Assembly (NCBI RefSeq): GCF_035918095.1
Contig: NZ_CP109137.1
Location: 3,846,001-3,910,000 of the forward strand
Reading direction: 5' to 3'
DNA length: 64,000 bases
Source: Streptomyces sp. NBC_01750
GTDB taxonomy: Bacteria; Actinomycetota; Actinomycetes; Streptomycetales; Streptomycetaceae
The notes below the pieces were generated by a model. It was not told the origin of the DNA, made no database searches, and worked only from the letters and a program-made list of their open reading frames with translations. Both the position numbers and the translations under genes were made by a program. Numbering within the stretch: the stretch's first letter is position 1; every line of letters begins with the position of its first letter. Of the stretch, positions 1 to 64,000 are shown piece after piece.

Positions 1-118
1 TGGAACAGGAACGCAGCGGATAACGGCGGGCGCACCTCCCCACGCCATGACCTCCTCGTTGGACCCCAGCGCCATGAGGCACTCGCGTACCACGCCTGAC
101 CACATCCGGAGAGATGAC

Positions 119-1330
119 ATGACCATTCAAGAAGAGACAAACACTCCCGTCACGCCACACAAGCAGGTGTCCCCAACCCGGGGATGGCTGGGTGTGGCTG
201 CCATCACCGCCAGTCTGTTCGTCTTCCTCACCACCGAACTGATGCCCATCGGCCTGCTCACCCCGCTCAGCGAGAGCCTCGGGGTCTCCGTGGGCTCGGC
301 TGGTCTCATGGTCACGGCGCAGGGTGTCGCGGCCGGTCTCGGCGTGCCGTTCATCGTGGCATGGACCCGGCGCGTCAACCGGCGCCGACTGCTGACCACA
401 CTGCTGGTCGTCCTGGCCGTCGGTAACCTGATCACCTCGATCGCCCCGAACTACCCGCTGATCCTGGGCACCCGCCTGATCATGGGCTTCGCCAGCGGCG
501 TCTTCTGGGCCATCGGCGTCAGCATGGCCATGCGCATCGTCCCGGAGAAGCACGCCAACCGGGCCGCCGCCGTCGTGATGTCCGGAATCTCGATCGCCAC
601 CGTCGTCGGCATCCCGCTCGGCACCCTGCTGGAGAGCGCCAGCGACTGGCGCACCACCTTCCTGATCTGGGCCGGCCTCAGCGCTCTGGTGTTCCTCGCG
701 GTCGCCTTCACGATCCCGTCGCTGCCGTCGGCCAACGCGGTCTCGGTCCGCGAGGTCTTCGGACTGCCCGTCAAGAACGTGCCGCTGCGCGTGGTCTTGG
801 TCATGGTCGTGTTCTTCGTCCTCGGCCACTTCGGTGCCTACACCTTCGTCCGGCCCTACCTCGAGGAAAGTACGTCCGCCACCGTCGGCTTCATCACCGT
901 CGTCCTCATCGTCTTCGGTATCGGCGGCGCGATCGGCAACTTCATCGGCGGCCAGACCGTCAACAAGAGCCTGCGGGGCAGCTTCATCGTGGGCGGCCTG
1001 ATCATGATCGCCGCACTCGTCATGCTGCTGACCATCGGCACGAACGACATCGGCGTGATCGCCGCCATGGTCCTGTGGGGCCTCGCCTTCGGCGTCGTCC
1101 AGCTCAGCCAGATCAACATGACGCTCTCGGCGGCGCCGGAGACCTTCGAGGCCGCGATGTCGCTCAACACCATGGCCTACAACACCTGCATCGCCCTGGG
1201 CGCCCTCATCGGCGGCCTGTTCGCCGACCACGTGGGCGTCACGAGCGTCGTCTGGTTCGGCATCGTCCTGGTCGCTCTCGCCGTGATCCTCCGCGCCTCC
1301 ACCGGCCGCCGTACCACGCCGGCGAGCTGA
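119..1330 (+). CDS. MFS drug-efflux transporter (DHA1 type)
   Basis: A 403-residue integral membrane protein with about 12 hydrophobic segments. It probably exports small toxic molecules by proton antiport. The first helix carries FTTELMPIGLL-like residues (around 33-43), typical of DHA1 exporters related to AraJ/YdhP and the Cmx group, and the TM2-TM3 loop is basic (RRVNRRR). I chose the ATG at 119 because GGAGAG lies 5 bases upstream; an in-frame ATG at 47 lacks a good ribosome site and adds a hydrophilic, unlikely N-terminus. A strong hairpin follows the stop. It stands alone with no adjacent regulator, and the substrate cannot be read from sequence. Confidence 0.85.
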   Translation: MTIQEETNTPVTPHKQVSPTRGWLGVAAITASLFVFLTTELMPIGLLTPLSESLGVSVGSAGLMVTAQGVAAGLGVPFIVAWTRRVNRRRLLTTLLVVLAVGNLITSIAPNYPLILGTRLIMGFASGVFWAIGVSMAMRIVPEKHANRAAAVVMSGISIATVVGIPLGTLLESASDWRTTFLIWAGLSALVFLAVAFTIPSLPSANAVSVREVFGLPVKNVPLRVVLVMVVFFVLGHFGAYTFVRPYLEESTSATVGFITVVLIVFGIGGAIGNFIGGQTVNKSLRGSFIVGGLIMIAALVMLLTIGTNDIGVIAAMVLWGLAFGVVQLSQINMTLSAAPETFEAAMSLNTMAYNTCIALGALIGGLFADHVGVTSVVWFGIVLVALAVILRASTGRRTTPAS

Positions 1331-1358
1331 CCCCTCCTGACCACCGAAGTGCGGTCCC

Positions 1359-1387
1359 GGTCCCGCCCTCACGATGAGGGCGGGACC
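1359..1387 (+). terminator. Rho-independent-type hairpin after MFS gene
   Basis: Perfect 12-bp inverted repeat (GGTCCCGCCCTC / GAGGGCGGGACC) with a 5-base loop, 28 bases after the MFS stop codon. It lacks a long T run, as is usual for Streptomyces terminators. Confidence 0.75.
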
Positions 1388-1639
1388 CCGGGAACGGACG
1401 TCGCGCAAAACCCCCGCCGCGACGATCCGCACCGCCTCCGGTGCCGTGGGCGCGTGTTCCGGCCAGCGACGGCGGAGCACGCGCCCACTTCGTATTCCCG
1501 GCGGGGGACTCCCGCCCCGCGCACCATCCGCCGTGCCGCCGCGGCCCGGCGCTCACGGAAGGCGGACCCTGAGCCCGGGTTTTGGACACCAGAGCCAGTT
1601 GGATCTTGATGATCCGGGTGGATATGGAGTCCCGCACAG

Positions 1640-1830
1640 ATGGCCATAAAGCACTACCCTGCCGAGCTTGGCCTGCTTCAGTGACTCCAGTTTCAGGCCG
1701 GGGCCCTTGAAGAGCTGGTCGAGGGTGAGGCGTTCGAACTTCTCCTAAGCGTCGAAGACCCGTGCTTGTCCGTGCCCTGGAGTTTGCCGAGCTGGGCGCA
1801 GAAGCCGATATCGAAGGCAAGGTGCGGCAT
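1640..1830 (-). pseudogene. Remnant of helicase-type N-terminus (UvrD/REP-like)
   Basis: Directly after the AIPR gene on the same strand, an ATG at 1830 preceded by AAGGA opens a short frame beginning MPHLAFDIGFCAQLGKLQ. After about 25 residues the similarity moves to another frame containing an in-frame TAG, then EKFERLTLDQLFKGPGLKL and ESLKQAK. This pattern resembles the RelE-like N-terminal segment of a family of actinobacterial UvrD-type helicases, from memory. The helicase motor is absent, so this is a decayed, truncated copy. The family call is tentative; that it is broken is clear. The 250 bases between here and the terminator at 1387 show nothing else recognisable. Confidence 0.4.
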
Positions 1831-1845
1831 GTCCTGTCGGTCCTT

Positions 1846-3519
1846 CTAATGGTCGGTCTCGTCCGCGTCGGGCTCCTCCAGAACATCGAGGGTCCGCCAC
1901 GCGAGATCGGCGAGGGTCTCACCCGACTTGGTGACCCACCGGGCGGTGCCCTGGTTCGCGACGGGCCGCTCGGCCCATTCGGCCAACTCCCAGATGAGGG
2001 TGATCAGCCCGGAAGGCGAATACTGCTTGCCGTCGGCAGCCCAGAGGATCGGCTTGGAGCGGTTATTGACCCAGGAGGCCAGGGCGCGGCGCCCGTCCTC
2101 GGCTAGCCACTGCCGCAGCGCCTCGGCCTCGAGCGGGTAACCGGTGGTGAGCATGAGCGGATCTCCATCGTTCAGGACCTGCTTGTCGACAAGGACCTGT
2201 ACCGCGTTAGGACGACGGCGCTTGCGCTGAGGGCGGACCCGTCGGTACGTGTCAGGGGTGCGGCCGTTCTCCTGTCCTGTCATGACGGCAACTACTCGTC
2301 CGGTCAACTCGCGGCAGCGGAAGGCGTCGGAGCACACTGCCCGGACCTGGGAACGCTCCGTGAAGAGCTCGTCGATCGCGGCAACGGTGATCGGCAACAG
2401 CCGCTCGACGAGGTCCTTGGTCGTCTCGACGGCGTCCTTGGCCCAGCTCAGCTTGGTGTCGGGCTCGTCGATCCCTTCGGTGTCGAGCAGCCGGAGCACC
2501 AGATGGGCGACCAGGTACACGCCGTGATCCGCCAGAGCGGCACCGCGCCCCTGGTAGCGAGGGCGCAGCTGCAGGAGGGTGCGACGCACCTGGCGCAACA
2601 CCTGGGTGGCGTTCCACAGGAAATAGACCCCCGGTTGCGGACGGAAGAGGACGTCGTAGATACCCTGCGAGCCCCGCTCCCACAAAGGCTCAAGCGAGAG
2701 TGCGATCCTCGCCGCGTACTGGCTGTCGGTACGGGCACAGGCCAGAGCACAGGCAGCCTCAACGACCGAGCAGCCGGATTCCTCGGGCGGATCCAGTTCG
2801 CTGCGGCGGACGCTGTATTCCAGGCCGAGCTCGGCTCGCATCTCGTCCATGATCGCCGCCTGGACCGGATCGAGAGCAATGAAGTCACGGGGACCCACGC
2901 TGTTCTGCCTGTTGGTGGCCTTGGTGGTCTCCTTGGCGAACCTCTCGGCCTTGCCGGTGACGATGATCCGTACGCCTATCTGGGCCTCAGCTGCGGTCGC
3001 GCCGACTGCCAGTGCCTCGGCGACGGACCGCACGGTCTGCGCGCCGTTCACGACGCTGGCATTGTTCATGGTGAGCGTCAGGGGACGTTGCTGTGGGGCG
3101 AGCATGCTCTGCTGGGCCTTTTCGACGGAATCGCAGAGCACGGTGATTCCGTTGTTGAAGTACCAGAAGTGTGCAGGTTCCTGAGTGAGAGTCTTGATCA
3201 GATCGCCGTTGATCGGCGTGCGACCGAGTGGGTTACGGATGTTGAGGTTGAAGAGGTGTGAGCCGCTCTTGGCCCATTCGGCGATTTCTTCGGCCATGAC
3301 CACGCCCTGGTACGACTCGTATGGGGAGCTGATCCCGAACCAGGGGAAGAGCGTGGCGCTGAGCTGAGCGGGGACAGGCGTCAGGTCCTGACGGACGGAA
3401 GCCCACACCGCAGGGGCCAGAATGATCTCGTGGCCGAGCCGTTCCCCGTACTTATTGAACGGTTTCTCGCCCGTGACCAGTGCTTGACAGAAGCCCTCGC
3501 CGGGTTCGTCAGGCCGCAT
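1846..3519 (-). CDS. AIPR-family (abortive infection phage resistance) protein, 5'-truncated
   Basis: The C-terminal two thirds match the AIPR family: NIRNPLGRTPINGDLIKTL, then the hallmark FWYFNNGITVLCD and SVVNGAQTVRSVAEAL, then a conserved ATKATNRQNSV segment. AIPR proteins occur in phage-defence loci, often beside restriction-modification genes; the reaction is not established. The usual N-terminal domain (roughly 150-200 residues) is missing. Upstream of about 3520 the frame stays open only because it runs antisense to the SMC-like gene on the other strand. The ATG at 3519 is the first candidate start, but no convincing ribosome site supports it. I read the gene as cut at its 5' end by a rearrangement and possibly inactive. 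The helicase-like remnant downstream fits a former defence operon. Confidence 0.7.
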   Translation of the reverse strand: MRPDEPGEGFCQALVTGEKPFNKYGERLGHEIILAPAVWASVRQDLTPVPAQLSATLFPWFGISSPYESYQGVVMAEEIAEWAKSGSHLFNLNIRNPLGRTPINGDLIKTLTQEPAHFWYFNNGITVLCDSVEKAQQSMLAPQQRPLTLTMNNASVVNGAQTVRSVAEALAVGATAAEAQIGVRIIVTGKAERFAKETTKATNRQNSVGPRDFIALDPVQAAIMDEMRAELGLEYSVRRSELDPPEESGCSVVEAACALACARTDSQYAARIALSLEPLWERGSQGIYDVLFRPQPGVYFLWNATQVLRQVRRTLLQLRPRYQGRGAALADHGVYLVAHLVLRLLDTEGIDEPDTKLSWAKDAVETTKDLVERLLPITVAAIDELFTERSQVRAVCSDAFRCRELTGRVVAVMTGQENGRTPDTYRRVRPQRKRRRPNAVQVLVDKQVLNDGDPLMLTTGYPLEAEALRQWLAEDGRRALASWVNNRSKPILWAADGKQYSPSGLITLIWELAEWAERPVANQGTARWVTKSGETLADLAWRTLDVLEEPDADETDH

Positions 3520-4698
3520 CAGCACGACGACTTGAGTGACGGGCACTGGCCCGCGGTCCATGACGGACTTCGCGTACTCGGCAAGCTGACGTCCGCGCGG
3601 GAGACCGCCGCGACCCTGGCTGATGCCTGCGCCGCGGTCAAGGAGAACGCCGTCAGTGAGCTGGAGAAGCGGGACGAACGCTGGCGCAGGCTCGTCATCC
3701 GCCTGGCCGGCTGGGCCGAGAGGGCACGTGCCCTGGAGGCGGACAGGCCCCGGCTGCGGGACATCAAGAAGGCGAGCGCCTGGATCAAGGCGCTGGCCGC
3801 CGAGTTGCGAGAACAGCGAATGGAGGGCTTCGCCGACCATTCGCAGCGGATCTGGGAGCGGCTCCGCCAGGAGAGCAACATCGACCTCAAGTCCGTGAGC
3901 CTGAAGGGCAGCGAGAAGGCCAGTGTCCGCAAGCTCGTCATGGATGTCTCCGTCGACGGTGAGGAGGCCTCGGCTCTCAGCGTCATGAGCCAGGGCGAGC
4001 AGCACTCCCTCGCACTGTCCCTGTTCCTTCCCCGGGCCGCCAACGCTGACAGCCCGTTCGGCTTCATCGTCATCGACGACCCCGTGCAGTCCATGGACCC
4101 CGCCAAGGTCAACGGACTTGCCCAGGTCCTGCACGAGCTCGGCGAGCACCGACAGGTCGTCGTGTTCACCCACGACACCCGACTCCAGCGCGCGTTCACC
4201 AGCCAGGATCTGCCCGTGACGGTGTTCGAGGTCGAGCGGGCCGAGTCGTCCAAGGTGAAGGTCAAGCCGGTGACCGACCCGGTACGGCAGGCGCTTGACG
4301 ACGCGCGTGCCCTCGCCAGTACCAGTGACCTGCCGACGGCGGCACGGACCCACGTGCTGCCCAGCCTGTGCCGTATCGCTCTGGAGAACGCCTTCCTTGA
4401 GGCCGCCTGGATCCGGCACCACCGCGCCGGCGCGCCCGAGCACGCACTGCAGGCGGCCATTGGCGAAGCAGACAAGCTCCTGAAGGTGGCGGCGCTGGCC
4501 TTGTTCGGCGACGCCGGGCGGACCGGCGATGTCTACCGGGAACTGCGCACCCTTTGCGGGCCGCGTGCGGTGGAACTCCTCAAGCAGTGCCAGAACGGCG
4601 CCCACGCCGCCGGGGCTCAGATCATCGACCCCCACCGATTCGTCGACGACATCGAGGCCATGGCACAGAAGGTGCGCAAGCCGGAGGTGACCGCGTGA
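3430..4698 (+). CDS. SMC/RecF-like AAA ATPase, C-terminal part only
   Basis: The frame encodes the tail of an ABC-type SMC-like ATPase: a coiled-coil stretch (about residues 60-150), RQESNIDLKSVSL, the ABC signature region SVMSQGEQHSLALSLFLPRA, Walker B with catalytic acid FIVIDDPVQSMD and the switch histidine in VVVFTHDTRLQ. The N-terminal Walker A lobe is absent, although full members of this family run to 800-900 residues. The first 30 or so codons (3430-3519) are antisense to the AIPR gene and are not genuine SMC-like sequence. The protein as encoded could not bind ATP normally. Its stop overlaps the next gene (ATGA), so the two were one operon. Likely a broken DNA-damage or phage-defence ATPase. 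Confidence 0.65.
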   Translation: MAEPFPVLIERFLARDQCLTEALAGFVRPHQHDDLSDGHWPAVHDGLRVLGKLTSARETAATLADACAAVKENAVSELEKRDERWRRLVIRLAGWAERARALEADRPRLRDIKKASAWIKALAAELREQRMEGFADHSQRIWERLRQESNIDLKSVSLKGSEKASVRKLVMDVSVDGEEASALSVMSQGEQHSLALSLFLPRAANADSPFGFIVIDDPVQSMDPAKVNGLAQVLHELGEHRQVVVFTHDTRLQRAFTSQDLPVTVFEVERAESSKVKVKPVTDPVRQALDDARALASTSDLPTAARTHVLPSLCRIALENAFLEAAWIRHHRAGAPEHALQAAIGEADKLLKVAALALFGDAGRTGDVYRELRTLCGPRAVELLKQCQNGAHAAGAQIIDPHRFVDDIEAMAQKVRKPEVTA

Positions 4699-5066
4699 TG
4701 AGTACTTCCACTGCCTCTGTCGCGGAGCTCCTTCTGATCGCCGACAGGTTGCTTGTCGCCCGCCTGGGTGCCACGGCCGCCGGTTGCCATCGCGGAGCCT
4801 CGCTCGCTCTGCGAACCGCCCTGGAGATTTCCGTCGACCGCGCGCTCGACGCCGCGGTGCCAGGACTCGCCAGCACCACGATGCGGGCCAAGATGCTATG
4901 CCTCCACTGCTACACCTCAGCTGAGACCGCTCGCCGCACCACCGCCGTCTGGTCACACCTATGCCTGGGATGCCACTACCACCAATACGAGATCGGCCCG
5001 ACAGAGGACCAGGTCCGCGTCTGGCGAGCGGAGGTTGGCGAGTTGGTCGGGGCGTTGGCCCTCTGA
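4698..5066 (+). CDS. Small cysteine-containing partner of the SMC-like ATPase
   Basis: A 122-residue soluble protein whose ATG overlaps the ATPase stop codon by one base, so it is translationally coupled. The N-terminal half is helical (LLLIADRLLVARL and SLALRTALEISVDRAL). The C-terminal half has two CxxC pairs, LCLHC and LCLGC, about 20 residues apart, followed by HYHQYEIGP, which suggests a zinc-binding knuckle. I do not recognise the family. Its fixed position behind the SMC-like ATPase suggests a subunit or regulator of that ATPase. Unlike its neighbours it looks intact. Confidence 0.6.
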   Translation: MSTSTASVAELLLIADRLLVARLGATAAGCHRGASLALRTALEISVDRALDAAVPGLASTTMRAKMLCLHCYTSAETARRTTAVWSHLCLGCHYHQYEIGPTEDQVRVWRAEVGELVGALAL

Positions 5067-5397
5067 CTGCTTGCTACCAACAGGCCTTGGTGGTCATTTC
5101 GCCGGAGCCGAGCGCATCACCGTCGCAGCATCCATGGGTGCCGCATGGGGAGGGATGTTCATGGGCGCTATCACGCACGACGAGATCATCGCTGCCGAGC
5201 TGAAGGTAATGGAACGCGCCTACGCCTGCTAAACCGCACGGCAGAGCGGTGGGGGGGGTCGGCAGAGAGCGATCGCGAAGGCGCATTTGTGACCGCCCGA
5301 AACAGGGACTGGTGACCGACCTACTCCTTCGTCGGCACCATCCGCCATCCAGTCCAGCCCGCTGGCTACTCATATAGCCATCACTGACGATAACTCC
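5067..5397. other. Intergenic, no supported gene
   Basis: A short open stretch ending at 5232 (MGAITHDEIIAAELKVMERA) may be the tail of something lost, but it has no start, ribosome site or recognisable family. Nothing else is seen. Confidence 0.3.
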
Positions 5398-5871
5398 ATG
5401 CATCTTCCCGGACCCCGCCTTCGTCGCACAGTGACTCTCGTCGTGATCGATGCACAAGAGCGCGTAGCCGTCTTTCCACTCCTTGGTTCCGCCCACAAGC
5501 ACTGGACCTTGCCCCACGCCCCGGTCCGGCAAGTCGAGTCCTACGCTGAGGCCGCCCTGAGGCTAGGAACATGTTGCTTCAGCCGCTCGGCTATCCGATG
5601 GGGGCCAGTTGTCGGACGAAGATGGGCCGCTCCCCCCTCGAGTGGCGCGCCACGGGTGCGGATGGAGGAGCATGTGTTTCTCGCTCGCACCAGGGCACCC
5701 TTGGCCTCCGACTCGACCCACAGGGGAGGGCGGTCTGGGCCGACTGCCATGTGGGCAGCGCGGGCGATGCTCTCGTCACTCCTGAAGGAGCCCCACCTCG
5801 ACAACACGGCGACCCTGATCGACGGCTACCTCGACGGCTGGCTGCCCGACGGACCAATCACTCTTGATTGA
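5398..5871 (+). CDS. Nudix-like protein, degenerate
   Basis: A 157-residue frame. The N-terminus looks like the first strands of a Nudix fold (RRTVTLVVIDAQERVAVFPL, then HWTLPHAPVRQVESYAEAAL), but the catalytic Nudix box (GX5EX7REUXEEXGU) is not present. The middle (about residues 56-125) is poor in recognisable structure and may be read in the wrong frame after a small indel. The C-terminus ends LIDGYLDGWLPDGPITLD. A very similar tail (VEGYLEGWIPDGWITL) ends a partial gene at the far right of the window, so the tail marks a family. Probably a non-catalytic or decayed member. Confidence 0.4.
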   Translation: MHLPGPRLRRTVTLVVIDAQERVAVFPLLGSAHKHWTLPHAPVRQVESYAEAALRLGTCCFSRSAIRWGPVVGRRWAAPPSSGAPRVRMEEHVFLARTRAPLASDSTHRGGRSGPTAMWAARAMLSSLLKEPHLDNTATLIDGYLDGWLPDGPITLD

Positions 5872-6194
5872 GCCCCATGATGGCCCTCACCTGCACGAGC
5901 CCTCATCGGCGCCGCAGGGCCAATCCACCAAGCGCAAACCCCGAACCAAGAGATCCGCGCCCCCTGCGGGGGATGCAGAGAATGACGAACACCCCAAAGA
6001 GCACCGCTGCTGTGGTTGCGCAAGCCTCCTTTCGACGCAATGGTTTGCGCGCCCCCCTCTGTTGCATAGGTGAGATTCAGCAAGGGGCCCCGCGATGGCA
6101 CACGGTGGCTTTAGAGTGACGCTTGCGTGCAAGGTTGCGGGCGGACTCGCACGCAACAGCGGCTAGCCGTAGGGGGTTTGATGGGAAGTCGGCA
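5872..6194. other. Intergenic, no supported gene
   Basis: 323 bases with no frame showing plausible start, codon bias or family. It holds the upstream region of the coiled-coil gene at 6195. No promoter consensus is convincing. Confidence 0.4.
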
Positions 6195-6743
6195 ATGAGT
6201 GAGATGCTCTTCCATCGTCTCGACGCGGAGGAACACGCTGCTCGGGAGTTGGTTGCCCGACTGCGCGCTGAGATCGCCGAGACCGAGGAGCGGCTGGCAG
6301 CACTCGCAATCACGCGGCGTACTGCAGCGCAGCTTCTCGAAGAGGCGCCTCCTGGGAAGCCGACTGCGAGTGGGGGATCCGCCGAAGGCCGCTACGGGCT
6401 TCATGCACAGTCCTCCACGAATGGCGCTCCAGAAGCCACCGAGTCGGATGCAGAGTCGGCCCCCGGCGGGCAGCCGGGTACACAGCAGCGGCGCAGGACG
6501 GACAAGCAGCAGGGTTCGAAGCTCTCTGGTCGACTTACCGAGCTGAACCGGAAGGTAGTCACTCTGGTGGGCTCGGCAGATCGACCGATGAGCCCCAAGG
6601 ACGCAGTCATCCCCCTCGTCGACAAGAGTGCGCCTCGAGCAGAGATCGAGCGGATGCGTCACCGGCTCAACCGCCTGGTGAATAAGGGATACCTGAAGCA
6701 GGTCGGACCGGGCCTGTACACCGGGGCGGAGGTGGATCGATAA
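6195..6743 (+). CDS. Coiled-coil / winged-helix hypothetical protein
   Basis: A 182-residue protein in three parts. Residues 1-55 form an amphipathic coiled coil (HRLDAEEHAARELVARLRA). Residues 56-115 are low-complexity, rich in S, G, E, Q and probably disordered. Residues 118-180 look like a small winged helix (RMRHRLNRLVNKGYLKQVGP, then GLYTG), as seen in DNA-binding accessory proteins. The layout suggests a dimeric DNA binder; I do not recognise a named family. It lies just before the recombinase/transposase pair, and similar proteins are common near mobile DNA in Streptomyces (recollection). A 9-bp hairpin follows the stop. Confidence 0.65.
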   Translation: MSEMLFHRLDAEEHAARELVARLRAEIAETEERLAALAITRRTAAQLLEEAPPGKPTASGGSAEGRYGLHAQSSTNGAPEATESDAESAPGGQPGTQQRRRTDKQQGSKLSGRLTELNRKVVTLVGSADRPMSPKDAVIPLVDKSAPRAEIERMRHRLNRLVNKGYLKQVGPGLYTGAEVDR

Positions 6744-6809
6744 GTAGCAGCGCCTAGCAGCACGTCCGTTGCCGTGAAGGATCAGCACGGCGCTGGACGG
6801 TGAATTGGT

Positions 6810-6841
6810 GGTGCCGCCAAGGGATCAGTCTCGGCGGCACC
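6810..6841 (+). terminator. Hairpin after coiled-coil/winged-helix gene
   Basis: GGTGCCGCC / GGCGGCACC, 9-bp perfect stem with a 14-base loop, 67 bases after the stop at 6743. Confidence 0.5.
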
Positions 6842-6966
6842 GAGCATGTGAGTCCGGTTAGGGGCTTCTGCATGCCGTTTTTGAGGGTAACCCACCGTCG
6901 GGCCACCTGTGGCGTGCTGAGCCCAATCCGTCCTGCCTGCACAGATGACGTGCGGGTTCCGGAGGT

Positions 6967-7290
6967 TCAGCAATGCATCGATCCCGGATCATTGGTACCC
7001 GGGTAGAGACCCACGCCGAGCCCGTCCTCCAGACGGCTCAACGTCGCCACGTCCGGCCAGCTACTGCCGGCGAGGAGATTCGCGACCGCCTGACGGTTGA
7101 CGCCACTGAGAGCGGCGACGCTTCGCAGACCCAGCCCCTGAAGGGTCATTTGCCTGGTCACAGCTTGTGCGACCGCCTGCACCACCCTGGCCTGGGGCTG
7201 GTCAAGGAACGTCGCCTCGGGCCAGTTCTCCGGGTCCCGAGCCAGCTCCCGCGGCGGCCTGCTGCGGCCTCGCCCTCCGGTCATGCGCAT
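6967..7290 (-). CDS. Small helix-turn-helix (XRE-like) protein
   Basis: A 107-residue protein (105 if the ATG at 7284 is used). Residues 55-95 form a Cro/C1-type HTH: SVAALSGVNRQAVANLLAGS then WPDVATLSRLEDGLGV. The N-terminus is basic and proline-rich. It is divergent from the recombinase-like gene, and the 87-base gap holds an imperfect palindrome, so autoregulation and control of the recombinase/transposase pair is the natural reading. Confidence 0.65.
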   Translation of the reverse strand: MRMTGGRGRSRPPRELARDPENWPEATFLDQPQARVVQAVAQAVTRQMTLQGLGLRSVAALSGVNRQAVANLLAGSSWPDVATLSRLEDGLGVGLYPGTNDPGSMHC

Positions 7291-7317
7291 GCGCTCCTGA
7301 CTGTCGAAGTGCAGACT

Positions 7318-7355
7318 CACGAAACAGGTGGCCACTTGTGTAGCCACTTTTCGTG
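7318..7355. promoter_or_regulatory. Imperfect palindrome in divergent promoter region
   Basis: Nested inverted repeats CACGAAA ... TTTCGTG (outer) and GTGGC ... GCCAC (inner) between the HTH gene and the recombinase-like gene. It is placed where an HTH repressor would block both promoters. The link to the HTH protein is inference. Confidence 0.4.
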
Positions 7356-7377
7356 GTGTGTTCCTTTGGAGACGGCT

Positions 7378-8289
7378 ATGAGCGGCGCGATCCTCGGCTA
7401 CCAGCCGTTGGAAAAGCCATCCGAGTGGGCCTTGGTCGCCGATGGGGTTCGCATGGTGGCCGCCGCGACCTGCGATTCCGTCCCTTATCCAGTGCCGAAA
7501 GTGATGCTCGCGCTCTCCGGTTTGGCTATGTACGCCGAGCGCGTCGGCATTGCCCGCGACCCGCTGGCCTGGCTGGCGCCAGAGGTGATGACGCGCTACC
7601 TGCTCGCACGGACGAAACTCGAAGGAAGTTCCGTCCAGACGTACCGGAGCATCCTCCTGCGCATCCGCGAGGCTTTGCTGTGGTTGGAGTACGGCCAACA
7701 GCCCACACCCCGAATGAACGCCAAGCGCCAGCGTGCCGCCCCGTACACCCCGCCTGAACTCGCCCGCTACCTGATGTGGGCCCGCACACTGCCCCCTACC
7801 TCCACCCTCGGCGGCAGCGCCCTGGCCCTGCTGGCCCTCGGCGCCGGCTGCGGACTGCCACGCCGCGAGGTACTGGCCACCCGCGGCACCGACATCACCG
7901 TGCTGCCGTCGGAAGCGGTGGTAGTCGCAGTGCCAGGCAGCGACCGGCTGGTGGTCTGCCGAGCGATGTGGGAGGAGGCCCTCGCCGCAAGGGCGTGTGC
8001 CGCCGGCGACGGATACCTGTTCCTGCCCCAACGCCAGGTCGCCGACCCTAAGAACGGTGTGTCCAACTGGGCCGAGCGAACTCTGAAGGGTGCATCGGGG
8101 CTTCCCGAACTGAAGCTGGCCCGGCTGCGCAGCACCTGGATCGTTGAGCTCCTGCGCCAACGTGTCCCAGAAGATGTCATCGCCACGGCAGCTGGCATGA
8201 AGTCGACCGCCGCCCTGGCCCCCTACCGGGCGTCGGTCCCCCCGCTCACCACTGCGGCCACCGCCCGCATGCTGCGCGGCTCGGCATGA
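7378..8289 (+). CDS. Degenerate tyrosine-recombinase-like protein
   Basis: A 303-residue protein with the two-domain outline of a tyrosine recombinase: a helical core-binding part (residues about 20-115; SVQTYRSILLRIREALLWLE) and a catalytic-like part (120-300). GAGCGLPRREVLATRG keeps the first arginine region, LRSTWIVELLRQRVPEDVI matches the usual LRHTFAT segment with the histidine lost, and MKSTAALAPYRA keeps a tyrosine where the nucleophile normally sits. With both histidines replaced, catalysis is doubtful; a DNA-binding accessory role is possible. The stop overlaps the next start (ATGA), so it is coupled to the transposase-like gene. Confidence 0.6.
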   Translation: MSGAILGYQPLEKPSEWALVADGVRMVAAATCDSVPYPVPKVMLALSGLAMYAERVGIARDPLAWLAPEVMTRYLLARTKLEGSSVQTYRSILLRIREALLWLEYGQQPTPRMNAKRQRAAPYTPPELARYLMWARTLPPTSTLGGSALALLALGAGCGLPRREVLATRGTDITVLPSEAVVVAVPGSDRLVVCRAMWEEALAARACAAGDGYLFLPQRQVADPKNGVSNWAERTLKGASGLPELKLARLRSTWIVELLRQRVPEDVIATAAGMKSTAALAPYRASVPPLTTAATARMLRGSA

Positions 8290-10049
8290 GAACTCCCGCC
8301 GACGACCCCCGCTATCAGCCTGGCAACGGTCGCCCCCGTCGCCCGTACCCGCGCTCACACGAGCCGTCCGAGATGGCCGACAGCAAGGTCATGAAGCTTC
8401 GGCGCACGCTCCATCAGAGCGGCGTCGTGGAGATGATCGAGGCACAGTTTGCAGGACTCCCGGGCCCGCCCGGATACCCCGTCCGTCTGGTTCTGCTCGG
8501 TCTGGTCTGCGCGAGCTACGAGAGAACCAGTGGCAACCTCGACGACGCCTTCGAGATCATGACGTTCGGCATCAGCGAGCGGCTGCGCGCCCACCTCGCC
8601 ATTCCGACCTGCGACATCGAGGACCAGGACGCGGTCAACGCGCTTTACAACCGCTTCCACCGCGCCTGGACTCGCATGAACCGGCTGCTGGACGCTGCAC
8701 CGCACCAGCGCCGCAGTCGGCTTCCCAGGGCAGCAGGCCGCAAAGTGGCCGCTCAGTGGAACGGTGACCACGGACAGCCCGCTCTCCGTCGTCTGGAAGA
8801 ACTCGCCAACCGACTGGTCACCGCCCCGGTCCGCATCGCCTTCGTGAAAGGTCTGATGCGTCACTGGCGCGGCGACACTGCGATCGACACCACCTGCGTG
8901 CCAACTTGGGCCCGTCCCCACACACGCAAGCGCTCCGCTCTGGAGGCGAGCGCAAACTGGCATTACAAGGGGGGCGGCGACCGGGAGTTCGGCTACAGCG
9001 CCACGCTCGCCATCGCGGCCCACGCCGACCCGGACCGAGCCGGCCGCTACCCACAGCTGATCCTCGGCATGGTGCTGCACACGCCAGAGAAGGACATGGG
9101 CCGCCACGCCCACTACGTCAGCGCTGTGCTGGCGCAGCTCACCGAGCTCCGTGGCTTCACGGCGGCCGACCGCGCCTACACCAAGCTCCTCCCCGAGAAC
9201 TTCCACCGGCCGATGCGCGCCCTCGGCTACATGCCCGTGCTCGACTTCACTGAGCCACAGGTCACTTCCGCCAAGGCGGAAGGCCATCACCAGGGCGCGA
9301 TCACGAAAGTCGGCCGACTCTTCTGCCCCCTCACGCCACGCCGCTTGCTCGACCTGTACTCGCAGATCCGCAGCACCAAGAACGAGCGTGAACGCATCCC
9401 TCTTCGAGAGCGGCTGCAGGAGATCGAGGCGTACGCACTCACCCGTAAGGACACACTGGACGATCGCGGAACCGAGCGGTTCGCCTGCCCCATCACCAAG
9501 CTCAACTGCCCTTGGGCACAGGAGCGTGAGGGCCGCGGCACACCACCCAAGAAGGGGCCCGTACCGGTCGTCATCAACCTCGATGCCCACAGGGAGCGCA
9601 CCGCGCACCCTGCCAGCCGGCCCACCGTAGAGCCCCCGACCATTCCGTTCGGCGAACGCCCCAAATGTTGCCGCCAGTCCTCCGTCACCGTGCAGGCGCA
9701 CGTCATGCCCCGCACGCGGCAGGAGCTGCCTTGGCAGACGCCCTCCTGGGCCCTGGCCTACCAGACGTTGCGTGCTCACATCGAAGGTGGCAACGGGCGG
9801 CTGAAGTCCGTCGACTCCGCCCTGCACGCCCGCGAGAGGCGTCAGCCCCGTGGCCGCGTCGCGCAAACCCTGCTGTCCGCCTTCACCGTCATGGTCCACA
9901 ACATCAAGGAACTCGAGCAGTACCTGGCCGCCAGCAAGCAGAGCGCGATCACCGGCCTCGACCTCGAGCCGAATGATGTCCTTCTGCCCTACCCGACGAT
10001 CCACTTGACGATCGCGGCCCGCTCTCAGGTGCTGAGCCGTAGCCCCTGA
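8286..10049 (+). CDS. DDE-type transposase-like protein
   Basis: A 587-residue protein with an RNase H-like DDE triad that can be placed by eye: D201 in GDTAIDTTCVPTW, D295 in GFTAADRAYTKL and E500 in RAHIEGGNGRLKS. The N-terminus (about 30-150) is helical and likely DNA-binding. Two short cysteine-containing patches (CPITKLNC and CCRQSS) lie in the insert between D295 and E500. The ATG at 8286 overlaps the preceding gene; an internal ATG at 8373 begins the more conserved-looking part. It does not match an IS family I can name, and I could not see flanking terminal inverted repeats. I infer a two-gene transposition module with the recombinase-like protein. Confidence 0.65.
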   Translation: MRTPADDPRYQPGNGRPRRPYPRSHEPSEMADSKVMKLRRTLHQSGVVEMIEAQFAGLPGPPGYPVRLVLLGLVCASYERTSGNLDDAFEIMTFGISERLRAHLAIPTCDIEDQDAVNALYNRFHRAWTRMNRLLDAAPHQRRSRLPRAAGRKVAAQWNGDHGQPALRRLEELANRLVTAPVRIAFVKGLMRHWRGDTAIDTTCVPTWARPHTRKRSALEASANWHYKGGGDREFGYSATLAIAAHADPDRAGRYPQLILGMVLHTPEKDMGRHAHYVSAVLAQLTELRGFTAADRAYTKLLPENFHRPMRALGYMPVLDFTEPQVTSAKAEGHHQGAITKVGRLFCPLTPRRLLDLYSQIRSTKNERERIPLRERLQEIEAYALTRKDTLDDRGTERFACPITKLNCPWAQEREGRGTPPKKGPVPVVINLDAHRERTAHPASRPTVEPPTIPFGERPKCCRQSSVTVQAHVMPRTRQELPWQTPSWALAYQTLRAHIEGGNGRLKSVDSALHARERRQPRGRVAQTLLSAFTVMVHNIKELEQYLAASKQSAITGLDLEPNDVLLPYPTIHLTIAARSQVLSRSP

Positions 10050-10089
10050 GAGGGCACGTTCCGGGTAATTGAAGATCGACACGTCGCGA

Positions 10090-10121
10090 GACCGCAGGAG
10101 TCTGACTCCACGCCTGCGGTC
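10090..10121 (+). terminator. Hairpin after transposase-like gene
   Basis: GACCGCAGG / CCTGCGGTC, 9-bp perfect stem with a 14-base loop, 40 bases after the transposase-like stop. Confidence 0.5.
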
Positions 10122-10226
10122 CCCGCGGCATGTCCGCATCCCAACCCCCGGCCCGTTCCGACGCGGACCGCAACGCTTCCCGGCGGCCCGTCAGACTGAC
10201 TTTCACACAAGTAGAGGCTCAAACGC

Positions 10227-10267
10227 CGAGATCCCGGTCAGACGATGACCGTCTGACCGGGATCTCG
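10227..10267 (-). terminator. 17-bp perfect hairpin downstream of tRNA-Ala
   Basis: CGAGATCCCGGTCAGAC and its exact complement separated by 7 bases (GATGACC). It lies about 40 bases past the 3' end of the minus-strand tRNA and is best read as its terminator. It may also insulate the accessory region from core transcription. Confidence 0.7.
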
Positions 10268-10307
10268 TGAACAGTTCGCAGGCGAACCCGCGAACGGCCC
10301 GTTGTTG

Positions 10308-10381
10308 TGGACCTGTGGGGATTTGAACCCCAGACCCCCTCGATGCGAACGAGGTGCGCTACCAGACTGCGCCACAGGCCC
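10308..10381 (-). tRNA. tRNA-Ala (anticodon CGC)
   Basis: A 74-base cloverleaf: 7-bp acceptor stem GGGCCTG/CAGGTCC with one G-U pair, D arm GCGC...GCGC with GG in the loop, anticodon stem CCTCG/CGAGG with loop TTCGCAT (anticodon CGC, reading GCG alanine codons), T arm TGGGG TTCAAAT CCCCA, discriminator A. CCA is not encoded. Its 3' end faces the accessory segment on the left, the usual arrangement for integration at a tRNA gene. Confidence 0.95.
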
Positions 10382-10400
10382 TTGCAACGAGTGAAACCTT

Positions 10401-10420
10401 AGCACCCCCATTGGGGTGCT
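10401..10420 (-). terminator. Hairpin between sepX and tRNA-Ala
   Basis: AGCACCCC-CATT-GGGGTGCT, 8-bp perfect stem with a tetraloop, 62 bases after the sepX/glpR stop codon. Confidence 0.65.
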
Positions 10421-10481
10421 TGGAAATCCGTTCCCTCGCTGGTCACGGAAGCACGCCGGCGGAGCCGGGACGCGTCCGCGC

Positions 10482-11591
10482 TCACTCGTTGGCGGCGCGC
10501 GGCCGGTCCTCTTCCGCGTACTGGTCGAAGAGCGGCGTGCGGCCGCGGTCGCGGGCCCGGCGGGTCGAGGACGTCCGCTGGCGCGGAGGCGCGTCGGCCG
10601 CCGGCGCCGATTCCTGGGTCGGCTCCGCGGTCGAGGAGCGCGCCGAGCTCCAGGTCTCCGGGTCGCTGAAGTCCACGCCGCTCGTCGCGCGCGGAGCGAC
10701 CGGAGCGGTGACGTACGTCGGCAACGGGACCGGGACCGGGTCCCAGCTGTCGCCGCGCGCCGGGCCGCGTTCGCGCTGCTGGTCGACCCACTCCGCGTGG
10801 TCCGTCTGCTCGACCAGCGCGCGGCGTCCTGCCTCCTGCGGGGAGAGCATGACGGCGGGGTCGGGCTCGGGGCGCGCCTCCTGCTCCTCGTCCCGCTCGA
10901 CCGCGGACGCCGCCGCGGCCTGGTGCCGACGGGGACGGTTCTCGCGCAGTTGCTGCGCCGCGGCCTCTGCCCGGCGCCGGTCCATGGTGAACGCGAAGCG
11001 CCGCCGCTCCCGGCCGCGCAGATGCACGATGTACACGCTGAGGAGCACCGCCGGGAGGGCCGGGGCCCACAGGAAGCCGAGTCCGCCGACCGCGGCGACA
11101 ATCGTGCCGAGTGTGAAGGCGAAGAAGAGGACCACCGTGGTGCGTCTGCGGCGGGCCAGGACCTTGGTACGGCGGGCACGCTCGGCGGCGGCGCCGTCCG
11201 GACGCGGACGCCGGGCCGCGGGGCGGGCCGACGGCCGGTGCTGGGCCTGGGGTGGCTCCGCCTGTGCGGGCACCGGACGGGCCGGGACGTCGAGCCGGGC
11301 TTCGGTACGGGCCGGGGGCATCGCGAAAGCCCGGACGTCCACGGAACTCAAACGGTCCGTGGCCGCGTCCGGGTCCACGTCGGACCCCGGCTCCTCGGCC
11401 GTGCGCTCTCGCAGCTCCTTGGCGTACCGGCGCTCCATTGCCCCGCGCCCGGACAGCAGCCGGATGGCGGTGGAGAAGCGTTCCGTCGGACGGGCTTCAT
11501 TGAGCTCGTCCTGCCTGCGGAGCCACATCGGCACCAAGTAGGCGGCCCAGGCCCCGACGATGACTGCGTAGATGAGGCCACTGCTACTCAC
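10482..11591 (-). CDS. sepX: SepX / GlpR divisome membrane protein
   Basis: A 369-residue protein with an N-terminal helix that opens the protein (GLIYAVIVGAWAAYLVPMWL), a basic/proline-rich linker (75-145), a pair of membrane segments (about 150-195, TTVVLFFAFTLGTIVAAVGG), then a long charged, Arg/Glu-rich cytoplasmic tail. This matches the actinobacterial divisome membrane protein called SepX in Streptomyces and GlpR (receptor of the gephyrin-like Glp) in corynebacteria. The glp gene lies four genes upstream, which supports the pairing. It is expected to act at septa with FtsZ. The 136-base gap to rimJ probably carries its own promoter, and a hairpin follows. Confidence 0.8.
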   Translation of the reverse strand: MSSSGLIYAVIVGAWAAYLVPMWLRRQDELNEARPTERFSTAIRLLSGRGAMERRYAKELRERTAEEPGSDVDPDAATDRLSSVDVRAFAMPPARTEARLDVPARPVPAQAEPPQAQHRPSARPAARRPRPDGAAAERARRTKVLARRRRTTVVLFFAFTLGTIVAAVGGLGFLWAPALPAVLLSVYIVHLRGRERRRFAFTMDRRRAEAAAQQLRENRPRRHQAAAASAVERDEEQEARPEPDPAVMLSPQEAGRRALVEQTDHAEWVDQQRERGPARGDSWDPVPVPLPTYVTAPVAPRATSGVDFSDPETWSSARSSTAEPTQESAPAADAPPRQRTSSTRRARDRGRTPLFDQYAEEDRPRAANE

Positions 11592-11727
11592 GCTTCACAC
11601 CGTAGAGGGCTTCTCGCGAGGGCATCCGCCAATTGGCCCGGTGTGTCGCACGATCTGGCTGATATCACGGACTTTTTTTGTGATTGTTCAGATCAGGTCA
11701 TGGCCGACGGCGATCAATTTCGAACAC
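11592..11727. other. Intergenic region between rimJ and sepX
   Basis: Notably AT-richer than its surroundings, with a T7 run near 11670-11676 and TTATTTTATT near 11730. Probable termination of the rimJ-side transcript and promoter for sepX; no consensus element stands out. Confidence 0.35.
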
Positions 11728-12339
11728 TTATTTTATTTCCCGTGGCGTTCCGGGTCGTGCCTGGTGCCAGCGGCGCAGCAGTCCCTCCGGCACCTCCTCG
11801 GCCGTGAGCGCGAAGACCAGATGGTCCCGCCACGCACCATCGATGTGGAGGTAACGGGGGCGCAGACCCTCGTCGCGGAATCCGAGTTTCTCCACGACCC
11901 GGCGGCTGGGGACGTTTTCCGGGCGAATGCAGACTTCGATGCGGTGCAGTCCGACCGTACGGAAGCAGTGGTCGACGGCGAGGGCGACAGACGTCGGCAT
12001 GACGCCGCGGCCCGCCACCTCCCGGTCGACCCAGTAGCCGACATGCCCCGAACACATCGAGCCCCAGGTGATTCCGGCGACCGTCAGCTGACCGGCGAGC
12101 TGTCCCCGGTATTCGATGACGAAGGGCAGCATCCGGCCGGCGTTGGCCTCGGCGCGCAGATGGCGGACCATCTGACGGTAGGTGGGACGCTGGGCGGCCG
12201 GGCCGCCGGGGGCGGGTGGCGGAATCGTCGCCTCCCAGGGCCGCAGCCAGTCGCGGTTGCGCCGGTTGACCTCGCGCCAGACCCGCTGGTCGCGCAGCTT
12301 TATCGGACGAAGGGCGATATCGCCGTCCGCCAGGATCAC
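11728..12339 (-). CDS. rimJ: GNAT acetyltransferase, RimJ/RimL type
   Basis: A 203-residue GNAT-fold protein that transfers acetyl from acetyl-CoA to a protein N-terminus or other amine. N-terminal strand ALRPIKLRDQRVWREVNRRN, motif A-like GYWVDREVAGRGVMPTSVAL for CoA binding (around 125-145), then GLHRIEVCIRPENVPSRRV and EKLGFRDEGLRPRYLHIDG, typical of RimJ/RimL. It sits 17 bases after the molybdopterin gene and is co-transcribed with it. This order next to sepX and glp is usual in Streptomyces (recollection). The substrate is not known; a divisome or ribosomal target would be inference. Confidence 0.8.
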   Translation of the reverse strand: MILADGDIALRPIKLRDQRVWREVNRRNRDWLRPWEATIPPPAPGGPAAQRPTYRQMVRHLRAEANAGRMLPFVIEYRGQLAGQLTVAGITWGSMCSGHVGYWVDREVAGRGVMPTSVALAVDHCFRTVGLHRIEVCIRPENVPSRRVVEKLGFRDEGLRPRYLHIDGAWRDHLVFALTAEEVPEGLLRRWHQARPGTPREIK

Positions 12340-12356
12340 CGGCCAGAACGGGGCGT

Positions 12357-13007
12357 TCAGCTTGAGCTCCTGGGGGTCCCCCCGGACGGAGTCCGGGGGA
12401 TGGGTCTGGGGTGGTCTCCACCGCGGATCTGTTCGACGGCGTGAATCAGGAGCTTCTCCAGTACGGCGAGTCCGTCGCGTACTCCGCCCGTGGAGCCTGG
12501 GAGGTTGACGATCAGGGTGCGGCCGGCGACACCGGCGAGGCCACGGGACAGGGCCGCGGTGGGCACCTTCTCGCGTCCGTACGCGCGGATAGCCTCGGGG
12601 ATGCCGGGGATCTCGTGGTCCAGTACGCGGGCGGTGACGTCGGGCGTCCGGTCGGTGGGCGAGATGCCGGTGCCGCCGGTGGTGAGGATGACGTCGTACG
12701 CGGCGGCGACCCCGTCCCGCAGGGCCTGCCCGACGGGGTCGCCGTCCGGCACGACCCGGGGGCCTTCGACCTGGAAGCCGAGCGCTGCCAGGCCCTCGGC
12801 GAGGATCGGGCCGCCCTTGTCGGCGTAGACCCCGGCGGAGGCACGGTTCGACGCCGTCACGACAAGGGCCCGGTACGGCGCGGCCGGCTCGCCGCCGGTC
12901 GCGTCGGCGGCGGTCGCGTCGAGGCCGACGGCTTCCGGGCCGGCGGCCTCGGGGCCGGGCCCGTGGCTGTGGCCGTACACCTCTCCGGCCCGCGGCGCCG
13001 GGCTCAT
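12357..13007 (-). CDS. moaB: MogA/MoaB-type molybdopterin biosynthesis protein
   Basis: A 216-residue protein. An Ala/Gly/Pro-rich N-terminal extension (1-45) precedes a MoCF-binding domain: ALVVTASNRASAGVYADKGG, VILTTGGTGISPTDRTPDVT and PTAALSRGLAGVAGRTLIVN, LPGSTGGVRDGL. The GGTG and PGS motifs bind molybdopterin. The family adenylylates molybdopterin in molybdenum cofactor synthesis. Its ATG overlaps the moaC stop (ATGA), so it is coupled to moaC. Whether it acts as MogA or as a MoaB paralogue cannot be decided here. Confidence 0.85.
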   Translation of the reverse strand: MSPAPRAGEVYGHSHGPGPEAAGPEAVGLDATAADATGGEPAAPYRALVVTASNRASAGVYADKGGPILAEGLAALGFQVEGPRVVPDGDPVGQALRDGVAAAYDVILTTGGTGISPTDRTPDVTARVLDHEIPGIPEAIRAYGREKVPTAALSRGLAGVAGRTLIVNLPGSTGGVRDGLAVLEKLLIHAVEQIRGGDHPRPIPRTPSGGTPRSSS

Positions 13008-13483
13008 GGGCGGATCCAGTCGCCGGACTTGCCGCCCGTCTTCTCCTCGACCCGCACGTCGCTGATGACCGCCGCCTTGTCCACGGCCTTGACCATGTCG
13101 ACGACGGTGAGCGCGGCGACCGATACCGCCGTCAGGGCCTCCATCTCGACTCCTGTGCGATCCGTCGTCTTCACCGTCGCGATGATCTCGACGGCGTCGT
13201 CCGCGACCTTCAGATCGAGTTTCACGCCGGAAACCGCGAGCGGGTGGCAGAGCGGGATCAGATCGGGAGTGCGCTTGGCGCCCATGATGCCCGCGATACG
13301 AGCCGTGGCGAGAGCGTCGCCCTTGGGGACGCCCTCACCCCGCAGCAGCTCCACGACCTGCGGTGATACCAGGACCCTGCCGCTGGCGCGGGCGGTACGT
13401 GAGGTGACGTCCTTCCCGGAGACGTCGACCATGCGGGCCGCCCCCGCCTCGTCGATGTGCGTCAGCCTGTCGTGCGTGCTCAT
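13004..13483 (-). CDS. moaC: Cyclic pyranopterin monophosphate synthase MoaC
   Basis: A 159-residue protein that converts the MoaA product to cyclic pyranopterin monophosphate, the first committed step of molybdenum-cofactor synthesis. Family motifs: HIDEAGAARMVDVSGKDVTS at the start, GIMGAKRTPDLIPLCHPLAV with the catalytic-loop histidine, and TDRTGVEMEALTAVSVAALT, with KAVDKA near the end. The ATG at 13483 gives the standard family length. It lies between glp (70-base gap) and moaB (4-base overlap). Confidence 0.92.
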   Translation of the reverse strand: MSTHDRLTHIDEAGAARMVDVSGKDVTSRTARASGRVLVSPQVVELLRGEGVPKGDALATARIAGIMGAKRTPDLIPLCHPLAVSGVKLDLKVADDAVEIIATVKTTDRTGVEMEALTAVSVAALTVVDMVKAVDKAAVISDVRVEEKTGGKSGDWIRP

Positions 13484-13553
13484 TGGTGCGGCGCTCCCGG
13501 TCCGGGCCTTCACGGCCTGTGTGGGCAGACACGGTACCGCCACCGCACACAGG

Positions 13554-14855
13554 TCACCCGATGAGGACCACTTCCATCTCCGCGCCGGGCTCGACCGAGG
13601 TGTCGGACTCCGGGACGACGATCAGGCAGTCGGCATGGGCGAGGGCCGCGATCAGATGGGAGCCGGAGCCGCCGACCGGGGAGACGGTGCCCGATTCGGG
13701 GTCGTACGCACCCCGCAGGAACTGCCGCTTGCCGGAGGGGGACGACAGGGCCTTGTCGGCCTTGAGCGCGGCGCGGACCTTCGGCCGGTGGACGTCCTTC
13801 AGGCCCATCAGGGCCCGGATCGCGGGACGTACGAACAGTTCGAAGGAGACGTAGGACGAGACCGGATTGCCCGGCAGCGCCAGCAGCGGGGTGTGCTCGT
13901 GGCCGATCGAACCGAAGCCCTGCGGCTTGCCGGGCTGCATGGCGAGCTTGCGGAAGTCGATCCCACTGCCCGGCACGTCCTCGTCACCCACGGACGAGAG
14001 GGCTTCCTTGACCACGTCGTACGCGCCGACGCTGACACCGCCCGTCGTGACCAGCAGATCGGCGCGGATCAGCTGGTCCTCGATGGTGGCGCGCAGGGTC
14101 TCCGCGTCATCCGCGACCGCGCCCACCCGGTAGGAGAGGGCGCCCGCGTCACGTGCGGCGGCGCACAGCGCGAAGCTGTTGGAGTCATAGATCTGGCCCT
14201 CGCCCAACCGCTCGCCGGGCTGGATCAGTTCGCTGCCGGTGGAGAGCACGACGACGCGGGGGCGTGGCCGTACGCGCACGGAGCCGCGGCCGATCGCGGC
14301 GAGCAGTCCGATCTGCGGCGGGCCGAGGACCGTGCCCTCCTCCAGCGCCAGATCGCCCGCCTGGACGTCGCTGCCACGCGTGCGCACATGGGCCCCTGCC
14401 TCGACCGGGCGGTGGACGCGGACCTCGCCGCTCGCGCCCTCGGGGGCCTCGCCGGCCGGGCGCATCGTGGTGGCCGCTCCGCCGCCCGTACCGCCGTCGG
14501 TCCACTCGACGGGGACGACCGCCTCCGCGCCGGGCGGCAGCGGGGCGCCGGTCATGATGCGCGCGGCCTGGCCGGGGCCGACCGTGGGCAGGCCGCCGCC
14601 GCCGGCCGCCACATCGCCGATGACCGTGAGGACGGCCGGGAACTCCTCGGTGGCTCCCGATACATCCGCCGTACGGACCGCGTACCCGTCCATGGAGCTG
14701 TTGTCGAAGGGTGGCAGGGCAACCTGCACCGTGACGTCCTCGACGAGAACGCAGCCCTGGGCGTCGGGCAGTTGCAGCTCGATCGGGTCCAGCGGACGGA
14801 TCGCGCCGAGGATGTCCTCCAGATGGTCGTCCACCGACCAGATCGTGCTGCTCAC
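13554..14855 (-). CDS. glp: Gephyrin-like molybdotransferase Glp (MoeA family)
   Basis: A 433-residue MoeA/gephyrin-E-domain protein. Domain order: N-terminal MoeA_N (FDNSSMDGYAVRTADVSG, then ARIMTGAPLPPGAEAVVPVE), central MoCF-binding domain (VVVLSTGSELIQPG, VTTGGVSVGAYDVVKE), C-terminal domain IV. It could insert molybdate into molybdopterin. In actinobacteria this paralogue, encoded near glpR/sepX, has been linked to cell division through binding of FtsZ and the GlpR membrane receptor, and sepX is four genes away. It starts 4 bases from galU. Moco activity versus a purely structural role is not settled by the sequence. Confidence 0.88.
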   Translation of the reverse strand: MSSTIWSVDDHLEDILGAIRPLDPIELQLPDAQGCVLVEDVTVQVALPPFDNSSMDGYAVRTADVSGATEEFPAVLTVIGDVAAGGGGLPTVGPGQAARIMTGAPLPPGAEAVVPVEWTDGGTGGGAATTMRPAGEAPEGASGEVRVHRPVEAGAHVRTRGSDVQAGDLALEEGTVLGPPQIGLLAAIGRGSVRVRPRPRVVVLSTGSELIQPGERLGEGQIYDSNSFALCAAARDAGALSYRVGAVADDAETLRATIEDQLIRADLLVTTGGVSVGAYDVVKEALSSVGDEDVPGSGIDFRKLAMQPGKPQGFGSIGHEHTPLLALPGNPVSSYVSFELFVRPAIRALMGLKDVHRPKVRAALKADKALSSPSGKRQFLRGAYDPESGTVSPVGGSGSHLIAALAHADCLIVVPESDTSVEPGAEMEVVLIG

Positions 14856-14859
14856 GGTG

Positions 14860-15762
14860 CTACATCTCCTCGGTCACATAACTGCGAAGCCAGGTCCGGA
14901 ACTCCGGGCCCAGGTCTTCACGTTCGCACGCGAGTCTGACAATTGCCCGCAAGTAGTCGCCACGATCGCCGGTGTCATAGCGGCGGCCCTTGAAAACGAC
15001 GCCATGCACCGGGCCGCCCACCTTCTCGTCCTCGGCGAGTTTCTCGAGGGCGTCGGTGAGCTGGATCTCGTTGCCGCGGCCCGGCTCGGTCTCCCGGAGT
15101 ATCTCGAAAACCGCGGGATCCAGGACATAGCGGCCGATGATGGCGAGGTTGCTCGGCGCTTCGGACGGGTCGGGCTTCTCGACCAGCTTCGTCACCCTGA
15201 CCACGTCGGACTCGCCGGTGGCCTCGACGGCCGCGCAGCCGTACAGATGGATCTGGGCGGGATCGACCTCCATCAGCGCGATGACGCTGCCGCCCTCCCG
15301 CTCCTGGATCTCGACCATGCGGGCGAGCAGCGGGTCGCGCGGGTCGATCAGGTCGTCGCCGAGGAGTACCGCGAAGGGCTGGTCGCCTACGTGCGGGGCG
15401 GCGCACAGCACGGCGTGGCCGAGGCCGCGCGGGTCGCCCTGGCGCACATAGTGCATGGTGGCGAGATCGCTCGACTCCTGCACCTTCGCCAGACGTTCGG
15501 CGTCGCCCTTGCGGGTGAGCGCGCTCTCCAGCTCGTAGTTGCGGTCGAAGTGGTCCTCGAGCGGGCGCTTGTTGCGACCTGTGATCATGAGTACGTCGGA
15601 GAGACCGGCCGCGACCGCCTCCTCGACGACGTACTGGATCGCAGGCTTGTCGACGACAGGCAGCATCTCTTTGGGAGTGGCTTTCGTGGCAGGCAGGAAC
15701 CGGGTTCCGAGGCCTGCGGCAGGGATGACAGCCTTGCTGATCCTGGGGTGCGACTGAGTCAT
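14860..15762 (-). CDS. galU: UTP-glucose-1-phosphate uridylyltransferase
   Basis: A 300-residue nucleotidyltransferase making UDP-glucose from UTP and glucose-1-phosphate for glycogen, cell-wall glycans and trehalose. Nucleotide-binding signature VIPAAGLGTRFLPATKATPK at residues about 12-31, MLPVVDKPAIQYVVEEAVAA, LLGDDLID, KLVEKPDPSEAPSN, IIGRYVLDP and the KGRRYDTGDRGDYL end. The ATG at 15762 gives the usual length; the frame runs further upstream only as noncoding sequence. First gene of the galU-glp-moaC-moaB-rimJ run, with a divergent promoter shared with the cyclo-ligase gene. Confidence 0.95.
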   Translation of the reverse strand: MTQSHPRISKAVIPAAGLGTRFLPATKATPKEMLPVVDKPAIQYVVEEAVAAGLSDVLMITGRNKRPLEDHFDRNYELESALTRKGDAERLAKVQESSDLATMHYVRQGDPRGLGHAVLCAAPHVGDQPFAVLLGDDLIDPRDPLLARMVEIQEREGGSVIALMEVDPAQIHLYGCAAVEATGESDVVRVTKLVEKPDPSEAPSNLAIIGRYVLDPAVFEILRETEPGRGNEIQLTDALEKLAEDEKVGGPVHGVVFKGRRYDTGDRGDYLRAIVRLACEREDLGPEFRTWLRSYVTEEM

Positions 15763-15857
15763 GCGCTTCACACTATCCGGTGAGATTGGGCTGAAGATGA
15801 GGCTCCGGTTAACTTCCTGCTCATAAAGGCGTATACGAGAGGTTCCTGAGAAACGCA

Positions 15858-16451
15858 ATGAGCGGCGACTTGTCCCGAAAGAGTGCGGTACGACGTGAAC
15901 TCCTCGACGCCCGGGGCCTTCTGTCCACTGAGGACGTCCAGGAGGCCGCGGCGGTTCTCGCGCGACAGGCTCTGAATCTCCCGGAATTGACCGAGGCGGG
16001 CACGGTTGCCGCATATGTCTCGGTGGGGCGCGAGCCCGGCACGCGGGCGCTGCTCGACGCGCTGCGCGAGCGGGGAGCACGCGTCCTGCTGCCGGTCCTG
16101 AAGGCGGACAACGATCTGGACTGGGGCGAGTACAGAGGCGCGGAGCATCTGGTGCGCGCGGGCCGCGGGCTGCTGGAGCCGGACGGCCAGCGGCTGGGCG
16201 TGGACGCCGTACTGGAGGCGGATGCCGTGCTCCTTCCGGGGCTCGCGGTGGACTCGCGCGGTATGCGACTCGGCCGCGGCGGCGGTTCGTACGACCGAGT
16301 CCTCTCCCGGCTCGCGGCGGCCGGCGCCGACCCCGCACTGGTGGTTCTGCTGTACGCGAACGAGGTGCTCGCACGGGTCCCGGAGGAACCGCACGACCAC
16401 CCCGTACACGCCGTGGTGACGCCCACGGCCGTCAGGCGTTTTACGGAGTGA
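15858..16451 (+). CDS. 5-formyltetrahydrofolate cyclo-ligase
   Basis: A 197-residue enzyme that uses ATP to turn 5-formyl-THF into 5,10-methenyl-THF. Motifs: basic N-terminus (RKSAVRRELLDARG) that binds ATP phosphate, VAAYVSVGREPGTRALLDAL, and the signature LPGLAVDSRGMRLGRGGGSYDR. The ATG at 15858 is well placed for the family length. The stop overlaps the convergent penicillin-acylase stop by 11 bases, so no separate terminator exists between them. Confidence 0.93.
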   Translation: MSGDLSRKSAVRRELLDARGLLSTEDVQEAAAVLARQALNLPELTEAGTVAAYVSVGREPGTRALLDALRERGARVLLPVLKADNDLDWGEYRGAEHLVRAGRGLLEPDGQRLGVDAVLEADAVLLPGLAVDSRGMRLGRGGGSYDRVLSRLAAAGADPALVVLLYANEVLARVPEEPHDHPVHAVVTPTAVRRFTE

Positions 16452-19224
16452 GCTTGAGGGTGTCGACGGTCTTCGCCTTCACGGCCGCGTCACCGTAGGC
16501 CCAGTCGAGCAGCTCACCCTTCGCCCACTTGTCCGTCTGGTCGGTGTAGTGCGCGCTGTACGCGTGCCCCGACGCACCGCTCAGACTGATCCAGCGGGAC
16601 TTGTCCCAGTCACCGACGTTGACGACCATCCGCATCGACGGCACCCAGATGACTCCGTAGCCGCCGGCCGCGTTCCAGCCGGTGGCGTTGACCGCCGCCT
16701 CGCCGCCGCCCAGGTTCCACGGACCGCGGTTGAGCACGAACTGCAGGAAGCCGGGACCCTCGGTACCGAGGGTCTGGTTCTTCAGCGTCAGCTGGTGCAG
16801 CCTGCCCCAGCTCCAGCTGGAGGCGTCCTTGCCGAGCTCGGCCGTCAGCTCCCAGCGGGCGTCCTCCATGGCCCGGGCGAGCAGCTCGTCCCGGGTGGTG
16901 GTGGCCTTGTCCGTACGGCTGGCCGGGGACTGCCACCACTCGTTCTTCTCGTCCTCGAGGATCCTGCGTACGACCTCGTACCAGCGGTCGCCGCCGTCCG
17001 GCTGCGCCGACTCGGTGTCCCGCTGGCCGCACTCCCGCACCCGCTCGCTGAGCTGGTCGTCCGGGGCCGAGCTGTCGGCCGGGCGGACGCTCATGCACTC
17101 CCCCTCGACCCGCAGCTCCTTGGGCAGCTTGTTGCCGAAGGCGAGCTTGAGGACATTGCGCCAGACCCCGTTGAAGTACGCGGCGGCACCGGAGTCCGGC
17201 TCCTGGGTGTAGTCCCAGCCCTCCAGCAGCTTCTGGGCCTCGCGGACGTAGCTGTCCGAGACATCGATCTTGAGCAGGTAGGGCGTCAGCAGCTTGGCGA
17301 TCTCGCTGCTGTTGTCCATCTGCATGGTGCGCATGTCTTCGGTCGAGATCTTCCCGCCGCCCTGGATCTTCGACTCGATGAGGTCGTTGATCCGCTGGCT
17401 GCGGGCGCCGTACCCGTAGTCCTTGGTCAGCAGGTACGGGTACTTCTTCGCATCGATCACCGACTGGTTGGCGGTGACGATGTAGCCGCGCTCGGGGTTG
17501 TACTCGTACGGCAGCTCATCGAAGGGGATGTAGCGCTTCCACTTGTACCGGGGGTCCCACCCGGGAGCGGGCTTTGTGCCGTCGCCCTCGGCTCGGACCG
17601 GGATCCTGCCGGGAGCCTGGTAGCCGATATTGCCCTTGACGTCGGCGTAGACGAGGTTCTGCGAGGGGACCTCGAAGTTCTTGGCTGCCGCGCGGAAGGA
17701 GTTGAAGTCCTTGGCGCGGTTGAGCTCGAAGACCGCGTCCATGGACTTGCCGGGCTGCAGCGCGGTCCACTGGAGCGCGACGGCGTATCCGGCGCCACGG
17801 TCAGGGGCGGGGGCGGCCTTCGGGACAGGGGCCTTCTCGCCTACCTGCTCCAGCTCGCTGCTGCGGTCGGAGACCAACGGGCCGTGGCCGGTGGAGCGCA
17901 CCGTGATCGTCTTGGCGGAGCCGCCCGCGACCTTGATGACCTCCTGGCGGGTCTTCAGCGCCTTCTCCTCGTTGCCCACCTGGTAGCGGTCGCCGCTGAG
18001 CTTCTCGAGGTAGAGGTCGGTGACGTCGGCACCGAGATTGGTGAAGCCCCAGGCGATGTCCTGGTTGTGACCGATGATCACGCCGGGCAGGCCGGAGAAG
18101 GTGTAGCCGGCGGTGTCGTACTGGCAGGTGGCCGAGACGGTCCGGCAGTGCAGGCCCATCTGGTACCAGAGGGAGGGCAGCGACGGCGCGAGATGCGGGT
18201 CGTTGGCCAGCATCGGCTTGTTGGTCGTCGTGTACGCGCCGGAGACGACCCAGGAGTTGGATCCGATGCCGTTGCCGCTGGGGCCCAGCAGAGCGGGGAT
18301 CGTGTCGAGGGTTTTGGAGAGCGCGGAGAGCTGGGAGTTGAGGCCCTGGGCGGCGTCCGCCGCGCTGTTCCCGCTGCCGCCGCCGGAGGCGCCGGACGGC
18401 TTGGCTGCCGGGTCGAACTTGCCGGTCGCGGGGTCTATACCGCCCTTGGCGACGATCGGCTTGTTCCGGTCGTACGGATAGGCCGGATACAGGTCCTTGA
18501 TCTGCTTGTCGCTGAGCCTGCTCGTCAGCAGCGAGCGGTCGATCTCGTCCTGCATATTGCCGCGCAGGTCCCAGGCCATCGCCTTGAGCCAGGCCACCGA
18601 GTCGACGGGCGTCCACTTCTCGGGCTTGTAGTCGTTGCTGAAGGCAAGGGCGGCGTACTCGACCGAAAGGTCCTTGCCCTCGCGGCCCTTGAGGTAGCCG
18701 TTGACACCGTCCGCGTACGCCTGGAGGTACTTCTTGGTCTCGGGCGTGAGGAGGGTGTCGTACTCCTTCTGCGCCACCTGGCGCCAGCCGAGAGTACGCA
18801 GGAACGCGTCCGTCTCGACCTGTCCGGAGCCGAACATTTCGGAGAGCCGGCCGGCCGTCATATGGCGGCGGACGTCCATCTCCCAGAAGCGGTCCTGCGC
18901 CTGGACGAAGCCCTGGGCGCGGAACAGGTCTTCGTCACTGTCCGCGTAGATCTGCGGGATGCCGTAGTTGTCCCGTCTGACCTCGACCGGGCCGGAGAGG
19001 CCGTCGAGTTTGACCGTGCCGTTGGTCTGCGGGAACGAGGCGCGCACGGTGCTGATGCTCCAGTACGTCCCATATCCGACACCCGCGACAAGCGCCAGCA
19101 CCAGGACGATCACGAGCAGGCGAGCGCGTCGCCCCTTCTTCTTCTTGGGGGAAGAGGCGGTTGTGTTGGCGGGCATCGCTGTCCTTCGAGGCGCAGGCTG
19201 GTCCTGGGGTGCTGGAGCAACCAT
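16441..19224 (-). CDS. Penicillin acylase family protein (peptidase S45)
   Basis: A 927-residue Ntn-hydrolase precursor. A lysine-rich N-terminus (KKKKGRR) precedes a single membrane segment (LLVIVLVLALVAGVGYGTYW, about 35-55), so it is a membrane-anchored or secreted enzyme facing outside. The alpha chain is about 60-315. Autocatalytic cleavage is expected before Ser322 in GIGSNSWVVSG, which becomes the N-terminal nucleophile of the beta chain. A Gly/Ser-rich spacer region (GGGSGNSAADAAQ) precedes the cleavage site. Family members hydrolyse penicillins, acyl-homoserine lactones or other N-acyl amides; which applies here is unknown. ATG at 19224; ATG at 19176 is an alternative. Confidence 0.9.
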   Translation of the reverse strand: MVAPAPQDQPAPRRTAMPANTTASSPKKKKGRRARLLVIVLVLALVAGVGYGTYWSISTVRASFPQTNGTVKLDGLSGPVEVRRDNYGIPQIYADSDEDLFRAQGFVQAQDRFWEMDVRRHMTAGRLSEMFGSGQVETDAFLRTLGWRQVAQKEYDTLLTPETKKYLQAYADGVNGYLKGREGKDLSVEYAALAFSNDYKPEKWTPVDSVAWLKAMAWDLRGNMQDEIDRSLLTSRLSDKQIKDLYPAYPYDRNKPIVAKGGIDPATGKFDPAAKPSGASGGGSGNSAADAAQGLNSQLSALSKTLDTIPALLGPSGNGIGSNSWVVSGAYTTTNKPMLANDPHLAPSLPSLWYQMGLHCRTVSATCQYDTAGYTFSGLPGVIIGHNQDIAWGFTNLGADVTDLYLEKLSGDRYQVGNEEKALKTRQEVIKVAGGSAKTITVRSTGHGPLVSDRSSELEQVGEKAPVPKAAPAPDRGAGYAVALQWTALQPGKSMDAVFELNRAKDFNSFRAAAKNFEVPSQNLVYADVKGNIGYQAPGRIPVRAEGDGTKPAPGWDPRYKWKRYIPFDELPYEYNPERGYIVTANQSVIDAKKYPYLLTKDYGYGARSQRINDLIESKIQGGGKISTEDMRTMQMDNSSEIAKLLTPYLLKIDVSDSYVREAQKLLEGWDYTQEPDSGAAAYFNGVWRNVLKLAFGNKLPKELRVEGECMSVRPADSSAPDDQLSERVRECGQRDTESAQPDGGDRWYEVVRRILEDEKNEWWQSPASRTDKATTTRDELLARAMEDARWELTAELGKDASSWSWGRLHQLTLKNQTLGTEGPGFLQFVLNRGPWNLGGGEAAVNATGWNAAGGYGVIWVPSMRMVVNVGDWDKSRWISLSGASGHAYSAHYTDQTDKWAKGELLDWAYGDAAVKAKTVDTLKLTP

Positions 19225-19393
19225 AGGCGCAGCGCTCCGGCGGTCCGGACGCGGTATCCGTAAGGCAGCGGCCGGACGCCCTCTCGTACGAATGATCGAC
19301 CCGTCAAGGAAACGTTAAAGATTAGGTAAGGTAACGAAGTGTCGCCGGCCGGAGGAGCGATCCGGCCCGAAGGCGCGAGGGAAGGATCGGCCA

Positions 19394-20917
19394 CTGAGTG
19401 TCCACCAGCTCAATGAACTCCTGCTCATCTGCTCGCTCGTTCTGCTCATCGCCGTCGCGGCGGTACGCATCTCGTCCCGCAGTGGGCTCCCCAGCCTGCT
19501 GCTGTATCTCGGGATCGGGATCGCGATCGGGCAGGACGGCATCTTCGACGTCAGGTTCGACGACGCCGAACTGACGCAGGTGATCGGCTATGCCGCGCTT
19601 GTGGTGATCCTGGCCGAGGGCGGCCTGGCCACCAAGTGGAAGGAGATCAAACCCGCGTTGCCCGCGGCGGTCGTGCTGTCGACCGTCGGCGTCGCGGTGA
19701 GTGTGGGCATCACGGCGGCCGGAGCGCACTATCTGGTCGGGCTCGAATGGCGGCAGGCGCTCATCATCGGCGCGGTCGTGTCCTCGACGGACGCCGCGGC
19801 GGTCTTCTCGGTACTGCGCAAGGTGCCGCTGCCGTCCCGGGTGACCGGTGTGCTGGAGGCCGAGTCGGGCTTCAACGATGCCCCCGTGGTCATCCTGGTG
19901 ATGGCCTTCTCCACGCCAGGACCCATCGACGACTGGTACGTACTGGTCGGGAAGATCACGCTGGAGCTGGCGATCGGCGCGGCCATCGGGCTCGCGACGG
20001 GCTGGCTGGGCGCGTTCGGGCTGCGGCATGTGGCGCTGCCCGCCTCGGGCCTGTACCCGATCGCGGTGATGGCGATCGCGGTGGTGGCGTACGCGGCCGG
20101 CGCCATGGCGCACGGCAGTGGCTTCCTCGCCGTCTATCTCGCCTCGATGGTGCTCGGGAACTCCAAGCTGCCGCACGCGCCGGCGAACCGCGGCTTCGCG
20201 GAGGGCCTCGGCTGGATCGCGCAGATCGGCATGTTCGTCCTGCTCGGGCTGCTGGTGACGCCGCACGAGCTGCTCGTCGACTTCTGGCCCGCGGTAGTGG
20301 TCGGCCTGGTCCTGACCATGGTGGCGCGGCCGCTGGAGGTCTTCATCAGCCTGCTGCCGTTCCGCATCCCATGGCAGGAGCAGGTGCTCATGTCATGGGC
20401 GGGACTGCGCGGCGCCGTGCCCATCATTCTCGCCACCATCCCGCTGGTCACCTCCATCGAGGGCAGCGACCGGGTTTTCAACATCGTCTTCGTGCTGGTC
20501 GTCGTCTACACCCTGGTCCAAGGACCGACGCTGCCCTGGCTGGCGAAGGCCCTGCGGCTCGGCGGCCCGTCCGACGCCGCCGATCTGGGCATCGAGTCGG
20601 CGCCGCTGGAGCGGCTGCGCGGGCATCTGCTGTCGGTGGCGATCCCGAAGGGTTCGAAGATGCACGGCGTGGAGGTCGCGGAGCTGCGGCTGCCGGCCGG
20701 CTCGGCGGTCACCCTGGTCGTACGCGAAGGGAAGAGCTTCGTACCGCTGCCCTCCACCGTGCTGCGGCGGGGTGACGAGCTGATGGTGGTGGCGACGGAT
20801 CCGGTGCGGGACGCCGCGGAGCGGCGGCTGCGGGCGGTCGGACAGGGCGGAAAGCTTGCCGACTGGCTGGGGACGGATGGAAACGCCGGAGGAAGATCCA
20901 CAGGGAGATCCGCCTAA
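19394..20917 (+). CDS. K+/H+ antiporter (CPA1 type) with RCK_C domain; CTG start
   Basis: A 507-residue protein: about 12 membrane segments followed by a cytosolic RCK_C/TrkA_C domain (about 415-490; AELRLPAGSAVTLVVREGKS, RRGDELMVVATD) that senses ligand and gates transport. The antiporter core shows VVSSTDAAAVFSVLRKVPLP and EAESGFNDAPVVILV with the ion-binding Asp residues. The coding frame extends upstream of the first ATG/GTG/TTG (19580) through two obvious family helices (QLNELLLICSLVLLIAVAAV). The best start is CTG at 19394, with GAAGGA 7 bases upstream. Starting at 19580 would remove the first two helices. Confidence 0.85.
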   Translation: MSVHQLNELLLICSLVLLIAVAAVRISSRSGLPSLLLYLGIGIAIGQDGIFDVRFDDAELTQVIGYAALVVILAEGGLATKWKEIKPALPAAVVLSTVGVAVSVGITAAGAHYLVGLEWRQALIIGAVVSSTDAAAVFSVLRKVPLPSRVTGVLEAESGFNDAPVVILVMAFSTPGPIDDWYVLVGKITLELAIGAAIGLATGWLGAFGLRHVALPASGLYPIAVMAIAVVAYAAGAMAHGSGFLAVYLASMVLGNSKLPHAPANRGFAEGLGWIAQIGMFVLLGLLVTPHELLVDFWPAVVVGLVLTMVARPLEVFISLLPFRIPWQEQVLMSWAGLRGAVPIILATIPLVTSIEGSDRVFNIVFVLVVVYTLVQGPTLPWLAKALRLGGPSDAADLGIESAPLERLRGHLLSVAIPKGSKMHGVEVAELRLPAGSAVTLVVREGKSFVPLPSTVLRRGDELMVVATDPVRDAAERRLRAVGQGGKLADWLGTDGNAGGRSTGRSA

Positions 20918-21180
20918 TCGCAGGCAGATCTTGGAATGTGTGGGCCACTTCCCAGGCACGAATCGAATATGCCCTGTAGCATCAAGGCACACTGATCGAC
21001 CAACTCTGCCTGACGCAGAGCTGGCGCGACCGTATGGCGGCCGCGGAGCCCCCTCAGTGGGCCCCGGTATCTACCGCAGTTCAGCGCAAGAGGACAGCTC
21101 TCGGCGGCTCCGTCGCGTCTCGTACCACAAGTACGACGCGCACCAGGGAAGCGCTACCAGGCGGCAGAAAGGCACGGACC
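20918..21180. other. Intergenic region upstream of MFS gene
   Basis: 263 bases. The MFS reading frame stays open upstream to 21034, but the encoded residues are hydrophilic and lack a ribosome site, so I treat this as the untranslated leader and promoter. No hairpin or consensus stands out. Confidence 0.35.
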
Positions 21181-22443
21181 GTGGCATCCACGGTCAACAA
21201 CCGTCCTGGATACGGGCAGCTCCTGCGCACACCCGGCGCCTGGACATTCCTGCTCCCCGGCTTCCTGGCGCGGCAGCCCTTCGCGATGCTGACCATCGGC
21301 ATCGTCCTGCTGGTGCAGCACACCACCGGTTCGTACGGCAGCGCCGGCGCCGTCGCCGCCTTCACCGGCGTCTCCATGGCGCTCTTCGCGCCGCAGAGCG
21401 GCAAGCTCGCGGACCGTCTCGGGCAGCGGGCCGTACTGCTGCCCGGCGTGCTCGCGCACGCCGCTTCCGTGTCCGCGCTGACGGCGCTCGCACTGGCACA
21501 GGCGCCCCTGTGGGCTCTGTTCGTCGCCGCCGTGCCCGCGGGTGCTTCCGTACCGCAGGTCGGACCAATGGTGCGGGCCCGCTGGGCGGCCACGCTGGAT
21601 GGTTCGCCACTGATGTCGACGGCGGCCGCCTTCGAGTCCGTGACGGACGAGTTCACCTTCGTCGTCGGACCGGTGCTCGTGACAGCGCTGTGCACCGGTG
21701 TGCACCCGGCGGCCGGCCTGATCGCCGAGGCGACGCTGACGCTCGCCGGCGGTCTGTTCTTCGCCGCTCAGAGCGGCACGCAGCCTGCGGTACGGCCCAG
21801 GGCGACGGCCGCCGAACCGCACGCGTCCGCGCTCTCCGTCCCGGGGGTGCGGGTGCTGGCCGTGGCCTTCCTCGGCATCGGTTCGGTCTTCGGTGGAATG
21901 CAGGTTTCGCTGACCGCCTTCGCCGAGGAGATCGGCAACCCCGGCGCCAACGGACTTCTGTACGGGATCTTCGCGGCCGGCAACATGCTGGCCGGCATCG
22001 CCTGTGGTGCCATCGCGTGGAAGAGCGGCCCGCGGCGGCGGCTGGTGCTCGGCTACGCCGGGCTGGCTCTGGCGGCCTCGGCGCTGTGGGCGGTGCACTC
22101 CGTGGCGCTGCTGGCGGGGCTGGGACTGCTCGTCGGCCTCTGCATCGCGCCCGCCCTGATCAGCGGCTACACACTGGTCGAGTCGCTGGTGCCGGCTTCG
22201 GCCCGTACCGAGGCCTTCACCTGGCTGACGGGTGCCGTGGCGCTGGGCCAGGCGGCGGCCGTGACGGTGGCCGGGCGACTGGCCGACGCGAACGGCGCGA
22301 GCGCCGGATTCGTGGTACCGCTGGTGGGCACTGTGCTGGCATTCGTCACGCTCATTTCGCTCCGCTCGCGGCTGTCGCCGAAGGCCTCGGGGCGGATCGC
22401 GGCACGTGGGATGAGTCACCGCGTGCCGTTGACAGTGGACTGA
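21181..22443 (+). CDS. MFS transporter
   Basis: A 420-residue 12-helix major facilitator. It starts MASTVNNRPGYGQLLRTPGA (GTG at 21181, AGAAAGG upstream), followed by WTFLLPGFLARQPFAMLTIG. The TM2-TM3 loop GKLADRLGQR is the MFS motif A region. It resembles exporters of unknown substrate conserved in Streptomyces (recollection). No regulator is adjacent. A heat-shock-type operator lies between this gene and the next but belongs to the FmdB gene. Confidence 0.8.
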   Translation: MASTVNNRPGYGQLLRTPGAWTFLLPGFLARQPFAMLTIGIVLLVQHTTGSYGSAGAVAAFTGVSMALFAPQSGKLADRLGQRAVLLPGVLAHAASVSALTALALAQAPLWALFVAAVPAGASVPQVGPMVRARWAATLDGSPLMSTAAAFESVTDEFTFVVGPVLVTALCTGVHPAAGLIAEATLTLAGGLFFAAQSGTQPAVRPRATAAEPHASALSVPGVRVLAVAFLGIGSVFGGMQVSLTAFAEEIGNPGANGLLYGIFAAGNMLAGIACGAIAWKSGPRRRLVLGYAGLALAASALWAVHSVALLAGLGLLVGLCIAPALISGYTLVESLVPASARTEAFTWLTGAVALGQAAAVTVAGRLADANGASAGFVVPLVGTVLAFVTLISLRSRLSPKASGRIAARGMSHRVPLTVD

Positions 22444-22473
22444 TCCAGCGGAATAGGTCACTATGGATCGTCG

Positions 22474-22500
22474 TTAGCACTCATTGAGTGAGAGTGCCAG
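22474..22500 (+). promoter_or_regulatory. CIRCE-like element (HrcA operator)
   Basis: TTAGCACTC, then exactly 9 bases (ATTGAGTGA), then GAGTGCCAG. The CIRCE consensus is TTAGCACTC-N9-GAGTGCTAA, so the left arm is perfect, the spacer length is exact and the right arm matches 7 of 9. It ends 11 bases before the GTG of the FmdB gene and abuts the ribosome site AGGAGGAAG, as expected for HrcA repression. That HrcA acts here is inference. Confidence 0.75.
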
Positions 22501-22511
22501 GAGGAAGACAA

Positions 22512-22877
22512 GTGCCGACCTACCAGTACCAGTGCACCGAATGCGGCGAGGGCCTCGAGGCGGTGCAGAAGTTCACCGATGACGCCCTGACCGTGTGCCC
22601 CAGCTGTGATGGACGCCTGAAGAAGGTGTTCTCGGCGGTGGGCATTGTCTTCAAGGGATCCGGCTTCTACCGGAACGACAGCCGAGGTTCGTCCTCGAGC
22701 AGCTCGCCCTCGTCGACGCCTGCGTCCGCGAGCGCGAAGTCGTCCGACTCGAGCGCGAAGTCGTCGGACTCGAGCGCGAAGTCGTCGGACTCGAAGCCCG
22801 CCGCTTCGTCGTCCTCGACGTCGGCTTCCTCTTCGTCGGGCTCGTCGTCGAGCTCCAGCGGCAGCTCGGCCGCCTGA
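22512..22877 (+). CDS. FmdB-family zinc-ribbon protein with Ser-rich tail
   Basis: A 121-residue protein. Residues 1-50 form the FmdB regulatory zinc ribbon: YQYQCTECGEGLEAVQKFTD, then VCPSCDGRLKKVFSAVG (two CxxC pairs). Residues 57-121 are almost only S, A, K, D, with three copies of AKSSDSS from near-identical 21-base units. GTG at 22512 with AGGAGGAAG. FmdB proteins are of uncertain function, often thought to be regulatory; the low-complexity tail is probably disordered. The CIRCE-like site before it predicts heat-shock control. Confidence 0.88.
   Translation: MPTYQYQCTECGEGLEAVQKFTDDALTVCPSCDGRLKKVFSAVGIVFKGSGFYRNDSRGSSSSSSPSSTPASASAKSSDSSAKSSDSSAKSSDSKPAASSSSTSASSSSGSSSSSSGSSAA
22732..22800 (+). 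repeat. Three 21-base units coding AKSSDSS
   Basis: Three consecutive near-identical 21-base units inside the FmdB tail, each GCGAAGTCGTC(C/G)GACTCGA followed by two or so variable bases. A site prone to slippage in whole codons. Confidence 0.8.
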
Positions 22878-23005
22878 CGCCGCTCCCCCGCCCGGCCCAG
22901 CCCGGCCGCTGTACGTGGCCCCGCGTCTGACGCCTGCTTTCCGGGACCCTGCCGTTGTGTACGGCGGGGTCCTTGGCGTTTTCGCGTACGGATAGTGTGA
23001 TCGCC

Positions 23006-23857
23006 ATGGCGACGAATGCGACCAACGCGACCGCAGAGATCGGTGTGATCGGCGGCTCGGGCTTCTACTCCTTCCTGGAGGACGTCACCGAGATCCAGGT
23101 GGACACCCCGTACGGCAGCCCCAGCGACTCGCTGCTACTCGGCGAGATCGCCGGGCGGCGGGTCGCCTTCCTGCCCCGGCACGGACGCGGCCACCATCTG
23201 CCGCCGCACCGCATCAACTACCGCGCCAATCTGTGGGCGCTCCGGTCGGTGGGCGTGGGACAGGTGCTGGGGCCGTGCGCCGTGGGCGGGCTGCGCCCGG
23301 AGTACGGTCCTGGGACGCTGCTCGTCCCCGACCAGTTCGTGGACCGTACGAAGGCACGTGCGCAGACCTACTACGACGGTCTGCCGTTGCCGGACGGGAC
23401 CATCCCGAACGTGGTGCATGTGTCGCCTGCCGATCCGTACTGTCCCGAGGGGCGCAAGACGGTCCTCGCGTCCGCGCGCGGGCGGGACTGGGAGCCGGTG
23501 GACGGCGGGACACTGGTGGTGGTCGAGGGGCCGCGCTTCTCCACCCGGGCGGAGTCGCAGTGGCATGCGGCGATGGGCTGGTCGGTGGTCGGCATGACCG
23601 GGCACCCGGAGGCGGTCCTCGCCCGTGAACTGGGGCTCTGCTACACGTCGATGACGCTGGTGACGGACCTGGACGCCGGGGCCGAGACGGGCGAGGGCGT
23701 CTCCCAGGGAGACGTGATGAAGGTCTTCGCCGCAAGTGTCGACAGGCTGCGCACGGTGCTCTTCGACGCGGTTGCGGGGCTGCCGGCGGGTGAGACGCGG
23801 GACTGTCTCTGCTCGCATGCGCTGGACGGCATCGACACCGGACTTCAGCTGCCGTAG
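23006..23857 (+). CDS. mtnP: S-methyl-5'-thioadenosine phosphorylase
   Basis: A 283-residue nucleoside phosphorylase of the PNP/MTAP superfamily that splits 5'-methylthioadenosine with phosphate in methionine salvage. Motifs: IGVIGGSGFYSFLEDVTE at the start, FLPRHGRGHHLPPHRINYRA (phosphate and ribose contacts), VDGGTLVVVEGPRFSTRAES and MTGHPEAVLARELGLCYTSM, TLVTDLDAG. The DLDAG-type ending favours methylthioadenosine over other purines, though MTIP activity cannot be excluded. ATG at 23006. It stands alone between FmdB and the SAF protein. Confidence 0.88.
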   Translation: MATNATNATAEIGVIGGSGFYSFLEDVTEIQVDTPYGSPSDSLLLGEIAGRRVAFLPRHGRGHHLPPHRINYRANLWALRSVGVGQVLGPCAVGGLRPEYGPGTLLVPDQFVDRTKARAQTYYDGLPLPDGTIPNVVHVSPADPYCPEGRKTVLASARGRDWEPVDGGTLVVVEGPRFSTRAESQWHAAMGWSVVGMTGHPEAVLARELGLCYTSMTLVTDLDAGAETGEGVSQGDVMKVFAASVDRLRTVLFDAVAGLPAGETRDCLCSHALDGIDTGLQLP

Positions 23858-24009
23858 TTCTTCGGCCCGGCGCGGTCAAGCCCTCCTGCGGGTGAGGGAG
23901 TTGTCCACAGCGCGGGGGTCGTCCACAGGTGTCGGCGGGATGCGCGCGGAGAGTGGATGGTGAGGAGTGGTCAGCCCAACTCCACTCCTCACGGCAGGCG
24001 GTGTGTGTC

Positions 24010-24624
24010 ATGTCGTTTCACCCTTCTTCCGTCCCTCCGCTTCCTCCCTCTCTCCCTTCTCCGTTTCCTCCTTCTCTCCATCCCTCTCCCCCTTCTCCTC
24101 CTTCTCCCTCTCCTCCCTCTTCCGCTCCGGCCCCGGAGCCCCTCGGCGTGCCGCCGTTCGCTCCGCTGCGGGTGCGGGGTGGGGCGCACCGCCTGCGGCG
24201 CGCGACGCTCCGGCGACGCCGTGCGATGGCGGCGGGGCTTGCCATGACGGCGGCGGCGCTTGCCGCTTCGGGTGCGCGGGGACCGGACAGCGGGGGCGCC
24301 GAGGCGTTGGCTGCCGCGCCCCAGCGCGAACGGCTGCCCGCCGCCGCGATGGTGTCCGCGCCGGTGCGAATCGCGGATGCCGCCACGGTCCGGCTGCTGC
24401 GCCCGGGAGACCGGGTGGATGTGATCGCCGCGGCCAACTCCCCTGTAGGGGAAGGGACTGCGGCGCGGGTGGTGGCGTCGGGCGTTCGTGTCACCAATGT
24501 CCCGGGACTGCGCGGGGCTTCTCCGGACAGCGGTGCGCTGATTGTCCTGTCGGTGCCACGCACCACCGCCGCGGCACTCGCGGGCGCGGGAGCGACATCG
24601 CGACTGGCGGTGACGGTGTACTGA
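24010..24624 (+). CDS. SAF / CpaB (RcpC)-like protein with Pro-Ser-rich N-terminus
   Basis: A 204-residue protein. Residues 1-45 are nearly all Pro and Ser (repeats of PPSPPS type). A basic patch and a hydrophobic segment (MAAGLAMTAAALAASGA, about 75-95) probably form a membrane anchor or signal. Residues 115-204 look like the RcpC/CpaB C-terminal domain of Flp-pilus assembly (VRLLRPGDRVDVIAAANSPV, GALIVLSVPRTTAAALAGAG). No other pilus gene is near, so a role in Flp pili is not supported by context. The N-terminal codons form a long polypyrimidine run. Confidence 0.65.
   Translation: MSFHPSSVPPLPPSLPSPFPPSLHPSPPSPPSPSPPSSAPAPEPLGVPPFAPLRVRGGAHRLRRATLRRRRAMAAGLAMTAAALAASGARGPDSGGAEALAAAPQRERLPAAAMVSAPVRIADAATVRLLRPGDRVDVIAAANSPVGEGTAARVVASGVRVTNVPGLRGASPDSGALIVLSVPRTTAAALAGAGATSRLAVTVY
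24021..24128 (+). repeat. Polypyrimidine tract
   Basis: About 108 bases with only five or six purines; 24081-24123 is 43 consecutive pyrimidines. It lies inside the SAF gene and encodes its Pro/Ser N-terminus. Confidence 0.85.
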
Positions 24625-24762
24625 CTCGGAGTCGACACGAGCCGACGACCTGACGCACCGTCAGGCAATCTGTTCGCAGTGCGGATTGGACAGCACGACT
24701 ACGCGCTGACGTAGGTTTCGGAACGTCTGGCTCCGTGTCCCGCACATGCGAAGAGAGGCTCA

Positions 24763-25230
24763 GTGGTGAGCGAGAAGAAGGTCAGCGTCCTGGAGGGCTT
24801 CAAGGCTTTCCTGATGCGCGGCAATGTCATCGACCTGGCCGTCGCCGTGGTCATCGGCGCGGCGTTCACCCAGATCGTGAACGCCGTGGTGAAGGGCGTC
24901 ATCAATCCGCTGGTAGGCGCGTTCGGCACCAAGGATCTCGACTCCTACAGCTCCTGCCTGAAGGGCACCTGTGAAGTTGTGGACGGCGAGGTGGCCGGCA
25001 TCAGGATCATGTGGGGGTCCGTGCTCGGCGCCACGCTCACCTTCCTGATCACAGCGGCCGTCGTCTACTTCCTGATGGTGCTGCCCATGTCCAAGTACCT
25101 GGCCAGGCGCGCCGCCCGGGAACGCGCCAAGGAAGGCGCGAAGGAAGTGGTCGAGCTGACCGAACTCGAGGTGCTGAAGGAGATCAGGGACGCGCTCGTT
25201 GCGCAGCGAGATTCGGGGCACGGCCGGTAG
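24763..25230 (+). CDS. mscL: Large-conductance mechanosensitive channel
   Basis: A 155-residue MscL: amphipathic N-terminal helix and TM1 (FLMRGNVIDLAVAVVIGAAF) with the constriction-forming small residues, a periplasmic loop with two cysteines (SSCLKGTC, unusual and possibly a disulfide), TM2 (LTFLITAAVVYFLMVLPMSK) and a charged C-terminal helix bundle (RERAKEGAKEVVELTELEVL). It releases solutes on hypo-osmotic shock. Two adjacent GTG codons (24763 and 24766) could start it. Confidence 0.95.
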   Translation: MVSEKKVSVLEGFKAFLMRGNVIDLAVAVVIGAAFTQIVNAVVKGVINPLVGAFGTKDLDSYSSCLKGTCEVVDGEVAGIRIMWGSVLGATLTFLITAAVVYFLMVLPMSKYLARRAARERAKEGAKEVVELTELEVLKEIRDALVAQRDSGHGR

Positions 25231-25237
25231 CCGCGGC

Positions 25238-25444
25238 TCAGATGTGGTGCGGCGGCTTCTCGTCGAGGAAACGCGCCAGCTCGGCGGCGCTGTCGCCGCT
25301 CGCGAGAGGCCGCTCGCCCCACCCGCGGTCCGTATCGTCCGAGGATTGCTGGTCCAGCGGATCGTCGAAGATCAGCTTCGGTTTCGGGGACTGCTGCCGC
25401 GGCTGCTCCGCATCACGCGGTCCGGGGGCGGGGGCGGTGCTCAT
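25238..25444 (-). CDS. Small conserved hypothetical protein
   Basis: A 68-residue acidic, proline-containing protein with no membrane segment (KPKLIFDDPLDQQSSDDTDR, ending FLDEKPPHHI). ATG at 25444. It converges on mscL with a 7-base gap and is divergent from the P1 peptidase. I recall similar short proteins at this place in Streptomyces; the function is unknown. Confidence 0.55.
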   Translation of the reverse strand: MSTAPAPGPRDAEQPRQQSPKPKLIFDDPLDQQSSDDTDRGWGERPLASGDSAAELARFLDEKPPHHI

Positions 25445-25641
25445 ACCTCCAGGGTACGGCGGCGGATGCGAGCGCGGGTACGGCGGCGGGGGCCCAAGGA
25501 GCGTGACCGGTCGCGGCACCGGTCGCGGCGACGGTCGACGCGGAAACGCCCACCGCCAGGATGGCGGCCGGGGCACCTGAGCGACGCCACGGGTCGGGAC
25601 GTGGCCATGGCCGGGGCGCTGAGCCAAGTCCCGTGGTACGC

Positions 25642-26799
25642 ATGGGCTTCATGGCAGCCAATGACGCACGGACGGACGGGACGGCAGACGTGCCGAGGAG
25701 CCCGCGGAGCGGCGGGACGACGGACGGACCGACGGACAGGCCGGCCGACGGGCTCACGCGCAAGCCCACGGGCGGCCTGACCGATGTGGCCGGCCTCCGG
25801 GTCGGGCACGCGCGCGTGCCGGGCGACCGCGCGCTCAGCGGTACCACCGTCGTCCTCGCGCCCGAGGGCGGGGCCATCGCCGCCGTCGACGTACGCGGCG
25901 GAGGCCCGGGCACCCGCGAGACCGACGCCCTCGACCCCCGCAACCTGGTCCAGCGCATCGAGGCCGTCGTACTGACCGGCGGCAGCGCGTACGGACTCGA
26001 CTCCGCCGCCGGAGTGATGGCCTGGCTGGAGGAACGCGGACGCGGTGTACGGGTGGGGCCCGAGCCCCACCATGTCGTGCCCGTCGTACCCGCGGCCTGT
26101 GTCTTCGACCTGGGGCGCGGCGGCGACTGGCAGGCCCGCCCGGACGCATCGACCGGGCGCGCGGCGGTGGAGGCGGCGGCGGCCACCGAGAGCGGTGTGC
26201 CGTTCGAAGAGGGCGCTGTGGGCGCCGGTACCGGTGCGGTGGTGGGGCGGCTGAAGGGTGGGCTCGGCACGGCCAGCACCGTCCTCGGCTCCGGGGTCAC
26301 CGTCGCCGCACTGGTCGTTGCGAACGCCGTGGGTTCGGTCATCGACCCGCTGACCGGTGTGCTGTACGGCCAGTATTTCGAAGGCCGCGTCGACTACCCG
26401 CCGGCCGAGGTCCACACGGCGGCGCGGCAACGGCTGGACGAGACGGGTCGGGCGAGCGGATGGCCTCCGCTGCCGCCACTGAACACCACACTCGCCGTCG
26501 TCGCGACCGACGCGGATCTGACCCGGGCCCAGGCGCAGAAGCTCGCGGGCACGGCGCACGACGGCATCGCACGCGCCGTACGCCCCGTCCATCTCCTCAA
26601 CGACGGCGACACCGTCTTCACGCTCGCCACCGGCGTCGTCCCGCTCGACGCCACCAAACCCCTCGCCCTCAACGAGGTGCTCGCGGCGGGCGCGGACGTG
26701 GTGACCCGGGCAATCGTGCGGGCGGTTCTCGCGGCACGGAGCGTCGACGGACCCGGCGGCACCTTCCCTTCGTACCGGGACCTGTACGACATCGACTGA
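25642..26799 (+). CDS. P1-family (DmpA/S58-type) peptidase
   Basis: A 385-residue Ntn-type self-cleaving hydrolase. The core starts GGLTDVAGLRVGHARV (around 47), then VVLTGGSAYGLDSAAGVMAW, and the cleavage region GAVGAGTGAVVGRLKGG and LGTASTVLG (about 195-220), where the alpha and beta chains separate. The C-terminal part has NTTLAVVATDADLTRAQAQK and HLLNDGDTVFTLATG. Family members are aminopeptidases or amidases; the substrate is unknown. The first 40 residues are hydrophilic and variable, so ATG at 25651 is equally possible as start. Confidence 0.85.
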   Translation: MGFMAANDARTDGTADVPRSPRSGGTTDGPTDRPADGLTRKPTGGLTDVAGLRVGHARVPGDRALSGTTVVLAPEGGAIAAVDVRGGGPGTRETDALDPRNLVQRIEAVVLTGGSAYGLDSAAGVMAWLEERGRGVRVGPEPHHVVPVVPAACVFDLGRGGDWQARPDASTGRAAVEAAAATESGVPFEEGAVGAGTGAVVGRLKGGLGTASTVLGSGVTVAALVVANAVGSVIDPLTGVLYGQYFEGRVDYPPAEVHTAARQRLDETGRASGWPPLPPLNTTLAVVATDADLTRAQAQKLAGTAHDGIARAVRPVHLLNDGDTVFTLATGVVPLDATKPLALNEVLAAGADVVTRAIVRAVLAARSVDGPGGTFPSYRDLYDID

Positions 26800-26821
26800 C
26801 GTACAGGACAGCCGTGTTGGC

Positions 26822-26842
26822 CGGGAAGTCGGGAACTTCCCG
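26822..26842 (+). terminator. Hairpin after P1 peptidase
   Basis: CGGGAAGT-CGGGA-ACTTCCCG, 8-bp perfect stem with a 5-base loop, 23 bases past the stop. Confidence 0.6.
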
Positions 26843-26944
26843 CGTGCTCCCCTTCGTTTTCCAGAACGCAGGACACGTTGTCAGACCCAGGGGCTACGTT
26901 TAGCAATCACCAAGTGACTTGCGGCGACGGCCTGGAGACCGAAC

Positions 26945-27712
26945 TTGAACGATCCGTACGAGACAACCGAGACGCAGCTCGAGCGACTCCTGGGTCGGGC
27001 GCTCAACTCCTTCGATCTGCCCGACACGACGGTCGAGCGGCTCGAATCCGCGCTGGCCCATGCCAGTTCGCTGCATTCGTCGCACCACAGTGCGACCCTG
27101 CGCCGTGCCACGTACCGGCATGCCTATCTGCTGAGCGACGGCAGCTCCCTGGTCCTGTGGGAGCTGGTGCACAACACCGGCCGCGACGGCGCCGAGCAGC
27201 ACGAGCTCTACACAGAGGAGTCGGAGGTCCGCCTCGCCGCGTCGCGGCTGCCCGCCGGCTTCCCGGGCTTCGCCGGGCCCGCGGACAACGGCCGCGACTC
27301 CGGCCTCGAGGGCGACGACCTCGACGCCGATCTGGAGCTGCTCACCTCGCTGATGACCGCGCCCCCGGCCCCACTCCCCCGGATGTACGTCCCGGACGAC
27401 TCCGCGGACCACGCGCGCCGTGTTCTGCGCCGCGCGGAGAACGCCGACCGGCCGGGTGAGGAGACCGCGCGCCTGCTGCGGTCCGCTTTCGCCCACCACA
27501 TCACGCAGGTCTTCGGCCGCCAGTGCCGGGTGGAGGGGAAGGACGCCGGCTTCACGCTGTACGAGCACGCGTTCCTGCTGCTCGACGGCACCGAGACGAG
27601 CCTGTGGGAAGTCGAGCACACGGCGACACCCGACGGCCGCCATATGTGCGAGGTGTACGCCGCGGAGCACATAGCGCGCGAGGCGATGGAACTGCGCGCG
27701 GGCGTGCGGTGA
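26945..27712 (+). CDS. Internally duplicated hypothetical protein (DUF6227-like)
   Basis: A 255-residue soluble protein with TTG start at 26945. It contains two related halves: YRHAYLLSDGSSLVLWELVH (residues 58-77) and YEHAFLLLDGTETSLWEVEH (about 205-224), each followed by an acidic stretch (ELYTEESEVRLAASRL versus EVYAAEHIAREAMELR) and preceded by a helix with HSATLRRAT or RQCRVEG. An acidic linker joins them. I believe it belongs to the Streptomyces DUF6227 group, from memory. The function is unknown; the repeated strand-helix unit suggests a ligand- or protein-binding fold. Confidence 0.6.
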   Translation: MNDPYETTETQLERLLGRALNSFDLPDTTVERLESALAHASSLHSSHHSATLRRATYRHAYLLSDGSSLVLWELVHNTGRDGAEQHELYTEESEVRLAASRLPAGFPGFAGPADNGRDSGLEGDDLDADLELLTSLMTAPPAPLPRMYVPDDSADHARRVLRRAENADRPGEETARLLRSAFAHHITQVFGRQCRVEGKDAGFTLYEHAFLLLDGTETSLWEVEHTATPDGRHMCEVYAAEHIAREAMELRAGVR

Positions 27713-27783
27713 ACCGGCGTGCGGTGAGCGTCGGCCCGGCGGCCGGAGGACACGAAACCTGTCCCCGGGCCAAACCTCGTTCC

Positions 27784-27801
27784 TGATCTTGGTCAAGATC
27801 A
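27784..27801. promoter_or_regulatory. Palindrome upstream of membrane protein gene
   Basis: TGATCTTG-GT-CAAGATCA, perfect 8-bp arms, 76-93 bases before the start at 27877. It is the shape of a dimeric repressor site; the regulator is unknown. Confidence 0.45.
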
Positions 27802-27876
27802 CGCCAAACCCTGTCGCTGCTCACCTCCACTCCATAGGCTCCGGCCCGTCTTTGCGGCGAACGACCGCTCGGGGGA

Positions 27877-28578
27877 ATGGAGTCCACCATGGCTGAATCC
27901 GGCAGACGAGGAAGCGTCCTCCTGACCTGGGGCCCGACGATGCTGTTCGGCGTCCTGCTGCCGTGGATCACATACCGAATGCTGACCGACCACGGCATCG
28001 ACGAGGTCCCCGCCCTGCTGCTCATCTCCTGCTGGCCACTGGTCGAGCTGGCCATCTATTTCGCCATGCACCGGCGGGTGGACGAGTTCGGCGTGATGAT
28101 CCTGATCACGCTGCTGCTGGGAGCGGTCAGCGCCCTCGCGTTCAACAGCGCGAAGCTGCTCTTCCTCAAGGACTCCGCGCTGACCGGGCTGCTCGGGCTC
28201 GCCTTCCTCGTCAGCCTCACGCTCAAGCGGCCGCTGATCTTCTACTTCGGCCGCAAGTTCGGCACGGACGGTACGCCCGAGGGCGTCGCCGACTGGAACG
28301 CGATGTGGCACAAGTACCCGGGCTTCCGCACCGCCCAGCGTCGGTTGACCATCGTCTGGGGTGTGGCGTTCCTGGTCGAGGCGGGCGTGAAGGCCGGGCT
28401 GGTCTGCGTACTGGACACGGAGACGATGGTCGGGGTCTCCAACGTGCTGCCGTTCGTCTTCCTGGCGGGCCTGATGGTGTACACGATCCGGGCAGGGAAG
28501 AAGGGACGCGCGCGCCGCGAGGCCGCGGAAACGGCGGAAGCGGCGGAAGCGGAAGCGGCGGCCCAGGCTCCGGCCTGA
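27877..28578 (+). CDS. VC0807-family membrane protein
   Basis: A 233-residue protein with about six membrane segments (MLFGVLLPWITYRML, LLISCWPLVELAIYF, VMILITLLLGAVSALAFN, LLGLAFLVSLTL and others), a conserved cytosolic loop KRPLIFYFGRKFGTDG with WNAMWHKYPGFRTAQRRLTI, and an Ala/Glu-rich tail. It fits the VC0807 family, integral membrane proteins of unknown function. ATG at 27889 is an alternative start. A palindrome lies upstream and a bidirectional hairpin downstream. Confidence 0.75.
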   Translation: MESTMAESGRRGSVLLTWGPTMLFGVLLPWITYRMLTDHGIDEVPALLLISCWPLVELAIYFAMHRRVDEFGVMILITLLLGAVSALAFNSAKLLFLKDSALTGLLGLAFLVSLTLKRPLIFYFGRKFGTDGTPEGVADWNAMWHKYPGFRTAQRRLTIVWGVAFLVEAGVKAGLVCVLDTETMVGVSNVLPFVFLAGLMVYTIRAGKKGRARREAAETAEAAEAEAAAQAPA

Positions 28579-28631
28579 AGGCCCGTCGGCATCTGTCGGA
28601 CCCGGGCCGCCCGCAAAGCCGGACGACGCGG

Positions 28632-28670
28632 CGAGGCCCGGCACCGGGACGTATCCCGGGCCGGGCCTCG
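28632..28670. terminator. Bidirectional hairpin between convergent genes
   Basis: CGAGGCCCGGC-A-CCGGGA / TCCCGGGCCGGGCCTCG: a 17-bp stem with one bulged A and loop CGTA, midway between the VC0807-family gene and the convergent MFS gene. Confidence 0.75.
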
Positions 28671-28680
28671 TACAGCTCGA

Positions 28681-28724
28681 CCGCGTCAATGCGACAGCAC
28701 GACCGCGTCAGTGCGACAGCACGG
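28681..28724 (-). repeat. 22-bp tandem duplication across MFS stop codon
   Basis: CCGCGTCAATGCGACAGCAC-type unit repeated directly (20 of 22 bases identical). The inner copy carries the MFS stop codon; the outer copy lies in the 3' untranslated region, so the duplication did not change the protein. Confidence 0.75.
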
Positions 28725-30228
28725 GTTCCCGGTCCACCGGGCCCTCGGTCACCGCCTCCGTGTCCGCGTCCGTCCCCTCCACATGCTGCTTCGGCCGCGC
28801 CGGCAGCGCGAACATCACCAGGAAGATCACCGCCAGTACCGCCACCACCCACCACAGCGAGCTCTGGAACGCGTCCCCGAAGGCCTTGCCCACCGCGCTC
28901 GGCGCGATCCGGTCGTCGATCGACCCGAAGAAGACCACCGAGACCAGGCCGAGCCCCAGCGCATTGCCCATCTGCTGCGTCGTGTTGATCAGCCCGGACG
29001 CCGAGCCCGAGTGCTCACGCGGCACGTCCGACAGGACCGCGTCCGTCAGCGGCGCCACGATCAGGCCCATCCCGACACCCATCACCACGAGCGGCAGGCT
29101 CATCTGCCAGGAGTGGATCGCCGTGCCGTACCGTCCGGCCTCCCAGATGTAGAGCAGCAGCCCCGCGGCCATCGTCAGCGCACCCGCCTGCAGCACCTTC
29201 CGGCCGAAGCGCGGCACCAGCTTCTGTACGGACATCCCGGCCGCGGCGGACACGGCGATCGAGAACGGGACACCGGTCAGGCCCGCCCGCAGCGGGCTCC
29301 AGCCGAGACCGATCTGCATGTACAGCGTCCAGACCAGGAAGAAGATCCCGCAGACGATGCCGAAGGTGAGCTGCACAGCGATACCGGCGGCGAAGCTCTT
29401 CACCCTGAACAGCGAGAGCTCGACCAGCGGCGAGCCGTCCTTGCGGGTCTTCCTCTTCTCGTACGCCACGAAGGCGGCGAAGACGACCAGGCTGCCGGCC
29501 ATGCACAGATGGCCCCAGAGCGGCCAGCCCAGCTCACGCCCACGCGTCAGCGGATAGATCAGCATCAGCAGTCCGAGCGTGACCAGCGCGACACCGACCA
29601 GGTCGAGCTTGAGTGCCTTCGGGGCGCGGGACTCGGTGATGAACTTCCGGCCCAGGATCAGTCCGGCGATGCCCACCGGCAGGTTGATCAGGAAGATCGG
29701 GCGCCACTCGAGGCCGAAGAGGTTCCACTGGGTCAGCAGCGCGCCGAGCAGCGGTCCGGACACCGCGCCGAGGCCGATGATCGCGCCGAACATGCCGAAG
29801 ACCTTGCCGCGTTCGTGCGCCGGGAAGGTGACATGGATGATCGCGAGCACCTGCGGCACCATCATCGCGGCCGTCGCACCCTGCAGCAGGCGGGAGGCGA
29901 CCAGCATCTCCTCGTTCGCCGCGAAACCGCAGAGGGCGGAGGCGAGCGTGAAGCCGGAGATGCCGATCAGGAAGAGGCGCTTGCGGCCGTAGATGTCACC
30001 GAGCCGGCCACCCGTGATCAGACCGGCGGCGAAGGCGAGCGCGTATCCGGCGGTGATCCACTGGATCGCACCGAACGAGGCTCCGAGGTCCCGCTCCATG
30101 CTGGGAATCGCGATGTTGACGATGGTGACGTCAACCAGATCCATGAAGGCCGCGGTCATGACGATGGCGAGCGCAATCCAGCGTCGACGGTCTGATGCCG
30201 TATCCGGTACGGCGGGCTGTGAACTCAT
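28708..30228 (-). CDS. DHA2-family MFS exporter (EmrB/QacA type)
   Basis: A 506-residue, 14-helix proton-coupled drug exporter. TM1 carries the DHA2 motif LVDVTIVNIAIPSMERDL, TM2-3 loop GRLGDIYGRKRLFLIG is motif A, and TM5 shows motif C GAVSGPLLGALL. The C-terminal tail is hydrophilic. It is divergent from the WYL regulator with a 62-base gap holding an ATCTAG/CTAGAT inverted repeat, which suggests the regulator controls it. The substrate is unknown. Confidence 0.88.
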   Translation of the reverse strand: MSSQPAVPDTASDRRRWIALAIVMTAAFMDLVDVTIVNIAIPSMERDLGASFGAIQWITAGYALAFAAGLITGGRLGDIYGRKRLFLIGISGFTLASALCGFAANEEMLVASRLLQGATAAMMVPQVLAIIHVTFPAHERGKVFGMFGAIIGLGAVSGPLLGALLTQWNLFGLEWRPIFLINLPVGIAGLILGRKFITESRAPKALKLDLVGVALVTLGLLMLIYPLTRGRELGWPLWGHLCMAGSLVVFAAFVAYEKRKTRKDGSPLVELSLFRVKSFAAGIAVQLTFGIVCGIFFLVWTLYMQIGLGWSPLRAGLTGVPFSIAVSAAAGMSVQKLVPRFGRKVLQAGALTMAAGLLLYIWEAGRYGTAIHSWQMSLPLVVMGVGMGLIVAPLTDAVLSDVPREHSGSASGLINTTQQMGNALGLGLVSVVFFGSIDDRIAPSAVGKAFGDAFQSSLWWVVAVLAVIFLVMFALPARPKQHVEGTDADTEAVTEGPVDREPVLSH

Positions 30229-30235
30229 ACGATGA

Positions 30236-30271
30236 ATCTAGAGCTCATATAGGTCAGCTTACGTCCTAGAT
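30236..30271. promoter_or_regulatory. Inverted repeat in divergent MFS/WYL promoter region
   Basis: ATCTAG at 30236-30241 and CTAGAT at 30266-30271, 24 bases apart, in the only gap between the divergent genes. Candidate operator of the WYL regulator; inference. Confidence 0.35.
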
Positions 30272-30290
30272 AACGGGCATCCTGAAGAAC

Positions 30291-31253
30291 ATGACGGACA
30301 CTCCGGCACGGCTGCTGAATCTGCTCTCCCTCCTCCAGACTCCGCGCGAATGGCCGGGCAGCGAGCTCGCCGAGCGCCTCGAGGTGAGCCCGCGCACGAT
30401 CCGGCGCGACATCGACCGGCTGCGGGACCTCGGCTATCCGGTCGAGGCAACGAGAGGGGCGATCGGTGGGTACCGCCTGGTCGCGGGCGCGGCGATGCCG
30501 CCGCTGCTCCTCGACGACGAGGAGGCGGTCGCGATCGCGGTGGGCCTGCGGGCGGGGGCCGGCCATGCGATCGAGGGCATCGAGGAAGCTTCCGTACGGG
30601 CCCTCGCCAAGCTGGAACAGGTGCTTCCGTCACGGTTGCGGCACCGGGTCACCACACTCCAGGCGGCGACGATCCCGCTCACGCGGGGGGACGGCGCGAC
30701 GATCGACCCGCAGACGCTGACCGTCATCGCGGGCACGGCGACCGGGCGCGAACGCCTCCGCTTCGGCTACCGCGCGGGTGACGGGACGGAGACGAAACGG
30801 CAGGTCGAGCCGTACCGGCTGATCTCGACCGGCCGTCGTTGGTATCTCGTCGCGTACGACATGGGGCGAGAGGACTGGCGTACGTTCCGGGTCGACCGGG
30901 TCTCGGAACCCTTTGCCACCGGGGCGCGCTTCGTACCTCGGGAGCTGCCGACGGGGGATGCCGCGAAGCTGCTCGGGCACTCGATGTCCCGGCAGCCGGA
31001 GTACGACATCGACGTGAGCTTCGAGGCCCCGGCGGCGTTCGTGGCGGCGCGGCTGCCCGAGCACCTGGGGCCGCCGGTGCCGACGGGCGAGGAGACGTGC
31101 AGGCTGCGGGCGCGGTCCGCGGACTCGGTGGAATGGCTGGCGCTCCGACTGGCCCTGGTGGACTGCGAGTTCACGGTCCATGGCCCGGGGCGGCTGTCGG
31201 AGTACGTCACGGACTTGGGCTCGCGCCTGACCCGCGCGGCCACGGGACGCTGA
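30291..31253 (+). CDS. YafY-type HTH/WYL transcriptional regulator
   Basis: A 320-residue regulator. Residues 1-60 form a DeoR-like winged HTH (LLNLLSLLQTPREWPGSELA, VSPRTIRRDIDRLRDLGYPV). A WYL domain spans about 145-215 (YRAGDGTETKRQVEPYRLIS, RRWYLVAYDMGREDWRTFRV) and a WCX-type C-terminal extension follows. WYL domains bind nucleic acids or small ligands. It is divergent from the MFS exporter and is the probable local regulator. A strong hairpin ends the transcript. Confidence 0.85.
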   Translation: MTDTPARLLNLLSLLQTPREWPGSELAERLEVSPRTIRRDIDRLRDLGYPVEATRGAIGGYRLVAGAAMPPLLLDDEEAVAIAVGLRAGAGHAIEGIEEASVRALAKLEQVLPSRLRHRVTTLQAATIPLTRGDGATIDPQTLTVIAGTATGRERLRFGYRAGDGTETKRQVEPYRLISTGRRWYLVAYDMGREDWRTFRVDRVSEPFATGARFVPRELPTGDAAKLLGHSMSRQPEYDIDVSFEAPAAFVAARLPEHLGPPVPTGEETCRLRARSADSVEWLALRLALVDCEFTVHGPGRLSEYVTDLGSRLTRAATGR

Positions 31254-31279
31254 GCGCCACAGACGCGCCGGGCACGCGG

Positions 31280-31352
31280 TGAGGGCGTCGCGACCCGGGC
31301 ATGGCGAGGCAACGCGACCCGGGCACGACGCGACCCGGGCACGGTGAGGGCG
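31280..31352 (+). repeat. Degenerate GCGACCCGGGCAC repeats
   Basis: Three copies of GCGACCCGGGCA(C/T) between the WYL stop and the terminator, with GGTGAGGGCG repeated at both ends. No gene; probable replication-slippage product. Confidence 0.6.
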
Positions 31353-31360
31353 ACAGAGAA

Positions 31361-31395
31361 GGACCCCGACACCGGGGGGGAGGGTGCCGGGGTCC
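31361..31395. terminator. Terminator between WYL regulator and hrdD
   Basis: GGACCCCGACACC / GGTGCCGGGGTCC, a 13-bp stem with one mismatch and a G-rich loop, followed by GCTTTT on the plus strand. It lies between convergent genes. Confidence 0.75.
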
Positions 31396-31411
31396 GCTTT
31401 TGGGGCGCCGG

Positions 31412-32410
31412 TTATGCCGCCGCGTCGAAGCCCGTGTCGCGGGCCATCCGCTTCAGCTCCAGCAGCGCGTGCTTCTCGATCTGGCGGATTCGCTCGCGCG
31501 TCAGGCCGTGCTCCTTGCCTACCTCCGTCAGCGTACGCTCCCGCCCGTCCTCGATGCCGTAACGCATCCGGATGATCGACGCCGTACGGTGGTCGAGCCT
31601 GCCGATCAAGTCCTCCAGCTCCTCGCTGCGCAGCAGCGTGAGCACCGACTGCTCGGGAGACACCGCCGAGGTGTCCTCCAGCAGGTCGCCGAACTGCGTC
31701 TCGCCCGCGTCGTCCACCGCCATGTTCAGGCTGACGGGGTCGCGCGCCCAGTCCAGGACGTCGATGACCCGCTCCGGCGTCGAGCCGAGCTCCTTCGCGA
31801 CCTCGGCCGCCTCCGGCTCGCGCCCGTTCTCGCGGTTGAACTCGCGCTGGACGCGGCGGATGCGTCCGAGCTCCTCCACCAGGTGGACAGGGAGCCGGAT
31901 CGTGCGGGACTGGTCGGCTATGGAACGCGTGATCGCCTGGCGGATCCACCAGGTCGCATACGTCGAGAACTTGAAGCCCTTGGCGTAGTCGAACTTCTCC
32001 ACCGCGCGGACCAGGCCGGCGTTGCCCTCCTGGATCAGGTCGAGCAGCGGCAGACCGCTGCGCGGATAGCGTCTGGCGACGGCCACCACGAGCCGGAGGT
32101 TGGAGCGGATGAAGATGTCCTTCGCGCGCTCGCCCTCGGCGACAAGCGCCTCGAGCTCCTCGCGCGCGGCACCGCCGGCATCGCTGTCCACCTCTTTGTC
32201 GAGGATCTGGCGGGCGTACACACCCGCCTCGATGGTCTGGGACAGCTCGACTTCCTTGGCGGCGTCGAGCAGCGGCGTACGCGCGATCTCATCGAGGTAC
32301 ATGCCGACCAGGTCGCGGTCGGCGATCTCCCCGCCCACGGCGCGAACGCTGCTTGCCCGGGCGGTCCCACTGGAGCCGGACTGACGACGGGCGACGGCAC
32401 GGGTTGCCAT
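31412..32410 (-). CDS. hrdD: RNA polymerase sigma factor HrdD
   Basis: A 332-residue group 2 sigma-70 factor. Region 1.2: DRDLVGMYLDEIARTPLLDA. Region 2: RSNLRLVVAVARRYPRSGLP, LLDLIQEGNAGLVRAVEKFD, FSTYATWWIRQAITRSIADQ (2.3-2.4). Region 3: LGRIRRVQREFNRENGREPE. Region 4 HTH: RTLTEVGKEHGLTRERIRQI. Length and N-terminus (MATRAVARRQ) match Streptomyces HrdD. It has region 2.4/4.2 nearly identical to the principal factor HrdB, so overlapping promoter choice is expected. A perfect sigma-R promoter lies upstream, in line with the known thiol-stress control of hrdD. Confidence 0.93.
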   Translation of the reverse strand: MATRAVARRQSGSSGTARASSVRAVGGEIADRDLVGMYLDEIARTPLLDAAKEVELSQTIEAGVYARQILDKEVDSDAGGAAREELEALVAEGERAKDIFIRSNLRLVVAVARRYPRSGLPLLDLIQEGNAGLVRAVEKFDYAKGFKFSTYATWWIRQAITRSIADQSRTIRLPVHLVEELGRIRRVQREFNRENGREPEAAEVAKELGSTPERVIDVLDWARDPVSLNMAVDDAGETQFGDLLEDTSAVSPEQSVLTLLRSEELEDLIGRLDHRTASIIRMRYGIEDGRERTLTEVGKEHGLTRERIRQIEKHALLELKRMARDTGFDAAA

Positions 32411-32471
32411 GCGTGCTCCCTTACTGAGTAGGTTGCGACACCCTCCCGGGTGCCCTGCATCCGATGGAAAC

Positions 32472-32498
32472 AACGACTGGAATCGGGACAGAATTCCC
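32472..32498 (-). promoter_or_regulatory. Sigma-R promoter of hrdD
   Basis: On the minus strand GGGAAT (32498-32493), exactly 18 bases, then GTTG (32474-32471). This is the Streptomyces sigma-R consensus GGGAAT-N18-GTT, 60 bases before the hrdD ATG. hrdD is an established sigma-R target in Streptomyces. Confidence 0.85.
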
Positions 32499-32557
32499 AC
32501 GCCACCCATCATTTTCGTGATCATGCAGTACCCTGTCCCGTCACCCGGGGAGGACGA

Positions 32558-33091
32558 ATGCCGCAGCAACGTACAGAAGTGCAGGTCAGCGCGGGCACCG
32601 AGGCCGATCTCGAGGCTCTCACCGAGCTCTACAACCACTACGTACGCGAGACTGCGATCACGTTCGACACAGCCGCCTTCACACCCGAGCAGCGCCGCCC
32701 ATGGCTGCACTCCCACCCTGAAGACGGCCCCCACCGTCTTTTGGTTGCTCGGGATGTCCGTTCTGCCCTCATTCTCGGCTACGCGACGAGCGGACCTTTC
32801 CGCCCCAAGGCCGCGTACTCCACATCCGTCGAGGTGAGCGTCTACTGCGCCCCCGAGGCGGCGGGCCGGGGCATAGGCACGCTCCTCTACACATCGCTCT
32901 TCGAGGCGCTGGACGGCGAAGACCTGCATCGCGCATACGCCGGGATCGCCCTGCCGAACGAGGCCTCCGCCCGTCTGCACACCCGCCTCGGCTTCCGGCA
33001 CGTCGGGACGTACGAGCAGGTGGGCAGGAAGTTCGGGAAGTACTGGGACGTGGCCTGGTACGAGAAGAAGCTGGGCCGCCTCGACCAGTAG
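32558..33091 (+). CDS. GNAT N-acetyltransferase (phosphinothricin-acetyltransferase-like)
   Basis: A 177-residue GNAT protein. TELYNHYVRETAITFDTAAF is the N-terminal motif of the Pat/Bar-like group, followed by VEVSVYCAPEAAGRGIGTLL (acetyl-CoA binding loop RGIGT), ALPNEASARLHTRLGFRHVG and YEQVGRKFGKYWDVAWYEK. It probably acetylates an amino-acid analogue or similar amine; the substrate cannot be named. ATG at 32558 with GGGGAGG upstream. Divergent from hrdD. Confidence 0.85.
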   Translation: MPQQRTEVQVSAGTEADLEALTELYNHYVRETAITFDTAAFTPEQRRPWLHSHPEDGPHRLLVARDVRSALILGYATSGPFRPKAAYSTSVEVSVYCAPEAAGRGIGTLLYTSLFEALDGEDLHRAYAGIALPNEASARLHTRLGFRHVGTYEQVGRKFGKYWDVAWYEKKLGRLDQ

Positions 33092-33108
33092 GCCATCAGC
33101 CCTTCGGG

Positions 33109-33891
33109 CTAACCGAACTGCACGGACCGCTTCGCCAGGCCCATCCAGAAGCCGTCGATCACACTCCGGCCGCTCCCGAGCTCGTCCTGAGACGCCCCCA
33201 GCGTGACGAAGAGCGGCGCGAAGTGCTCGGTCCGGGGATGGGCCAGCCGCCCGGCCGGTGCCTTGTTCTCGAAGTCCAGCAGAGCGTCCACATCGGCCGC
33301 CGCGAGCGCCCGCCGCCCCCAGTCGTCGAACTCGGCCGACCAGCCGGGAGTCCCCTGGTGCCGCAGCGCGGCCAGATTGTGCGTGAAGAAGCCGCTGCCG
33401 ACGATCAGCACACCCTCGTCCCGCAGCGGTGCGAGCCTGCGCCCGATCTCCAGCAGCTTCTGCGGGTCGAGCGTGGGCATGGAGATCTGGAGCACGGGGA
33501 TGTCGGCACCCGGGAACATCTCCACCAGCGGGACATACGCTCCGTGGTCGAGGCCGCGGTCCGGGATGTCCTGTACGGGCGTACCGGCTCCGCGCAGCAA
33601 TCTCCGTACGGAATCAGCGAGTTGCGGAGCACCGGGAGCGGCATACGTCACCCGGTAGTAGTGCTCGGGGAAACCCCAGAAGTCGTACACCAGCGGCACG
33701 GTCCGAGTGGCACCGAGCGCGAGCGGGGCCTCCTCCCAGTGCGCGGAAACCATCAGGATCGCCTTGGGTCGCGGCAGGCCGGCGGACCAGGCGGCGAGCT
33801 CGCCGGGCCAGACGGGGTCGTCGGCGAGCGGCGGGGCGCCATGGGAGAGATAGAGGGCGGGCATGCGCTCCGCTGTGGGGGTGGCATTCAT
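33109..33891 (-). CDS. DODA-type extradiol dioxygenase (LigB-like)
   Basis: A 260-residue LigB-superfamily protein, commonly annotated 4,5-DOPA dioxygenase (YgiD-like). Metal ligands can be placed: LYLSHGAPPLADDP (His18 region), MVSAHWEEAPLALGA (second His), GLDHGAYVPLVEMFPGADIP and TEHFAPLFVTLGA (later His). It may cleave a catechol or act as a quinone-detoxifying dioxygenase. It is divergent from a MarR regulator, with AACTTTCAAG repeats between. This pairing suggests induction by an aromatic or quinone stress signal. Confidence 0.85.
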   Translation of the reverse strand: MNATPTAERMPALYLSHGAPPLADDPVWPGELAAWSAGLPRPKAILMVSAHWEEAPLALGATRTVPLVYDFWGFPEHYYRVTYAAPGAPQLADSVRRLLRGAGTPVQDIPDRGLDHGAYVPLVEMFPGADIPVLQISMPTLDPQKLLEIGRRLAPLRDEGVLIVGSGFFTHNLAALRHQGTPGWSAEFDDWGRRALAAADVDALLDFENKAPAGRLAHPRTEHFAPLFVTLGASQDELGSGRSVIDGFWMGLAKRSVQFG

Positions 33892-33907
33892 GACGACTCC
33901 CGTTCCA

Positions 33908-33960
33908 CTTGAACTTTCAAGCTAAAACCAAGCGTAACTCCATATAGTTCAACTTTCAAG
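33908..33960. promoter_or_regulatory. MarR-type operator region
   Basis: Perfect palindrome CTTGAA-CT-TTCAAG at 33908-33921 and a second copy of AACTTTCAAG at 33951-33960, 39 bases downstream. Both lie in the 91-base gap between dioxygenase and MarR. Spacing and symmetry fit a MarR dimer; binding is inferred. Confidence 0.65.
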
Positions 33961-33982
33961 AATAGGTCGTAGAGTGGGATAC

Positions 33983-34498
33983 ATGACTACGGCATCCACT
34001 GGCGGGGGCGGCGCCGAACCGCGCTGGCTCACCGAGGACGAGCAGCGCGTCTGGCGCTCGTATCTGCACGCCACCACCCTCTTCGAGGACCACCTCGATC
34101 GCCAATTGCAGCGCGACGCCGGTATGCCGCACATCTACTACGGCCTGCTCGTCCAGCTCTCCCAGGCCCCGCGCCGCCGCAGGCGGATGACCGAACTGGC
34201 CATCGACGCCAAGATCACCCGCTCCCGGCTCTCGCACGCGATCGCGCGCCTGGAGAAGAACGGCTGGGTACGCCGTGAGGACTGCTCCTCCGACAAGCGC
34301 GGTCAGAACGCCGTACTGACGGACGAGGGCCTCCAGGTCCTGGAACGGACCGCACCCGGCCATGTCGAGGCCGTACGCCAGGCGATGTTCGACCGGCTCA
34401 CACCCGAACAGGTCGGGCAGCTGGGCGAGATCATGAGGATCATGGCCGAGGGGCTCCAGCCGCAGGACTCGTGCGCGGACCTGCCGTGGCTCCGCTGA
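33983..34498 (+). CDS. MarR-family transcriptional regulator
   Basis: A 171-residue winged-helix regulator. RRMTELAIDAKITRSRLSHA is the recognition HTH (about 68-88), the wing is NGWVRREDCSSDKRGQNAVL with the conserved D-R pair, and flanking helices form the dimer interface. Two cysteines (in EDCSSD and in the tail DSCADL) could sense oxidants but are not at classic positions. GTG at 33974 is an alternative start. Divergent from the dioxygenase, which it probably represses together with itself. Confidence 0.88.
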   Translation: MTTASTGGGGAEPRWLTEDEQRVWRSYLHATTLFEDHLDRQLQRDAGMPHIYYGLLVQLSQAPRRRRRMTELAIDAKITRSRLSHAIARLEKNGWVRREDCSSDKRGQNAVLTDEGLQVLERTAPGHVEAVRQAMFDRLTPEQVGQLGEIMRIMAEGLQPQDSCADLPWLR

Positions 34499-34561
34499 CG
34501 CCGCGCTCACGCGATAGGCGCCCTGCGCACGCGGAGCGCCGCACACACGAATGACGCCGCG

Positions 34562-34620
34562 CACACGAACGCCGCCGTACGCACGAACGCCGCCGTACGC
34601 ACGAACGCCGCCGTACGCAC
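34562..34620 (+). repeat. Three tandem 18-bp units
   Basis: CACGAACGCCGCCGTACG repeated three times head to tail, with a partial fourth, between the MarR stop and the terminator. Not coding in any supported frame. Confidence 0.8.
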
Positions 34621-34625
34621 GCGTA

Positions 34626-34660
34626 GGGCCCTGCCCCGGTTCACCACCCGGGCAGGGCCC
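34626..34660. terminator. Terminator between MarR and DHA2 exporter
   Basis: GGGCCCTGCCC / GGGCAGGGCCC, 11-bp perfect stem with a 13-base loop, followed by TTT on the plus strand; serves convergent genes. Confidence 0.75.
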
Positions 34661-34696
34661 TTTCCGCTTGACCTCTCAGCGTCCGCCGAGCTCGCG

Positions 34697-36214
34697 TCAG
34701 TGCGCGACGACAGGAATCTTGATCTCGTCCTCGACACCGTCACCCGAGGCCGCGGTGACCGAACCGGCCCCCGGGCGCCCGGTGTTGATCATCGTGAATG
34801 CGATCGCGGAGGCGGCCGCGAGGATGCCGACCGCCCACCAGATGGCGTTCGAGTAGCCGTGCACCATGGCCTGCGCCTGCAGCAGCTGCTGGTTGGTGGC
34901 CCCCGCCGCGTGCGAGGCGATGTACGCGGTCGTGGCCGATGCGGCGATGGTGTTGAGCAGCGCCGTACCGATGGCACCGCCGACCTGCTGCGAGGTGTTG
35001 ACCATGGCGGACGCCACACCGGCGTCCTCCGGACGCACCCCGTGCGTGGCCAGCGACATGGCCGGCATGAAGGCCGTACCCATACCCAGACCCAGCAGCA
35101 GCTGCGCGGGCAGGATCAGACCGGCGTACGAGGAACCGACCTCCAGCTGCGTCAGCATCAGCATGCCGGCTCCGGCGACCAGGAAGCCCGGGCCCATCAG
35201 CAGGCGCGGCGCGACGCGGGTCATCAGCCGGGCGCCGATCTGGGTGGAGCCGGTGATCATGCCCGCGATCATCGGAAGGAAGGCGAAGCCGGTCTTGACC
35301 GGCGAGTAGCCCCGCACGATCTGCAGGTAGTAGGTGAGGAAGAGGAACAGCCCGAACATCGCGATGATCGCGAGACCCAGCGAGAGGTAGACACCGCCGC
35401 GGTTGCGCTCGGTCAGGACGCGCAGCGGCAGCAGCGGCGACTTGACCTTCGCCTCGGTGAAGACGAACGCGGCGAGCAGCAGGGCGGAGGCGACGAACAG
35501 ACCCACCGTGGTGGTGTCGGACCAGCCGTCGGATTCGGCCCGCGTGAAGCCGTACACCAGCGAGACCAGACCCAGGGTGGACAGGACCACGCCGGGAATG
35601 TCGAGCGTCGAGCGGTTACGGCTGCCGGCCGGCTCACGGATCACGAAGTACGCGCCGGCGGCGGCGACGATCGCGAACGGGATGTTGACGAAGAACGTCC
35701 AGCGCCAGTTGAGGTACTCGGTCAGCACGCCGCCGAGGATCAGACCCACGGCGCCACCGCCACCGGCGATCGCACCGTAGATACCGAAGGCCTTGGCGCG
35801 CTCCTTGGCGTCGGTGAACATCACCGCGAGCAGCGAGAGCGCGGCGGGCGCGAGCAGCGCGCCGAAGGCACCCTGCAGTGCGCGGGAGCCGAGCAGCATC
35901 ACCTCGCCGGTCGCCGCACCACCGAGCGCGGAGGCCCCGGCGAAGCCGAGCAGACCGACGACGAAGGCGCGCTTACGGCCCCACAGGTCGGCGATCCGGC
36001 CGCCGAACAGCAGGAGTCCGCCGAAGGCGAGCGCGTAGGCGGTGATGACCCACTGCTTGTTGCCCTCCGAAATTCCCAGGTCGTGCTGGGCGTGCGGGAG
36101 CGCGATGTTCACGATCGTCGCGTCCAGCACCACCATCAGCTGGGCCAGGGCTATGAAGACCAGGGCTTTCCAGCGACTTGGGTCCGGAAGTGAGATGTCG
36201 GCTGTTTTTGACAT
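34697..36214 (-). CDS. DHA2-family MFS exporter
   Basis: A 505-residue 14-helix exporter. DHA2 motif MVVLDATIVNIALPHAQHDL in TM1, motif A GGRIADLWGRKRAFVVG, motif C GGAVGLILGGVLT in TM5. Probable multidrug or antibiotic efflux. I prefer the ATG at 36214 (AGGTGG 8 bases upstream) over GTG at 36226, which lacks a ribosome site. It follows the TetR gene by 111 bases on the same strand, and two TetR-type operators lie before that gene, so both are likely co-regulated. Confidence 0.88.
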   Translation of the reverse strand: MSKTADISLPDPSRWKALVFIALAQLMVVLDATIVNIALPHAQHDLGISEGNKQWVITAYALAFGGLLLFGGRIADLWGRKRAFVVGLLGFAGASALGGAATGEVMLLGSRALQGAFGALLAPAALSLLAVMFTDAKERAKAFGIYGAIAGGGGAVGLILGGVLTEYLNWRWTFFVNIPFAIVAAAGAYFVIREPAGSRNRSTLDIPGVVLSTLGLVSLVYGFTRAESDGWSDTTTVGLFVASALLLAAFVFTEAKVKSPLLPLRVLTERNRGGVYLSLGLAIIAMFGLFLFLTYYLQIVRGYSPVKTGFAFLPMIAGMITGSTQIGARLMTRVAPRLLMGPGFLVAGAGMLMLTQLEVGSSYAGLILPAQLLLGLGMGTAFMPAMSLATHGVRPEDAGVASAMVNTSQQVGGAIGTALLNTIAASATTAYIASHAAGATNQQLLQAQAMVHGYSNAIWWAVGILAAASAIAFTMINTGRPGAGSVTAASGDGVEDEIKIPVVAH

Positions 36215-36325
36215 GGGAGTAGCCACCTAAGGGTGCGGAGAGGTCATGACGGGACGTGGTCAGGAGGTCGTAGGAGGGACTGGCGGAGCCGCCCGAAGTA
36301 ATCGGCAGTGATCGGATTTACTGCT

Positions 36326-36976
36326 TCACGGGGTGTTGCGCAGGTCCTCCAAGGTGGCGGCCGTGCCCGGCAGTTCGGAGCGCGCGGGCGCTTCAAGACC
36401 GTCCAGGAACAGTTGCAGATGGCGGTGCGCGAACTGGTCCATGTTCAGGCACGCGGTGCCCGGGAGCGGCCGGGTGAGCTGGGAGAGCGCGACGAGCAGG
36501 TCTCCGACGGCGACGTCGGCGCGGAGACGGCCCGCCTTGTGCGCGCGCTCGAAAAGGCCCTCGACTGCCTCTTCGAGGCGTACCTGCTCATGGGTCAGAT
36601 CGGGGAAGTGCTGTTCGAATGTGCCGGTCAGCAGCGGGCAGAGCGCCCCGATCCGTTCGTCCGCGGCCGCGTGGGTGAAGCGGCGAAGCGCCGCGAAGGT
36701 GTCCTCTTCCTCGGCGGCCGCCTCCTGCGCCCGTTCCGTAGTGCGGGCGAGAACGAAGAGGACGACCTCATGGATGAGGGCGTCGCGGTCGGCGAAGTGC
36801 CGGTAGAGAGTCGCGTTTCCGACACCGGCCCGGCGAGCGATCTCGTCGAGCGGGACCTCGGGTCCGAACTCGACGAACATCTCGCGCGCGGCCGTGACGA
36901 TCCGCTCCCGGTTTCGCAGGGCGTCTGCCCGCGGCCGGGGGGAGCGGCGCGCTTCGGTGTCGGCGGCGGGGCTCAC
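36326..36976 (-). CDS. TetR-family transcriptional regulator
   Basis: A 216-residue repressor. The N-terminal HTH is ALRNRERIVTAAREMFVEFG with VPLDEIARRAGVGNATLYRH and FADRDALIHEVV (about 20-80). The C-terminal helical part resembles SACE_7040-type ligand domains (LTHEQVRLEEAVEGLFERAH). GTG start at 36976. Upstream are 13-bp tandem repeats and two perfect CGGGGA-N5-TCCCCG palindromes, the natural autoregulatory sites. The exporter downstream is the likely regulated partner; the inducer is unknown. Confidence 0.88.
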   Translation of the reverse strand: MSPAADTEARRSPRPRADALRNRERIVTAAREMFVEFGPEVPLDEIARRAGVGNATLYRHFADRDALIHEVVLFVLARTTERAQEAAAEEEDTFAALRRFTHAAADERIGALCPLLTGTFEQHFPDLTHEQVRLEEAVEGLFERAHKAGRLRADVAVGDLLVALSQLTRPLPGTACLNMDQFAHRHLQLFLDGLEAPARSELPGTAATLEDLRNTP

Positions 36977-36992
36977 GGCGCCACTTCCTCTC

Positions 36993-37056
36993 TGTCCGGC
37001 TTCTCTGTCCGGCTTCTCTGTCCGGACTCACTGCCCGGACTCACTGCCCGGCTCAT
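36993..37056. repeat. 13-bp tandem repeats before tetR
   Basis: Five head-to-tail units: TGTCCGGCTTCTC twice, TGTCCGGACTCAC, TGCCCGGACTCAC and a partial fifth. They lie immediately upstream of the TetR start codon, within its leader. Confidence 0.8.
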
Positions 37057-37080
37057 ATCGCTCTCGTACCGCTCCGTAAG

Positions 37081-37137
37081 CGGGGATCGCTTCCCCGTTT
37101 CGTGCGGACACGAGTGCAAACGGGGAAACGCTCCCCG
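37081..37137. promoter_or_regulatory. Twin TetR-type operators
   Basis: Two perfect palindromes, CGGGGA-TCGCT-TCCCCG at 37081-37097 and CGGGGA-AACGC-TCCCCG at 37121-37137, with centres exactly 40 bases apart (about four helical turns). They lie 105-161 bases before tetR and 157-213 before the protease gene, so they could control either side. Confidence 0.75.
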
Positions 37138-37293
37138 GTTATTTCCTGCACTCTATGTGACCTGCATCACACATTGTCCGCGGGGAATACCCACGATCGG
37201 ACCACCCCGCGCGCGGCTCGCCACCACCCGTCACAGGCTGATCGCACAGCGCAGCGAGGGCCGGCCTGCTGCCGCGGACCCCGAGGCGACGGC

Positions 37294-38577
37294 ATGCAGC
37301 AGACCCGCCACCGGATACGCAGATCCGGCAGGCACCGGCGCATCAGCGCGCTCGCCACACTCGCCGCACTCGCGCTCGCCGCCCTCACGACGGCGAGCGC
37401 CACGCTCCCCTCCTCCATGCGGGCGTCCGCGGGGCCGGTCGCCGCCGAGGAGCGAGGGCTCGGCCCGTGCCGGATCGCGTCCACCATGGGCGTGCAGATG
37501 TCGGAGGGTCTGCCGACCCCGCCCGGATATTCGCGTTCCACCGGCGAGGTCCGCGCGCTCAACCTGATGATCGACTTCCCGGACGCGCCGGGCCCAGGGC
37601 GGGCACTCGACCGGCTCGCGGAGTTCTTCCCACGGACCTCGGAGTGGTTCAAGACCAGTTCGTACGGACGGCTCAGCTATCTCCCGGACGCGCCGGTCAC
37701 CGACTGGCTGCGGATGCCGATGCCGTTCGCGGCGTACGGGATAGAGCGCGGCTCACCCTATGAGCCCGGCTACCGCAAGCTCGCCCAGGACATCGTGGCC
37801 GCCGCCGACCCGAAGGTGGACTTCAGCACGTACGACCTGGTCAACATACTGGTCACACCCAATGCGGGCCCCTCGGCGCTGGACACCGTGCTCTCCGTGA
37901 CCTTCTCGGGCAACGACGAGGCCCCGCTCGCGGACGGCGTGCCGCTGGCCAACACGTCCTTCGTCTACAGCCGCCAGGACGACGGCTCAGGATCGTACGA
38001 CGAGACGGGCTATCGCGTACTGCCCCATGAGAACGGCCATGTCTTCGGCCTGCCCGACCTCTACACCACCGAGGGCGGCGGCGCGGTCGGCCACTGGGAC
38101 ATCATGTCCGAGGACTGGGGGGCCAACAACGATCTGCTGGGCTGGCACAAGTGGAAGCTCGGCTGGCTGGACGCCGACCAGATCAGCTGTGCGTCCGCGC
38201 CCGGAACCACCGAGTACTCGCTGACCCCGCTGGCCACCTCGGGCGGCGCCAAGATGGCGATCGTTCCGGTGACCGAGGACTCCGGGTACGCGGTGGAAGT
38301 ACGCACCAAGGCGGGCAACGACGAGGCCGTCTGCGAGCCGGGCGTACTGATCTACCACGTGAAGTCCGACGTCGACACCGGACAGGGACCGGTGGCGGTC
38401 TCGGACAGCAATCGCAACAGTGGCGGCTGCACCCGGCGGCCCAATGTGCACGCGGAACTCTCCGACGCGCCGTACAAGCCGGGCCAGACCTTCACCGACG
38501 CCCGCAACGGGATACGTATCGCGGTGATCCGCGAGAACCCCGGCGGCAGCTACCGGGTACGCATCACGCGTTCTTGA
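37294..38577 (+). CDS. Secreted M6-family metalloprotease
   Basis: A 427-residue secreted protease. A twin-basic N-terminus (RHRIRRSGRHRR) and hydrophobic core (LATLAALALAALTTASATL) form the signal peptide. The zinc site is HENGHVFGLPDLYTTEGG, the immune-inhibitor-A (M6) signature with the catalytic Glu and two His; Asp in GLPD extends the motif, and GHWDIMSEDWGANNDLLGWH supplies the Met-turn. Cysteines suggest an extracellular disulfide. ATG at 37294. The stop overlaps the convergent acyl-CoA synthetase stop by 14 bases. Confidence 0.88.
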   Translation: MQQTRHRIRRSGRHRRISALATLAALALAALTTASATLPSSMRASAGPVAAEERGLGPCRIASTMGVQMSEGLPTPPGYSRSTGEVRALNLMIDFPDAPGPGRALDRLAEFFPRTSEWFKTSSYGRLSYLPDAPVTDWLRMPMPFAAYGIERGSPYEPGYRKLAQDIVAAADPKVDFSTYDLVNILVTPNAGPSALDTVLSVTFSGNDEAPLADGVPLANTSFVYSRQDDGSGSYDETGYRVLPHENGHVFGLPDLYTTEGGGAVGHWDIMSEDWGANNDLLGWHKWKLGWLDADQISCASAPGTTEYSLTPLATSGGAKMAIVPVTEDSGYAVEVRTKAGNDEAVCEPGVLIYHVKSDVDTGQGPVAVSDSNRNSGGCTRRPNVHAELSDAPYKPGQTFTDARNGIRIAVIRENPGGSYRVRITRS

Positions 38578-40273
38578 CCGCCCGGTCCTGCGACAACTGC
38601 TCCTGGACGGGCCCGCGGAGCTCCCGCTTGAGGATCTTCCCGGTGGGATTACGGGGCATCGGCTCGTCCCGCAGCAGGACATGAGCCGGCACCTTGAAGG
38701 CCGCGAGGGACCGGCCGACATGCGCCCGCAGCTCGTCCAGGGTGACCGTGGCCCCGGCGCGCAGCTGCACCACGGCCGCGACCTCCTCCCCCAGCACCGG
38801 GTGCGGTACGCCCAGCACGGCGGCGTCGGCGACTTGCGGGTGGTCGTGCAGGACCCCCTCCACCTCGACGCAGTACACGTTCTCGCCGCCGCGGATGACC
38901 ATGTCCTTGAGCCGGTCGACGACGCTGACCCGCCCCTCACCCACGGTCGCGAGATCGCCGGTCCTGAACCAGCCGTCCTGGAACGCGGCGGCGGTGGCGG
39001 CAGGATCGTTCCAGTAGCCGCGTACCAGAGACTGCCCGCGCAGCCACAGCTCACCGACCTCGCCCTCGGGCAGCGGCTCACCGACGGGTCCGGCGATCCG
39101 CACCTCGGTCGCGGGCGACGGCCGCCCCACGCTGCCCGGGTTCTCCCGGTAGCCGGCACCGAAGTTGGCGAGCACGCCACCGCTGGTCTCGGTGAGCCCG
39201 TAGCCGTTGCGCGGCTCGATCCGCTGTCCGTAACGCGCCGTCAGCCGCGCCACGAGATCGGGCGGTGCGGCGGCCCCGCCGGTGCTGAGATGAGACAGCG
39301 TCTCCAGCTCCGACCCGGCCCGCTCGGCCGCGTCGAGCAACTGGAGGGCAGTGGCAGGCACGCCCGAGTAGTACGTGACGCGGTGCCGCTCGATGAGCTC
39401 GAGGGCCTGCTCGGCGTCCCACTTCCGCATCAGTACGAGCGTCCCGCCGACCGCCATCATCGAGTACAGCGTGGTGAACGCGGCCACATGGAAGAACGGG
39501 AACGTCTGCAGGACGACGGGCGCGGGCCCCTGTCCAGGCATCACTCCGCGCGCGAGCGCGGAAGCGGCCGCGTGGAACCGCGGATTGATTGCGGCCCCCA
39601 CGTGCGCGAGCTGCGTGGCGACGGCGCCCTTGGGCCGCCCCGTGGTCCCTGAGGTGTAGATGATGGTGGCGTCATCCTCGGCCCGGACCTCGACCGCGGG
39701 CGGCGCGGCGAGCGGATCCGGGCGCTCGAAGTCCTCGTACCGCTCGACCCCCTCCGTCGGCTCGCCTTCATGGTGGAAGACGACGGCCCGCACGCCGACC
39801 CGGTTGCGCCAGGCCTCGACCCGCGGCAGCCGCTCCCCGTCGACGAGGAGCACGCGCGGCGAGCAGTCGTCGAGGGCGTACGCGAACTCGTCCTCGGTCC
39901 ACCAGGCGTTGAGCGGCACGGTGACCAGCCCGGCCAGCTGCGCGGCCCAGAAGGCGATCTGCCACTCGGGGTGATTGCGCATCGCGACGACCGCCCGGTC
40001 GCCGGGGCGCAGCCCGTACTCCTCGACGAACCGCCGCGCGAGCGCGGATGCGGCGGCGAAGAACTCCCGGTAGGTGTAGGTCCCGGTGGCGGCGACGAGG
40101 AACGGCCGGTCGCCGAACGCCCAGGTGGCCTCGACGAACTCCCGCAGCGTGCGCGGCCCTTCCGCGTACAGCAGTCCGCCGTCCTCGCCGCGTACGACGG
40201 CGAACGGGGCCCCGGGGGCGACGAGCGCGGCTTCGGGGGCGGAGGGATCGGAGTGCGGGTGGGGGTGCGGCAC
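38564..40273 (-). CDS. AMP-dependent acyl-CoA synthetase/ligase
   Basis: A 569-residue ANL-superfamily enzyme that activates a carboxylic acid as acyl-AMP and transfers it to CoA. Core motifs: ATIIYTSGTTGRPKGAVATQ (P-loop, A3), NGYGLTETSGGVLANF (A5), GWFRTGDLATVGEGRVSVVD (A7), RLKDMVIRGGENVYCVEVEG (A8), and the catalytic lysine in PRNPTGKILKREL (A10). A medium- or long-chain acid is likely. GTG at 40273. No partner genes adjoin it. Confidence 0.9.
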   Translation of the reverse strand: MPHPHPHSDPSAPEAALVAPGAPFAVVRGEDGGLLYAEGPRTLREFVEATWAFGDRPFLVAATGTYTYREFFAAASALARRFVEEYGLRPGDRAVVAMRNHPEWQIAFWAAQLAGLVTVPLNAWWTEDEFAYALDDCSPRVLLVDGERLPRVEAWRNRVGVRAVVFHHEGEPTEGVERYEDFERPDPLAAPPAVEVRAEDDATIIYTSGTTGRPKGAVATQLAHVGAAINPRFHAAASALARGVMPGQGPAPVVLQTFPFFHVAAFTTLYSMMAVGGTLVLMRKWDAEQALELIERHRVTYYSGVPATALQLLDAAERAGSELETLSHLSTGGAAAPPDLVARLTARYGQRIEPRNGYGLTETSGGVLANFGAGYRENPGSVGRPSPATEVRIAGPVGEPLPEGEVGELWLRGQSLVRGYWNDPAATAAAFQDGWFRTGDLATVGEGRVSVVDRLKDMVIRGGENVYCVEVEGVLHDHPQVADAAVLGVPHPVLGEEVAAVVQLRAGATVTLDELRAHVGRSLAAFKVPAHVLLRDEPMPRNPTGKILKRELRGPVQEQLSQDRAVKNA

Positions 40274-40756
40274 GGTCGACCCTCTCCAAGCGCTTGCTCA
40301 GTACGCTGGCGTACGTTATTCCCGCACCCGGAGCCCGTCAAGGTCGGTGTATCCCCCACCGAGGCCTGATCACTGCTGTGCCGACGCCTACCGCAGAGCC
40401 TGACGGCGGGCCCGGGGTGGCCCGGGTACTCCTCGGCGATGACCGGGTCCACCCGAACCAGCCCCCCGGCGACCGGGACCTCGCGCGAAAGACCGATCCC
40501 CGAACCATGCCGGGCCGCCGGATCCGGTAGCCTGTCGACGGTCAGACGTCAGGAGCCGCGTCCAGGTACGAGGTGCTCTACAGAGCACCGGGGGACGGGA
40601 TCAAGAGCCGTTTGACCGGACGCCTCCGTCGCCTCCGTTCGCCTCCGTGGGGCTTGCGGCAAACCTTAAAAGCCCAGGTCAGAGCCATCCCGCGGATGCC
40701 GCCGAAAACGCTCCGCCCTCTTTCTCGGAACGCTCAGCGCATCATTGCAGCTCAGA
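40274..40756. other. Intergenic region with a palindrome; boundary of core and accessory DNA
   Basis: About 480 bases upstream of the acyl-CoA synthetase. It holds GGTGCTCT-AC-AGAGCACC at 40572-40589 (perfect 8-bp arms). No gene is supported. Insertion-sequence debris begins just after. Confidence 0.45.
40572..40589. promoter_or_regulatory. Perfect 18-bp palindrome
   Basis: GGTGCTCT-AC-AGAGCACC. Could be an operator or a small hairpin; no partner is evident and the gene it would serve is uncertain. Confidence 0.35.
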
Positions 40757-40878
40757 GCTTTGCCGACGGCGAGGTCGGATTCCCCTGGCGCGGCCTGGCC
40801 ACCCGCCACGAGAAGACCGCCACCATCTTCAAAGCCGGCCTCCACATCGCGGGCATCTTCATCTGGTCAGCGAGATGA
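40757..40878 (+). pseudogene. IS5-family transposase C-terminal remnant
   Basis: The last 35 or so residues, GLATRHEKTATIFKAGLHIA then GIFIWSAR and a stop, match the C-terminus of IS5-group (IS112/IS1647-like) DDE transposases common in Streptomyces. The rest of the transposase is absent and upstream sequence does not align with it. Confidence 0.7.
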
Positions 40879-40960
40879 TCCGGGGGAATCGGCTTCGGGC
40901 CTTTCCGCAGAATCGGCGCGCCGGGCGCTTTAAACGCAGGGGCCGGGCGGCCGAGGGCTC

Positions 40961-41080
40961 GAGGTGGAGCTGCTCGATCGCCTCGATCACGAACCAGGTG
41001 GGGTGGTCCTCGGGCAGCCAGTCGCACAGGTCAGGGGGCTGCAGGGGTGCAGCAGCGCTTGGTCTCGATCGCATGTGAGG
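40961..41080 (-). pseudogene. IS1182-family transposase N-terminal remnant
   Basis: The minus strand encodes QPPDLCDWLPEDHPTWFVIE and AIEQLHLE, the characteristic N-terminal start of IS1182-type transposases (LPPDLREWLPEDHLAWFVLD in typical members, from memory). The frame then loses similarity. Only about 40 residues remain. Confidence 0.6.
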
Positions 41081-41153
41081 ATGTTCTGTGGCATGCCCCG
41101 ATGGTCCAAAACGGCCTGGACAGCAAAGGTTTGCGCGACAGCCTCCTCGAGAA

Positions 41154-41450
41154 TCAGGTGCCAGAGTTGTCGACGAACCCCACGATATCGAGATATTCGA
41201 TTTTGGGCGGGACGCCATAAATCCCGGTCACCTTGTCGACGAGCTCCTCTGTGAAGAAGGCGCGGCCTTTCTCCTCGTCATCCCACACGTAGAAGTTCCT
41301 TGCCTGAACGCCGTCTTCGTCGAGCATGAAGCTCTTGAAGCGAAGGCCGGCCATGCCTTCGAACGGTCCTCGGAGTTCGCCGACAATCTTTGCGATAGTT
41401 GAACGATCGAACTTGTCGGTCTGCGCGAAAGTCACGAGCACGCCGATCAT
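41154..41450 (-). CDS. Antibiotic-biosynthesis-monooxygenase-like (YdhR-type) protein
   Basis: A 98-residue protein of the dimeric alpha/beta-barrel fold: MIGVLVTFAQTDKFDRSTIA, GMAGLRFKSFMLDEDGVQAR and NFYVWDDEEKGRAFFTEELV, then PPKIEYLDIVGFVDN. It resembles YdhR/ABM-domain proteins that oxidise aromatic or polyketide-like molecules without a cofactor, or that merely bind them. ATG at 41450 with AGGAGG close upstream. It is isolated between IS debris and the ion-transport genes. Confidence 0.65.
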   Translation of the reverse strand: MIGVLVTFAQTDKFDRSTIAKIVGELRGPFEGMAGLRFKSFMLDEDGVQARNFYVWDDEEKGRAFFTEELVDKVTGIYGVPPKIEYLDIVGFVDNSGT

Positions 41451-41846
41451 CGGGCCTCCTATCGATCGAGTGATGCTAGCGGCGGATCCTAGTACACGCG
41501 GCCGGAAATTCTGGTCGTCAGGCCGCGAGTCGGAGGTGCGGCTCGCGGTCGGCGATGCGGGCCAGGAGCGCGTCGAGCTTTGCGTGCGCGAACGCCTGCT
41601 CGAACGGGCGGGCAATTTGGCGGTGCAAGGACACCTGTCTTCCCCCGCGCCCCGGCGGCCGGGCAATAGCCCTGCCTCCCGAGGGCTTGCTGATCCGGAA
41701 GAAGCGGCCTAGTCGCAGCGTGCGACCGTCACGTCAGCCCGTCTCGCGCATGCGCCGACCGAAGGGGTGTTCGGCGGGCAGCCAACGACGGAGCTTCGCG
41801 AGCTGCTGCCGCCCACGCGGCCGCACCATCCCCCCGGCTCCGGCTC
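41451..41846. other. Intergenic region with unidentified gene tail
   Basis: On the minus strand a frame ending at 41518 reads RQIARPFEQAFAHAKLDALL then ARIADREPHLRLAA and a stop. It has a coding-like composition but no start and no family I recognise; probably the tail of another deleted gene. Nothing else is seen. Confidence 0.3.
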
Positions 41847-42131
41847 ATGCCGACCGCGTGCCACAGTGGACCGGTGCTTTCACGGTGGTGGTACGCCTTG
41901 ATCAGCGCCGGATGCCTGCTGGTGTTCCTCATTGCCGCAGGCGTCGGTGCCTGGGCCGATGAGCAGCGCATGGGTTGGGTGTCGTCCGGCGGCATCATGG
42001 TCGGCGGCAGCGCGCTCGGCGTCGGCCTGGTGATGACTGGACGGGCGGTGCTGCCCGGGCGGCTGCGGCGGGCAATGTTCCGTGTGCCTCCGCCCGAAGG
42101 GCGGCACCGTCGGCCGGAGCCGCCCCTTTGA
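41847..42131 (+). CDS. Small two-helix membrane protein, unknown
   Basis: Up to 94 residues with two hydrophobic segments (YALISAGCLLVFLIAAGVGA and SGGIMVGGSALGVGLVMTGR) and a basic Arg/Pro-rich tail. A GTG at 41873 may be the real start. No family is recognised. It lies upstream of the fluoride-channel genes but 460 bases away. Confidence 0.45.
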   Translation: MPTACHSGPVLSRWWYALISAGCLLVFLIAAGVGAWADEQRMGWVSSGGIMVGGSALGVGLVMTGRAVLPGRLRRAMFRVPPPEGRHRRPEPPL

Positions 42132-42592
42132 ACCGTTCCGGTCCGCCGGGATGCCGGCACACGGCGCGTACCGGTAGGTCCTGTGCAGGTGAGCCGGGAA
42201 GTCTGCTCGGCGCGGTATCCGCCATGCTCAGGAACCCCGTGCCAATCCGATCGACGACCACCCTGGGCCGCCGCGACCCGGGGCCTCGGACCGGTGCGCG
42301 TACGCGGGCGTGGTGGAGCACTGCTCGGGCAGCTTCACGGCCTCGAACGCCGCCCCAGGTCTAACTCCTGGCCGCTGCCCCCGCGGGTAGAGCGACCGGC
42401 CTGAAGGCCGGGCTCGGCGGGCCCGCCCTGCCTGATCTTCCGCAATCGGTAGACTCGGTGACGGCGGCGTCCATGGTGGGCTGTCGCGCGGCGGTGGGGC
42501 CCGCCGTACCCGAACCGCGGCCTGCTGCGCCGCCAACGGTCCCTACTTGCGATCGGCCGGCGCCCGCGTGTGCCCTTGCAGGTAGGAGACGT
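42132..42592. other. Intergenic region upstream of fluoride-channel operon
   Basis: 461 bases, very GC-rich, no supported gene. I looked for the fluoride riboswitch (GGNGAUGG core and the AAAC/GCC pseudoknot segments) and did not find it, so control of the operon is unexplained. Confidence 0.4.
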
Positions 42593-43081
42593 GTGTCCAG
42601 GGAAGCCTTCTCATCCCGTACGGTGCAGCCCACCGACCCGGACGTCGATCTGTCCGTCCCTGCCCAGCGCCGCGAGGCGGCCGGCGGGCTGCGGTCCGTC
42701 GTCGCCGTCGTCGCGCTCGGCGGCGCACTGGGAGCATCCGCCCGGTACGGCGCCTCGCTGATATGGCCCACCGCGGCAGGCGGGTTCCCCTGGACGACCT
42801 TGCTGGTGAATGCCGCCGGGTGTGCGGTGATCGGCGTGTTCATGGTCGTGATCACGGACGTGTGGGCGGCGCACCGGCTGGTGCGCCTGTTCTTCGGCAC
42901 CGGCGTGCTGGGCGGACTCACCACGTTCTCCACCTACGCGGTGGACATCCAGCGCCTGGTGGACGGCGGGCAGGCCCGTGCGGGGCTGCTGTATCTGGCG
43001 GCGACCGTGGCGGCCGCTCTGGTGGCGGTGTGGAGTGCGGTGTGGGCGACCCGCCGCGTACTGGCGTGGAGGCGGCGATGA
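42593..43081 (+). CDS. crcB: Fluoride channel FluC/CrcB, subunit 1
   Basis: A 162-residue four-helix membrane protein. [20 protein letters not shown] contains the CrcB G-A-x-x-R-Y signature, [20 protein letters not shown] carries the pore Asn, and [20 protein letters not shown] has the TTFSTY motif lining the fluoride path. A hydrophilic N-terminus of about 40 residues precedes the core. GTG at 42593 follows GTAGGAGAC. It exports F- passively as a dual-topology dimer. The stop overlaps the DUF190 gene (ATGA). Confidence 0.9.
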
Positions 43082-43425
43082 CCAGGCTGACGGGCAGGGC
43101 CCTGCGGGTGACGATCTTCATCGGCGAGAGTGACCTGTGGCACCACAAGCCTGTGTACACCGAGATCGTCCACCGGGCCCGCAAGGCCGGGCTGGCCGGG
43201 GCGAGCGTGTTCCGCGGGATCGAGGGCTTCGGCGCGTCCTCCCTCATCCACACCCAGCGGCTGCTGTCGCTGAGCGAGGACCTCCCGGTGGCGGTGGTCA
43301 TCGTGGACGCCGAGGACAAGATCCGCGCCTTCCTGCCCGAGCTGGACGAACTCGTCGGAGAGGGGCTGGTGATCCTCGACGACTGCGAGGTCATCCGCTA
43401 CGTCGGACGGGAGAGGGCGAAGTGA
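43078..43425 (+). CDS. DUF190 protein, coupled to fluoride channels
   Basis: A 115-residue soluble protein with a PII-like ferredoxin fold: [83 protein letters not shown]190 genes are often next to crcB and are thought to be regulatory by likeness to PII signal proteins; the ligand is unknown. Four-base overlaps with crcB on both sides make a tightly coupled three-gene unit. Confidence 0.88.
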
Positions 43426-43796
43426 ACTGGCTGCTGGTGATTGTCGGCGGCGCGGTCGGCGCACCCTTGCGGTTCCTGACCGACCGGGCGGTGCAGAGGC
43501 GGCACGACACCGTCTTCCCCTGGGGCACCTTCACCGTCAACGTCGCCGGCTGCCTCGTCCTGGGGCTGCTGACCGGCGCGGTCACGGCCGGGGCCGCGTC
43601 CTCACAGGTGCAGCTGCTGCTCGGCACCGGGCTGTGCGGGGCCCTGACCACCTACTCCACGTTCTCCTACGAGACGCTGCGCCTGGCCGAGGACGGCGCG
43701 AAGTTCTACGCCGCCGTCAACGTGATCGCCAGCGTCGTGGCCGGCCTCGGCGCTGCCTTCGCCGGCGTCGCCCTGGCCGAAACCCTCTGGGCGTAG
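43422..43796 (+). CDS. crcB: Fluoride channel FluC/CrcB, subunit 2
   Basis: A 124-residue four-helix protein with [40 protein letters not shown] and [20 protein letters not shown]. These are the CrcB signatures, with TTYSTF in place of TTFSTY. GTG at 43422 overlaps the DUF190 stop. Having two different subunits in one operon implies a heterodimeric channel, as in several actinobacteria and bacilli. Confidence 0.9.
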
Positions 43797-43806
43797 GGCC
43801 TGCGGG

Positions 43807-44289
43807 TCATGCGGCGTGCGTTCGGGAGCGGGCTGCCCCGATCTCCGCGTACGCCTGCTCCCGGCCCTCCCAGTGCGAGCCCTCCACCGACTTGCCCGGC
43901 TCGAGGTCCTTGTAGACCTCGAAGAAGTGGGTGATTTCCAGCCGGTCGAACTCCGGGACATCCCCGATGTCCCGTACATCCGCGAACCGCGGGTCGTGGG
44001 CGGGCACGCACAGCACCTTCTCGTCGGGGCCCTTCTCGTCCTTCATGACGAACATGCCGACCGCCCGGCACTCGATCACACACCCGGGGAAGGTCCGCTC
44101 GCCGACGATGACCAGGGCGTCCAGCGGGTCGCCGTCACGGCCCAGGGTGCCGTCGATGTAGCCGTAGTCGGCCGGGTACTTCGTCGCGGTGAACAGCAGC
44201 CGGTCCAGGCGGATCCGGCCCAGCTCGTGGTCCATCTCGTACTTGTTGCGGGACCCCTGGGGGATCTCCACGGTCACGTCGAACTCCAT
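43807..44289 (-). CDS. ppa: Inorganic pyrophosphatase (family I)
   Basis: A 160-residue soluble pyrophosphatase that hydrolyses PPi to two phosphates. Signature [20 protein letters not shown] with the metal-binding Asp cluster, [20 protein letters not shown] at the N-terminus, and the C-terminal [20 protein letters not shown]. It converges on the second crcB with a 10-base gap. Family I enzymes are classic fluoride-inhibited targets, so its place beside fluoride channels is suggestive. Streptomyces normally has a housekeeping ppa elsewhere (recollection), so this may be an extra copy. ATG at 44289. Confidence 0.92.
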
Positions 44290-44643
44290 GACGGTCTCCA
44301 CCGGTGCGGCTCGTCCATGGACCAGGGACCGTCAGCGGAGCTGAGCCCCGCGGTTGCGGTGAGCCCCATCACCGGCACGATGCGCCGTGCGCTGCCCTGC
44401 CGTTGCCGTGTCGAGGTCGACGTTGCCCCCGGCGAAGATCCGATTCTTGCAGGAGACAAGCGTGCGTGACCCCATGACGCCCGGCGCCGCCCGCCTGCCC
44501 GCCGTGACGCTTCGCCCCCGGATGTGAGTCGGGCCGCGTCGGCCTGCTCCGTCCCGCCTCGGTCTTCCGGCTCCGCGCTCACGGGGCCGCCGCAGGGAGC
44601 CGGCCCGGCTCCCCGCGTCCTCCCGCACGCCCCGGCCTGCCGA
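44290..44643. other. Intergenic region between ppa and sulP
   Basis: 354 bases. The SulP frame is open back to a GTG at 44524, but the extra residues are low-complexity and unlike the family. Presumed divergent promoters; no consensus is convincing. Confidence 0.35.
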
Positions 44644-46191
44644 ATGGGGTCTGCCCGAGCACGACAGGTTTCTGTTCCCTTGTCTTCTGCTGATACCACT
44701 GTGTCCCCGGCCGCGCGCCTGCGCGGCCTGAAGCCGGACTGGCTGTCCGATCCGAAGGTTTGGCGTACCGAGATCCTGGCGGGCCTGGTCGTCGCCTTGG
44801 CGCTGATCCCCGAGGCGATCTCGTTCTCGATCATCGCCGGTGTCGACCCCGCGATCGGGCTGTTCGCCTCCTTCACCATGGCCGTCGTCATCTCCATCGT
44901 CGGCGGCCGGCGGGCGATGATCTCCGCCGCGACCGGCGCCATCGCTCTCGTCATCGCACCGCTCAATCGTGAGCATGGTCTCGGCTACCTGATCGCGGCC
45001 GTCATCCTGGCCGGTGTCTTCCAGGTTGTGCTGGGCGCGCTGGGGGTGGCGAAGCTGATGCGGTTCATCCCGCGTTCGGTGATGGTCGGCTTCGTCAACT
45101 CCCTCGCGGTCCTGATCTTCATGGCGCAGGTTCCTGAAATGACCGACGTGCCGTGGGCCGTGTACCCGCTGATCACGGCCGGTCTGGCGCTGATGGTCTT
45201 CTTCCCGAAGATCACCACGGTGATCCCGGGGCCGCTGGTCTCCATCGTGATCCTGACTGTCATCACCGTCGGCGCGGCCGTCGCGGTCCCGACCGTCGGC
45301 GACAAGGGCGACCTGCCCTCGGCCCTGCCGGTGCCGGGGCTGCCGGACGTGCCGTTCACGATGGACACGCTGGCGACGATCGCCCCGTACGCGTTCGCGA
45401 TGGCGCTGGTCGGCCTGATGGAGTCGCTGATGACCGCGAAGCTGGTCGACGACATCACCGACACCCACTCCAACAAGACCCGCGAGTCCATCGGCCAGGG
45501 CATCGCCAACATCATCACCGGCTTCTTCGGCGGCATGGGCGGCTGCGCCATGATCGGCCAGACGATGATCAACGTGAAGGTGTCCGGCGCCCGGACCCGT
45601 CTCTCGACCTTCCTGGCGGGTGCGTTCCTGATGGTGCTGTGCATCGTCTTCGGCCCGGTCGTCTCCGACATCCCCATGGCCGCCCTGGTCGCCGTCATGA
45701 TCACGGTGTCGTTCGCGACCTTCGACTGGCACTCCGTCGCCCCGAAGACCCTCAAGCGGATGCCCGCGGGGGAGATCACCGTCATGGTGATCACCGTCGC
45801 CTGTGTGGTCGCCACCCACAACCTCGCCGTCGGCGTCATCGTCGGCTCCGTCACCGCCATGGTCATCTTCGCCAAGCGCGTCGCCCACCTGGCTGAGGTC
45901 ACCGCAGTCACCGACCCCGACAACGCCACAGTGGTCTACCGGGTCACCGGCGAGCTGTTCTTCGCCTCCACCAACGACCTCGTCGGCCAGTTCAGCTACG
46001 CCACCGACCCGAAGAGAGTCGTCATCGACCTCTCGGCCGCCCACATCTGGGATGCCTCTTCCGTCGCCGCCCTGGATGCCATCGAGACCAAGTACGCCCA
46101 ATGTGGCAAGACGGTTGAGATCACCGGTCTGAACAACCCGAGCGCCGACCTCCACGGCAAACTCACCGGCGAACTCACCGCCAATCACTGA
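44644..46191 (+). CDS. SulP-family anion permease with STAS domain
   Basis: A 515-residue protein: 10-14 membrane segments starting LAGLVVALALIPEAISFSII (the SulP signature, with the two-fold repeat), GRRAMISAATGAIALVIAPL, then a cytosolic STAS domain near residues 420-505 (VVYRVTGELFFASTNDLVGQ, VVIDLSAAHIWDASSVAALD). The family transports sulfate, bicarbonate or other small anions. The start is uncertain (ATG 44644, TTG 44680, GTG 44524). Followed directly by an nhaA remnant. Confidence 0.88.
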   Translation: MGSARARQVSVPLSSADTTVSPAARLRGLKPDWLSDPKVWRTEILAGLVVALALIPEAISFSIIAGVDPAIGLFASFTMAVVISIVGGRRAMISAATGAIALVIAPLNREHGLGYLIAAVILAGVFQVVLGALGVAKLMRFIPRSVMVGFVNSLAVLIFMAQVPEMTDVPWAVYPLITAGLALMVFFPKITTVIPGPLVSIVILTVITVGAAVAVPTVGDKGDLPSALPVPGLPDVPFTMDTLATIAPYAFAMALVGLMESLMTAKLVDDITDTHSNKTRESIGQGIANIITGFFGGMGGCAMIGQTMINVKVSGARTRLSTFLAGAFLMVLCIVFGPVVSDIPMAALVAVMITVSFATFDWHSVAPKTLKRMPAGEITVMVITVACVVATHNLAVGVIVGSVTAMVIFAKRVAHLAEVTAVTDPDNATVVYRVTGELFFASTNDLVGQFSYATDPKRVVIDLSAAHIWDASSVAALDAIETKYAQCGKTVEITGLNNPSADLHGKLTGELTANH

Positions 46192-46268
46192 CCTATCCGC
46201 CCCTCCCAGAACCGCGGGACCCCGCCCCACAGGCGGGGATCTCCCGCGTATGCGGCAGGCGTTCCTTC

Positions 46269-46480
46269 ATGTCTGCTGATTCGCGGATCAGTGCGCGTTC
46301 TGACGTGGTGAGTGGTTCGCTGTTGATCGGCGCCGCTGTGGTGGCGCAGGCGTGGGCGAACTCGCCTCTGTCCCACTCTGAAGCCCTGCGCTCGTTCACC
46401 GTCGGCCCCGCGCCCTGCACCTGGACCTGGACGTGGAGGCGTGGGCGGCCGACGGGCTCCTGGCGGTGTTCGCCCTCGCC
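46269..46480 (+). pseudogene. nhaA: nhaA Na+/H+ antiporter remnant
   Basis: ATG at 46269 opens VVSGSLLIGAAVVAQAWANS with PLSHSEALRSFTVG, the N-terminal helix of NhaA. A frameshift near 46410 then moves the match to another frame: ALHLDLDVEAWAADGLLAVF, the next conserved NhaA segment. After about 46475 similarity stops and the remaining ten helices are gone. Both a frameshift and a large deletion make it clearly dead. Confidence 0.7.
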
Positions 46481-46624
46481 TCGAGCCTGGCCGTTTGCCG
46501 AGTTGTCTCGCCCGCGCGGCCGCATCCTGGCACCGTCGCGGAACAGCCGAAGGCGGCGGCTGACCCTCGCAGAGCCGACAGGCCACCCCTGGCCCGCCCT
46601 TCCGGCCTCGTGACGAGGTACGTC

Positions 46625-47347
46625 TCAGCTGAGCTCGGCGAACGCCTCCACCGCCTGGGTCTTGCCGGTGACGATGACGACGTCGCCCCTTTCGACCACG
46701 GTCTCGGCCGTCGCGTGGGTGAAGTCCTGGCCCGGTCGCTTGATGCCGACCACGGTGATGCCGTACTTGCTGCGCACCCGGCTCTGGCCAAGCGGGACGC
46801 CGGTGGCGATGTCGGGGACGACGGTCTTGACGAGGGCGTAGTCGTCGTCGAACTCGATGAAGTCGAGCATGCGGCCGGTGACGAGATGCGCGACGCGCTC
46901 ACCCATCTCGTGCTCGGGCAGCACGACGTGGTGCACGCCGAGCCGTTCCAGGATCTGCCCGTGCTGGCGGCTGATGGCCTTGGCCCAGATGTTGGGAACA
47001 CCGGCCTCCAACAGGTTGGAGCTGATCAGTATGCTCGCCTCTATATCGGTGCCGATCCCGACGACCGCGCGGGAGAACTCGTGTACGCCGAGTTGGCGCA
47101 GCACCTCGGGGTCGGTGCAGTCCGCGACTGCGGCATGGGTGAGGGTGTCGCTGTGCTGTTGCACCAGGTGGGCGTTGGTGTCGATGCCCAGGACGTCCCA
47201 GCCGCGCCGGGTCAGCTCGTGGGCCAGTGAGCTGCCGAACCGGCCGAGGCCGATCACTGCGACGCGTTGGTCGTGGCCGGGCTGGGCGTACTGGTCCGCG
47301 AGCCGCTTACGGCGGCGATGGCGCAGATTGCGCAGGTAGTTACCCAA
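46625..47347 (-). CDS. trkA: Trk/Ktr potassium-uptake regulatory protein (TrkA/KtrA)
   Basis: A 240-residue cytosolic RCK protein. Nucleotide-binding RCK_N starts RVAVIGLGRFGSSLAHELTR (GxGxxG) with an acidic residue in VLGIDTNAHLVQQH, and RCK_C occupies about 150-230 (IATGVPLGQSRVRSKYGITV, VVIVTGKTQAVEAFAELS). It gates a TrkH/KtrB channel. TTG at 47347 overlaps the trkH reading frame end by 8 bases, so it was translated with trkH. It is intact although its partner is broken. Confidence 0.88.
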   Translation of the reverse strand: MGNYLRNLRHRRRKRLADQYAQPGHDQRVAVIGLGRFGSSLAHELTRRGWDVLGIDTNAHLVQQHSDTLTHAAVADCTDPEVLRQLGVHEFSRAVVGIGTDIEASILISSNLLEAGVPNIWAKAISRQHGQILERLGVHHVVLPEHEMGERVAHLVTGRMLDFIEFDDDYALVKTVVPDIATGVPLGQSRVRSKYGITVVGIKRPGQDFTHATAETVVERGDVVIVTGKTQAVEAFAELS

Positions 47348-48697
47348 TGACAGGTCGCTCCTCGGGTAGCTGGTAGCGGCGGGTCCGCTCGCGAAGGGCG
47401 AGGGCCGAGACCAGGGTGACCGGCCCGAGCCGGCCGACGAACATCAGCAGGATCAGTATCAGCCGTCCGGAGTCCGTGAAGTCGGGGGTGATCCCCGTGG
47501 ACAGGCCGACGGTTCCGAACGCGGACACTGCCTCGAAGAGCACAGCCTCGAACGAGGAGTTCGTAACGGTCAGCTACTCGAGTGTGGCAGCGACGACCAG
47601 CCCCACGCCCAGCAGTGCCACCGTCAGCGCCTGCCGCAGGACGTGGGGTGCGCGGCGCCGGCCCAGGATGCTGGAGGTGGGCTCGCCGCGTACCTCGGCG
47701 AGTATGGCCGCAGCCAGCACCGCGAACGTCGTCACCTTGATGCCGCCGGCGGTACCCGCGCTGCCGCCGCCGACGAACATCAGCATGCAGGTCATCAGCA
47801 GCGTCGATGCGTCCAGCGCACCGATGTCGACGGCGTTGAACCCGGCCGTACGGCTCATCGCGGAGTAGAAAAACCCGTTCAACAGCTTCTCGTCCCCGTC
47901 AAGAGGCCCGAGAGTCCCGGGGTTGTCCCACTCGAGAAGACAGGTGAGCACCGTGCCCGCCAGCAGGAGAGCAGCGGTGGTGACCAGGGTCAGCTTGGCG
48001 TGCAGCGACCACCTGCGCCGTCCGGTCGTACGCCGCCGACGCCGGTGGCGCAGCAGTTCCAGCAGCACCGGAAAGCCGATACCGCCCAGGATGACCGCCA
48101 CCGAGATGGGCAGCGTCATCCAGGCGTCCTGCGCGTAGCGGGTCAGGCTGTCGGCGTACAGTGCGAACCCGGCGTTGTTGAACGCCGAGACCGCATGAAA
48201 GAACCCGCGGTACACCGCGTCACCGATGGAATTGGCGTAACCGAACCGGAAGCGCAGCGCGAGAATCGCCCCCACCGCCAGCTCCACAGCAAGGGTGGTC
48301 GCCGCGACACCGAGCAGTACCCGCCGTACGTCACCGATGCCCAGGCTCTTGGTCTCCGCCTGCGCGGTGAGCTGCATCCGCAGGCGCAGCTTGCCGGAGA
48401 TCAGCAGCGCCAGCAGGGCGCCAGGGCAATGATGCCGAACCCGCCGACCTGGATCAGCGCCAGGATCACGCCCTCGCCGAACCCGCTCCAATACGTTCCC
48501 GTGTCAACCACGACGAGACCGGTGACGCACACCGCCGATGTGGAGGTGAACAGCGCGGTGACAAAGCCCGTCGCGCTCCCCTGCTCGGACGCAATGGGCA
48601 GCGACAGCAGCCCGGTCCCGCCCAGGATCACGGTGGCGAAGGCCAGCACGACCGTACGGGCCGGGTGCGTGGTGAACAGCGACTGCCGCACCCCCAT
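47340..48697 (-). pseudogene. trkH: trkH/ktrB potassium transporter, two lesions
   Basis: The full protein can be reassembled from three pieces. N-terminal frame: RTVVLAFATVILGGTGLLSL to LIQVGGFGIIAL, stopping in a wrong frame. A one- or two-base indel near 48420 shifts to LLALLISGKLRLRMQLTAQA and then the middle pore repeats up to LTVALLGVGLVVAATLE. There an in-frame TAG (47574-47576) interrupts; the same frame continues FEAVLFEAVSAFGTVGLSTG to PVIG and the stop at 47340. The selectivity-filter-like turns and MPK fold are otherwise well kept, so inactivation looks recent. Confidence 0.8.
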
Positions 48698-49033
48698 CGT
48701 GCCTACCGTCACCTGTCGCCTTTCCACCACGCTGCATACCGTCCGCCCGGGCCCTTGCATTGACACCCCGTCAAGGCTCCGCGGGCCGTCACCCTACCCC
48801 CGCCACCTGGGATTCGGCGTAAACCCAGCCGCGTGCCAACTGGGCACGGGGATGTTTCTTCGGCAGGGGGCCCATGTGCAGGAAGAGCAGGTAAGAACAG
48901 GATCTGCCATCGGCAGGCAAGACAGCGCGGGGTTGCCGTATCAGGGCACTGATTGGTTGCTGGGGGCGGTGGCACTATCTCTGCATCGGCGTGGCCGGAC
49001 CGCTCGCGTCCCCAACTCGGCCCTGGAGGGGAA
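48698..49033. other. Intergenic region between trkH remnant and small membrane gene
   Basis: 336 bases; divergent promoter region. No supported gene or clear hairpin. Confidence 0.35.
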
Positions 49034-49393
49034 ATGTTCCATTGGCTGTGGATAACTGTCTGGTCGGCGATCGTGCTGCCCCTGGCTGCGCTGTTCCTGT
49101 CCGGGCGGGTGCCGCAGTGGATGCGGCGGCAGTCCACACCTGGCGGACTCAAGGTGAAGGGGATCGCGATCCTGGTCCTGTATGTGGCCTTGCTGATCCC
49201 GCCCGTCACGGCCATGTCCGGAATGCGCTCCGAGGATGCGGACTTCTTGCGGATGGTCCTGGTCCCTGTGGCCGTCTTTGGCGGAAACGGACTCGTTCTC
49301 GGGGCGACCCTGTGCGAGCGTTTCAACCGCCGCGATGCCGAGCGCGCTGGGTCATCCGTCGTGCGCTCGACTTGGCGGGACGGTCGTGCCTGA
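49034..49393 (+). CDS. Small three-helix membrane protein, unknown
   Basis: A 119-residue protein with three hydrophobic segments (MFHWLWITVWSAIVLPLAAL, IAILVLYVALLIPPVTAMSG, MVLVPVAVFGGNGLVLGATL) and a charged tail. ATG at 49034 follows GGAGGGGAA, a strong ribosome site. No family is recognised. It precedes the antiporter operon by 179 bases. Confidence 0.6.
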   Translation: MFHWLWITVWSAIVLPLAALFLSGRVPQWMRRQSTPGGLKVKGIAILVLYVALLIPPVTAMSGMRSEDADFLRMVLVPVAVFGGNGLVLGATLCERFNRRDAERAGSSVVRSTWRDGRA

Positions 49394-49572
49394 CAACCAC
49401 GCGACGGAGGAGCACAGAACTTTGCCGGGATCCGGCAACGTGGCGGCGCCGCGTGCGCGCATGGGAGACCTGTCAATGTCGCGTATGGGACGTGTAAAGT
49501 CCAGCGTGGTGTGCCGGGAAGCCTGGTCGGCGAATTCGAGAGAGCTCTCTTTGCCGATCAGGGGACACCCTC

Positions 49573-50814
49573 ATGGTGCTCGTTGCCGTTTTCGGAGTCG
49601 CACTGCTCATCGCGGTGCTGCTCTCCGGGCTTGCCGCCCGTACCGTCCTGTCCACGTCGTTCCTCTTCCTCGTCGGCGGGGCGCTGGTCAGTGACGGCTT
49701 TCTTGGCCTGATTCACATCACGCCGGACAGCGAGATCGTCGCGGTCACCGCGGATCTCGCCCTGTTCGCGGTGCTGTTCACGGACGGCATGCACGTCTCT
49801 TTCCCGAAGTTGCGGGCCAATTGGAAGAACCCGGCGCGGGCTCTGGGCCTGGGCATGCCGCTGGCGTTTGTCGGCATGGCCCTGATCACGCACTATGTGG
49901 TGGGTCTGGACTGGACGACGTCGTTCCTGGTCGGTGCGGTGCTCGCGCCCACCGACCCGGTGTTCGCCTCCGCGATCGTCGGCCGCAAGGAAGTCCCGGC
50001 CAAGCTGCGGCAGTTGCTGAATGTGGAGAGCGGCATCAACGACGGCCTCGCCCTGCCGGTCGTCCTGATCCTCATCGCCGCGGCCGGCCCCACGGCGGGC
50101 CCCGCGCACGCGTCGCTCGGGAAGATCGCCCTGGAGCTGGGAGGCGGCCTCGCCCTTGGCATCGTGCTGCCGCTGCTCGTCACGGGCCTTGTGCGGTTCC
50201 GGCTGCTCGGCGCGGAGCCGAAGCTGCAGTCGTTGTTGCCGCTGGCCACCGGGATCATCCTGTATGGGCTGTGCCACCTCACCCACACCAACTCCTACCT
50301 CGCGGCCTTCTCCGCCGGTGCCGTTCTCACCGCGGCGTCCCCGGAGGCGAAGGCGGCGTTCGAGACGCTCGGTGAGGCACTGGCCGAGCTGGCCAAGTTC
50401 GCGGCCCTGCTGGTCTTCGGCGCGCTGCTGACCCCGCAGCTGTTCGGCGACCTCTCCCTCGGCGGGTACGTCGCCGTGGTCCTGGCGATCGTGCTCATCC
50501 GCCCGGCATCGCTGCTGATCTCGCTCATCGGAACGCGGTTCGACCGACGGGAGAAGCTGGTCGCGGCGTGGTTCGGGCCGAAGGGCTTCGCATCGGTGGT
50601 GTACGGCCTGCTGGTGCTGCAGTCCGGCATCCCGCACGGCCAGGAGGCGTACACCCTGATCGCGGTCTGCATCGCGGCCTCGATCATCGCCCACAGCAGC
50701 ACGGACGTGCCCATCGCCCGCCTCTTCCACGTCGAGGACCTGACGGGCATCCCCGCCGACAACGACGCAGCGGAAGTTCGCCACAGCGAGGAGACCGGCC
50801 ATGCTCGCGCCTGA
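49573..50814 (+). CDS. CPA1-family cation/proton antiporter
   Basis: A 413-residue antiporter with about 12 helices. LAPTDPVFASAIVGRKEVPA carries the TDP ion-binding motif, and LLNVESGINDGLALPVVLIL the ESGxND motif of CPA1 exchangers. No RCK tail is present; instead a small CBS protein overlaps its 3' end by 14 bases. GTG/ATG choice: ATG at 49573. Likely Na+(K+)/H+ exchange for pH or salt stress. Confidence 0.9.
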   Translation: MVLVAVFGVALLIAVLLSGLAARTVLSTSFLFLVGGALVSDGFLGLIHITPDSEIVAVTADLALFAVLFTDGMHVSFPKLRANWKNPARALGLGMPLAFVGMALITHYVVGLDWTTSFLVGAVLAPTDPVFASAIVGRKEVPAKLRQLLNVESGINDGLALPVVLILIAAAGPTAGPAHASLGKIALELGGGLALGIVLPLLVTGLVRFRLLGAEPKLQSLLPLATGIILYGLCHLTHTNSYLAAFSAGAVLTAASPEAKAAFETLGEALAELAKFAALLVFGALLTPQLFGDLSLGGYVAVVLAIVLIRPASLLISLIGTRFDRREKLVAAWFGPKGFASVVYGLLVLQSGIPHGQEAYTLIAVCIAASIIAHSSTDVPIARLFHVEDLTGIPADNDAAEVRHSEETGHARA

Positions 50815-51052
50815 CCTCACGGAGCCCTACCCCTCCGTCTCGACGGACGACAACGCCGTGGACGCAGCCCGGCTGCTCGTCGAGCACAAGCTGCCCACGC
50901 TGCTCGTGGTCGACTCCGATCAGCGGCACGCTCTCATGGCCCGGACCGACACCCCACTGGTCGCCGTCATCGAACGCGACGGGGACCAGGTCCGGCTGGT
51001 GGGTGCCATCACGGCCGCCCGCCCGTTGGAACGACTCATCGGAGGATCGTGA
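50801..51052 (+). CDS. Minimal CBS-domain protein (apparent internal-deletion form)
   Basis: An 83-residue protein. Residues 10-45 (SVSTDDNAVDAARLLVEHKL, PTLLVVDSD) match the start of CBS1 of the larger CBS protein at 52737 (SVSVDSDALDAARLMAEHRL). Residues 46-83 (MARTDTPLVAVIERDGDQVR, LVGAITAARPLERL) match the end of its CBS2 (MARLRSPLVAVAEKTKGGTH). It therefore reads as the larger protein with its middle 75 or so residues removed, giving one composite CBS unit. Overlaps both neighbours, so it is coupled to the antiporter and the permease. Confidence 0.7.
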   Translation: MLAPDLTEPYPSVSTDDNAVDAARLLVEHKLPTLLVVDSDQRHALMARTDTPLVAVIERDGDQVRLVGAITAARPLERLIGGS

Positions 51053-52347
51053 ACGACTGGCAGAGCTGGGCCGCGATCGTCGTCTTCGCCGGCACGTACG
51101 CCCTGATCATCAGCGAGAAGATCCACCGCGTGGCGGCCGCCCTCGGGGGCGCCGGGCTGATGCTGGCGATCGGGGCGACCGACGACGAGTCCGCCTTCTA
51201 CTCCGTGCACAGCGGCATCGACTGGAACGTCATCTTCCTGCTGATGGGCATGATGATGATCGTCGGCGTGCTGAAGAAGACCGGCATGTTCGAGTACCTG
51301 GCCATCTGGTCCGTGAAGAGAGCCAGGGCCAGGCCCTTCCGGGTAATGACCATGCTGGTCGTCATCACCGCGGTGGCCTCGGCGCTGCTCGACAACGTCA
51401 CCACCGTGCTGCTCGTCGCCCCGGTCACCCTACTGGTGTGCGAACGGCTCGCCCTGCCCGTCGCCCCGTTCCTGATCGCCGAGGTCCTGGCCTCCAACAT
51501 CGGCGGCATGGCGACCCTCGTCGGCGACCCGCCGAACATCATCATCGCCAGCCGAGCCGGCCTCACCTTCAACGACTTCCTCGTCCACCTCGCCCCGCTG
51601 TCCGCTCTGCTGATCGTGGTCCTGATCGCGCTGTGCCGCTTCCTGTTCCGCAAGTCCTTCGTCTACGACGAGGACCGCGCGGCAGAGGTGATGGACCTGG
51701 AGGAGCGCGAAGCCATCCGCGACCCCCGGCTCCTGGTCCAGGGCCTGATCGTGCTCACCCTGGTCGTCGCCGGATTCGTCCTGCACCCGGTGCTCCACTA
51801 CGAGCCCAGCGTCGTCGCGCTGCTGGGCGCCGGCCTGCTCATCGCCCTGTCCACCGCGGAAACCGGTGAGGTGCTGGCCGAGGTCGAGTGGCCCACCCTC
51901 GCCTTCTTCGCCGGGCTGTTCATCATGATCGGCGGCCTGATCGAGACCGGCGTCATCGGCGAGGTGTCCAAGGCCCTCGCCGACGCCATCGGCGACAACG
52001 AACTGGGCGGCTCCATGCTGCTGCTCAGTGCCTCCGCCGTGCTGTCCGGCATCATCGACAACATCCCGTACGTCGCCACCATGGCGCCCATCACGAGCGA
52101 CCTGGTCGAGGCGATGGGCGGCGACACGAACCACGTCATGTGGTGGGCCCTGGCCATCGGCGCGGACCTCGGCGGCAACGCCACCGCCATCGGCGCCAGC
52201 GCCAACGTCGTCGTCCTCGGCATCGCCGAACGCAACCGCACCCCCATCTCCTTCTGGCAGTTCACCAAGTACGGACTCGTCGTCACCGCCGTCACCGTGG
52301 CGATCTCGGCGGGGTACGTCTGGCTGCGCTACTTCGCCCTGGCCTGA
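51049..52347 (+). CDS. NhaD/ArsB-type ion permease (IT superfamily)
   Basis: A 432-residue permease with 11-12 helices. Features: IDWNVIFLLMGMMMIVGVLK, ALLDNVTTVLLVAPVTLLVC (the DNVTT motif), ASNIGGMATLVGDPPNIIIA (GDPPN motif), SGIIDNIPYVATMAPITSDL and ADLGGNATAIGASANVVVLG in the second half. These are the paired hallmark loops of NhaD/ArsB/CitM proteins. GTG at 51049 overlaps the small CBS gene (GTGA). Sodium or an oxyanion could be the substrate; the cation-antiporter context favours Na+/H+ exchange. Confidence 0.85.
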   Translation: MNDWQSWAAIVVFAGTYALIISEKIHRVAAALGGAGLMLAIGATDDESAFYSVHSGIDWNVIFLLMGMMMIVGVLKKTGMFEYLAIWSVKRARARPFRVMTMLVVITAVASALLDNVTTVLLVAPVTLLVCERLALPVAPFLIAEVLASNIGGMATLVGDPPNIIIASRAGLTFNDFLVHLAPLSALLIVVLIALCRFLFRKSFVYDEDRAAEVMDLEEREAIRDPRLLVQGLIVLTLVVAGFVLHPVLHYEPSVVALLGAGLLIALSTAETGEVLAEVEWPTLAFFAGLFIMIGGLIETGVIGEVSKALADAIGDNELGGSMLLLSASAVLSGIIDNIPYVATMAPITSDLVEAMGGDTNHVMWWALAIGADLGGNATAIGASANVVVLGIAERNRTPISFWQFTKYGLVVTAVTVAISAGYVWLRYFALA

Positions 52348-52350
52348 CCG

Positions 52351-52626
52351 ATGACCACATGGACACAGGCGGCCCTCGCCTGCAGCATCGCCGCGGCCGC
52401 GCTCGTCATCCGCACCGCGTTGGCCGAGTTGCGTCGGCCGGGCACCGCTCGACAGCAGTGGCGATTCCTGACGAACAGAAGGGCGGTGATGGCGGGTGCC
52501 CTCGGCACAGCGGTGGCCGTCAGTGGACTGGGTCCGGGTCATGCCATATGGGCGCTGCTGGGCGGGGTCCTGACCGCGTTCATCGTCGACCGGCTCACGG
52601 ACCGATGCGGGGACGGCCGGGAATGA
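52351..52626 (+). CDS. Small membrane protein, unknown
   Basis: A 91-residue protein with an N-terminal helix (ALACSIAAAALVIRTALAEL) and one or two further hydrophobic stretches (AVMAGALGTAVAVSGLGPGH, AIWALLGGVLTAFIVDRL). It starts 3 bases after the permease stop, so it belongs to the operon. No family is recognised. Confidence 0.55.
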   Translation: MTTWTQAALACSIAAAALVIRTALAELRRPGTARQQWRFLTNRRAVMAGALGTAVAVSGLGPGHAIWALLGGVLTAFIVDRLTDRCGDGRE

Positions 52627-52736
52627 ACAGGGCCGGTGGGCACGCGCGCGTATGCGTCGCGTCAAGGTCATCGCCGGGAGCCCGGCAATGACCGACGCTG
52701 GGAACAGGGACATGACGAGCAGACGAGGAGCCGGCC

Positions 52737-53222
52737 GTGCGCGCACGAGACCTGGCAGTTGACTACGAATCGGTGAGCGTCGACAGCGACGCACTGGATG
52801 CGGCCCGGCTGATGGCCGAGCACCGGCTCCCCGGGCTCCTCGTGCTGGACGAACACGGCGAACCCAAGGCGATCCTGCCCGCCTCCCAGATGGTCAAAGT
52901 CCTGGTACCCGAGTACGTGATCGAGGACCCGACTCTGGCCGCCGTCGTCGACGAGAAGCACGCCGACCGCCTGTGCCAGGCCCTGGCCGGACGCAGTGTC
53001 GGCGACTGCCTCACCAGCACCATGTCCCCGCCGCCCATCGCGGATCCCGACGACACCGCGCTGGAGGTGGCGGCGCTCATGGCACGGCTCCGCAGCCCGC
53101 TGGTGGCCGTGGCCGAGAAGACGAAAGGCGGCACCCACCTGCTCGGCGTGATCACAGCGGCACACCTGCTGCACGAGCTCCTCCGCGCGTCGGGCGGCCA
53201 CGGCGGCACGACTCAGCCGTGA
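52737..53222 (+). CDS. CBS-pair regulatory protein
   Basis: A 161-residue protein made of two CBS motifs (about 10-60 and 90-150): SVSVDSDALDAARLMAEHRL, LPASQMVKVLVPEYVI, MSPPPIADPDDTALEVAALM, LLGVITAAHLLHELL. CBS pairs bind adenosine nucleotides and gate transporters. GTG at 52737, AGGAG upstream. Last gene of the antiporter/permease run, 110 bases after the small membrane gene. Confidence 0.85.
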   Translation: MRARDLAVDYESVSVDSDALDAARLMAEHRLPGLLVLDEHGEPKAILPASQMVKVLVPEYVIEDPTLAAVVDEKHADRLCQALAGRSVGDCLTSTMSPPPIADPDDTALEVAALMARLRSPLVAVAEKTKGGTHLLGVITAAHLLHELLRASGGHGGTTQP

Positions 53223-53281
53223 CCGGCCGGACCTTCCCCATGGATCTGTTCCAGGCGGGGGCGCCGCTGTCGGTTCGCAGT

Positions 53282-54155
53282 TCAGAGCTGAGCTCTGCCG
53301 TGATCTTCCGCGTAGGCCTGGTAGATGTCGTGTGGTGTGCCACCGGTGTGGAGAAAACGCTGGTCGAGGATGGTGGAAAGGTCCGTCAGTGCGGTGGTGA
53401 GCAGGGCGGCGGCGAACCGCACCTCGGCGTGGTGCGCGTTGCCGGCACGGTCGGCGAGGTGGGCGGCGTAGCGGACCCTGGCGGCCAGTGAGGTGTGATC
53501 CTCGCCTTCGTGGAAGTAGTAGGACTCGGCGAACTGGAGGAAGTCCACCGAGATGCGCGCCACTTCCCCGGCGAGGTTGTCCAGGACGACCGCTCCCAGA
53601 GGGGAGTCGAGCTGCGGCGGCGAGGGATCGTTCCGCTGCAACTGGGACAGCCGCAGAGCCAGTGTGCATCTGCGGGCGAGCGCCGGGATAGATTTCCAGC
53701 ACCCAGGAGACCGTGGCCGTGAGCAGAGCGAAGCCGACGAGGGCCTCCAGGGGCGCGACGATACGCAGCCACGGCTCGGTCGGGGTGATGTCGCCGAGCC
53801 CGAGCGCCGCCACGGTGACCAGCGAGATGTACAGCGAATCCACCGGCCCGCCGTGCTCGGCCGGCTTCAGGCCCGCAGCGAACGAGAAAGCGTCCGGCAG
53901 GTGCGGCCAGTAGATCAGTGCCCATCCCACGACGACAGTGCCCGCCCACATCGCCACCACTGTCACCATGGCGAGCGGACCGGCCAGCCCTGCCGCCCGT
54001 CTGCGAAGAGTGAGGCGCTGGGACAGTCTCCACAGCGCCGCCATGACGTGCCGGCTCAGCCCTCCGTGACGGGTGGGGTGCCACAGAGTGTGGAACACGT
54101 CCCGCAGCGCGACCATGAGGAGTGCTGCTCCGACCAATGAGACCAGCCATTTCAT
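53282..54155 (-). pseudogene. Two-helix ion channel with C-terminal domain, frameshifted
   Basis: ATG at 54155 starts MKWLVSLVGAALLMVALRDV. Helices and a pore loop follow: AMVTVVAMWAGTVVVGWALI, SLYISLVTVAALGLGDITPT (ion-channel pore; GLGD replaces GYGD), ALVGFALLTATVSWVLEIYP. At about 53681-53688 a single extra base breaks the frame; in the next frame the protein continues ALARRCTLALRLSQLQRNDP and a soluble helical domain to YQAYAEDHGRAQL and stop at 53282. The tail is well kept, so the lesion is recent or a sequencing error. Confidence 0.65.
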
Positions 54156-54306
54156 ACGCGTCTCCCAGAACGTGGCGTATGCGTGCCCAGCATGCACGGC
54201 AGCCCGCCCGGTCCCGCGCAGGCCACGCCTCAGTGGTTGGCAACTCGCTGCGCCCAGAGGTGCACTGGGCTCAGTCCCCCGCCGGGCATGCGGACGGCCT
54301 GAGCGC

Positions 54307-55368
54307 TCAGAGATCCTTGTTGGGCCAGTCCAGCAGCCGGGCGCCGATGACCGCTGTCTGGAGGGTGTAGCGGTGGACGGGGTCGCCGGGATCGGCTCCT
54401 GTCAGCTTGTGTATGCGGTCGAGCCGATAGGTCATGGCCCGGACGCTCAGGGAGAGACGCCGGGCTGCCTCGGCGGCCACGCAGCCGGTGTCGAAGTATG
54501 CGGTGAGCGTGTCGATCAGCGGCTGGGCGCCGCCGCGTGCCTGTTGGAGCGGGCCGAGAACGCTCCGCACGAGGTCGGACATGGCTTGCCGGTCCCGGGT
54601 GAGCACTGGATAGACCAGGAGGTCGGCGGCATGCAGCACGGGGCCTTCGAGGTCCATGCGTGCGGCCAGGTCGAGGGCGTTCAGTGCCTCCTCGTAGGAG
54701 TGGACGACGCCGCCGGCGCCTGGATGGGGGCGGCCGATGGCCACCCGGCCGCCGTCCGTTCCCGCGTAGGCCTGCTTGGCGAAGAAGCTCAGTACATCGG
54801 GCTGGTCACCGGGCGCGATGCAGATCAGCCGGCCGTCCTTCGTGGTGAGCAGGATGCGGCGGTTTCCGAAGCGGGCGACGAGGGACGACTCGATCCGCCG
54901 GGTGACGGGAAAGCCGTCGTCGTACTGCTCTGCACCTTGCGCCACAGCGACGGCGTGGGCATGGGAGAGAAGCAGTCCGAAGCGTTCGGCGCGCTCGGCG
55001 AGGCGGCCGAGGTCGCTGCGCCCGTAGAGCAGGTCGTCGATGAACTCGCGGCGGGCCGCCTCCTCCTGACGCACAGCCAGTCGCTGGGCGCGCTCATGGC
55101 CCTCGGCGAAGGCGTCCACAGACTGCTCGACAGCGGCGAGCAGATGGTCGGCAGCGGAACGGGGCAGCTCTGGCTGCACGGTCTGGGCGGCACAGAGGTG
55201 GGCTCGGACCAGAGCACGCAGCCCCATGCCTGCCTCTGCGGCCCGCTCCCCCCTGGTCCGGAGCGATTCCAGTTCATCGCGGGTCAATTTCCGGCCAGTG
55301 GCACAGGCAGCGGCCAGGACCTGGGCATACCCCTCCAGATACTCCTCGGGTATCCCTTGCTCCGCCAT
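54307..55368 (-). CDS. PucR/CdaR-type transcriptional regulator
   Basis: A 353-residue regulator. An N-terminal helical part (1-120; EYLEGYAQVLAAACATGRKL) precedes a GGDEF-like sensor fold (about 170-270; RILLTTKDGRLICIAPGDQP, VAIGRPHPGAGGVVHSYEEA) and a C-terminal PucR HTH_30 (about 290-345; LIDTLTAYFDTGCVAAEAAR, RLSLSVRAMTYRLDRIHKLT). ATG at 55368 with GGGGAGGAA. Divergent from the YqiJ/flotillin/ATPase operon across 264 bases that hold a perfect palindrome. Probably its specific regulator; the inducer is unknown. Confidence 0.85.
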   Translation of the reverse strand: MAEQGIPEEYLEGYAQVLAAACATGRKLTRDELESLRTRGERAAEAGMGLRALVRAHLCAAQTVQPELPRSAADHLLAAVEQSVDAFAEGHERAQRLAVRQEEAARREFIDDLLYGRSDLGRLAERAERFGLLLSHAHAVAVAQGAEQYDDGFPVTRRIESSLVARFGNRRILLTTKDGRLICIAPGDQPDVLSFFAKQAYAGTDGGRVAIGRPHPGAGGVVHSYEEALNALDLAARMDLEGPVLHAADLLVYPVLTRDRQAMSDLVRSVLGPLQQARGGAQPLIDTLTAYFDTGCVAAEAARRLSLSVRAMTYRLDRIHKLTGADPGDPVHRYTLQTAVIGARLLDWPNKDL

Positions 55369-55632
55369 GGTTCCTCCCCGTTTCCTGACGCGCTGATGAC
55401 GACTTCCTGGCGCGCAGAGGTCAAGGGTGGCATGCACGCTCCGAGGGTTGGTTACCGGCATCAAGGAGCCATAAAGATTGCCGGTGTACGGCAATGCGAA
55501 CAGGGCTACAGCGCTGTCAGGATGTGCTGAGCCGGGCGGAGGGACAGATCTTCTGCCGGAAGCCGGAAAGGAGCACCCAGCTCCATGGTCCGGCGGATGT
55601 GACTCGTGGTCCGCGCATGAAGGGGATGACCG
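55369..55632. other. Divergent promoter region of the flotillin locus
   Basis: 264 bases without a gene. It contains the palindrome at 55477-55495 and a partial TACCGGCAT similarity at about 55453. No known sigma-factor consensus is convincing. Confidence 0.4.
55477..55495. promoter_or_regulatory. Candidate PucR-type operator
   Basis: ATTGCCG-GTGTA-CGGCAAT, perfect 7-bp arms with a 5-base spacer, near the middle of the divergent region between the regulator and the operon. It is AT-flanked in a GC-rich genome. Assignment to the PucR protein is inference. Confidence 0.6.
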
Positions 55633-56244
55633 GTGGCTGAGTTCGTTGAGGCTGCTGCCGGGTTCCCCACGGTGTTGTTCACCTCGGCGCTCGTGGTCGT
55701 GATCGGCTTCTGGCTGCTTGTGCTGCTCGGCGCCGCCGACTCCGACAGCTTCGACGCTGATGTGGACACCGACGCGCTGAGCCTCGGCGGAGTGCCTGTC
55801 GCTGTGTCGGTCTCGCTGGTGATCGCCCTGGCGTGGTTCGCAAGCTTTACCGGCTCCGTACTTCTCGCCCGTACGGGCATGTCCGGTGCCCTGTTCCATC
55901 TGCTCGGCGCGGCTTTGCTCGTCGCCTCCCTGATCTTCGCGTGGCGCATGACGCGGCTGCTCGTGCGACCGCTGGCGAAGCTGTTCCCCGATGAACCCGG
56001 GCCGTCCCGGCAGGACTTCGTGGGGCTGACCTGCACCATCCGCACGGGGCGGGTGGACGCGGACTTCGGCCAGGCGGAGGTCGTCGCGCGGGACGGCTCC
56101 ACAGCTGTCGTACAGGTCCGCCAGACCGGCACAGATGCACTGCCCCTGGGCAGCACAGGGCTCCTGTACGCCTACGACGACGCCGGCGAGTTCTTCTGGG
56201 TCGCGCCCTACGACACGGCGCTCGACCCCTGCACCGCCGCCTGA
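55633..56244 (+). CDS. YqiJ-like membrane protein with OB-fold (DUF1449-type)
   Basis: A 203-residue protein. Three or so membrane helices (VLFTSALVVVIGFWLLVLLG; VPVAVSVSLVIALAWFASFT; LFHLLGAALLVASLIFAWRM) precede a C-terminal OB-like domain (about 130-200; FVGLTCTIRTGRVDADFGQA, STAVVQVRQTGTDALPLGST). This is the architecture of YqiJ/NfeD proteins that pair with flotillins and tether or stabilise them. GTG at 55633 after GGGGATGACC. It lies 39 bases before the flotillin gene. Confidence 0.7.
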   Translation: MAEFVEAAAGFPTVLFTSALVVVIGFWLLVLLGAADSDSFDADVDTDALSLGGVPVAVSVSLVIALAWFASFTGSVLLARTGMSGALFHLLGAALLVASLIFAWRMTRLLVRPLAKLFPDEPGPSRQDFVGLTCTIRTGRVDADFGQAEVVARDGSTAVVQVRQTGTDALPLGSTGLLYAYDDAGEFFWVAPYDTALDPCTAA

Positions 56245-56283
56245 GCCTTCGCTCTTTCTCCACCTCTCACCCGAGGACTTCTC

Positions 56284-58329
56284 ATGGATGCCATCACCAT
56301 GGGCATCGGCTTGCTCGTCGCCGTTGTCCTGCTCATAGCCATCGCCATGCTCTTCGTCATCAGCCGACTGTTCCGGAAGGTGGAGCAGGGCAAGGCGCTG
56401 ATCGTGTCGAAGATGCGGAAGGTCGACGTCACCTTCACCGGACAGGTCGTGCTGCCCGTGCTGCACAAGGCCGAAGTCATGGATATCTCGGTGAAGACCA
56501 TCGACATCTCCCGGACCGGTCGCGACGGGCTCATCTGCCAGGACAACATCCGCGCCGACATCCGGATCTCGTTCTTCGTACGGGTCAACAAGACCGTCGA
56601 GGACGTCATCAAGGTCGCCCAGGCCATCGGCACCGCCCGGGCGAGCGACCAGGCGACCCTCCAGGAGCTCTTCAACGCGAAGTTCAGCGAGGCGCTGAAG
56701 ACGGTCGGCAAGCAGCTCGACTTCACCGATCTCTACACCAAGCGCGATGAGTTCCGGGACCGCATCATCCAGGTCATCGGCACCGACCTGAACGGCTACA
56801 GCCTCGAGGACGCCGCGATCGACTACCTGGAGCAGACACCGCTCGCGCAGCTGGACGCCAGCAACATCCTCGACGCCCAGGGCATCCGGAAGATCACCGA
56901 GCTGACCGCTGTCGAGCACGTGCGCACCAATGAGTTCCAGCGCCATGAGGAGAAGGAGCTCACCCGGCAGAACGTGGACGCCCGTGAGGCGATCCTGGAG
57001 CTGGAGCGCCGCCAGGCGGACGCCGAGATCAAGCAGAAGCGCGAGATCGAGACGGTGCGGGCCCGTGAGGAGGCGGAGACCGCGCGGGTGGTCGAGGAGG
57101 AGCGGCTGCGGGCACAGAGCGCCTTCCTCAAGACCGAGGAGCAGCTCGGCGTGCAGCGGGAGAACCAGGGCCGCGAGGTCGCCGTCGCCGCGAAGAACCG
57201 CGAGCGCGTCATCGCCGTGGAGAACGAGCGCATCGAGAAGGACCGGCTGCTGGAGGTCATCGCCCGGGAGCGGGAGACCGAACTGACCCGTATTTCCGCC
57301 GAGAAGGAGGTCGAGGCTGAGCGGCGCGACATCGCGGAGGTCATCCGGGAGCGGGTGGCGGTGGACCGTACGGTCGCCGAGCAGGAGGAGTCGATCAAGA
57401 AGCTGCGTACCGTCGAGGAGGCCGAGCGCAACCGCCAGGCCATCGTCATCGCGGCGGAGGCCGAGGCGCAGGAAAAGCTGGTCAAGGACATCAAGGCGGC
57501 CGAGGCGGCCGAGCAGGCCGCTGTGCACCGGGCGGCGGAGGAGCTCACGCTCGCCGAGGCCCGTGGCAAGGCCGCCGACATGGACGCCCGCGCCAAGATC
57601 CGGCTCGCCGAGGGCATCCAGGCGGAGGCCGCGGCCGAGGGCCTCGCCGCCGTGCAGGTACGGGAGAAGGAAGCCGACGCTATTGAGAAGACCGGCCGTG
57701 CGGAGGCCGGAGCTGCGCAGGCCCGACTGCTGGCCGAGGCCGAAGGAGTACGGGCGAAGGGCGCGGCAGGGGCAGCGGCGATCGGGGACAAGCTCAAGGC
57801 CGAGGCAGAAGGCCTGACCGAGAAGGCTGCGGCCATGGCCGCACTCGACGACGCCTCGCGCGGGCACGAGGAGTACCGACTGCGCCTGGAGGCGGAGAAG
57901 GACATCCGCCTGGCGGGACTTGACGTGCAACGGCAGGTCGCCGAGGCACAGGCCACGGTCCTCGCCACCGGTCTCGAGAACGCCGACATCAACATCGTCG
58001 GCGGCGAGTCCGTCTTCTTCGACCGGCTTGTGCAGTCCATCTCCCTGGGAAAGAGCATCGACGGGTTCGTCGAGCACTCCCAGACTGCTCAGGCTCTCGC
58101 GAAGCCGTGGCTGGACGGATCCGCGTCTTTCACCGACGACCTGACGAAGGTGCTGGGCTCCGTCTCCACAGGTGATGTGCAGAATCTGACCGTCTCCGCG
58201 CTGCTCCTGAACCTGATGCACACCGGTGTCGCGCCCGCAGCCCAACTGAACCAGCTTCTCGACAAGGCAGGCGAGCTCGGCCTCGCCGACACCCCGCTCA
58301 CCGCGCTCAACGGGTCCGTCAGGGCCTGA
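56284..58329 (+). CDS. Flotillin-like SPFH protein (YqiK family)
   Basis: A 681-residue scaffold. One N-terminal membrane helix (GIGLLVAVVLLIAIAMLFVI), an SPFH/band-7 domain (about 30-200; VTFTGQVVLPVLHKAEVMDI, DNIRADIRISFFVRVNKTVE, VIQVIGTDLNGYSLEDAAID-type segment), then a very long Ala/Glu/Arg coiled coil (about 215-580) and a short soluble tail. Such proteins oligomerise in the inner membrane and organise microdomains. The coiled coil has long AEA repeats. Sits between YqiJ-like and the giant ATPase, in one operon. Confidence 0.92.
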   Translation: MDAITMGIGLLVAVVLLIAIAMLFVISRLFRKVEQGKALIVSKMRKVDVTFTGQVVLPVLHKAEVMDISVKTIDISRTGRDGLICQDNIRADIRISFFVRVNKTVEDVIKVAQAIGTARASDQATLQELFNAKFSEALKTVGKQLDFTDLYTKRDEFRDRIIQVIGTDLNGYSLEDAAIDYLEQTPLAQLDASNILDAQGIRKITELTAVEHVRTNEFQRHEEKELTRQNVDAREAILELERRQADAEIKQKREIETVRAREEAETARVVEEERLRAQSAFLKTEEQLGVQRENQGREVAVAAKNRERVIAVENERIEKDRLLEVIARERETELTRISAEKEVEAERRDIAEVIRERVAVDRTVAEQEESIKKLRTVEEAERNRQAIVIAAEAEAQEKLVKDIKAAEAAEQAAVHRAAEELTLAEARGKAADMDARAKIRLAEGIQAEAAAEGLAAVQVREKEADAIEKTGRAEAGAAQARLLAEAEGVRAKGAAGAAAIGDKLKAEAEGLTEKAAAMAALDDASRGHEEYRLRLEAEKDIRLAGLDVQRQVAEAQATVLATGLENADINIVGGESVFFDRLVQSISLGKSIDGFVEHSQTAQALAKPWLDGSASFTDDLTKVLGSVSTGDVQNLTVSALLLNLMHTGVAPAAQLNQLLDKAGELGLADTPLTALNGSVRA

Positions 58330-58413
58330 GCGCGGGCACCGACCGGGCCTGTGGCCGCCGAACGGGGGTCGGCGGCCACAGGCCCACTCTTGAGAACCAG
58401 GAAAGGTTTTCCC

Positions 58414-61400
58414 ATGGCGACGGCGACAACGGTGCCGACGGCGGGTGGCATGGACGCCGGTACGTACGAGGTGCTGCGCGACCGGCTCGCTGCGCAGGCC
58501 ATTGAGCTGGCCCGGCGCGCCGAAGCCCTCAACTCGGCCCGTATCGCGGAGTTCGGTTCCACCGAGCTTGCTCTGACCGGCACCGAGCGCATCAGCACCG
58601 AGACAGCCTGTCTGCCGCGCGACATCGTCGTCGTCGGCGACAAACTGCTCTTCGGGTGCAGCGCCTTGGCCGCGCTGACGCCCCGGACATCGGTCGGCGA
58701 CGTCTTCACGCTCTACGACCGTGACCTGAACCGGCTGGCGGAAGACGCCGCTCCCGGCCTTCTGGACGACGCGGACTTCGTACAGGAATTCGCCGCCCTG
58801 TGCCGCTACTACCAGGGCGCGCGTCTGACCAGGCTGCGTCGCGTCGAGGACAGGCTTCTGGCCGTGTTCCGCACCGGTGAGAAGGCCGAGGACATACGCG
58901 TCCTGCGCTGGGCGCTGACTCCGGCCGGAGAGGCACGTTTCATGGATGCCCGCGGGGAGCGCGACCACTCCTCCCTGCCCTCGCACGACGTCACATGGGT
59001 GGAAACCGCCCGCGACGACCACGTGCTCGGCCGGCACCCGCACATCTCCATCGGCGCAGAACTCTTCGTCGCGACGGTCGGCGGCACCCTCACAGTGAAG
59101 AGCGAGAACGACACGGAGTCGGGCGAGGGTATATACAGCGAGGGGGTCGACGAGCCGCTGCAGTCGCTCGCCGACGCGGAGGTCGCGTACGCCCGCGTGG
59201 GCACTCTGATCCTGCTGCGCGTCCGCCCCTACAAGGAGGACAACCCGCGCCATCTGGTGTTCAACGCCCTCACGAAGTCCGTGGTGCGCCTAGACGGCAT
59301 CGGGCGGGCCTGCCGCCGGCTGCCCGACGACCAGGGCATCGTTTTCCCCGGTGGCTACTGCCTGGCCACCGGCGCGGTGAAGACCTTCGATGCGCAGACG
59401 GCTGCGGACTGGGAGTTCGAGCGCGCTGTGCGCTCCCCGAACGGCGAGGACGTGTTGTACGCCTTCCACTCCAGGGACGAGGGCCGCAGCCTGCTGCTGC
59501 CCTACAACCTGATCCGCAAGGAGGTCGCCAGCCCGCTTTCCTGCCGCGGTTACGACCTCTTCGACGACGGCACACTCGCCGTCCTGCGTGCCCCCGACTC
59601 CGACGAGCCGGCCCGCATACACCTGGTGCAGCTCTGGCGGAGCCCGTACGTCTGCGACACCCACGCGGCCGCCACGCCCGTCGGCTCCGGGCCGCTCGCC
59701 CGTATCGGCAACGCCGACCTGGTCCGTGGCATCTCCGACTGCCTGGCCATCGCCCGCCAGGCCACCGAAACCACCCCGCCTGGCGAGTTGTACGAGGCTC
59801 TCGTCGCGGTCTGTACCCGCGCCGCCGACCAGTACCACTGGCTGGGCGACGCGGACGCCGGGGATCTGCGCTCTTTGCTGGACGACGTGCGGGCCACCGC
59901 AGGGCAGGTCCTGGACGAGTTCGAGACCGTACAGACGCTGACCCGCCAGGCGGCCGACGCGCTCGATGAGTCAGCCGCGCAGATCGGCAGACTGGTCCGG
60001 CGCATCCGCGGCGAGGCACCCGCCTCCGCGGAAGAGTGGATCGCTCGCATCACCGAACTGCGCGCGTCCCAGGGGCACCTGATGACCCTCAAGGAGATGC
60101 GCTACGCGGACACCGAGCGCATCGAGGCGCTCGCGCACGACGTCGAGGCGGACATCGCCTCCGCCGCACAGCGAGCGGTGGCCTTCCTCCGGCGCGAAGA
60201 CGCCTTCGCCGGCTATCACACGGAGGTCGAGCAGCTCACCGCCGACGCCGAGACGATCGCCACCGTCGCCGAGGCGGGGCCGGTCGCGGAACGCCTGGAA
60301 GAGCGGGCCCTCGGACTGCAGACGCTCACCGAGGTCGTCGCGGGCCTGAATATCGGTGACGCGACCGTGCGCACCTCGATCCTGGAGCGAATCGCCGAGG
60401 TCCTCGGCGGTGCCAACCGCGCCCGCGCAACCCTGCACGGCCGCCGCCGGGAACTCCTCGACCGGGAGGGCCGCGCCGAGTTCTCGGCCGAATTCGCACT
60501 GCTCGGGCAGTCGGTGACCGGCGCACTGGCCGCTGCCGACTCCCCCGAGAGCTGCGACGCACAGCTGGCCCGGTTGCTGCTCCAGCTGGAGAACCTGGAG
60601 TCGCGCTTCGCCGACCACGACGACTTCCTCACCGACATCGCTCAGAAGCGAGCCGAGGTCTATGAGGCGTTCTCGGCGCGCAAGCAGACGCTTCAGGACG
60701 CCCGCGCCCGGCGTGCGGAACGGCTCGCGGACTCCGCCCTTCGGGTCCTGGACGCGATCGTGCGCCGTGCGTCCACCGTGGACAGCCTCGACGCGGTCAA
60801 CACGTACTTCACCTCGGACCCGATGGTGGCCAAGGTCCGCCACACCGCGGAGGAGCTGCGCACACTCGGCGACCAGGCGCGGGCGGAGGAGCTGGACGGC
60901 AGGCTGAAGGCCGCTCGCCAGGAGGCGGGACGGGCACTGCGCGACCGTACCGAGCTGTTCGCGGACGGCGGCGGAACGATCCGGCTGGGCCGGCACCGCT
61001 TCGCCGTCACGACACAGGCGCCGGAACTCACCCTCGTCCCGCACGGGGACGGCCTGGCGTTCGCGCTGACCGGCACCGACTACCGCTCTGCCGTCACCGA
61101 CCCCGAGTTCACAGACACCCGTCCTTACTGGAGGCAGCCGCTGCCGTCCGAGTCGCCCGAGGTCTATCGGGCGGAGTACCTCGCAGCCAGGATGCTGGCC
61201 GAGCACGGCGCCGAAGCACTGTCGGGAGGCGACCTGCCCGCCGTCGTACGGCAGGCCGCGGAAGCGGCGTACGACGAGGGATACGAGCGCGGCGTCCACG
61301 ACGATGACGCGACGGCAATCCTCAGCGTTGTGCTGAGGCTGCGCGAGGATGCCGGACTGCTGCGCTACCCGGCTGCCGCCAGGGCAGCGGCCCAGCTGTT

Positions 61401-63396
61401 CTGGGCGCACGGGACGACACCGTCAACACGGGAGACGTGGACCCGTCAGGCGATCTCGTTGATCCGGGCGCGTGAGATGTTCGGCAGCGCCCCGGCACTC
61501 GACGCACTGGGGGCCGAACTGGGCGGCGCGATGGCCGCGTTCGCATCCCGCATGCCGGGCACACAGCCGTACGGGCAGGGCATCGCGGCCGAGTACCTGC
61601 TTGAGGAGCTGTCCTCCGGAGAGTCCTTCGCCACGAGCGCAGCGGCCCGTACCCTGCTCGACAAGTTCCGCCGGGCTGTCGGCTCGTCCCCGTACGACGA
61701 GGACGTACGCGCCCACCTTGCGGCCCAGGACGCCGCCGGCGCGCACCGGCTCGTCGAAGGCTGGCTCCTCTCGTACGCGGCCAGCTGCGGCGAGAACATC
61801 GACCCCGGCGACCTCGCCGAGGCCGTCGCGCTCGAGGTAACTCCCGCCCTGCCACGCCACGACGTGGACGCACCCATGACGGCTGCCGTCGGCGGCCTGC
61901 TCGGCACGCACCCGCGGATCACCCACCGCACCCTGCAGCTCCGACTCGACGAATTCCTCCACCGGACCGCCGACTTCGCCGACCGGGTCGCCCCGGGCTT
62001 CCGCGCGTACCAGAAACTGCGCGCCACGCTCGTCGCCGCCGAGCGCACCCGGTTGCGCCTCGACGAATACCGCCCCCGCGTCATGTCCTCGTTCGTACGC
62101 AACCGGCTCGTCGACGAGGTGTACCTGCCCCTCATCGGTGACAACCTCGCCAAGCAGCTCGGAGCGGCCGGAAACGGCAAGCGGACCGACAGCAGCGGTC
62201 TGCTGCTGCTCGTCTCGCCGCCCGGCTACGGCAAGACGACGCTCATGGAGTACGTCGCCGACCGCCTCGGCCTGCTTCTGGTGAAGGTCGACGGACCGGC
62301 CCTCGGCCGCACCACCACCTCCCTGGATCCGGCGGAGGCGCCGGACGCCACAGCCCGCCAGGAGGTCGAGAAGATCAACTTCGCGCTGGCGGCAGGCAAC
62401 AACGTCCTGCTGTACCTGGACGACATCCAGCACACCTCACCGGAGCTGCTGCAGAAGTTCATCCCGCTGTGCGACGCCACCCGCACCCTGGGCGGCCACG
62501 ACCTGCGCGGCAAGCGCTTTGCGGTCTGCATGGCCGGCAACCCCTACACCGAGTCCGGGCAGCGCTTCCGCATCCCAGACATGCTCGCCAACCGCGCCGA
62601 TGTCTGGAACCTCGGCGACGTCCTGACCGGGAAGGAGGACGTCTTCGCGTTGAGCTTCATCGAGAACGCCCTCACCTCCAACCCGGTCCTCGCTCCTCTC
62701 GCCGGACGGGACCGCGCCGACCTCGACGTGCTCGTCCGTCTGGCGGCCGAAGACCCCACTGTCCGCCGCGACCTGCTCGCGCACCCGTACGCACCCGCCG
62801 AGCTCGACCGGATCCTCGCCGTACTGCGGCATCTGCTCACCGCCCGCGAGACGGTCCTCGCGGTCAACGGGGCGTACATGGCCTCCGCCGCCCAGTCCGA
62901 CGCCACTCGCACCGAACCGCCTTTCCAGCTCCAGGGCTCGTACCGCAACCTGAACAAGATTGCCCAGCGCATCGTGCCCGTCATGAACGCCTCGGAACTC
63001 GCAGCCGTCATCGACGACCACTACAAGGGCGAGGCCCAGACCCTCACTGCGGGCGCCGAGGCCAACCTCCTCAAGCTCGCCGAACTGCGCTCCACCCTGA
63101 CCGATAAGCAGGCCGCCCGCTGGGCCGAGATCAAGTCCCCCTATGCACGCCGACAGGCGCTGGGCGGCCCCGAGGAGGACCCCCTCACGCGGGCCGTGGC
63201 CGCCCTCGGCCTGCTCGCCGACCGGGTGGCCGCGGTGGAATCCGCGATCGTCCGGGCTGCCGATCCCCGCCATTTGCTCAGCGCTCCTCACGCCACGGGA
63301 CACGAGGCGAATCCCAAAGGATCACGTGACCGGCAGGACGGGGAAAGGTCAGGTTCGGGGCCTGGGGCCGCACGTACGCTTCCGGTCGATCGGTAG
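58414..63396 (+). CDS. Giant AAA ATPase (DUF3686-type 'DNA repair ATPase')
   Basis: A 1660-residue protein. The N-terminal part (about 20-470) looks beta-rich with repeats such as DRLLAVFRTGEKAEDIRVLR and is the region I recall as DUF3686. Residues about 520-870 are coiled coil. The AAA module is at about 1265-1420: Walker A PPGYGKTTLMEYVADRLG, Walker B NVLLYLDDIQHTSPELLQKF, sensor 1 FAVCMAGNPYTESGQRFRIP, and arginine-rich region after it. No membrane segment. Often annotated DNA repair ATPase without direct proof. It lies 84 bases behind the flotillin gene, suggesting that the two act together at the membrane. Confidence 0.8.
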   Translation: MATATTVPTAGGMDAGTYEVLRDRLAAQAIELARRAEALNSARIAEFGSTELALTGTERISTETACLPRDIVVVGDKLLFGCSALAALTPRTSVGDVFTLYDRDLNRLAEDAAPGLLDDADFVQEFAALCRYYQGARLTRLRRVEDRLLAVFRTGEKAEDIRVLRWALTPAGEARFMDARGERDHSSLPSHDVTWVETARDDHVLGRHPHISIGAELFVATVGGTLTVKSENDTESGEGIYSEGVDEPLQSLADAEVAYARVGTLILLRVRPYKEDNPRHLVFNALTKSVVRLDGIGRACRRLPDDQGIVFPGGYCLATGAVKTFDAQTAADWEFERAVRSPNGEDVLYAFHSRDEGRSLLLPYNLIRKEVASPLSCRGYDLFDDGTLAVLRAPDSDEPARIHLVQLWRSPYVCDTHAAATPVGSGPLARIGNADLVRGISDCLAIARQATETTPPGELYEALVAVCTRAADQYHWLGDADAGDLRSLLDDVRATAGQVLDEFETVQTLTRQAADALDESAAQIGRLVRRIRGEAPASAEEWIARITELRASQGHLMTLKEMRYADTERIEALAHDVEADIASAAQRAVAFLRREDAFAGYHTEVEQLTADAETIATVAEAGPVAERLEERALGLQTLTEVVAGLNIGDATVRTSILERIAEVLGGANRARATLHGRRRELLDREGRAEFSAEFALLGQSVTGALAAADSPESCDAQLARLLLQLENLESRFADHDDFLTDIAQKRAEVYEAFSARKQTLQDARARRAERLADSALRVLDAIVRRASTVDSLDAVNTYFTSDPMVAKVRHTAEELRTLGDQARAEELDGRLKAARQEAGRALRDRTELFADGGGTIRLGRHRFAVTTQAPELTLVPHGDGLAFALTGTDYRSAVTDPEFTDTRPYWRQPLPSESPEVYRAEYLAARMLAEHGAEALSGGDLPAVVRQAAEAAYDEGYERGVHDDDATAILSVVLRLREDAGLLRYPAAARAAAQLFWAHGTTPSTRETWTRQAISLIRAREMFGSAPALDALGAELGGAMAAFASRMPGTQPYGQGIAAEYLLEELSSGESFATSAAARTLLDKFRRAVGSSPYDEDVRAHLAAQDAAGAHRLVEGWLLSYAASCGENIDPGDLAEAVALEVTPALPRHDVDAPMTAAVGGLLGTHPRITHRTLQLRLDEFLHRTADFADRVAPGFRAYQKLRATLVAAERTRLRLDEYRPRVMSSFVRNRLVDEVYLPLIGDNLAKQLGAAGNGKRTDSSGLLLLVSPPGYGKTTLMEYVADRLGLLLVKVDGPALGRTTTSLDPAEAPDATARQEVEKINFALAAGNNVLLYLDDIQHTSPELLQKFIPLCDATRTLGGHDLRGKRFAVCMAGNPYTESGQRFRIPDMLANRADVWNLGDVLTGKEDVFALSFIENALTSNPVLAPLAGRDRADLDVLVRLAAEDPTVRRDLLAHPYAPAELDRILAVLRHLLTARETVLAVNGAYMASAAQSDATRTEPPFQLQGSYRNLNKIAQRIVPVMNASELAAVIDDHYKGEAQTLTAGAEANLLKLAELRSTLTDKQAARWAEIKSPYARRQALGGPEEDPLTRAVAALGLLADRVAAVESAIVRAADPRHLLSAPHATGHEANPKGSRDRQDGERSGSGPGAARTLPVDR

Positions 63397-63403
63397 GCTG
63401 CGC

Positions 63404-63577
63404 CGCCCGGCTGGGCCAGGCGGTGGTGTCGAGCAATTCGCGTTTGATGGTGGCGAAGAAGGCCACAGCCCGCACAGCGATCTTCGACTTCATCGAAAGC
63501 TGGTACAACTTGCACCGTCTCCACAGCAGCCTCGGCTACGTCAGTCCCGCCGACTACGAGGCCGCTCTCGCGGCCTG
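63404..63577. pseudogene. IS3-family transposase remnant with internal inversion
   Basis: On the plus strand RTAIFDFIESWYNLHRLHSS, LGYVSPADYEAALAA and a stop (to 63577) is the C-terminus of IS3-group OrfB. Immediately before it, on the minus strand, FFATIKRELLDTTAWPSRAA reads the segment that should directly precede it in the same protein. The two adjacent parts are in opposite orientation. The rest of the element is missing. Confidence 0.75.
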
Positions 63578-63777
63578 AACACCACACCGATGGTGTCCGT
63601 CAAAGCGGAACAAGCGCACTCCGCTGAACGCACCACGAGGCGACAGCCCACCCCATCATGAGGGCGGCTCGACCGGGAGCCCTCGCACGCAAGCATCATT
63701 CCCTCGCGCCGATGGATGTTCCTGCTGTACCGAAGCCTCCTTGCTACAACCTCAACGGTCGGGCGGTAGCGAGGCGT

Positions 63778-64000
63778 CAGCGCCGGAGATCTGAAGTAAG
63801 TGTGATCCATCCGTCCGGGATCCAGCCTTCGAGGTAGCCCTCCACAAATTCCACAAGCTCCGAAGTGCCGAGCGAGGGCAGCCTCAGGACGGCCTGACGC
63901 CATGGCATCCACAACCACGATGCGGAGCAGGAACGTTCAGCGTGCGCCGTGAACAGGCGCTTGCGATGCGCGGCCGCTCCGTGGGGATAGACATCCAGCC
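63778..64000 (-). CDS. Partial gene: Nudix-like family C-terminus, runs off the window
   Basis: The minus strand is open from the right edge to a stop at 63778, encoding RKRLFTAHAERSCSASWLWM, RQAVLRLPSLGTSELVEFVE and GYLEGWIPDGWITLTSDLRR. The GYLxGWxPDGxITL tail is shared with the Nudix-like protein at 5398-5871, so it is a member of the same family. The 5' part is outside the window. Confidence 0.55.

Follow-up and report, generated by a model that had tools for sequence, protein, structure and literature searches.

The explanation that best accounts for a four-gene locus in the 64,000-nucleotide stretch of Streptomyces sp. NBC_01750 DNA analysed here (the window) is a PucR-controlled regulon that ties a MoxR-type machine anchored on a flotillin to cation/proton antiport, a reading to which we give roughly even odds (about 0.5). 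Its computed basis comprises gene linkage, co-occurrence, predicted folds, and the conservation and placement of a candidate operator. Bacterial flotillins of this kind are without a clear trigger or partner; if true, a regulon in which the scaffold is produced along with the ATPase and the ion pumps would supply both. The original prediction was of a membrane-scaffold machine responding through PucR to a stress, possibly membrane damage or phage attack. Its gene linkage extended beyond Streptomyces and its link to PucR gained a candidate operator, while PucR as a fixed part of the machine and the role in phage defence found no support. The present analysis ties the ATPase family to a flotillin, assigns it a predicted MoxR-type fold and, within Streptomyces, connects it with a candidate operator also found at Na+/H+ exchanger genes, which makes a vague scaffold idea testable at the bench.

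Organization of the locus

Reading frames and translations confirmed the four predicted genes, and the gaps of 39 and 84 bases between the three co-directional ones were correct. A PucR-type transcription regulator (353 aa) is encoded on the minus strand at 54307..55368. On the plus strand follow a YqiJ/NfeD-like membrane protein (203 aa, 55633..56244), a flotillin with an SPFH/Band_7 domain and a long coiled coil (681 aa, 56284..58329; Pfam and alignment), and a giant ATPase of 1660 aa (58414..63396; reading frame, Pfam, and alignment). The ATPase was given its ATG start at 58414, the frame being open upstream as far as a GTG at 58351. An antisense 1648-aa ORF (54307..59253), which is the PucR frame extended far upstream, was judged an artefact of GC-rich sequence. 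Found repeatedly across the genus Streptomyces and also in other phyla, the gene arrangement is far beyond chance. Directly to the left of the module in the window lie cation-transport genes.

The ATPase is predicted to carry a propeller and a MoxR-type AAA+ domain

Pfam assigned DUF3686 (5.5e-186), DUF7902, and a P-loop AAA match to the ATPase. The previously noted Walker A (SPPGYGKTT), Walker B (DDIQH), and sensor 1 (MAGNPYT) motifs proved invariant across 16 aligned ATPases. Fold prediction for the parts on either side of residues 500-1160 gave a WD40-like beta-propeller for the DUF3686 region (58504..59838, plus strand) and an AAA+ nucleotide-binding core (62194..62550, plus strand) closest to the MoxR-type NorQ and CbbQ; a Vps4-type AAA+ scored below these. 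The predicted fold, together with Walker A/B and sensor 1, thus points to membership of the MoxR type. NorQ and CbbQ act as client activators, and NorQ serves NO reductase. The window ATPase differs from them in being fused to the propeller and a long further region and in apparently working beside a flotillin, and no VWA-domain partner gene was noticed among the Pfam-scanned window neighbours or the recurrent neighbour clusters. The module might be a chaperone that matures a single membrane complex, in the way NorQ serves NO reductase, with the flotillin as a dock only and the exchangers described below as possible clients. The predicted fold and the operator at the exchanger operon speak for this alternative, but the VWA result and the failure to see any single linked client gene in the non-Streptomyces loci examined speak against it, and we regard it as unlikely.

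Flotillin and ATPase genes stay together beyond Streptomyces

This flotillin and the ATPase were both present in 105 of 199 Streptomyces genomes, with a partial flotillin alone in one and an ATPase remnant alone in one. The two genes adjoined at 105 of the 107 places where the ATPase was found in these genomes, the other two being on different contigs. In a scan of the genome collection, 77 of the 80 retained loci had a flotillin gene beside the ATPase gene, and the remaining 3 begin at a contig edge. Four duplicate loci were left out of the locus set. The same neighbourhood was found in Deinococcus, Hymenobacter, and Pseudomonas plasmids. The YqiJ-like gene was recovered by tblastn in 35/40 loci, and the remainder may be too diverged. 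The expectation that the three genes remain together outside Streptomyces was thus borne out, which makes a flotillin-docked ATPase likely as far as gene context goes.

The association itself has already been published and is not new. According to the survey of PSP systems by Ravi et al. 2024 (PMC11237479), Band-7/flotillin and YqiJ/YuaF genes form operons with an AAA+ gene whose product has a coiled coil and a beta-propeller, and abbreviated operons without PspA are widespread. These are the same three genes as in the window, the propeller is already named there, and the window ATPase has the predicted propeller and AAA+ features of the published one. The window locus is without the CesT/Tir-PspA dyad of the full operon, and none of the three PspA genes of the genome is near; therefore, it represents the abbreviated form. 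PucR, antiporters, Streptomyces, and DUF3686 are not mentioned in the main text of that survey, to which the present analysis adds the candidate operator, the putative exchanger co-regulation, and the predicted MoxR-type fold.

Given the published PspA linkage, the module could instead serve PSP-like envelope repair, remodelling damaged membrane together with PspA encoded elsewhere, while ion transporters are co-induced as leaky membranes lose their gradients. Plasmid pQBR103 has YjfI-PspA genes approximately 4 kb before YqiJ-flotillin-ATPase, on a Hymenobacter plasmid the three genes immediately follow Tir chaperone-PspA genes, and the three PspA genes of the window's genome, all far from the locus, could act from elsewhere. 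We consider this alternative possible but rather doubtful.

The YqiJ-like protein and the flotillin

No Pfam domain matched the YqiJ-like protein above the cut-off. A profile built from 10 such proteins found YuaF (2k14) as its best PDB match, in the C-terminal part (E 0.025), and this match and the position next to the flotillin gene place the protein with YqiJ/YuaF-like membrane proteins. One Deinococcus relative gave a sub-threshold NfeD match, and 6 of the 7 proteins in that search, YqiJ-like or other, gave none. The proposed OB fold is thus weakly supported, by the YuaF profile and the single NfeD match. An NfeD-like membrane protein gene directly before a flotillin gene is also the arrangement of the SPFH2/NfeD2 operons, such as YqiJ-YqiK of E. 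coli and YuaF-YuaG of B. subtilis (Hinderhofer 2009, PMC2636767).

The window flotillin has a Band_7 match (1.9e-9), no match to the Pfam Flot domain, and, in translation, a hydrophobic N-terminus and a long charged stretch. In contrast to SPFH2/NfeD2 flotillins, it is longer and is followed by the ATPase gene. It also has an extra C-terminal stretch, HEE[YF]R...IVGG...GKxVDGF, common to most ATPase-linked flotillins and absent from the 5 ATPase-free flotillins compared (E. coli, Agrobacterium, Thioclava, and two Streptomyces). HEE[YF] occurred in 109 and the GKxVDG-like part in 97 of 119 extracted flotillins, some of whose frames may be wrong (5 of 124 loci yielded no frame). As a putative docking site for the ATPase, this signature is a lead only.

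A conserved candidate operator may link the module to PucR in Streptomyces

The regulator has the C-terminal HTH_30 and the GGDEF-like domain (Pfam GGDEF_2) of PucR/CdaR-type proteins. Genome lists compared by hand, with a Fisher test applied, placed a pucR homologue (E <= 1e-60) in 102/105 ATPase-bearing and 45/94 other Streptomyces genomes. Searches with Streptomyces queries did not find pucR in 35 non-Streptomyces loci, so that PucR as a fixed part of the machine is not supported.

Between pucR and the YqiJ-like gene lies the candidate operator ATTGCCG-GTGTA-CGGCAAT (55477..55495, PWM score 37.3). The PWM was trained on 45 divergent promoters, so that the presence of the operator in 45/45 divergent pucR-YqiJ/flotillin regions is not independent evidence. 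Among 82 Streptomyces loci, 73 had the palindrome TGCCGG-N3-CCGGCA ahead of the YqiJ-flotillin-ATPase operon, including 45 that are possibly training loci. This count omits 3 loci without a flotillin match and 7 whose upstream DNA was too short, and promoters from related species do not count as independent evidence. Outside the training set, the operator was found in 28/33 Streptomyces operons without a pucR match of at least 55% identity within 3 kb, although in some of the 28 pucR lies slightly beyond 3 kb (L033 and L150) or a weaker match lies nearby (L028). It was absent from all 32 non-Streptomyces operons, and the 9/82 Streptomyces operons without it weigh against the regulon.

Random Streptomyces windows totalling 780 kb contained nothing that scored 8 or more with the PWM. 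The exact long pattern occurred at 82 listed places in 75 of the 199 genomes, versus 2 for the reversed control. At least 68 of the 82 were at pucR or upstream of an ATPase-linked flotillin, and 7 others, which weigh against the regulon, precede genes to which no name could be given. In one ATPase-free genome (L272), the operator stood upstream of a different flotillin gene, with K+/H+ antiporter genes after it. The bare core TGCCGN5CGGCA was rejected as a genome-wide marker, with 88 sites versus 71 for the control in the window's genome. With a conserved candidate operator beside the pucR gene, regulation of the locus through PucR, as had been proposed, seems plausible.

The candidate operator recurs at a Na+/H+ exchanger operon

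A second candidate operator, TTGCCGG-GAT-CCGGCAA (49422..49438, PWM score 30.8), lies 135 bp upstream of a Na+(K+)/H+ exchanger gene (49573..50814, plus strand; Pfam Na_H_Exchanger). This gene is the first of three overlapping genes on that strand, followed by one for a small CBS-domain protein (50801..51052; Pfam) and one for an ArsB/NhaD/CitMHS-type transporter (51049..52347; Pfam). Across the exchanger promoters, the operator was found at 131-173 bp before the gene in 21/32, and in a separate count at 10 of 20 fetched exchanger copies away from the ATPase (29 such copies in all). At other nearby transport genes it occurred in 0/15 for ArsB, 0/20 for CBS, 0/9 for TrkA, 1/7 for TrkG, 0/17 for KhtT/KhtU, 1/19 for NhaA, 1/13 for AGCS, and 4/26 for K channels. 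These low counts weigh against the regulon, although transcription starting at the exchanger promoter can also cover the ArsB and CBS genes.

Ion transporters chosen a priori lay within 10 kb of the module in 31/87 Streptomyces loci, versus 1/40 random windows and 0/35 non-Streptomyces loci (Fisher test); the 31 exclude families discovered in the same loci, NhaA, KhtT/U, AGCS, and one K channel set. The 56/87 Streptomyces loci without such genes in that range count against the regulon. On the ATPase tree, this neighbourhood required a minimum of 17 state changes (78 Streptomyces loci, 29 positive). In ATPase genomes, 18 of 33 exchanger copies were within 20 kb of the ATPase, where 0.16 were expected. 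Exchanger presence is only a weak predictor of the ATPase across genomes (31/14/74/80, p 0.017), which also counts against the regulon. In the 35 non-Streptomyces loci, searches found no a-priori ion genes and one NhaA match (L126), although the Streptomyces queries used could overlook more distant transporters. As pucR was not found in these loci either, an ionic role was perhaps not the ancestral one.

Proposed roles in defence and DNA repair are not supported

The ATPase is patchily distributed, occurring in 9 of 396 genomes of a phylum-wide sample (8 from the window's own genus) and in 105/199 within the genus, and the plasmid collection yielded 13 records with it, some as large as a chromosome. 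Such a pattern would suit an anti-phage defence machine at the membrane. PADLOC, however, matched the three proteins only over a Walker stretch of approximately 30 residues to IetA (E 0.003), along with a weak E1-E2 match of the neighbouring TrkA-like protein (E 0.0009). A search of 50,697 phage records and a pattern search of viral contigs both found no homologue. Furthermore, the most recurrent neighbours were pucR and ion-transport genes. We rejected the phage-attack response as very improbable.

A homology search returned 4572 proteins, and among the 120 listed, most source-named entries are called "DNA repair ATPase". The original prediction had doubted this name, and nothing tested supports it. 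What speaks for a repair role is only the inherited name of DUF3686 and of the database records, and the finding that a mutant of the S. oneidensis flotillin SO1377 showed more spontaneous mutation, for which the authors invoke iron and oxidative stress (PMC1468410). Against it stand the strict pairing with a membrane flotillin, the predicted MoxR-type AAA+ and WD40-like propeller, and the recurrent neighbour clusters (named partly by eye), among which no repair gene was recognised. Among the papers searched, none mentioned DUF3686 and none had flotillin and "DNA repair ATPase" together. With no supporting link found, we dismissed DNA repair as scarcely credible.

A possible mechanism and a candidate RNA leader

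In the PucR regulon that we favour, the YqiJ/NfeD-like protein and the flotillin would form an oligomeric scaffold on the membrane. The ATPase, with its predicted WD40-like propeller, putative helical middle, and C-terminal MoxR-type AAA+ ring subunit, would dock on this scaffold by direct contact with the flotillin and, at the expense of ATP, restructure membrane proteins or the scaffold. Streptomyces would have drawn the operon into a regulon for cation/proton homeostasis. The PucR-type protein, presumably an activator, is predicted to recognise TGCCGG-N3-CCGGCA beside pucR itself, ahead of the YqiJ-flotillin-ATPase genes, and ahead of the exchanger-CBS-ArsB/NhaD-type operon. When ion or proton gradients are disturbed, probably by ionic or alkaline stress, scaffold and pumps would be made together. 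Flotillin-T of Bacillus halodurans, cited as alkali-inducible in a review (PMC4453477), is similar in that a flotillin is tied to alkaline, cation/proton stress. The apparent control of the module and the pumps by one regulator suggests that the module helps the membrane to cope with ionic stress. We know of no ATPase or PucR operator accompanying the B. halodurans flotillin-T.

The exchanger gene is preceded by a conserved leader, a candidate structured RNA (49499..49575, plus strand), with the near-invariant GGUGUGCCGGGAAGYCUGGUCGGCG; it had no Rfam match, and its covariation pair counts were not above those of shuffles. More tentatively, a genus-wide PucR regulon may join Na+(K+)/H+ antiporters to NfeD/YqiJ-flotillin scaffolds, whether or not these come with the ATPase, the docked ATPase acting directly on the antiporters or their membrane domain. 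If true, this would be a raft-based, ATP-driven controller of cation/proton antiport. As part of the same tentative proposal, the exchanger and nhaA-like genes have a candidate RNA leader in common, which could sense the same ions as the regulon.

Gene content and spread of the module

The module itself is known, the association of its genes having already been published (Ravi et al. 2024, PMC11237479), and the regulatory variant described here is new; the terms PucR, antiporter, Streptomyces and DUF3686 were all without a match in the main text of that paper. The frames and their translations bear out the genes proposed in the original prediction: a PucR-type regulator (54307-55368, minus strand; Pfam GGDEF_2 and HTH_30), divergent from a YqiJ-like membrane protein (55633-56244, plus strand), a flotillin of 681 residues (56284-58329, plus strand; Pfam Band_7), and an ATPase of 1660 residues (58414-63396, plus strand; Pfam DUF3686, DUF7902, and AAA). 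An NCBIfam search returned zero families over the cut-off.

Among 199 Streptomyces genomes, a profile search placed DUF3686 above the cut-off in 105. The flotillin search was positive in 106, namely those 105 and one genome (G197) with a partial flotillin and no ATPase partner. At 105 of the 107 ATPase places the flotillin adjoins the ATPase on the same strand, and at the remaining two it lies on a different contig. Decayed or split copies exist as well, with a lone ATPase fragment or remnant in G104 (locus L062) and a DUF3686 region in two pieces in G145.

In a phylum-wide sample of 396 genomes the family is frequent in Streptomyces but rare outside it: eight of the nine positives belong to that genus, and the nine fall in 2 of 236 genera. 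A scan of a genome collection yielded at least 537 relatives. In 77 of the best 80 loci the flotillin was directly upstream, the other three beginning at a contig edge, and the module genes thus stay together outside Streptomyces; these 80 include Actinomadura, Micromonospora, Nocardia, Saccharothrix, and two proteobacterial MAGs. Matches also came from thirteen records of a plasmid collection, some as large as a chromosome; Deinococcus, Hymenobacter, and Pseudomonas pQBR103 are examples. PspA-bearing forms of the operon were found on pQBR103 (L144) and a Hymenobacter plasmid (L146), and the operon in the window is an abbreviated form, as the three PspA genes of this genome lie elsewhere. On pQBR103 a phospholipase D family gene is located ~9 kb downstream of the operon, and a LexA-family regulator precedes the Hymenobacter operon immediately. 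No relative turned up in the phage records searched or, by pattern, in viral contigs, and a role in anti-phage defence, as the original prediction had suggested, is unlikely.

A candidate operator shared by the module and the exchanger gene

A palindrome (TGCCGG-N3-CCGGCA; consensus gAAcacTGCCGGnanCCGGCAATGCG) was present in 45 of 45 divergent pucR-YqiJ/flotillin regions, which form the training set of the scoring matrix. Candidate operators in the window are located between pucR and the YqiJ-like gene (55477-55495) and 135 bp before a Na+(K+)/H+ exchanger gene (49422-49438). Of the 82 Streptomyces operons whose upstream sequence was long enough, 73 carried the operator. Where a pucR match of ≥55% identity lay within 3 kb the share was 45 of 49; where none did, it was 28 of 33, all of these being outside the training set. 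The site therefore follows the flotillin-ATPase operon even without an adjacent regulator gene. It was found upstream of 0 of 32 non-Streptomyces operons, and 780 kb of random Streptomyces windows held no match scoring ≥8; one non-Streptomyces locus (L095) had two matches scoring >12, neither upstream of its flotillin. PucR homologues (E ≤ 1e-60) were detected in 102 of 105 ATPase genomes versus 45 of 94 others.

For the exchanger gene, the operator stood 131-173 bp upstream in 21 of 32 promoters. In a separate count, 10 of 20 fetched exchanger copies away from the ATPase (out of 29 such copies) had it. Across the 32 aligned exchanger promoters, mean conservation was 0.81 in the site columns and 0.61 over the whole upstream region.

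The bare palindrome core is not specific in the genome of the window, with 88 sites versus 71 for the control. The strict form was listed at 82 places in 75 of the 199 genomes versus 2 for the reversed control; of these 82, at least 68 sit at the promoter of a pucR gene or precede this flotillin. One of the 14 other places (in G076) is, by coordinates, just before its flotillin, and 13 of the 14 were fetched for inspection. YqiJ-like matches were found at L260 and L269, pucR-ArsB-CBS-exchanger clusters at L264 and L269, a small membrane protein followed by a canonical flotillin at L259 (confirmed by Pfam) and L268 (by eye), and a KhtT/KhtU region at L270; at seven fetched places the genes had no recognised identity. 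In an ATPase-free Streptomyces genome (L272, 4454-8444), the row reads pucR, site, small membrane protein, canonical flotillin (Band_7 and Flot), and KhtT/KhtU-like genes (TrkA_C and Na_H_Exchanger). The small membrane protein there is NfeD-like by position alone, its Pfam match being absent.

Cation-transport genes around the module

Overlapping frames to the left of pucR in the window encode the exchanger (49573-50814, plus strand), a small CBS protein, and an ArsB/NhaD/CitMHS-type transporter. TrkH, TrkA, and a sulfate-permease-like protein lie beyond these on the same side. A two-TM ion-channel gene (Ion_trans_2; 53282-54197, minus strand) seems broken after ~178 codons, the remainder apparently in another frame, owing to either a pseudogene or a sequencing error. 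One stretch of a Streptomyces plasmid holds TrkG-TrkA-exchanger-CBS-ArsB, pucR, and an NAD-binding K+-transport protein, then, where YqiJ would stand, a small hypothetical gene, followed by flotillin and ATPase.

Transporter queries came solely from the window and that plasmid, and the flank searched averaged ~16 kb. Of 87 other Streptomyces loci, all non-redundant, 31 had a transporter within 10 kb, versus 1 of 40 random 19.5-kb windows from Streptomyces (p 1.7e-5, Fisher test). None of 35 non-Streptomyces loci had one, but queries from Streptomyces may overlook distant relatives there. Gene order and side differ between loci, and the neighbour state requires a minimum of 17 changes on the ATPase tree, counted over the 78 Streptomyces loci that have 5 kb on each side (29 of them positive). 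Within ATPase genomes, 18 of 33 exchanger copies lie within 20 kb of the ATPase versus 0.16 expected; presence of the two across genomes is weakly correlated (p 0.017). NhaA, KhtT/KhtU-like genes, a TrkA_N-domain protein, and a symporter-like protein, named partly by eye, also recur near the module, which is descriptive because they were discovered in those same loci. A potassium channel is named in a related PspA operon (PMC11237479).

Beside the observed linkage, co-occurrence, predicted folds, and operator conservation and placement, knowledge of the family suggests that the PucR protein would bind the palindrome and that the module and exchanger operons may both answer one ionic or alkaline stress. 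NfeD/YqiJ proteins and flotillins form an oligomeric scaffold, and MoxR-type ATPases are client-remodelling rings; by analogy, the ATPase therefore probably works at the flotillin scaffold. A DNA repair role of the ATPase is unlikely. In the literature searched, no paper pairs flotillin with 'DNA repair ATPase'. We favour a role in ionic or envelope stress. The alkali-inducible flotillin of Bacillus halodurans, as described in a review (PMC4453477), is a precedent. Literature searches pairing PucR with flotillin, or joining the PucR family, Streptomyces, and antiporter, listed nothing relevant. The regulatory variant comes with a concrete, cheap test.

A conserved leader of the exchanger gene

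The best-conserved stretch upstream of the exchanger in the 32 aligned promoters (mean 0.97) is a candidate cation-related leader RNA (49499-49575, plus strand). Its core, GGUGUGCCGGGAAGYCUGGUCGGCG, is near-invariant across 27 aligned leaders. Any structure of the leader is putative, since base-pair counts did not exceed those of shuffles in a covariation test. Searching Rfam with the leader gave zero matches, and among the papers listed for riboswitch, Streptomyces, and nhaA no title or abstract concerned such a leader. A model built from the 27 exchanger leaders alone matched 170 of the 199 Streptomyces genomes, and 26 random windows gave one weak match (20.8 bits). In 13 other loci its match fell where an nhaA-like gene begins, seven of these genes being assigned through a tblastn match and six through the N-terminal sequence of the frame. 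At L229, L230, and L134 the element also lies before small ORFs whose products, judged by eye, look like STAS-domain proteins.
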